NCBI GenBank assembly: GCA_035995165.1
Contig: DASYKU010000097.1
Span: 1-32,453, forward strand
DNA: 32,453 bases
Source: Mycobacteriales bacterium
GTDB lineage: Bacteria > Actinomycetota > Actinomycetes > Mycobacteriales > CADCTP01
Direction: 5' to 3'
Part shown: one piece after another, positions 1 through 32,453 of the stretch
Layout of the letters: each line of letters opens with the position of its first letter
How positions within the stretch are numbered: the stretch's first letter is position 1
The notes under the pieces: model-generated
What the model saw: only the letters and a program-made list of their open reading frames with translations
The model's database searches: none
What the model was told of the DNA's origin: nothing
Position numbers and translations under genes: made by a program

Positions 1-872
1 GGACGGCGCCTGCGGGGACGGCATCTGCCGGCACCGGGCCTGCCGGCACCGGGCCTGCCGGCACCGCACCCACAGACACCGCACCCGGAGACACCGCACC
101 CACCGGTGCGGCGCCCGGAGACACCGCACCCACCGGTGCGGCGCCCGGAGACACCGCACCCACCGGTGCGGCGCCCGGAGACACCGCACCCACAGACACC
201 GCACCCACCGGTGCGGCGCCCGCAGGCGCGGCGCCGGGGAACACTATGAAGCCGCCGCCGCGGAGGAGCCGCCGGCGCCTGGTCCTCGCGATCATCGCCA
301 CCGCCGTGGTCGCGATCGTCGCCGCCGTGCTCATCCCGGTCCTGAACGGCCGCGACCCCGAACCGGCTCCGCAGGCCGCGCCGACCCCCGCCGCCACCGC
401 CCGGCAGAACGACAGCACGCCGAGCCCCGACTCCCCGGCCCAGCCGCCAGCCGGCTATCAGCTCTACCGCGACCCGGCGGGCTGGTCGGTCGCCGTCCCG
501 GTGGGCTGGACCGCGGCCCAGGACGGGACCACGGTCACGTTCACCGGCGGTGGCCGCGTCCTGCGCGTCACGATGCGCCCCGACCCGCCCCAGGACCCGT
601 ACGAGGCCCAGCTCGCGCTGCAGCCGGTGATCGAGGCCGGCACCCCGGGCTACGACTTCATCCGCATCGCGAGCGTCACGTACCGCGGGTGGGCGACCTC
701 GGACTGGGAGTACCGGGCCGGGACGACGACGCGCACCCACAGCCTGATCCGCAGCACGGTGACCGGCCCCAGCACGGTCTTCGACATCACCTGGACCTGC
801 CAGGACGCCCGCTGGGTGGCGGACAAGCGGTTCTTCGACACAGCGGTGCGCACGTTCGATCCCGGGGCATGA
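1..872 (+). CDS. Membrane-anchored protein, C-terminal part (5' end outside window)
   Basis: The frame is open from base 3 to the TGA at 870-872 without a stop, so the ATG at 246 is probably internal. In order it encodes an Ala/Pro/Thr/Gly linker with a perfect 30-bp repeat (bases 3-245), a basic stretch (RRSRRR, about base 264), one hydrophobic segment (about 279-345), a Pro/Thr-rich spacer, and a C-terminal domain of about 140 residues beginning near [17 protein letters not shown] disordered linker, Arg-rich anchor, single membrane span and small outer domain is the layout of many actinobacterial membrane Ser/Thr protein kinases and anchored lipoprotein-like proteins. The kinase domain, if any, lies outside the window, so that identity is inference. 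Alternative: a 208-residue membrane protein starting at 246, but no convincing ribosome binding site precedes that ATG. Confidence 0.7.
90..179 (+). repeat. In-frame 30-bp minisatellite, three perfect copies
   Basis: Three identical 30-bp units lie head to tail in codon phase (90-119, 120-149, 150-179), each encoding [10 protein letters not shown], with degenerate part-copies on both sides (about 60-89 and 180-240). Each unit contains the palindrome CACCGGTG. The unit length is a multiple of three, so copy-number change would alter linker length without breaking the frame. Confidence 0.9.
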
Positions 873-900
873 ATCCCGCCCGGGACGGGTTGCCGCCTAG

Positions 901-1920
901 GTGAGCGACACTCTGCCCCTGGCCGTGCTGGACTTCGTCGGGATCGAGTACGGGGAGAGTGCGCACGACGCTCTGCAGGGCGCGATCCGCATCGCCCAGG
1001 CCGTCGAGCAGGCCGGGTACCGCCGCTACTGGGTCTCCGAGCACCACAACATGCGCAGCCTGGCCTGCAGCGCGCCGGAGATCCTCACCGCCGCGATCGC
1101 CGCCCGCACCGAGTCGATCCGCGTCGGTGCGGCCGGGATCATGCTGCCCAACCACTCCGCGTTCAAGGTCGCCGAGACCTTCCGGACGCTGATGGCGCTG
1201 CACCCGGACCGGATCGACCTCGGGCTCGGCCGCGCGCCCGGCACCGACCCGCTGACCGCGCACGTGCTGCGCCGCGGGATCGACGTCGACCCGGCCGCCG
1301 AGTTCCCGGAGCAGGTCGCGGAGCTGCTGGCGTTCCTGGGTGACGGGACCGAGTTCGCGGCCAACCACCCGTACCGGCGGCTGGTGGCGGCACCGGTGGT
1401 GACCGAGGTGCCACAGATGTTCGTGCTCGGCTCCAGCGGCTACGGCACCCAGTTCGCCGCGGTCAACGGGATGAGCGCGGTGTTCGCGCACCACATGAGC
1501 CCGGACCTGGCCGTGCCGGCGCTGCGGCAGTACCGGACGCAGTTCCAGCCGCGGGTCGAGGGCGCCACGCCGTACTCGGCCATGTCGGTGTTGTCCTTCG
1601 CCAGCGACGACCCGGAGGCGGTGGCCGAGTTCGAGGCCGGCTGGACGCTGACGATCGCCAACCTGCGCCGCAACATCCGCGAGCCGCTGCGTCCCGAGCA
1701 GGTCCAGGAGTACGCGCGGTCCGAGGCGTTCCGCGCCTCCCGCGAGCAGGGCGACGGCCGGATGGTCACCGGCGAGGCCAAGGCCGTGGTCGAGCGGCTG
1801 CTGGAGCTCAAGGACCAGGCCGAGGTGGACGAGATCGTCGTCGTCACGCCGAACCTGGACCGCGGCCGGCGCACCGACAGCTTCCGCGCGATCGCCGACG
1901 CCTGGCGCGCGGCCGCCTAG
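901..1920 (+). CDS. LLM-class flavin-dependent oxidoreductase (luciferase-like)
   Basis: A 339-residue protein of the bacterial luciferase-like monooxygenase superfamily, MsnO8/YhbW-like subgroup. Family members use reduced FMN (or F420) to oxidise small organic substrates; the substrate here is unknown. Visible signatures are WVSEHHNM near residue 42, the strand VGAAGIMLPNHSAFKVAE, and RIDLGLGRAPGTDP near residue 103, all typical of the TIM-barrel core. Length is normal for the family. It starts with GTG at 901, 28 bases after the preceding stop, with only a weak purine-rich site upstream. Its stop codon overlaps that of the convergent regulator at 1917-2510, so the two genes share three to four bases and no terminator separates them. 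Confidence 0.88.
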   Translation: MSDTLPLAVLDFVGIEYGESAHDALQGAIRIAQAVEQAGYRRYWVSEHHNMRSLACSAPEILTAAIAARTESIRVGAAGIMLPNHSAFKVAETFRTLMALHPDRIDLGLGRAPGTDPLTAHVLRRGIDVDPAAEFPEQVAELLAFLGDGTEFAANHPYRRLVAAPVVTEVPQMFVLGSSGYGTQFAAVNGMSAVFAHHMSPDLAVPALRQYRTQFQPRVEGATPYSAMSVLSFASDDPEAVAEFEAGWTLTIANLRRNIREPLRPEQVQEYARSEAFRASREQGDGRMVTGEAKAVVERLLELKDQAEVDEIVVVTPNLDRGRRTDSFRAIADAWRAAA

Positions 1921-2510
1921 CTCGTGGAGGGCCGCGCCCGGACGTGCATCCGCTCGCCCTGGGCGCCGAAGAGGGCGAGGATCTCGGCCGGCCGGTCCGT
2001 CGCGTTGCCGAACCCGTGCGGCACCCGGGTGTCGAACTCGGCCACCTCCCCCGTGCTCAGCACCATGTCGTTCGAGCCGAGGACCAGCCGGACCTGACCG
2101 GACAGCACGTACAGCCAGTCGTATCCCTCGTGGGTGCGCTGCTCGTCGATCCGGTCCGGCCCCGGCGGCAGCACCAGCTTGTACGCCTGCAGCCCGCCCG
2201 GCTGCCGGCTCAGCGGGATCATCGTCCGCCCGTTGCGGATGAACGGCCGCGGGTGGATCCGCGGGTCGCCGGTCTGCGGCGCGCCGACCAGCTCGTCGAG
2301 CTGCACCCGGTACGCCCGGGCCAGCGGCAGCAGCAGCTCCAGCGTCGGCTTGCGCTGCCCGGACTCCAGCCGGGACAGCGTGCTCACCGAGATGCCGGTG
2401 GTCCGCGACAGCTCCGCCAGCGTGCCGCCGCGCTGGGTCCGCAGCGCCCGCAGCCGGGGGCCGACGGCCTCCAGGACGGGGCCGAGATCGGGGTCAGGGT
2501 CCGGCGGCAC
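1917..2510 (-). CDS. XRE-family regulator with C-terminal cupin sensor domain
   Basis: A 197-residue DNA-binding regulator. Residues about 17-76 form a helix-turn-helix of the Cro/CI type (LRALRTQRGGTLAELSRTTG, then SVSTLSRLESGQRKP). Residues about 105-190 form a cupin barrel with candidate metal or ligand histidines H127 and H165 (THEGYDWLYVLSGQVRL, VPHGFGN). Proteins of this layout usually respond to a small metabolite and often control an adjacent oxidoreductase or transporter. The convergent flavin oxidoreductase at 901-1920 is a possible partner but not a proven target. The GTG at 2510 is the only suitable start; a CAGAAT hexamer at 2519-2524 sits 8 bases upstream and may be the -10 element. 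Confidence 0.9.
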   Translation of the reverse strand: MPPDPDPDLGPVLEAVGPRLRALRTQRGGTLAELSRTTGISVSTLSRLESGQRKPTLELLLPLARAYRVQLDELVGAPQTGDPRIHPRPFIRNGRTMIPLSRQPGGLQAYKLVLPPGPDRIDEQRTHEGYDWLYVLSGQVRLVLGSNDMVLSTGEVAEFDTRVPHGFGNATDRPAEILALFGAQGERMHVRARPSTS

Positions 2511-2570
2511 GGCTCACCATTCTGCCCGCGATCTCAGGTGAATGCGGGAAGGCGGTCGCGGACCTGCGCC

Positions 2571-2902
2571 ATACGGTCGGCGCGACAACCTGCTCGGCTT
2601 CACCCGGACGCTGATCTCCGCGCCGCCGACCGCGCAGGGGCTGATGGACAACGCGCTGGCTGCGTCCAGTACGGCCGGTCGGCGGGCAGCTCGCGGCCGA
2701 CTACCCGTTCGTGCTGCCGGACGCGGGCTGGATCACCGGCACCTACAGGGCCGCGGCCGGCGACCGGCGGAACTGGCTGCGCTCCCCCGGCATCGAGGCC
2801 ACGCTCGGCGCGTACGGGCTGCGCCAGGCCTCCGGTCAGGCCGGTCCGCAGCTCACTCCGACCCGGGGCGTCCAGGCGGCGCTGATCCCGGCCCGCGCCT
2901 GA
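2571..2902 (+). pseudogene. Decayed ORF, frame-shifted remnant of unknown function
   Basis: Protein-like sequence appears in two frames. Frame 1 from about 2571 reads RRDNLLGFTRTLISAPPTAQ and then loses protein character. Frame 2 from about 2687 reads LAADYPFVLPDAGWITGTYR and continues to the TGA at 2900-2902, ending in ALIPARA. A single indel around 2660-2700 would join the two. No start codon with a ribosome binding site serves the joined frame, and I do not recognise the family. Alternatively this is plain intergenic DNA whose GC bias leaves frames open. The rest of 2511-2974 shows only the flanking promoters. Confidence 0.3.
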
Positions 2903-2962
2903 CGGGGCGCCGCTGAGCAAGCGCGGGCGGCGGGGAGTCTGGGCGTGGGGGGCGGCGTCCGG

Positions 2963-2968
2963 TAGAAC
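2963..2968 (+). promoter_or_regulatory. Probable leaderless -10 element of the PIMT-like gene
   Basis: TAGAAC lies exactly 6 bases before the ATG at 2975. No good Shine-Dalgarno sequence is present apart from a G-rich run. The spacing matches other start sites in this window. Confidence 0.35.
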
Positions 2969-2974
2969 CGGGGC

Positions 2975-4110
2975 ATGACCGAGGCGCTGCGGGAACGACT
3001 GGTCGGGCACCTGGTGTCCACCGGCCGGATCACCTCCGCCCCGCTGGCGGAGGCGTTCCGGATGGTGCCGCGGCACCTGTTCCTGCCCGGCACCGACCCG
3101 GCCGTCGTCTACCAGGACGAGGCGATCCCGACCCGCTGGTCGTCCGACGGCCGCCCGACCAGCTCGTCCTCGCAGCCGGCGATCGTGGCCGCGATGCTGG
3201 AGCAGCTCGGCCTCCGGCCCGGGCACCGGGTGCTGGAGATCGGCAGCGGCACCGGCTGGAACGCTGCGCTGCTGGCCTATCTCGTCGGCCCGGCCGGCGC
3301 GGTGTCCACTGTGGACATCGAGCCGGCGGTGGCCGGGCAGGCCGCCCGCAACCTGACGGCGGCCGGCGCGACCGGCGTCCGGGTCGTCGTCGGCGACGGG
3401 TCGGGCGGCGATCCGGAGACCGCGCCGTTCGACCGGATCGTGGTGACCGCCTCGGCCCGCGACCTCGCCCCGGCCTGGTCCGCCCAGCTCGCGGACGGCG
3501 GCCGGCTGGTGCTGCCACTCTCGCTGCGCGGGGCCCAGTCGTCGGTCGCGTTCGAGCCGGCCGGGGATCACCTGGAGAGCGTGTCGATCGTGCCGGCCGG
3601 CTTCATGCCGATGCAGGGCACGCTGGCCGGCCCGGACCCGCTGCGCCCGCTGGGCCGGCGCGACCTGATGCTGCACCTGGACGACCCGCGGCCGGTGGAC
3701 ACGGACGCACTGCTGGCCGCCCTGGACGCCGGCGGCGGCCCGATCACGCCGGTGCCGGTACGCCGCGCCGAGGTCCACACCGGGTTGCGGGTCTGGCTGG
3801 CGCTACGCGCCCCGGACGCCGGCGACCTGGTCACGCTCCAGGAACCGGCCACGTCGCCGACCCCGGTCCTGGTCGGCGACGGCGCGCTCGCCGCCCTCGT
3901 GCCGACCGGGTCCGGCACCGGCGTCCGCGGCTACGGGCCGGACGGCGACGCCCTCGCCGCCCGGCTGTTGACCGAGATCGAGGCCTGGATCGCGGCCGGC
4001 CGGCCCGGCACGACCGCGGTCCGGATCCGCGCCTACCCGGCCGGCACCGACCTGCCGCCGCCCACGATCGACACCCCGAACACCCGCTTCACCGTGGACT
4101 GGCCGGCCGG

Positions 4111-4126
<16 letters not shown>
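2975..4126 (+). CDS. Protein-L-isoaspartate O-methyltransferase-like SAM methyltransferase with C-terminal extension
   Basis: A 383-residue protein. Residues 1-210 match the PIMT (Pcm) fold: N-terminal helices ending VPRHLFLP (31-38), an SSSSQP segment (63-68) in place of the usual substrate-loop motif, SAM-binding motif [12 protein letters not shown] (86-96), the acidic strand end VDIEP, then [10 protein letters not shown]. About 170 extra residues follow, which ordinary Pcm (about 210 residues) lacks. This longer form resembles PIMT-like methyltransferases of actinobacterial RiPP systems (FxLD or ATP-grasp-associated types), which act on aspartate of a modified peptide; that comparison is from memory. 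No precursor peptide or other RiPP enzyme is seen nearby. Isoaspartyl repair or an orphan peptide methyltransferase are both possible. Its 3' end overlaps convergent metH by 16 bases. Confidence 0.8.
3303..3317. repeat. Interrupted palindrome TGTCCACTGTGGACA, copy 1
   Basis: A perfect 6-bp inverted repeat around a 3-base centre, inside the PIMT-like gene (codons for VSTVD). It uses the rarer threonine codon ACT where ACC is normal here. Related copies are at 5355-5369 and 29003-29017, with a weaker one at 12716-12730. Confidence 0.5.
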
Positions 4127-7713
<3,587 letters not shown>

Positions 7714-7804
7714 TGCTGCCTCCGCAGGTTCCGGAGGCGCCCTTCGAACACACGCCGAGATCGAGCGTGGCGGGCTCCCACCCGTCGCAGCGCCTCTCGA
7801 CCTC
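7714..7804 (-). promoter_or_regulatory. S-adenosylhomocysteine (SAH) riboswitch controlling metH
   Basis: Read on the minus strand, the metH leader contains: P1, GAGGTCGAG (7804-7796) pairing with CTCGATCTC (7765-7757); the conserved GGCGCTGCGAC segment (7794-7784); an inner hairpin CGGGT-GGGA-GCCCG (7784-7771); CCACGCTCG next to P1 (compare CCCAGGCUCG of known SAH aptamers); then TTCGAAGGGCGCCTC (7748-7734). The GCGCCTC of that last strand can pair back with GAGGCGC (7797-7791), giving the SAH-type pseudoknot. Expression platform: GCCTCCG (7738-7732) also pairs perfectly with CGGAGGC (7724-7718), hiding the GGAGG ribosome site. Pseudoknot and sequestering stem share GCCTC, so SAH binding should free the site and turn metH on, as known for SAH riboswitches. 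Identified by eye; no covariance search was run. Confidence 0.85.
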
Positions 7805-7810
7805 ACCCCC

Positions 7811-7816
7811 AGCGTA
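7811..7816 (-). promoter_or_regulatory. Probable -10 element of metH
   Basis: TACGCT on the minus strand ends 6 bases before 7804, so transcription would begin at the first base of riboswitch stem P1. No clear -35 box is visible. Confidence 0.5.
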
Positions 7817-7907
7817 CCCGCCCCGGCACCACCATCGCCTCATCCACCGCGCCCGCCCTGCGGCTCGGGTTCCGGGCACCCACAGCGGTATGGATCGGGG
7901 TGCTGGT

Positions 7908-7913
7908 TAGGGT
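7908..7913 (+). promoter_or_regulatory. Probable leaderless -10 element of the isochorismatase-like gene
   Basis: TAGGGT lies 6 bases before the GTG at 7920 in the divergent region shared with metH. The same bases could instead be read as a poor ribosome site. Confidence 0.4.
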
Positions 7914-7919
7914 CCGGGG

Positions 7920-8537
7920 GTGGTCGCTGAGCCGGAGGACTTCTTCGATCTGCCGCCGGAGCGGGTCGCGGTCGTGCTGATCGACTTCCAGAACGACTTC
8001 TGCAGTCCGGAGCTCGCTGCGGCCGCCAACACGCACAACGCAGCCGCGGCCCGACGCGCCAACGAGATCGCGGCTGCGGCCGCCACCGTCGGAGCGCACG
8101 TCGTCTACACGCGCCAGGTCCTCGATCCCGACCGGCTCACCCCGCGACAACGACGGTGGGAGCGGCCCGGCGGGCTCTGCGCGGCCGGATCCTGGGGCGC
8201 CGAGCTCTTCCTCGACCCCGTACCCGGCAGCACCGTCGTCACCAAGCACCGCTTCGACTGCTGGCAGAGCCCTGAGTTCACCGGCTTCCTCGACGCCCAC
8301 GACGTCGACGGCCTCGTGATCACCGGGGTCGAGCTCGTCTGCTGCGTCCTCTACGCCGTACTCGGCGCATCCGAACGCGGCTACCACTACATCGTCCCCG
8401 CCGACCTCGTCTCCGGTCAGGATCCCGGCGACGACACCGACAACCGGGCCGTCCGCGACTACCTCCGCTTCAACCGCCCGGGGCACCTGCTGCCCACCGC
8501 CGCGCCCATCCTCGAGACGTGGCAGGGACGTACATGA
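7920..8537 (+). CDS. Isochorismatase-family cysteine hydrolase
   Basis: A 205-residue cytosolic hydrolase of the isochorismatase/nicotinamidase superfamily. The catalytic triad is readable: D22 in VVLIDFQNDF, K109 in VVTKHRFD, and the nucleophile C142 in TGVELVCCVL (C141 precedes it; the usual threonine of the GVxTxxC motif is Leu here). Family members hydrolyse amides, imides or the isochorismate vinyl ether; the substrate cannot be read from sequence. The GTG start at 7920 is the first possible one and agrees with the upstream TAGGGT. Its TGA overlaps the ATG of the next gene (ATGA at 8534-8537), so the two are probably co-translated. It is transcribed divergently from riboswitch-controlled metH. 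Confidence 0.9.
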   Translation: MVAEPEDFFDLPPERVAVVLIDFQNDFCSPELAAAANTHNAAAARRANEIAAAAATVGAHVVYTRQVLDPDRLTPRQRRWERPGGLCAAGSWGAELFLDPVPGSTVVTKHRFDCWQSPEFTGFLDAHDVDGLVITGVELVCCVLYAVLGASERGYHYIVPADLVSGQDPGDDTDNRAVRDYLRFNRPGHLLPTAAPILETWQGRT

Positions 8538-9250
8538 CCGTGACCGTGGCGCCGGATCTCTTCGACCGGCAGGCGGCCGAGATCTATCCCGACGGCGAGG
8601 GGTGGATGGGCTCGCCCGCCTTCCTCGTCGTCGCCGACGACGTACCGGCGGCGGCTGCCGCGCTGTACGCCGCGGGTGAGCTGTTCATGCTGCTCGACGA
8701 GAAAGGCGAGGAACACGAGGAGTGGGAGCTCGTCGAGTACTGGGGGCCGAGCTACGTCTCGCCCGTGCAGCTGACCGCGGCCGGCCCGATGATGTGGACC
8801 GACACCAAGGGCGAGCTCAGCGCCGCGATGGGCGCCGGCATGATCCGCATCCTGGTCGCCGAGCTCACCGCCCGCGGGGTGACCGCGCACGTGACCGCTC
8901 CGTCGGAGGACGACCTGGGGGCTGACCTGCCGGAGTGGGAGCCGCCGCCGGTCCCGGAGCCGCCGCGCGGGCCGGTCGCCCCGCGGGTCTGGTTCATCGC
9001 GCGCAGCGTCCGCCTCACGACGACGACCGGCCGGCGCTACGGCGATTGGGAGTATCGGACCGCCGACGGCGCCTGGGTCGGCGAGCGCACCACCGCGGAA
9101 CGCTTCGCCGAGGCGCCCGTAGACCTCGTCGTCACCCTGCGCACCGACCCCGTGCCGCCGGAGCGCGGCGAGGTCAACGGCATCCTCCTGCCGGACGACG
9201 ACAGTCCCACCGGCCCTCTCCCGCCCGTGCACCTTCGCCGCCCCCGCTGA
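8534..9250 (+). CDS. Hypothetical protein, translationally coupled to the hydrolase
   Basis: A 238-residue acidic protein I do not recognise. The start ATG at 8534 overlaps the previous stop and has AGGGA 7-8 bases upstream; a GTG at 8519 in the same frame is less likely. No signal peptide or membrane span is seen. The amino half (residues 1-125) is compact and hydrophobic-patterned. Residues about 128-150 form a Glu/Pro-rich hinge (EWEPPPVPEPPRGP). The carboxyl part (150-238) starts RVWFIARSVRLTTTTGRRYG and ends in a Pro/Arg tail. Coupling to the hydrolase suggests a shared role, but no function is proposed. Confidence 0.75.
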   Translation: MTVTVAPDLFDRQAAEIYPDGEGWMGSPAFLVVADDVPAAAAALYAAGELFMLLDEKGEEHEEWELVEYWGPSYVSPVQLTAAGPMMWTDTKGELSAAMGAGMIRILVAELTARGVTAHVTAPSEDDLGADLPEWEPPPVPEPPRGPVAPRVWFIARSVRLTTTTGRRYGDWEYRTADGAWVGERTTAERFAEAPVDLVVTLRTDPVPPERGEVNGILLPDDDSPTGPLPPVHLRRPR

Positions 9251-9305
9251 TTCCGGTGAGGTGAGACGGGTACCGGGGTGGATCCTCCTCGCCGTCCAGG
9301 CCTGA

Positions 9306-9326
9306 CCCGGACGGGTTCCGTCCGGG
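9306..9326. terminator. Strong hairpin between hypothetical gene and GNAT
   Basis: CCCGGACGG and CCGTCCGGG form a perfect 9-bp stem with a GTT loop. No T-run follows, as is common for actinobacterial terminators. It lies just upstream of the promoter-like TACGCT of the next gene, so an operator role is also possible. Confidence 0.5.
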
Positions 9327-9334
9327 AAGGGGCT

Positions 9335-9340
9335 TACGCT
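9335..9340 (+). promoter_or_regulatory. Probable leaderless -10 element of the GNAT gene
   Basis: TACGCT lies 7 bases before the ATG at 9348. This favours that start over the in-frame GTG at 9363, which has its own GGAGG ribosome site. Confidence 0.45.
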
Positions 9341-9347
9341 GCGGCGC

Positions 9348-9929
9348 ATGACGGAGGGGACCGTGAGCACGTACGCGATCAGAGCGCTGAGTACTGACAC
9401 CTGGGACGCGTTCGCGCAGCTGGCCGAGAAGCACAACGGGGTATGGGGCGGCTGCTGGTGCACCTGGTTCCATCCGCGCCGCAAGACCCAGGACATCGAG
9501 ATCGAGGCGGGACGGCCGTACAAGGAGTGGCTGGTCCAGCAGGGGCGGGCGCACGCGGCGCTGGTGTTCGACGGCGAGGCCGCGGTGGGCTGGTGCGAGT
9601 ACGGCCCGCCGGAGGAGCTGCCGAACATCTACCACCGCAAGGAGTACGAGGCCGGCCTCGGCCAGGCGCCCGACTACCGCCTCACCTGCTTCTTCGTCGA
9701 CCGGGACTACCGGCGCAAGGGCGTCGCCGCGGTGGCCCTGCAGGGGGCGCTGGACCTGATCGCGCAGGCGGGCGGCGGCGTGGTGGAGGCCTATCCGCAG
9801 GACACGCAGGGCAGGAAGACGTCCGCGTCCTTCCTCTACAACGGCACCCGCGCCATGTTCGAGAAGGCCGGCTTCACCTTCGAGCGCACCAAGGGCACCA
9901 AGAACTGCGTCATGCGCCGCACCGTCTGA
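9348..9929 (+). CDS. GNAT-family N-acetyltransferase
   Basis: A 193-residue protein with the GNAT acetyl-CoA fold: an N-terminal strand-helix region with the Trp/Cys-rich stretch NGVWGGCWCTWFHP (about 30-43), the central strand and acetyl-CoA loop RLTCFFVDRDYRRKGVAAVA (about 106-125), and a C-terminal strand TRAMFEKAGFTFERTKG. The acceptor is unknown; the family acetylates small amines or proteins. Two starts are possible: ATG 9348 (leaderless promoter at 9335) and GTG 9363 (GGAGGGG with a good spacer). They differ by five residues. It converges on the DUF3500 gene. The gap 9930-10033 holds only a short unsupported reading frame. Confidence 0.85.
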   Translation: MTEGTVSTYAIRALSTDTWDAFAQLAEKHNGVWGGCWCTWFHPRRKTQDIEIEAGRPYKEWLVQQGRAHAALVFDGEAAVGWCEYGPPEELPNIYHRKEYEAGLGQAPDYRLTCFFVDRDYRRKGVAAVALQGALDLIAQAGGGVVEAYPQDTQGRKTSASFLYNGTRAMFEKAGFTFERTKGTKNCVMRRTV

Positions 9930-10033
9930 CGCGTGTCCGCGACGACGGGCGGGTGACGACGTACGCCCAGGGACTCGAACGCGACGGCGACGTCCGGCTG
10001 TCGATCGGCGAAGGCGAGTCCAGCCCCTGACCG

Positions 10034-16754
<6,721 letters not shown>

Positions 16755-16764
16755 CCAATATTGG
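16755..16764. promoter_or_regulatory. AT-rich palindrome CCAATATTGG
   Basis: A perfect 10-bp palindrome that starts on the base after the MFS stop codon, in otherwise GC-rich DNA. It is followed by GGACGTCC (about 16774). It may be an operator for the small gene at 16824; no other support. Confidence 0.25.
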
Positions 16765-16823
16765 GCGGTGGACGTCCGCACCCGCCGGGGCGACAGTAAA
16801 GACACTGGGGAAGCGAGGGAATC

Positions 16824-17093
16824 GTGATGGACAGGACTCCAGACCCACTGAACCTCCGCGCCGAAGCGCTGTTCGCCTCGCCGCTCCAGGCGTCCGAACA
16901 CCCGTCCACCGACCAGGTACGCCGCGCCGTCGCCAGCACCCTGCAGCGGCTGGGTACGGACGGCTGCGCCGCCTGCCTGGCCGCCGAGTTCGGCGACCAC
17001 CCCGACCTGGCCGCGACCCGGATGACCTGGGCGCTCACCACGATCCACACCACCGACCCGCCCTCCGCCCGCGCGCTGGCCCTGGCCGGCTGA
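16824..17093 (+). CDS. Small conserved-looking hypothetical protein (89 residues)
   Basis: A short soluble protein beginning MMDRTPDPLNLRAEALFASP. It has no membrane span and carries one CxxC (CAAC, residues about 50-53). It looks mostly helical (HPSTDQVRRAVASTLQRLG), ending in an Ala/Leu helix. Similar short actinobacterial proteins of unknown role start with the same Asp/Arg/Thr/Pro pattern; this is recollection, not a search result. GAGGG 6 bases upstream of GTG 16824 supports translation; ATG 16827 is the alternative. It lies between the MFS gene and the LuxR regulator and is probably its own unit. Confidence 0.75.
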   Translation: MMDRTPDPLNLRAEALFASPLQASEHPSTDQVRRAVASTLQRLGTDGCAACLAAEFGDHPDLAATRMTWALTTIHTTDPPSARALALAG

Positions 17094-17185
17094 GAGCTGT
17101 CCGGTCAGGTTGGACACGACGGCAGTTCTCCCTGAACCACAGCGTTCCTGTCGACGAGAGCCGCGTCTCCCGATGGACCAACCAG

Positions 17186-17223
17186 CCACCCGGTGGTCAG
17201 GCCACCCCGCCCGGTTCTAGTCT
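17186..17223 (+). promoter_or_regulatory. Candidate promoter with inverted repeats upstream of the LuxR regulator
   Basis: CCACC (17186), GGTGG (17192) and CCACC (17202) form two overlapping inverted repeats, followed by TAGTCT at 17218-17223 as a possible -10. The repeats would cover the -35 position. Farther upstream TGTCC and GGACA (about 17098-17116) form another pair. All by eye; the 17094-17299 gap holds nothing else. Confidence 0.3.
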
Positions 17224-17299
17224 GAGGATCTTCAGCGGGAACTGTGCCCTACTCGGCCGTACTTCGTCACGAGCGTCCCGCGTGGGGAAGGCGGCACGG

Positions 17300-20086
17300 G
17301 TGGCGCGACGAGTGGACGGCTCCGAACCGGATCGCGGCACGAGGCTGGGCGGACGGGAATCGGAGTGTGCCGTCCTCGACCGGATACTCGCCGCCGTACG
17401 GGTGGGTGAGAGCCGGGTGCTCGTGGTCCGCGGCGACGCCGGGGTCGGCAAGTCCGCGTTGTTGGACCACGTGACCAGCTCGGCGACCGGCCTGCGGGTG
17501 CTGCGGGCCGGCGGCGTGGAGTCGGAGATGGAGCTGGCCTTCGCCGCCCTGCACCAACTGTGCGCGCCGCTGCTGCCGGACGGTCTCGGGCGGCTGCCGG
17601 AACCGCAGCGCCAGGCGCTGGAGACGGTGTTCGGGATGCGCTCGGGCGCGCCACCGGATCGCTTCCTGATCGGGCTGGCCGTGCTCAGCCTCCTCTCGGA
17701 CGCGTCGGAGCAACGCCCGCTGCTCTGCGTGGTCGACGACGCGCAGTGGCTGGACCGGGCCTCCGCGCAGGTGCTCGGCTTCGTCGGCCGCCGGCTGCTG
17801 GCGGAGTCGATCGCCGTCGTCTTCGGAGCCCGCCAGCCGGGGCCGGACCTGCTCGGGCTGCCGGAGCTGGAGGTTCCCGGGCTGCGCGACGCCGACGCCC
17901 GCGCCCTGCTGGACTCGGTGACCCCGGCGCGGCTGGACGCGAGCATCCGGGACCGGATCGTGGCCGAGACCCGGGGCAACCCGCTCGCCCTGATCGAGCT
18001 GCCGCGCGGGCTGACCGTGACGCAGATGGCGGGCGGGTTCGGCCTGCTGCGGGCCGACTCGGTGCCCGGCCGGGTCGAGCAGACCTTCCTGTCGCGGATC
18101 GAGGGGCTGCCGGCGGACTCCCGGCTGTTGCTGCTCGTCGCCGCGGCCGAGCCGGTCGGCGACGCGGACCTGATCTGGCGCGCGGCCGAGCGGCTCGGCG
18201 TCACGCCCGCGGCCGCCCTCGCCACCGGGACCGACGGGCTGCTGTCCGTCGACACCAGGGTGACGTTCCGGCACCCGCTCGTACGGTCGGCGGTCTACCG
18301 GGCCGCGGATCCGGAGGACCGGCGGGCGGTCCACTCCGCGCTGGCGGCCGTCACCGACGCCCGGGTCGATCCCGATCGCCGGGCCTGGCACCTGGCCGCG
18401 GCCGCCGTCGGACCGGACGAGGCCGTCGCCACCGAGCTGGAGCGCTCGGCCGGACGGGCGGAGGCCCGCGGCGGGCTCGCCGCCGCGGCCGCCTTCCTGC
18501 AGCGCTCGGTCGAGCTGACCCGGGATCCGGTCCGGCGGGCCGAACGGGCGCTGGCCGCCGCGCAGGCCGGGCTGCAAGCCGGCGCGTTCGGGGCCGCGCT
18601 GGGACTGCTGTCCACGGCCGAGGCCGGTCCCCTCGACGAGCTGGGACGGGCCCGCGTCGACCTGCTGCGGGCCGAGGCGGCGTTCGCGCGGCACCATGGC
18701 AGCGACCCACCGCCGCTGCTGCTGCGCGCCGCCCGCACCCTGGAGCCACTGGACGTCCGGCTGGCCCGCGACACCTACCTCGACGCCTGGAGCGCGGCGT
18801 TGTTCGCCGGGCAACTGGCCACCGCGGGAAACCTGGCGGAGGTCTCGGCGGCGGCCCGGGCCGCACCGCGGCCGGACGGCCCGCCGCGCGGGGCGGACCT
18901 GCTCCTCGACGGGTTCGCCGCGCTGTTCACCGACGGACGGAGCGCCGCGGTGCCGATCCTGGCCCGGGCGGCGACCGCGTTCGCGGGCGACGACGTCTCC
19001 ACCGAGGAGATGCTGCGGTGGGGCTGGCTGGGCACGGCGGCGGCCGCCGTGGTCTGGGACTTCGAAGCCTGTCTGGCCACCGCGACCCACCAGGTCGAGG
19101 TGGCCCGGCAGGCCGGCGCGCTCGCGGTGCTCGCCGTCGGCGTGAACGTGCTCGCCCAGACGGCCGCGATGGCGGGGAACTTCGCCCAGGCGACCTCGCT
19201 GCTGGCCGAGGCCGAGGCGGTCCGGGAGGCGACCGGCACCCGCATCGCCGGGTACGGGGCGCTGGTGCTGGCCGCGCTGCAGGGGCGCCCGGCGGAGGCG
19301 TTCGCGCTCTTCGACGCCACCGTCACCAGCGCGACAGCCGACGGCCAGGGCACCGCGATCCAGTACGCGCAGTGGGCCCGCTCGGTCGTCCTGAACGCGA
19401 CCGGCCGGTACGACGAGGCGTTCACACTCGCGCGTCTGGTCAGCGCCGAGACCCCGGAGCTGTTCGTGTCCGCGTGGGCGCTGAGCGAGCTGGTCGAGTC
19501 CGCGGTCCGGAGCAAGCACCCGCGCCAGGCGGCCGAGGCGCTCGACCAGCTCCGGGACCGGACTCGCGACACCGACCAGCTCTGGGGACTCGGCCTCGAG
19601 GCGCGCTCGCGGGCGGTGCTGGATGAGACCGAGGACGCGTTCGTGGAGGCGGTCGAGGCACTCGGCCGTACCCGCCTGCGGCCGGACCTCGCCCGCGCCC
19701 ACCTGCTGTACGGCGAATGGTTGCGCCGGCAGGGCCGCCGGGTCGACGCCCGGATGCAGCTGCGCACCGCGTACGACCTGTTCGTCTCCATCGGCATGGA
19801 GGCGTTCGCCGAACGCTGCCGCCGTGAGCTGCAGGCGACCGGGGAGACGGTGCGCAGACGCACTGTCGCGCCCGCACCGAGCGCCGAGCTGACGTCGCAG
19901 GAACGGCAGATCGCGCTGCTCGTCCGGGACGGGCTGTCCAACCCCGAGATCGGCGCCCGGCTGTTCCTCAGCAGCCGCACCGTGGAGTGGCACCTCCGCA
20001 AGGTCTTCGACAAGCTGTCGATCAGCTCGCGGCGGCAGCTGCGCGACGTCTTCCCCCGCGCCGCCGGCGCCCCCGCCACCGACTAG
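17300..20086 (+). CDS. LAL-type LuxR-family transcriptional regulator with AAA ATPase domain
   Basis: A 928-residue regulator of the large ATP-binding LuxR (LAL, MalT-like) class. Residues 15-320 form an ATPase module with Walker A GDAGVGKS (45-52) and Walker B LLCVVDDAQWLD (141-152). About 330-850 is an alpha-helical TPR-like region rich in Ala and Leu that usually senses a ligand or protein. The C-terminal LuxR helix-turn-helix spans about 863-916 (LTSQERQIALLVRDGLSNPE, SSRTVEWHLRKVFDKL). Start chosen: GTG 17300, with a GGGGAAGG tract 10 bases upstream; GTG 17282 and 17312 are alternatives. Such proteins often activate antibiotic or catabolic genes; the target here is unknown. Its stop overlaps that of the alkB relic on the other strand. 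Confidence 0.93.
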   Translation: MARRVDGSEPDRGTRLGGRESECAVLDRILAAVRVGESRVLVVRGDAGVGKSALLDHVTSSATGLRVLRAGGVESEMELAFAALHQLCAPLLPDGLGRLPEPQRQALETVFGMRSGAPPDRFLIGLAVLSLLSDASEQRPLLCVVDDAQWLDRASAQVLGFVGRRLLAESIAVVFGARQPGPDLLGLPELEVPGLRDADARALLDSVTPARLDASIRDRIVAETRGNPLALIELPRGLTVTQMAGGFGLLRADSVPGRVEQTFLSRIEGLPADSRLLLLVAAAEPVGDADLIWRAAERLGVTPAAALATGTDGLLSVDTRVTFRHPLVRSAVYRAADPEDRRAVHSALAAVTDARVDPDRRAWHLAAAAVGPDEAVATELERSAGRAEARGGLAAAAAFLQRSVELTRDPVRRAERALAAAQAGLQAGAFGAALGLLSTAEAGPLDELGRARVDLLRAEAAFARHHGSDPPPLLLRAARTLEPLDVRLARDTYLDAWSAALFAGQLATAGNLAEVSAAARAAPRPDGPPRGADLLLDGFAALFTDGRSAAVPILARAATAFAGDDVSTEEMLRWGWLGTAAAAVVWDFEACLATATHQVEVARQAGALAVLAVGVNVLAQTAAMAGNFAQATSLLAEAEAVREATGTRIAGYGALVLAALQGRPAEAFALFDATVTSATADGQGTAIQYAQWARSVVLNATGRYDEAFTLARLVSAETPELFVSAWALSELVESAVRSKHPRQAAEALDQLRDRTRDTDQLWGLGLEARSRAVLDETEDAFVEAVEALGRTRLRPDLARAHLLYGEWLRRQGRRVDARMQLRTAYDLFVSIGMEAFAERCRRELQATGETVRRRTVAPAPSAELTSQERQIALLVRDGLSNPEIGARLFLSSRTVEWHLRKVFDKLSISSRRQLRDVFPRAAGAPATD

Positions 20087-20185
20087 CCGTTCGCTCCGGG
20101 GCGAGCCGGCAGAGGTCGGGAATGGCGCATGGTCACGGACATTCGGGCGCCGGCGCCGCGGGGTTCCTTCGGTACGGTGTGTTGC
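20083..20185 (-). pseudogene. 3' relic of a second AlkB-like dioxygenase gene
   Basis: On the minus strand this stretch encodes QHTVPKEPRGAGARMSVT, then MRHS and a divergent tail ending at a TAG (20083-20085). The same block closes the intact AlkB-like protein at 21627-22256. Over 22 codons the two copies differ at seven synonymous third positions and one Leu-to-Met codon only. Core identity is 51 of 55 bases (20131-20185 against 21672-21726). Homology stops abruptly at 20186, so the upstream four fifths of the gene is missing. The mainly synonymous differences mean the copy evolved as a working gene before it was truncated, and is not a recent duplication. Confidence 0.75.
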
Positions 20186-20301
20186 TTCCCACCCGCTTCC
20201 CACTGGTTGCCCACCCTTCGAGTTCATTGTCCCCGAGTGGCTCTCACGCCACGCCGGTTCCCACAGGGGAGCCGATCCACAGGACACCCTTGGGGGATCA
20301 C
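20186..20301 (+). promoter_or_regulatory. Leader region of the VCBS-repeat gene
   Basis: Gene-free DNA between the alkB relic and the ATG at 20302. It holds a short inverted repeat, GTGGC and GCCAC (about 20236-20251), and the ribosome site GGGGGA before the start. No confident promoter or riboswitch was seen. Confidence 0.3.
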
Positions 20302-21546
20302 ATGAACCTTCACCTTCCCAGAGCGACGGTGGTGATCGGAGCGTTGCTCGCGGCCGCCGGCCTCGCGGTGCCGATGGCGACGCCGGCCGCTGCGGCCCCG
20401 CTGCTGCCGAACGCGCACTTCGTGCTGCCTAGCTTCGGGGTCAACGAAGGGTGGAACGTCCAACGGCATCTGCGGGTGCTCGCCGACGTCACCGGGGACG
20501 GGCGGGCGGACATCGTCGGGTTCGGCGAGTCCGGCGTCGACACCGCGGTCGCCAACGGCAGCGGTGCCTTCTTCTCCGAGCAGCCGGCCATCCAGAACGA
20601 CTTCGCGTACAACCAGGGCTGGCGCAACGGCGGTCCGGACGGCCCGCGCACGCCGCGCTTCGTCACCGACATCACCGGCGACGGGCGGGCCGACATCGTC
20701 GGCATCGGCACCTCCGGGGTGCACACTGCGGTGGCCACCGGCAGCGGCGGCTTCGGTCCCGCGGCGTTCTGGCCGAACAGCTTCACGGCGTCCCAGTGCC
20801 GGAACGGGAACTACATGGCCGATCTCAACGCGGACCATCGCGACGACCTGATCTGCGGCCTCGCGAACGGCTCGTTCAACGTGGCGATCGCCCTCGGGAA
20901 CGGAGGGTTCGGCCTGCCGAAGGGCCTCACCGGCGAGGTCTTCCCGCAGTCGTCATTCATGCACTTCACCGATGTCACCTCCGACGGCCGCGCGGATCTC
21001 GTGGCGGTTCCCTTCCCGGTCAACCCGCCGTACGTGCTCCGGTCCGCCAGCCCGCGCAGTGACGACTCGTATCCGGCGACGCGGAACGCCGGCGGGCAGC
21101 TGCCCGGAGGCAGCACCGCGCTGGGCTTCGACATCGCCGACGTCAACGGCGACGCCTGCGCGGACCTGATCGCCTTCGGCACGATGACCTACCGGGCCCT
21201 CGGCAACTGCAGCGGGCTCTTCCAGCCCTACCAGCCGGTCAGCACGGACTTCAACTACAACTGGGCCAGGGCCATGACCGTGGTCACCGATGTCACCGCC
21301 GATCGCCAGAGTGACATCGTCGGATTCGGGGAAGCCGGGGTCTTCACGGCGCGGGGTCAGAGCAACGGCTCCTTCACCGGTGCCCAGTTCGTCGTCTCGG
21401 ACTTCGGATACAACCAGGGCTGGCGGCTGGGCACCCATCCCCGATACGTCGCCGACATCACCGGCGACGGGCGCGCGGACATCGTCGGCTTCGGCGACGC
21501 GGGCATCTACACCGCCGTCGGCCAGGGTGACGGCACCTTCGCCTAG
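20302..21546 (+). CDS. Secreted VCBS/FG-GAP repeat protein
   Basis: A 414-residue exported protein. A Sec signal peptide covers about residues 1-32 (hydrophobic VVIGALLAAAGLAVP, then ATPAAAAP). The rest is about six repeats of roughly 60 residues with calcium-loop motifs such as DVTGDGRADIVGFG, DITGDGRADIVGIG, DLNADHRDDL, DVTSDGRADL and DVNGDACADL, plus the repeated phrase F-x-YNQGWR. This is the beta-propeller FG-GAP/VCBS fold used for carbohydrate or protein binding; no separate catalytic domain is seen. The repeats have diverged at DNA level. ATG 20302 has GGGGGA upstream. It is flanked by two copies of an alkB 3' end, which suggests insertion or rearrangement here. Confidence 0.9.
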   Translation: MNLHLPRATVVIGALLAAAGLAVPMATPAAAAPLLPNAHFVLPSFGVNEGWNVQRHLRVLADVTGDGRADIVGFGESGVDTAVANGSGAFFSEQPAIQNDFAYNQGWRNGGPDGPRTPRFVTDITGDGRADIVGIGTSGVHTAVATGSGGFGPAAFWPNSFTASQCRNGNYMADLNADHRDDLICGLANGSFNVAIALGNGGFGLPKGLTGEVFPQSSFMHFTDVTSDGRADLVAVPFPVNPPYVLRSASPRSDDSYPATRNAGGQLPGGSTALGFDIADVNGDACADLIAFGTMTYRALGNCSGLFQPYQPVSTDFNYNWARAMTVVTDVTADRQSDIVGFGEAGVFTARGQSNGSFTGAQFVVSDFGYNQGWRLGTHPRYVADITGDGRADIVGFGDAGIYTAVGQGDGTFA

Positions 21547-21563
21547 CGGTCAGCACGTCCCAG

Positions 21564-21601
21564 GCGCCGGGAGCAGGCTCGTAGGATCCTGCTCCCGGCG
21601 C
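21564..21601. terminator. Bidirectional terminator hairpin
   Basis: GCGCCGGGAGCAGG (21564-21577) and CCTGCTCCCGGCGC (21588-21601) form a perfect 14-bp stem with a 10-base loop, between the convergent VCBS gene and alkB-like gene. No T-run is present. Confidence 0.85.
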
Positions 21602-21626
21602 GGATCCCTGCCAGCGGCCGGGTGGG

Positions 21627-22256
21627 TCAGGTCGACCGACCGGCCCACCAGCCCTCGAGGGAGTGCCGGAGGGTGACGGACATCCGCGCGCCGGCGCCGC
21701 GGGGTTCCTTCGGGACGGTGTGTTGCCATTCGTGCTGGCAGGCGCCGCCCATGACGAGCAGGTCGCCGCCGCCGGGGCGGAAGAAGCGGGTCGGGGTGCC
21801 GGCCGTGCCGGGGCGCAGCAGGAACCGGCGGTGCTCACCGAGCGAGACCGTCACCACGAGCGGGTCGGTCAGGGTCTTGCGGTTGTTGTCGCCGTGCCAG
21901 GCGACGCCGTCGCGGCCGTCGCGGTAGAGGTTGACGTGGACCGAGTCGAACTCGACCCGGTAGCGCTCGGACACCGCCTGCCGCATCACCTCCAGCGACC
22001 CGGGCAGGCCCGCGGGCGTCGGCCAGCCGGCGACCATCCGCGGCTCGAGCACCGTCCGCTCGTACATCCGGCGCTCGCGCTGCGTCCAGGGCGCGTCGGC
22101 CAGCAGCTCGGCGAAGACCTCGGCGTGGTTCGGCGCCCAGCCCGGCACCTCGTCGATCCAGGACCGCTCGTCGAGGCGGTGCCGCCTCAGCCGCTCGAAG
22201 GACAGCGCGGGACCGTCCTCCGAGTCGAACAACGACCCCTGCCACGACAAAGACAC
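21627..22256 (-). CDS. AlkB-like 2-oxoglutarate/Fe(II) dioxygenase
   Basis: A 209-residue enzyme of the AlkB family (ALKBH2/3-like size) that oxidatively removes alkyl groups from DNA or RNA bases. The iron ligands are H121 and D123 in WHGDNN and the distal H179 in QHEWQHTVPK. The 2-oxoglutarate arginine pair is R191 and R197 in RMSVTLR. The N-terminal region with MYERTVLEPR is typical of bacterial members. GTG 22256 gives the expected start, with GGTGGGG just upstream. It follows a methyltransferase gene by 31 bases on the same strand and probably shares its transcript. A truncated paralogue of its 3' end lies at 20083-20185. Confidence 0.93.
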   Translation of the reverse strand: MSLSWQGSLFDSEDGPALSFERLRRHRLDERSWIDEVPGWAPNHAEVFAELLADAPWTQRERRMYERTVLEPRMVAGWPTPAGLPGSLEVMRQAVSERYRVEFDSVHVNLYRDGRDGVAWHGDNNRKTLTDPLVVTVSLGEHRRFLLRPGTAGTPTRFFRPGGGDLLVMGGACQHEWQHTVPKEPRGAGARMSVTLRHSLEGWWAGRST

Positions 22257-22287
22257 CCCACCATGGTGCGCCTTTCGCGGCGCGCGG

Positions 22288-23016
22288 CTACCGCTCGCGG
22301 TTTGTCCAGTGCATGGCGGTTACTACTCGGTGGAGGTCGGTGAATTCGGCGCCGGGGAAGGCCTGGCTGTAGTGGCTGTAGAAGGACGGGCGGGTCAGCG
22401 GGACGTCGTTGACGGCGTGGTCGAGCCAGGCCGGGTGCAGGTGCAGCTCCAGGACCTTGGCCGCGATGCGGTAATCCCGGGAGCGCAGCCGGTACGACTC
22501 CTCGGCGTCGCGGAAGGCGTCCGCGACCTGGTAGTCCATCGTGCCCCAGCCGCCCGGGTCGGTGACGTCGATGACGACGGCCCGGCCGCCGGGGGCGACG
22601 AGTGAGCGCAGGTGTGGCAGGACGCGGTCGTGGTCGCGCAGGTGGTGCACGGTGTTGACGCTGAACACCAGGTCGAAGCGGCCGTCGGTCTCCGGCGTGA
22701 GGTCGAGCAGGTTGCGGACCCCGAACTCGGCCCGGGGGTGCGCCGCACGGGCCATGTCGATCTCGCGGTCGGCGATGTCGACGCCGAGGACCTGGTCGTA
22801 CCGGTCCATGAGCAGGCCGGTCCAGCGGCCGGATCCGCAGCCGAGGTCGACCGCGCTGCCGCCGGCGGCGGGCAGCACGGCGTCGAGCCAGGGTCGGTAG
22901 ATGACGTCGGTGTCGTCGGCGAAGACGGCGAACAGCTCGGCCAGCTCGTTGAAGTAGACGGTCTGCTCGGGATGGCCTGCACTGCTGTCGGCCGGAAGGG
23001 GGCGGGTGCTCGTCAT
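22288..23016 (-). CDS. Class I SAM-dependent methyltransferase
   Basis: A 242-residue Rossmann methyltransferase. Motif I is VDLGCGSGRWTG (about 59-70), followed by VLGVDIADREIDMA, FDLVFSVNTVHHL and the post-motif loop LVAPGGRAVVIDVTDPGG, the pattern of methyltransf_11/25 small-molecule enzymes. The acceptor is unknown. ATG 23016 has a near-perfect AGGAGGT five bases upstream, clearly better than the longer alternative at 23037. It is preceded by the XRE regulator gene and followed by the AlkB-like gene, so it may be in a three-gene unit. Position next to AlkB does not by itself imply DNA as substrate. Confidence 0.9.
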   Translation of the reverse strand: MTSTRPLPADSSAGHPEQTVYFNELAELFAVFADDTDVIYRPWLDAVLPAAGGSAVDLGCGSGRWTGLLMDRYDQVLGVDIADREIDMARAAHPRAEFGVRNLLDLTPETDGRFDLVFSVNTVHHLRDHDRVLPHLRSLVAPGGRAVVIDVTDPGGWGTMDYQVADAFRDAEESYRLRSRDYRIAAKVLELHLHPAWLDHAVNDVPLTRPSFYSHYSQAFPGAEFTDLHRVVTAMHWTNRER

Positions 23017-23088
23017 CGGGTACCTCCTGGGGCGCAATCAGCGTCGACCGGGCCGCCCTCATCATGCGCTGTAGTCGCCCGATTTCAT

Positions 23089-23102
23089 AGCGTCACTACG
23101 CT
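23089..23102. promoter_or_regulatory. Inverted repeat AGCGT-CACT-ACGCT upstream of methyltransferase
   Basis: A perfect 5-bp stem with a 4-base loop in the 97-bp gap between the regulator and methyltransferase genes. The adjacent TATGAA (minus strand, about 23084-23089) could be a -10. It may be an operator for the neighbouring XRE protein. Confidence 0.3.
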
Positions 23103-23113
23103 GGACGGCGCAG

Positions 23114-24331
23114 TCAGGCCGATCGCTCCTCGTAGGCGGGAGTACGCCAGCCGACGTACGGCGGGAGCTGCAGACGGGTCAGTTCGTCGGAAACGCGGGC
23201 CGAGCCGGTCTGCTCCGCCATCGCCGCCGCCTCGAAGGCCGCCTCCCGGGCCCGGTCGACCTCGTCACATCCCGCGTACGCCGAGGCGAGCCGGGCCAGG
23301 TGCACGCCCTGGTCCCGCCGGTAGTCCACCGGCCAGCCCGGCAGCGCCGCCTCCAGGATCGGCACCGCCCGCTGCGGCCGGCCCAGCAGCAGCCAGCAGT
23401 CCGCCGCCTCCATCTCGATGTACGCCGGCGTGCAGTAGCCGGCCAGCGACCGCACCTCGTCGTCACCCGGGTCCACGACCTCCGCCCGGGCCGCGTCGAG
23501 CGCTCGCTCGCACCCGGCCGCGTCGCCCTCCAGCGCGTGCGCCCGGGCGACCTGACGCAGGGCCAGCGCGCGCAGCAGCGGGTGCGGCGCCAACCGGAGC
23601 GCGGCGTCGGCGAGGGCCCGGGTGCGCACCACGTCGCCGACGCCGCCGGCCTGGTTGCTCTGCCGCATCAGCACGTACGACACGAGCAGCGGAGAGCCGG
23701 CCCCGTGGGCGAGCTCCAGCGCCTGCCGGTTCCAGTCCGTCGCGGAGCTCGGGTTGCCCGCGTCCTGATGGAGCCAACCGGCGAACTCCGCGTAGCGCGC
23801 GCCGACGGCGAGCAGGTCGTCCCGGACCTGGCCGCGGGCGACCATCCAGAGCCGCTCGATCAGCGCGAACTGCGAGGGCACCGCGGTCAGCAGCGAGCGC
23901 GGCCCGAGCAGGTTGTCGGTTCTCGCGTACTGCGTGAGCAGGTCTAGCAGGGTGGCCGGCAACTGCGGGTCGACGGCGGAGACGTGCGGCGGCAGCGGGG
24001 CCGCGAGCGCCGGGAGCTCGATCGTCGGCGGGGACGGCCCCGGCGCCAGCCCGAGCGCGAGGCGGGCCGAGCCGGACATGCCGAGCCCGGTCGCGATGCG
24101 CTCCCACCGGTCGAGCGTCTGCACCGGGCTGGTCGTCTTGCCGGACAGCCGCTTGCTGATCTCCCCCGGGTCGATGCCGGTCCAGTACGCCAGGCGCTCG
24201 TTGGTCACGCCGTGCCGCCGGGCCAGCCGGAGCAGAGCGTTGGCGTCGCGGGCACGGCAGGCGGCCAGCACATCGGCCCGCTCCCAGAGCTCGCCCGGCA
24301 GCTCGATGGAGCCCGGCGCCTGCTTGCCCAC
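23114..24331 (-). CDS. XRE-type HTH regulator with C-terminal TPR-like region
   Basis: A 405-residue regulator. Residues about 28-85 form an N-terminal helix-turn-helix (ALLRLARRHGVTNERLAYWT, GIDPGEISKRLSGKT). Residues about 130-390 are Ala/Leu-rich helical pairs resembling TPR repeats (RQVARAHALEGDAAGCERAL, HLARLASAYAGCDEVDRARE). This layout is common among actinobacterial regulators that sense a peptide or protein through the TPR part. GTG 24331 has AAGGAAGGAG 7 bases upstream and a TACTAT -10 at 24356. It may control the downstream methyltransferase and AlkB genes or the divergent DUF6886 gene. Confidence 0.85.
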   Translation of the reverse strand: MGKQAPGSIELPGELWERADVLAACRARDANALLRLARRHGVTNERLAYWTGIDPGEISKRLSGKTTSPVQTLDRWERIATGLGMSGSARLALGLAPGPSPPTIELPALAAPLPPHVSAVDPQLPATLLDLLTQYARTDNLLGPRSLLTAVPSQFALIERLWMVARGQVRDDLLAVGARYAEFAGWLHQDAGNPSSATDWNRQALELAHGAGSPLLVSYVLMRQSNQAGGVGDVVRTRALADAALRLAPHPLLRALALRQVARAHALEGDAAGCERALDAARAEVVDPGDDEVRSLAGYCTPAYIEMEAADCWLLLGRPQRAVPILEAALPGWPVDYRRDQGVHLARLASAYAGCDEVDRAREAAFEAAAMAEQTGSARVSDELTRLQLPPYVGWRTPAYEERSA

Positions 24332-24355
24332 GTTTCACTCCTTCCTTTGCGCCTG

Positions 24356-24361
24356 ATAGTA
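24356..24361 (-). promoter_or_regulatory. Promoter of the XRE-TPR regulator
   Basis: TACTAT (-10) with CTGGCA 16 bases upstream as a -35-like element, in an AT-rich patch unusual for this window. It gives a leader of about 15-20 bases carrying a good ribosome site. Confidence 0.5.
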
Positions 24362-24463
24362 CTCATTTGAGGTTGTTTGCCAGTTGTTCGTCCACAGGGC
24401 AAGCCTGGCCGACGGGAACCCTCGGCGACATGGGCTGCCACCCTTGGTGCGACACCAACCGGC

Positions 24464-24469
24464 CAGACT
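24464..24469 (+). promoter_or_regulatory. Probable leaderless -10 element of the DUF6886 gene
   Basis: CAGACT lies 6 bases before the ATG at 24476. Confidence 0.4.
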
Positions 24470-24475
24470 GGAGCG

Positions 24476-25012
24476 ATGCGTCCGGAGCCGGAACAGGTGC
24501 TGCACTTCTCCGAGGACCCGTCGATCCGCCGCTTCGTCCCGCACGTGGCCGCGACCGCGCGGCAGCCCGAGGCGTACGTCTGGGCCGTCGACGCTGCCCG
24601 CTCCCCCGACTACTGGTTCCCCCGCCGCTGCCCGCGAGCCATGGCCTGGACCGAGCCGGGCACCACCACGACGGACCGGGACCGCATCCTCGGCGCCGGC
24701 TGCGGGGACCGCGTGCACGCGATCGAATACGGCTGGCTGGAAGCGCTACGCACCGTCCGGCTCTACGCGTACCGGCTGCCGGCCGACCGGTTCCGCCCGT
24801 TCGGCGGGCCCGAGGCGCACGCGCACGTCTGCGCGGGGCCGGTGGAGCCGCTCGGCCCGGCCGAGCCCGTCGGCGACCTGCTCGCGCTGCACGCCCGGGC
24901 CGGCATCCAGCTGCGGGTCCTGGACAACCTCTGGCCGTTCTGGGACGAGGTGATCGGGAGCACGGCCGGCTTCAGCGGCATCCGGCTCCGCAACGCCACG
25001 CCGCGCCCGTGA
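24476..25012 (+). CDS. DUF6886-family protein
   Basis: A 178-residue soluble protein beginning MRPEPEQVLHFSEDPSIRRF, with HVAATARQPEAYVWAVDAAR and YWFPRRCPRAMAW following. These are the hallmarks of the family I recall as DUF6886, whose function is unknown. Several Trp, Arg and Cys residues in the first 60 positions look conserved and could form a binding site. The frame is open upstream to 24377, but ATG 24476 begins the conserved region and fits the CAGACT element. It is divergent from the XRE-TPR regulator and 34 bases from the thiamine-binding gene. Confidence 0.8.
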   Translation: MRPEPEQVLHFSEDPSIRRFVPHVAATARQPEAYVWAVDAARSPDYWFPRRCPRAMAWTEPGTTTTDRDRILGAGCGDRVHAIEYGWLEALRTVRLYAYRLPADRFRPFGGPEAHAHVCAGPVEPLGPAEPVGDLLALHARAGIQLRVLDNLWPFWDEVIGSTAGFSGIRLRNATPRP

Positions 25013-25046
25013 CGGGCCAGGATGGGAGTGACGAAGGGAGATCAGC

Positions 25047-25340
25047 ATGCTGGTCGCGTTCTCGGTGAGCCCGCTCGGCACCGGCGAGACGGTCGGGGCG
25101 GCGGTCGCGGAGGCCGTCCGGATCGTGCGGGCGTCCGGCCTGCCGAACCGTACGGATGCCATGTTCACCACGATCGAGGGCGAGTGGGACGAGGTGATGG
25201 CGGTGGTGAAGGCCGCGACCGAGGCCGTCGCCGCGGCCGCGCCCCGGGTGAGCCTGGTGCTCAAGGCCGATATCAGGCCCGGCTTCACCGACATGATGAC
25301 CGCGAAGATCGCCTCGGTGGAACGGCACCTGCAGGCATGA
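25047..25340 (+). CDS. MTH1187-family thiamine-binding protein
   Basis: A 97-residue ferredoxin-like-fold protein of the MTH1187/YkoF group, which binds thiamine or hydroxymethylpyrimidine-like ligands. Signatures are [17 protein letters not shown] at the start, [16 protein letters not shown] in the middle and [13 protein letters not shown] near the end. ATG 25047 has AAGGGAG 7 bases upstream and a CAGGAT -10-like hexamer at 25018. Its TGA overlaps the ATG of the SAM hydroxide adenosyltransferase (ATGA, 25337-25340), so the two are translationally coupled. Confidence 0.92.
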
Positions 25341-26194
25341 GCTTCGGCCTGGTCTCGTTCACCACCGACTACGGCACGGCGGACGGGTTCGTCGCGGCCT
25401 GCAAGGGCGTGCTGGCGACCAAGGCACCCGGGGTGCGGGTCATCGACGTGACCCACGAGGTGCCGGCCCAGGACGTCCGGCGCGGAGCGGCCGTGCTGGC
25501 CCAGACGGTGCCCTGGCTGCCGCCGGCGGTGCACCTGGCCGTCGTCGACCCCGGCGTCGGTACGGACCGGCGCGGCGTCGCGATCGTCACGCCGCGCGGG
25601 ATCCTGGTCGGCCCGGACAACGGGCTGCTGGTGCCGGCGGCGGAGGCCCTCGGCGGGATCGAGGCCGCGTACGAGCTGGCGGAGGCGAAGTACCACCTGC
25701 CGGTGGTGACGGCGACGTTCCACGGGCGGGACGTGTTCGCGCCGGTGAGCGCGCAGCTCTGCCTGGGGCTGGAGCCGTCCCGGCTCGGCCCGCCGGCGGC
25801 GGACCTGGTCCGGCTGCCTGCGCCGGTCGTCCGGGTGGGAGCGGGTGAGCTGCGGTCCGAGGTGCTGACCGTCGACCGGTTCGGCAACGTGCAGCTCGCG
25901 GCGACCGAGACCGATCTCGCCGCGGCCGGTCTGACCGGCGCCGCGGTGATCCACGCGGCCCGGGTCGGCCGGCCCGGGCCGGACACCGCCGGACCCGCGC
26001 CGGACGCGGCTGGGGTGGCGTCGGGCGAGGGGGCGCGGGTGGGGCGGACGTTCGGGGACGTGGGCGTGGGCGAGCTGCTGGTGCTGCCGGACTCGGACGG
26101 GTTCACGTCGATCGCGGTCAACCGCGGCGACGCGGCCGCCCGGCTCGGCCTCGCCCCGGGCGACGAGGTGGTCCTCCGCCGCCCGGAGCCGTGA
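25337..26194 (+). CDS. S-adenosyl-L-methionine hydroxide adenosyltransferase (SAM hydrolase, former DUF62)
   Basis: A 285-residue enzyme that attacks SAM with hydroxide to give adenosine and methionine. The catalytic triad of the non-halogenating family is present: D71 in VVDPGVGT, R78 in DRRG and H129 in FHGRDVFAP. The N-terminal SAM-binding loop is [20 protein letters not shown], and [12 protein letters not shown] marks the C-terminal domain. Database names such as SAM-dependent chlorinase/fluorinase would be misleading, because the D-R-H triad specifies hydroxide transfer. Residues about 215-235 form a small Pro/Ala/Gly insertion. It is coupled to the thiamine-binding gene and converges on the polyamine-like operon with one base between stop codons. 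Confidence 0.93.
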
Positions 26195-26195
26195 C

Positions 26196-26831
26196 CTAGC
26201 GGGTCGCCTGGGCGATCAGGACGGTGGCCTGGTCGGGCTGGACCTCGGCGCCGTAGACCGGGGTGTCCGGCTCCTGCCGCCAGCTCTCGGCCAGCGTGCC
26301 GGTGTCGACGGCGCTGAAGCCGAACTCGTCGATGAAGCCGGTCAGCAGCGCCTTGGCCTCGGCGTCGTCGCCGGCGATCGGAAGCGCGTACCGGTCGGAG
26401 GCCGGTGCGTCCGTACGGCCGCGGTCGCGCAGGTGCTCGAAGTAGATCGTGTTGAACGCCTTGACCACGCGGGCCTCGGGCAGGTGCCGGGCCAGCAGCT
26501 CGGAGGAGGTCGCCGACTTCGAGTCCAGCGCGGCGATCTGACCGTCGCGCTCCGGGTAGTAGTTGTCCAGGTCGATCACGATCTTGCCCGCGAACCACTC
26601 CGGCGGCAGCGACTCGTACGCCTTCAGCGGGATCGCGACCGCGACCACCTCGCCGAACGCCGCGGCGTCGGCCGCGGTCGCCGCGTGCGCGTTGGGGCCG
26701 AGCTCGGCGACCTTGTCGGCCAGCGTCTCCGGGCCGCGGGAGTTGGCCAGGGCCACCTCGTGGCCGGCGCGGGTGAACAGGGTTGCGAGCGAGCCGCCGA
26801 TCATGCCGGCGCCGATGATTCCGATCTTCAT
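26196..26831 (-). CDS. NADPH-dependent F420 reductase-like Rossmann protein
   Basis: A 211-residue oxidoreductase. The dinucleotide motif GAGMIG (7-12) follows MKIGI, and residues NSRGPETL (31-38) would contact the NADPH phosphate. IVIDLDNYYP and VVKAFNTIYFEHL resemble the F420:NADP reductase and 6-phosphogluconate dehydrogenase-like fold. It is last in the minus-strand operon, 22 bases after the acyl carrier protein stop, and so may reduce an ACP-bound or polyamine intermediate; that is inference. ATG 26831 is preceded only by a weak GGCGG site. Function as a generic NAD(P)-binding protein of the NADPH-dependent F420 reductase family is equally possible. Confidence 0.88.
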   Translation of the reverse strand: MKIGIIGAGMIGGSLATLFTRAGHEVALANSRGPETLADKVAELGPNAHAATAADAAAFGEVVAVAIPLKAYESLPPEWFAGKIVIDLDNYYPERDGQIAALDSKSATSSELLARHLPEARVVKAFNTIYFEHLRDRGRTDAPASDRYALPIAGDDAEAKALLTGFIDEFGFSAVDTGTLAESWRQEPDTPVYGAEVQPDQATVLIAQATR

Positions 26832-26853
26832 GCCGCCGCAACCGAGCGACAGG

Positions 26854-27093
26854 TCACCCTGTTCCCGAGTGCGCACCCACGAAGTCGGTCAATGTGCCGA
26901 TCGTGGCCAGTGAGTCCAGATCGAGGTCGAGGTCGGCGACGTCGACGCCGGTCTCGGTCCGGATCGCGGCCAGCAGCCGGACCACGGTGACCGAGTCCAG
27001 CCCGAGCCCCCCGGACAGCAGCGCGGTGCCGGCCGGCAGCGTGGCCACGGCCGGGTCGGCCAGTACCCCGGCCAGGATCTCGGGCACGGTCAC
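26854..27093 (-). CDS. Free-standing acyl carrier protein
   Basis: A 79-residue ACP. The phosphopantetheine attachment site is S34 in GGLGLDSVTVVRLL. Helix III and the acidic patch follow (GVDVADLDLDLDSLATIGTL). The length and sequence resemble the discrete ACPs that partner FkbH-type enzymes. GTG 27093 overlaps the FkbH-like stop (GTGA, 27090-27093) and has GGAGGAG five bases upstream, which fixes the start. As the next gene after an FkbH homologue it probably accepts a three-carbon acyl group made from 1,3-bisphosphoglycerate. Confidence 0.9.
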   Translation of the reverse strand: MTVPEILAGVLADPAVATLPAGTALLSGGLGLDSVTVVRLLAAIRTETGVDVADLDLDLDSLATIGTLTDFVGAHSGTG

Positions 27094-28097
27094 AGCCGCT
27101 CCTCCACGTCGACCCAGCCGGGGTACTCGGGCGCGGCGGCCAGGTCGCGGCCGTAGACGGCGGCATCGTCCGACGCCCGGGACGAGGCGGTGAACCCGGC
27201 CTGCTTGAGCCCGAGCCGGACCGGGACGTTCCGCTCGGTCAGCCGGCACGGGACGAGCAACCGGGCGCCGCCGCGGGACCGCGCCAGCCGGCCCAGCCCG
27301 GTCAGCAGCAGCGGCACCCCGCCGCGACCCCCGGCCCGGCAGGACACCGCCACCAGGCCGGCCGTCCACACCGGACCGTCCGAAGTAGACAGCACACCGG
27401 CCCCGACCAGCCCGTCGTCGCCGAACCGGTCGGCCAGCTCCAGCACGACCGTCGGGCCGGCCGGCAGCTCGATCCCGGTCGAGTTGTACTGGGTGGTCCG
27501 CTGGGCGAGCTCCACCAGCCGGTCCCGGTCGTCCGCGGCCGCGAGCCGGACCGTCGCCCGCAACCCACACCAGCCCAGGAAGTCCTCGTCCGACCCGGCG
27601 AACGCCGTACGGGCCTCCCGCCGTCGTTCCCGCTGCCGGTAACTGTCCAACCGGGACAGTGCCGCCGCGGTCACCGGCCCGGCCCCGAGCTCCGGCCAGT
27701 CCAGCGCGGCGGCGACCTCGTCCGGCGCCAGCACGGTCACCGACGGCAGCGTCCGCTCGACGTCCGCCCGCTCGAACGGGTCGTCGTCGACGAAGGCCAG
27801 CGTGTCCAGGCCGACGTCCAGCTCGTCGGCGATCCGGCGCAGCGCGTCGGCCTTGCGGCCCCAGCCGTACTGCGGGGCGACGAAACGGCCGGCCAGCATG
27901 GACTTCTCCACCAGCACGCCGATCTCGGACGGGTTGCGGCTGGCGACGCTGACCAGGATCCCGCGCCCGGCGAGGGTGTCCAGCGTCGTCACGGCGGCCG
28001 GATAGGGCGACGGCAGCTCGTCGGACTCCAGCGCGATCCCGGGCCAGAGCGTCCCGTCCAGGTCCCAGACGACCACCTTGACCGGCGGACGGCTCAC
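27090..28097 (-). CDS. FkbH-like HAD-IIIC protein (glyceryl-ACP forming type)
   Basis: A 335-residue protein. The N-terminal HAD phosphatase-like domain has motif I VVWDLDGTLW with D12 and D14, motif II S53 in VASRNPSE, K82 in WGRKADAL and the acidic motif FVDDDPFE (D104-D106). A GNAT-like C-terminal domain spans about 160-335. FkbH-family enzymes take 1,3-bisphosphoglycerate, dephosphorylate it and load glycerate onto an ACP, giving glyceryl-ACP for methoxymalonate, tetronate and other natural products. The free ACP immediately downstream is the expected partner. GTG 28097 overlaps the upstream GNAT stop, so it is translationally coupled on both sides. The acyl group loaded here is inferred. 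Confidence 0.9.
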   Translation of the reverse strand: MSRPPVKVVVWDLDGTLWPGIALESDELPSPYPAAVTTLDTLAGRGILVSVASRNPSEIGVLVEKSMLAGRFVAPQYGWGRKADALRRIADELDVGLDTLAFVDDDPFERADVERTLPSVTVLAPDEVAAALDWPELGAGPVTAAALSRLDSYRQRERRREARTAFAGSDEDFLGWCGLRATVRLAAADDRDRLVELAQRTTQYNSTGIELPAGPTVVLELADRFGDDGLVGAGVLSTSDGPVWTAGLVAVSCRAGGRGGVPLLLTGLGRLARSRGGARLLVPCRLTERNVPVRLGLKQAGFTASSRASDDAAVYGRDLAAAPEYPGWVDVEERL

Positions 28098-28546
28098 AAT
28101 GCCTTCCGCATCGACAGGTGCTCGGCGGCGAAGCCGAGTTTCGCGTACACCGCGCGCATGTTGACGTTGCGCATGTGGACCTTGCCCACGACCTCGGACA
28201 CGCCGCGGTCCTTGGCCGCCGCCAGCGCGGCGTCCAGCAGCAGCTCCGCGACCGCACTGCGGCCCGGGACGTCGCTGGTCGCCAGCGACCGGAGGTTGCC
28301 GTAGCGGTCGCCGGTCAGCGAGTTCGTCCGGCCGGACAGCCAGACCCAGCCGACGACCGCGCCGTCCCGGTCCGCGACCAGGGTGAGCTCGTCGGCCTTG
28401 CCGAGCGAGCCGGTGATCCGCTTGCGGTGCAGCTCGGGATCGGTGATCGCCTCGTCGCCGAAGGAGATCCGGGCGATCTCGATCTCGTACGCGATGAGCG
28501 CGTCGAGATCCGCCGCGACCGCGGACCGGACGAGATCAGCGGACAC
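28094..28546 (-). CDS. GNAT-family N-acyltransferase in the polyamine/FkbH operon
   Basis: A 150-residue single-domain GNAT. It has the amino-terminal acceptor region VRSAVAADLDALIAYEIEIA, the central strand LTLVADRDGAVVGWVWL, the acyl-CoA loop SDVPGRSAVAELLLDAAL (91-108) and the closing NVNMRAVYAKLGF (127-139). GTG 28546 has GAAGGAG 7 bases upstream and overlaps the BpsA gene by 11 bases; its stop overlaps the FkbH-like start. Its position between a polyamine synthase and an acyl-ACP module suggests it acylates the polyamine, using acyl-CoA or the adjacent acyl-ACP. The donor and acceptor are not determined by sequence. Confidence 0.88.
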   Translation of the reverse strand: MSADLVRSAVAADLDALIAYEIEIARISFGDEAITDPELHRKRITGSLGKADELTLVADRDGAVVGWVWLSGRTNSLTGDRYGNLRSLATSDVPGRSAVAELLLDAALAAAKDRGVSEVVGKVHMRNVNMRAVYAKLGFAAEHLSMRKAL

Positions 28547-29684
28547 GGGACGGCTCCTTCGTCACCCGGGGCCGGAACGTCCGCCCGCCGCAGCGTGGGC
28601 AGCCGGCCTGCTTGAGCTCCCCGACGTTGCGCCAGCGCCGCCCCTCGCCGACGGTCTGCCCGGTGCTGCAGGTGGCGCAGACGTACCGGCGGCGGTTGCG
28701 GTCGGTGCCGGTGTAGACGGCGCCGGGCTCCACCGAGACCTCCCCGGCCGAGACCAGGTGCCAGAACGCGCTGGTGCCGCCGAGCACGCCCGCCCCGACG
28801 TAGTCGTTGAAGCCCGGCAGCATCGCGCGGACCGCCAGCCCGAGCCGGGCGAGCACCTGCTGCAGCGCGACCGTCTCGGCCGGCCGCCGGACGCCGAGGG
28901 ACAGGAACACCTCGCCCCCGGCGCCGGGCTTCAGCGCGCTCGCGGCCCGGGACAGGAACAGCTCCGCGCCGGCCACCGTGTACGGCGGGTCGGTCTGCAC
29001 GGTGTCCATTGTGGACAACAGCGACGCCGGCAGCGGGTCGGTCAGGTCGTGCTCGACCACCTCGGCCGGGAACGGCGCGTCCGCCAGCCGGGAGCGCAGG
29101 AACGCGACCAGCTCGGGATCGAGCTCGAGGACCGTCACCGAGGCCGGACCGCCGCCGTGCTGCCGGGCGAACTCGGCCAGCGCCAGCGAGACCAGGTCGT
29201 CGTCGCCGAGGATCAGCACGTGCCGGCCGGCCAGCGCGCCGGCGTCGTGCATGGCCAGCACCCGGCGGGTCTTGGTCGCCGGCGTGCAGTGGGTCTGGTC
29301 GAGCTCGACCCGGACCGGCGGCATCGTCGCGGCCGGGTCCTCCAGCGCGGCGGTCAGCTCCGGGGCGGCCGAGTCGAGCACGCCGCGGCCGGCGCAGGTC
29401 GGGCAGCGGCCACTGACGTCGGCTCCGGGGTCGAAGGCGGCCCGGCCCGGATCGGTGAGCCGGGCCGGGCGGTCGGCGGTGAGCACGCCCCGGGTCCGCA
29501 GCTCGCCGCAGATCGCGGCCACCACGGGCAACGGCAGCGCGGTCGCCCGGCCGACCGCCCGGGTCGACCCGGCACCGCGGGCGATCTCCCGCACCACGGC
29601 CCGCACGCCCGGCGGGCCCTCGGCCAGCCCGACGGCGGCGGCGACCTCGGCCGCGACGACCTCCGGGTCGAGTACGACGCTCAC
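28536..29684 (-). CDS. bpsA: Branched-chain polyamine synthase (N4-bis(aminopropyl)spermidine synthase family)
   Basis: A 382-residue aminopropyltransferase. It uses decarboxylated SAM, presumably from the preceding AdoMet decarboxylase, to add aminopropyl groups to a polyamine nitrogen. Layout: winged helix about 26-85; a CPTC knuckle (94-97) before GRGVLDS; VELDQTHCT (126-134); catalytic-type GDDD (160-163) in HVLILGDDDLVSLALAEFA; acidic strand end VLELDPEL; and TDPPYT (231-236). After about 330 comes a zinc-ribbon-like pair, CATC (336-339) and CPRC (362-365), that I do not associate with thermophile BpsA. GTG 29684 overlaps the upstream stop (GTGA), which fixes the start. BpsA was described from thermophiles; nothing here indicates a thermophile. 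Confidence 0.92.
   Translation of the reverse strand: MSVVLDPEVVAAEVAAAVGLAEGPPGVRAVVREIARGAGSTRAVGRATALPLPVVAAICGELRTRGVLTADRPARLTDPGRAAFDPGADVSGRCPTCAGRGVLDSAAPELTAALEDPAATMPPVRVELDQTHCTPATKTRRVLAMHDAGALAGRHVLILGDDDLVSLALAEFARQHGGGPASVTVLELDPELVAFLRSRLADAPFPAEVVEHDLTDPLPASLLSTMDTVQTDPPYTVAGAELFLSRAASALKPGAGGEVFLSLGVRRPAETVALQQVLARLGLAVRAMLPGFNDYVGAGVLGGTSAFWHLVSAGEVSVEPGAVYTGTDRNRRRYVCATCSTGQTVGEGRRWRNVGELKQAGCPRCGGRTFRPRVTKEPSRVR
29003..29017. repeat. Interrupted palindrome TGTCCATTGTGGACA, copy 3
   Basis: A perfect 6-bp inverted repeat around TTG, inside bpsA. On the coding strand the codons are TTG TCC ACA ATG GAC ACC, with two choices (TTG, ACA) that are rare in this gene. Confidence 0.5.
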
Positions 29685-30103
29685 CGGGACGTGGGCAGCC
29701 CGCGGTCGAGGCGCTGGACGGTCACCCGCTCCAGCCCGAGCCGCGCGACCAGCTCGTCGATCACGGCTTGCCCGTCGATCGCGCCGCAGCTGAACAGGTC
29801 GACGGCGACCAGGTGCTCCTCCGGCCAGGTGTGCACCGACAGGTGCGACTCCGCCAGCACGAGCACCAGCGTCACGGCGCCGTTGGGGAACACGACCGCG
29901 GTCTCGTCCAGCACGTGCCCCCGGCCGGCCGCGACGGCGGCCCGGGCGGCGGCGGCGATGCCCTCGGGGTCGGTGGTCACGCCCGCGTCGCCGACCGCGC
30001 CGTCGACCGCGTAGAGCACCTTGGGGGTGAACGCCTCCAGCGGCCGCAGGTCGCTCAGCGGCCGCTGCGCACGCTGCACCCGCAGCGACGTCCCGGAGTC
30101 CAC
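29681..30103 (-). CDS. speD: S-adenosylmethionine decarboxylase proenzyme
   Basis: A 140-residue prokaryotic-type AdoMet decarboxylase. It cleaves itself between E85 and S86 in LVLAESHLSVHTWPEE, turning S86 into the pyruvoyl cofactor. H91 and C106 (VDLFSCG) complete the active site. The product, decarboxylated SAM, is the aminopropyl donor for BpsA, whose GTG overlaps this stop. GTG 30103 gives the expected start and has no Shine-Dalgarno sequence, but TACCCT lies 6 bases upstream, which suggests leaderless transcription. It is the first gene of the operon running down to 26196. Confidence 0.95.
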   Translation of the reverse strand: MDSGTSLRVQRAQRPLSDLRPLEAFTPKVLYAVDGAVGDAGVTTDPEGIAAAARAAVAAGRGHVLDETAVVFPNGAVTLVLVLAESHLSVHTWPEEHLVAVDLFSCGAIDGQAVIDELVARLGLERVTVQRLDRGLPTSR

Positions 30104-30109
30104 CCGACG

Positions 30110-30115
30110 AGGGTA
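30110..30115 (-). promoter_or_regulatory. Probable leaderless -10 element of the speD-bpsA operon
   Basis: TACCCT on the minus strand with 6 bases to GTG 30103. No clear -35 box. The tandem 15-bp repeat at 30147-30176 lies about 35 bases upstream. Confidence 0.5.
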
Positions 30116-30146
30116 CTCGGAGCGCGCGGCCCGGCCCGTCCCCGCC

Positions 30147-30176
30147 GGTGCCGTCCCGACCGGTGCCGTCCCGACC
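30147..30176. repeat. Tandem 15-bp direct repeat in divergent promoter region
   Basis: GGTGCCGTCCCGACC occurs twice head to tail without a mismatch, and a looser third copy precedes it. It lies between speD and the NIPSNAP gene, where a regulator of both could bind. Confidence 0.6.
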
Positions 30177-30204
30177 GGGCCGGGAAATCGTCGGACCCGA
30201 TCGC

Positions 30205-30210
30205 CAGGAT
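30205..30210 (+). promoter_or_regulatory. Probable leaderless -10 element of the NIPSNAP gene
   Basis: CAGGAT lies 6 bases before the ATG at 30217. The same AGGA could act as a ribosome site. Confidence 0.35.
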
Positions 30211-30216
30211 GCCGGC

Positions 30217-30804
30217 ATGGACCTGCCTGTGGTGGAACTGCGTCGGTACACCCTCGTCCCCGGCCGGCGGGAGGAGATGATCTCGATCTTCGAACAGGAG
30301 CTGATGGACCCGCAACAGGCGGCCGGGATGTCCGTGCTGGGCACGTTCCGCGACCTGGACGAGCCCGACCACTTCGTCTGGATGCGCGGGTTCTCCGACA
30401 TGGCGACGCGCCGGCGGGTGCTGACCGACTTCTACTCCGGGCCGGTCTGGAAGCAGCAGGGACCGCGGATCCGGCCGACGATGGAGGACACCGACGACGT
30501 GTACCTGCTCCGTCCGGCCGGACCGGGTACGGGCCTCGGCCCGCTGCCGTTGCCGGCACCGGACCCGTCGCCCGGCGGGCTCGTCGTCGTCCGGGTACGG
30601 CCCGACGCGGGACCCGCCGACCCGGGGGAGTTCGCCCGGTTCGTCACCGAACCGGCGGAGAACACGTACCCGGCCCTGCCGATCCGGACGGGCGTGTCGG
30701 TCGTCGTCACCCTGTCCCGGGGTGCCCACCCCGGCCCGGGCGAGCCCGGCACCGCCCGCCTCGTCCCCACCGCCCGCTCCCCGCTGCGAGGTGGCCCGGC
30801 CTGA
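30217..30804 (+). CDS. NIPSNAP-family protein
   Basis: A 195-residue protein with a ferredoxin-like NIPSNAP domain in residues 1-105: VVELRRYTLVPGRREEMISI, MSVLGTFRDLDEPDHFVWMR and FSDMATRRRVLTDFYSGPVW. The remainder (110-195) is a Pro/Gly-rich second half that may repeat the fold weakly (GGLVVVRVRPDAGPAD). Bacterial NIPSNAP proteins have no well-defined role, and some act as small dimeric binding proteins. It is divergent from the speD operon across 113 bases. It is followed by the NmrA-like gene 30 bases downstream. Confidence 0.85.
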   Translation: MDLPVVELRRYTLVPGRREEMISIFEQELMDPQQAAGMSVLGTFRDLDEPDHFVWMRGFSDMATRRRVLTDFYSGPVWKQQGPRIRPTMEDTDDVYLLRPAGPGTGLGPLPLPAPDPSPGGLVVVRVRPDAGPADPGEFARFVTEPAENTYPALPIRTGVSVVVTLSRGAHPGPGEPGTARLVPTARSPLRGGPA

Positions 30805-30821
30805 GGGCCCGGGCCGGGTGG

Positions 30822-30827
30822 CAGGAT
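30822..30827 (+). promoter_or_regulatory. Probable -10 element or ribosome site of the NmrA-like gene
   Basis: CAGGAT lies 7 bases before the ATG at 30835. Confidence 0.3.
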
Positions 30828-30834
30828 CAGCCGC

Positions 30835-31704
30835 ATGGCGGACGGGTTGATCGCGGTGACGGGTGCGACCGGTGCGGTCGGGCGGAAGGTCGCGGAGCTG
30901 CTGGCCGCGGCCGGGGTCGCGCAGCGGCTGGTGGTGCGGGACCCGGCCCGGGCGCCGGAGCTCCCGGACACCGAGGTCCGCCAGATCGCCGACTACGGCC
31001 ACGCCGACGACGTGCGCCGGGCGCTGGACGGCGTCGACACCCTGTTCCTGGTCCCGGCCCAGGAGTCGGCCGACCGGCGCGAGCGGCACTTCGCGGCGAT
31101 CGACGCCGCCGCGGCCGCCGGCGTACGGAAGATCACTTACCTCTCGTTCGTCGGGGCGCGGCAGGACTCGACGTTCACGCTCGGGCAGGACCACTGGGCG
31201 ACCGAGGAGCGGGTGAAGGCGACCGGGCTGCCCTGGACGTTCCCGCGGATGAACCTCTACCTGGACTTCCTGCCGCTGATGGTGACCGAGCAGGGCACGA
31301 TCGAGGGCCCGGCCGCCGACGGCCGGGGCGCGTTCGTCACCCGCGACGACATCGCCGAGGTGTGCTCCCGGCTGCTGGTCGAGGGCGGCCACGACGGCGA
31401 GACCCACGACATCAGCGGGCCGGAGGCGTTCACGATGGCGGAGGCCGCGGCGACGATGTCCGCGGCGTCGGGCAGGGCGATCAGCTACGTCGAGCAGACC
31501 GTCGAGGAGGCGTACGCGTCCCGGGCGGTCTACGGCGCCCCGGACTGGCAGGTCGAGGCCTGGGTGACCACCTACACGGCCATCGCGAACGGCGACATCG
31601 CCGAGGTGACCGACGCGGTCCCGCACTTCACCGGCCACCCCGCCACCGGCCTCGCGCAGTTCCTCTCCGAGCACCCGCAAGCACTCGACCACGTCCGCAC
31701 CTGA
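30835..31704 (+). CDS. NmrA-like / NAD(P)H-binding SDR-type oxidoreductase
   Basis: A 289-residue atypical short-chain dehydrogenase. The nucleotide-binding motif is TGATGAVG (9-16), followed by RLVVRDPARAPELPD. Later VRKITYLSFVGARQDS and LGQDHWATEERVKATGLPWT are characteristic of the NmrA/QOR2 group (NAD(P)H:quinone reductase-like or redox-sensing proteins), which lack the usual YxxxK site. Substrate unknown. ATG 30835 begins the fold at once. It ends with EHPQALDHVRT, and this 3' end recurs downstream as decayed copies. Confidence 0.9.
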   Translation: MADGLIAVTGATGAVGRKVAELLAAAGVAQRLVVRDPARAPELPDTEVRQIADYGHADDVRRALDGVDTLFLVPAQESADRRERHFAAIDAAAAAGVRKITYLSFVGARQDSTFTLGQDHWATEERVKATGLPWTFPRMNLYLDFLPLMVTEQGTIEGPAADGRGAFVTRDDIAEVCSRLLVEGGHDGETHDISGPEAFTMAEAAATMSAASGRAISYVEQTVEEAYASRAVYGAPDWQVEAWVTTYTAIANGDIAEVTDAVPHFTGHPATGLAQFLSEHPQALDHVRT

Positions 31705-31890
31705 CGCGGTCCGCGGCCGCGGCGATCCGTGAAGGTGATGGGGCCTTCCGCCGCGGCGGGGCTCGGTCGAGCACCAGCAGGCACTCGACCACCTCCGCAC
31801 CCGACCACGGCCGAAACCGATACCGGCGAGGGCGAGGGCGAGGGCGAAGCCTTGGACGTGATGGGGTCCTCCGCCACCGGCGGGGCTCGG
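31669..31890 (+). repeat. Decayed direct repeats of the NmrA-like gene 3' end
   Basis: Bases 31669-31704 recur at 31769-31804 with four mismatches, exactly 100 bases downstream; the stop TGA has become CGA. A second pair, GGTGATGGGGCCTTCCGCCG at about 31734 and the similar GTGATGGGGTCCTCCGCC at about 31859, each leads into GGCGGGGCTCGGT. A short hexamer tract (GGCGAG three times plus GGCGAA, 31825-31848) lies inside. This fills most of the 31705-31963 gap, in which no gene is supported. Confidence 0.6.
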
Positions 31891-31944
31891 TGGAAGAGGT
31901 CGGCCCGGAACCGGCACCGCACCCTGAGCCCCGCCCGGGGGTTA

Positions 31945-31959
31945 CGGGGGCCGCCCCCG
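31945..31959. terminator. Hairpin between convergent genes
   Basis: CGGGGG and CCCCCG form a 6-bp GC stem with a CCG loop, 5 bases beyond the stop of the dehydrogenase on the minus strand. No T-run. Confidence 0.5.
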
Positions 31960-31963
31960 ACAG

Positions 31964-32453
31964 CTAGCGCGGCTGCACCTGGATCTTGCGGCCGACACCG
32001 TTCTTGAACTGCTCGATCGCCTTCGGGTACTCGGCCAGCGGGAAGCGGTCGCTGATCATCACCTCGGGCTTGAGCGCGCCGCCGACGAACAGGTCCCCGG
32101 CCCGCTCGAAGCTGTGCAGCACGGCCATCGACCCGACGATGGTGATCTCCTTGTTGTAGACCCGGTACGGCGAGAACCGCGCCTCGGCCTTCTCCGCCGA
32201 CACCCCGAACTGCTGGAACGTGCCGCCCGGCGCGACCCGGGTCAGCCCGTCCTCGATCGCGGCGACCACGCCGGTGCAGTCGATGACGAGGTCCCAGCCT
32301 CGACGGGCCTCCAGCTGGTCGGCGCTGGTGACCGCTGCGGCCGCGCCCAGTGCGGTCGCCCGGTCGAGGCGGGCCGGGTTGAGGTCGACCACGTCGACCG
32401 AGGTCGCCCCGGATCGCTGAGCCAGGGCGAGGTTCATCAACCCCATGGTCCCG
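31964..32453 (-). CDS. Zinc-type alcohol dehydrogenase family protein, C-terminal part (5' end outside window)
   Basis: The last 163 residues of a medium-chain dehydrogenase/reductase. The frame is open to the window edge, and the edge falls inside the Rossmann GxGxxG motif (GTMGLMN visible). The cofactor strand end is VDVVDLNPARLDRA, followed by LVIDCTGVVAAIEDGLTRVA and the C-terminal PLAEYPKAIEQFKNGVGRKI typical of sorbitol/threonine dehydrogenase-like enzymes. Asp after the second strand (DLN) suggests NAD rather than NADP. The catalytic zinc domain is outside the window, so substrate class is not assignable. Confidence 0.9.
   Translation of the reverse strand, partial: GTMGLMNLALAQRSGATSVDVVDLNPARLDRATALGAAAAVTSADQLEARRGWDLVIDCTGVVAAIEDGLTRVAPGGTFQQFGVSAEKAEARFSPYRVYNKEITIVGSMAVLHSFERAGDLFVGGALKPEVMISDRFPLAEYPKAIEQFKNGVGRKIQVQPR

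Follow-up and report, generated by a model that had tools for sequence, protein, structure and literature searches.

Glycerate-utilisation (tetronate) modules contain an FkbH-like enzyme and a free acyl carrier protein (ACP), for example Mad7/Mad8, as described in PMC7489565. For the BpsA of Thermococcus, an acidic C-terminal cluster is said in PMC12979288 to carry the aminopropyl group, and the same source calls the GDDD motif indispensable for binding of decarboxylated SAM (dcSAM). Some Actinomycetota have SpeD relatives that decarboxylate ornithine or arginine, according to PMC10407285. The cassette described here joins two metabolic logics, dcSAM aminopropyl chemistry and glyceryl-ACP chemistry, a coupling that we did not find in the open-access literature searched. 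It points to a small-molecule pathway with no published description found in open-access literature, and the original prediction that no pathway with this gene set has been described holds for the searches made of that literature (PMC).

The window, which is the whole stretch of 32,453 nucleotides analysed, comes from a Mycobacteriales bacterium (CADCTP01; GCA_035995165.1, contig DASYKU010000097.1, positions 1-32,453), the assembly of which is in 162 contigs (genome G000). It encodes speD, a bpsA-type gene, a GNAT gene, fkbH, an ACP gene and a reductase gene on the minus strand, and all six were found with the predicted coordinates and strand. The junctions also proved exact: three 4-bp GTGA overlaps, an 11-bp overlap (28536-28546) and a 22-bp gap (26832-26853). 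The last gene (26196..26831, minus strand, 211 amino acids) encodes an F420/NADP-reductase-like Rossmann protein (PF03807, F420_oxidored, 71.9 bits, cut-off 21.6) that scores 42.9 against the npdG model TIGR01915, far below its cut-off of 149.8. The loci searched with this reductase were those other than L101-L122 (Paenibacillus) and the late L126-L131; of these, the window and its genus mate G008 (L047/L055) alone gave a match. Because it was detected in no other genus among those loci, the reductase is not a core gene and the core is five genes.

The order BpsA-GNAT-FkbH-ACP on the same strand is found in at least 24 genomes of two phyla, which belong to Paenibacillus and to six or more actinobacterial families. 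These counts include close kin (G730/G731 and a Streptomyces-like set), with L057 and L058, from one MAG (JASHPR01), counted once. Prevalences are lower bounds, as part of the first-look candidates was scored in many genomes; the scoring thresholds of 1e-60 and 1e-50 were our choice, and gene starts in loci other than the window were chosen by script. The carriers are soil bacteria, including streptomycete-like bacteria and paenibacilli, and speD lies near the cassette in most of the actinobacterial ones. BpsA and GNAT form a single open frame in nine genomes (Pfam domains are displayed for one, L070), ACP and SpeD are in a single protein in one genome (L061), and the trees of FkbH and BpsA have the same main splits. 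Adjacency of fkbH/ACP and speD/bpsA in one strain only, or by chance, is ruled out by this recurrence across families and two phyla. The claim of a single unit thus stands for five genes and fails for the reductase, and a conserved five-gene cassette is well supported by the genomes compared.

The two halves can be found apart. SpeD-BpsA occurs alone in G1026, where the rest of the cassette is absent, and 9 of the 14 Paenibacillus genomes with a BpsA of the ribbon type described below have it without GNAT-FkbH-ACP. This separability favors two unrelated modules that lie side by side by accident, an explanation that we regard as highly improbable given the order kept in both phyla and the BpsA-GNAT and ACP-SpeD fusions; because of the fusions, it fails as a general account. 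The P. chitinolyticus locus has a shortened GNAT with no fkbH after it. Thiolase and transporter genes adjoin some loci, and this is not general. A neighborhood comparison found no further neighbor common to the loci in general across actinobacterial families. Plasmid carriage found no support in tblastn searches of PLSDB: BpsA gave one remote match (Nonomuraea, 34%) and FkbH gave 115 records, every one below 60% identity.

The window speD (29681..30103, minus strand) encodes a 140 amino acid protein of the AdoMet decarboxylase family (PF02675, AdoMet_dc, 82.2 bits, cut-off 25). It is the sole PF02675 match in the 162 contigs of the genome. The later Cys of SpeD is catalytic. The window protein has both this residue and the SH..HTWPE processing block, which is present in the SpeDs of 14/14 carriers; in 7 of the 14 a Tyr replaces the Cys, so in those carriers SpeD possibly departs from the standard AdoMet decarboxylases. 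The score of the window protein against the NCBIfam equivalog TIGR03330 (75.2 bits) falls short of the cut-off (75.65) by 0.45 bit. Of the 16 actinobacterial carriers searched, 12 gave a single SpeD match, and for 11 of these it lies within the cassette or next to it.

These features bear on whether SpeD is a neofunctionalised ornithine or arginine decarboxylase that supplies the amine acceptor, with the "BpsA" not an aminopropyl transferase. Such SpeDs are among those reported in Actinomycetota (PMC10407285), and the slightly low equivalog score, the Tyr substitution and a window genome with no clear spermidine synthase would fit. We consider it improbable, since the window SpeD keeps the later Cys, this SpeD is the sole SpeD that could provide dcSAM in 12 carriers, and BpsA retains the GDDD to which PMC12979288 assigns dcSAM binding. 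We favor SpeD as the predicted source of dcSAM.

The bpsA-type gene (28536..29684, minus strand, 382 amino acids; PF01861, BpsA_C, 113.3 bits, cut-off 27) encodes a putative aminopropyltransferase that retains GDDD and DPPYT, and GDDD is present in every cassette BpsA spanning that region. The solved structures nearest to the model of the window protein are Tk-BpsA and Tth-BpsA (E 1.8e-20), with a TM of ~0.5 and an rmsd of ~16 over full length. The window BpsA has no acidic C-terminal cluster of the Thermococcus type; in its place is a four-cysteine ribbon (residues 336-365; 28590..28679, minus strand) that probably binds zinc. Its Cys 336, 339, 362 and 365 are invariant in 13/13 aligned ribbon-type BpsAs. 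The ribbon is missing in all 27 ordinary PF01861 proteins from the best 30 matches in the order, and these 27 also have no GDDD and no FkbH match within ~1.5 kb on either side, so a PF01861 protein by itself is no sign of the cassette.

In the window's genome, where an absent gene could be a gap between contigs, profile searches detected no clear spermidine synthase: PF17284 gave no match, and PF01564 gave weak matches only (25.5 and 21.8 bits, cut-off 22.9). With no such synthase and with the predicted zinc ribbon replacing the acidic cluster, a branched or spermidine-based polyamine is unproven as the product.

The fkbH gene (27090..28097, minus strand, 335 amino acids) encodes a member of the HAD-IIIC glyceryl-loading enzyme family, and its score against TIGR01686 (152.3 bits) is above the cut-off of 146.65. 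The same model matches 11/11 aligned cassette FkbHs with E <= 1e-5. The HAD nucleophile motif and SCRxxGRG are characteristic of FkbH; WDxDxT is found in 18/18 cassette FkbHs and SCRxxGRG in all 17 of at least 300 amino acids, with both present in the window protein. The actinobacterial cassette FkbHs, including that of the window, form one clade (support 100/98). The gene for the free ACP (26854..27093, minus strand, 79 amino acids; PF00550, PP-binding, 30.9 bits, cut-off 20.8) encodes the carrier serine in GLGLDS. This serine is visible in 17/17 aligned ACPs, and a stricter script pattern detects 16 of the 17, missing L069.

The GNAT-fold acyltransferase (28094..28546, minus strand, 150 amino acids) matches PF00583 (Acetyltransf_1) with 37.5 bits, above the cut-off of 20.7, and its fold is closest to the DpA polyamine acetyltransferase (E 3.7e-9, TM 0.78, 22% identity). 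In GNATs, the [QR]xxGx[GA] loop is for the CoA pyrophosphate. None of the 19 complete cassette GNATs has it, and it is present in 6 of the 7 PDB relatives with displayed alignments, as read by eye. PDB 2eui also appears by eye to be without the loop, so the missing loop is a hint only. In the loci compared, the cassette GNAT was always accompanied by BpsA and, wherever the contig allowed, by FkbH, except in L068.

An ordinary CoA-dependent GNAT could acetylate the aminopropylated amine, with the FkbH-ACP glycerate attached by another enzyme or in a separate product. The Acetyltransf_1 match and the relation to a polyamine acetyltransferase are in its favor, as is the acetylated branched-chain polyamine reported for T. 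kodakarensis in PMC12979288. We give this explanation some weight and think it unlikely: the CoA loop is missing, the GNAT keeps the company of BpsA and FkbH, and no other gene able to unload the ACP is common to the loci in general.

The five-gene cassette, as read from its sequences, may make an N-glyceroyl polyamine, for which we put the chances at about even. From the enzyme families, we infer that SpeD would decarboxylate SAM to dcSAM, the BpsA-type enzyme would move the aminopropyl group from dcSAM onto an amine, and FkbH would take glycerate from 1,3-bisphosphoglycerate and load it onto the free ACP. The missing loop and the gene company hint that the GNAT-fold enzyme may transfer glyceryl from the ACP, not acetyl from CoA, onto the aminopropylated amine, and that the product may be an amide, an N-glyceroyl (2,3-dihydroxypropanoyl) polyamine and a small metabolite. 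The original prediction was an N-acylated, possibly glyceroylated, branched polyamine or a lipid or metabolite built on one. Aminopropyl transfer joined to carrier-bound glycerate is the reading that fits the cassette best; the branched part of that prediction stays conjectural, and the lipid finds no support in this analysis.

In some Paenibacillus the product is perhaps a building block for a neighboring NRPS-PKS. Three genomes (G655, G730 and G731) carry the cassette directly after genes of one NRPS-PKS cluster. In G655, the last NRPS-PKS gene contains KS, AT, carrier, condensation and FkbH domains plus a second carrier, and upstream are FkbH, ACP, an acyl-CoA dehydrogenase, a 3-hydroxyacyl-CoA dehydrogenase, a thioesterase and a beta-lactamase-family protein. 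The whole cassette could be a module that supplies a glyceryl or polyamine building block for an NRPS-PKS, nearby or elsewhere in the genome. This seems rather unlikely, since P. tyrfis (L066), G668 and G722 have no NRPS-PKS-sized frame in the flanks read and the Actinobacteria have no further neighbor in common.

We tentatively propose the N-glyceroyl polyamine pathway as a new type of carrier-protein-dependent polyamine conjugation, in which a GNAT-fold enzyme may work without CoA and dcSAM is seemingly dedicated, with some hosts lacking a clear spermidine synthase. The spread over two phyla and the fusions suggest that the product is valuable to its hosts. Being compact, the cassette lends itself to testing if a GNAT accepts glyceryl-ACP and what BpsA-type enzymes do beyond the thermophiles where they were described, and also to the study of an unknown class of metabolites from paenibacilli and streptomycete-like bacteria.

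The cassette differs from tetronate modules in that no FabH-like tetronate synthase was recognised, the partners are SpeD, BpsA and GNAT, and the actinobacterial FkbHs are a clade of their own. FkbH and ACP are shared with methoxymalonyl-ACP operons of the FK520 type, but the cassette is without the two dehydrogenases and the O-methyltransferase that PMC7489565 gives for those operons. Neither a FabH-like synthase nor the two dehydrogenases plus O-methyltransferase were found in the six-gene unit or in 20 further window proteins scanned; two of the 20 match general methyltransferase models, both outside the unit. A partial methoxymalonyl-type set is found elsewhere in the P. solani cluster. 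With archaeal/Thermus branched-chain polyamine synthesis, in which an acetylated branched polyamine is known, the cassette shares the BpsA fold, GDDD and SpeD as dcSAM source, as far as described in PMC12979288. It differs in the C-terminal cysteine ribbon, in DPPYT where Tk-BpsA has DPPET, in the lack of a clear spermidine synthase in the window's genome and in the linkage of bpsA to FkbH-ACP-GNAT. Of the solved folds, that of DpA (PDB 8a9n/8a9o; described in PMC10267138) comes closest to the cassette GNAT (TM ~0.78), whereas the cassette enzyme is 22% identical to it, is without the usual CoA loop and is encoded beside an acyl-ACP system.

The window is an entire contig (C97) of a 5.37 Mb assembly in 162 contigs. 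Profile searches place speD, bpsA, a GNAT gene, fkbH, and an ACP gene (26854-30103, minus strand) in this order ahead of an F420/NADP-reductase-like gene (26196-26831, minus strand), with overlaps of 4 or 11 bp linking the first five. These positions and junctions match the original prediction on re-reading. In its genus mate, G008, the six genes stand in identical order. Between the two, dN/dS is lowest for the GNAT (0.15) and highest for the reductase (0.56), which points to purifying selection on every gene, strongest on the GNAT. Convergent with the operon end, and 1 bp from it, is a SAM hydroxide adenosyltransferase family gene (PF01887, PF20257; 25340-26194, plus strand); it and its upstream thiamine-binding-protein neighbor are kept in the genus mate, about 2 kb from the operon. 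The window also encodes a cobalamin-dependent methionine synthase of 1231 amino acids (4111-7806, minus strand).

The proposed coupling of BpsA with FkbH and an ACP recurs in the same order elsewhere. In 24 genomes (from the GNAT and class searches and further Streptomyces-like and Paenibacillus genomes) one strand carries the genes for BpsA, GNAT, FkbH, and ACP in this order, a count that takes in two loci, L056 and L058, whose bpsA is cut at a contig end. An alignment search with the GNAT found at least 14 loci in named genomes. In all 14 among the matches listed, bpsA is upstream on the same strand and overlaps the GNAT gene, is fused to it, or is at most about 80 bp away, save at L067 (about 760 bp). 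The next gene is fkbH in 11 of these 14 listed loci; at L057 and L067 the contig stops in or just past the GNAT gene, and at L068 (P. chitinolyticus) the GNAT is shortened and fkbH was not found after it. Within the class, 6 of 394 genomes have the GNAT at E <= 1e-15, and the five besides the window's all have BpsA, FkbH, ACP, and SpeD nearby. Judged by gene content and order, BpsA-GNAT-FkbH-ACP with SpeD is a conserved cassette. The hosts include Allokutzneria, Goodfellowiella, Streptosporangiaceae and Nocardiopsaceae MAGs, Ca. Stackebrandtia, a Streptomyces-like genus, and Paenibacillus, and span at least six actinobacterial families and Paenibacillaceae. Chaplin and tyrosinase genes adjoin the cassette in one Streptomyces-like genome (G314); from these genes we take the genus of G314 and its relatives to be Streptomyces. 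The cassette type is rare, with at least 6 of 150 genomes in the Streptomyces-like genus, at least 4 of 396 in the phylum (the window's own among them), and at least 2 of 299 in the Paenibacillus phylum, the last two counts taking in ribbon-type BpsA without the cassette.

Nine genomes (Goodfellowiella, G371, and seven Streptomyces-like; loci L065, L069-L073, L129-L131) encode BpsA and GNAT in a single uninterrupted frame, and the L070 protein has Pfam matches to both domains. ACP and SpeD are joined in Ca. Stackebrandtia faecavium (L061) as one 200 amino acid protein with both Pfam domains matched. Fusions at two different junctions thus link four of the five core genes, and FkbH is linked to them by order and phylogeny. 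The actinobacterial cassette FkbHs (18 rows) form one clade (support 100/98) apart from 16 other sampled FkbH domains, and the BpsA tree has the same main splits within Actinobacteria. The five Paenibacillus cassette FkbHs form a separate clade, which may or may not share a single origin with the actinobacterial one.

The cassette BpsAs open to checking are of the ribbon type and keep the GDDD motif, and neither feature occurs in the 27 ordinary PF01861 proteins extracted from the window's order. The Pfam name alone is therefore no proof of BpsA activity, and the GDDD motif speaks for activity here. A second, long PF01861 family (about 480-550 amino acids; L003-L030 except L008) has DPPYT and lacks GDDD and the cysteine ribbon. 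The BpsA model (pLDDT 82) best matches Tk-BpsA and Tth-BpsA, the Thermococcus and Thermus enzymes (E 1.8e-20), though TM is only about 0.5 over the whole chain.

Ribbon-type BpsA occurs in 14 of 100 Paenibacillus genomes, and five of these have the cassette (G655, G668, G722, G730, G731). The stretch read around the gene in the remaining nine gave no match to GNAT, FkbH, or ACP; in G664 the gene is 1.3 kb from a contig end, and in G721 it is a fragment. G1026 has a SpeD-BpsA pair with a 4 bp overlap, and the next gene is convergent and of a different kind. From these solo genes and this pair, SpeD-BpsA is separable from GNAT-FkbH-ACP, a set that it may have gained or lost. At four Paenibacillus loci (L109, L110, L112, L115) solo bpsA has a conserved neighborhood, between an upstream GNAT-like and a downstream topoisomerase-like gene (kinds read by eye), and in two Paenibacillus genomes ribbon-type bpsA is broken or fragmentary (L117, 9298-10327; L118, 9878-10463).

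A search of 16 actinobacterial carriers gave exactly one SpeD match in 12. This match is inside or next to the cassette in 11 of the 12, counting G660, whose match is on the L057 contig from that MAG. In Goodfellowiella (G656) the sole SpeD apparently shares the cassette's contig, about 9 kb downstream of it. A second SpeD adjoins a PF01564 gene in three Allokutzneria-type genomes (G110, G653, G654), and a genome search of one MAG (G659) gave no SpeD match. Of the spermidine synthase profiles, PF17284 matches 3 of 20 genomes searched, all Paenibacillus. PF01564 matches are clear in several actinobacterial carriers, namely G652 (8e-38), G371 (6e-33), G008 (1e-31), and the four Streptomyces-like genomes (5e-19 to 2e-24); in the window's genome (162 contigs) they score only 25.5 and 21.8 bits (cut-off 22.9). 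Together with the single cassette-linked SpeD, this suggests that decarboxylated SAM is dedicated to the cassette pathway in many carriers. The SpeD SH..HTWPE block is kept in 14 of 14 carrier proteins (motif scan), and a later Cys, retained in the window, is Tyr in seven (L048, L062, L063, L069-L072). The SpeD of the solo SpeD-BpsA pair at L128 also has this Tyr.

The cassette FkbHs keep WDxDxT (18/18) and SCRxxGRG (17/17), and each of the 17 aligned ACPs shows the carrier serine. The GNAT model (pLDDT 92) best matches the polyamine acetyltransferase DpA (E 3.7e-9, TM 0.78, 22% identity), with hundreds of other GNATs scoring close behind. In most GNATs a [QR]xxGx[GA] loop binds the CoA pyrophosphate. 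A motif scan found this loop in none of 19 complete cassette GNATs; by eye it is present in six of seven PDB relatives with alignments. Its absence gives a hint, no more, of glyceryl-ACP as the donor, though the exception among the relatives, 2eui, also lacks it.

The cassette directly follows NRPS-PKS genes in P. solani (G655) and in two relatives of this genome. The last NRPS-PKS protein before it in G655 combines KS, AT, condensation, and FkbH domains with two carrier domains, so the cassette product may be a building block there. A condensation-FkbH protein directly precedes the cassette in the clusters of both G655 (L101, L102, L120) and G731 (L103, L104, L122). Farther upstream these clusters also encode an FkbH and an ACP, members of two dehydrogenase families, and a protein of the beta-lactamase family; they resemble zwittermicin-type clusters.

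Based on family knowledge, we predict that SpeD would form decarboxylated SAM, BpsA would transfer an aminopropyl group to an amine, and FkbH would form glyceryl-ACP. The GNAT would then couple the aminopropylated amine with the glyceryl group from the ACP, a step proposed because of the missing CoA loop, the DpA-like fold, the BpsA fusion, and the fact that the loci share no other gene able to unload the ACP. The original prediction knew of no described pathway with this gene set, and the open-access literature searched likewise yielded no description of the five-gene set, the carrier-linked ribbon-type BpsA, or the fusions; each enzyme family is already known. The putative FkbH step is likened to glyceryl-ACP formation as proposed for Mad7/Mad8 and Mad14/Mad12 (PMC7489565).
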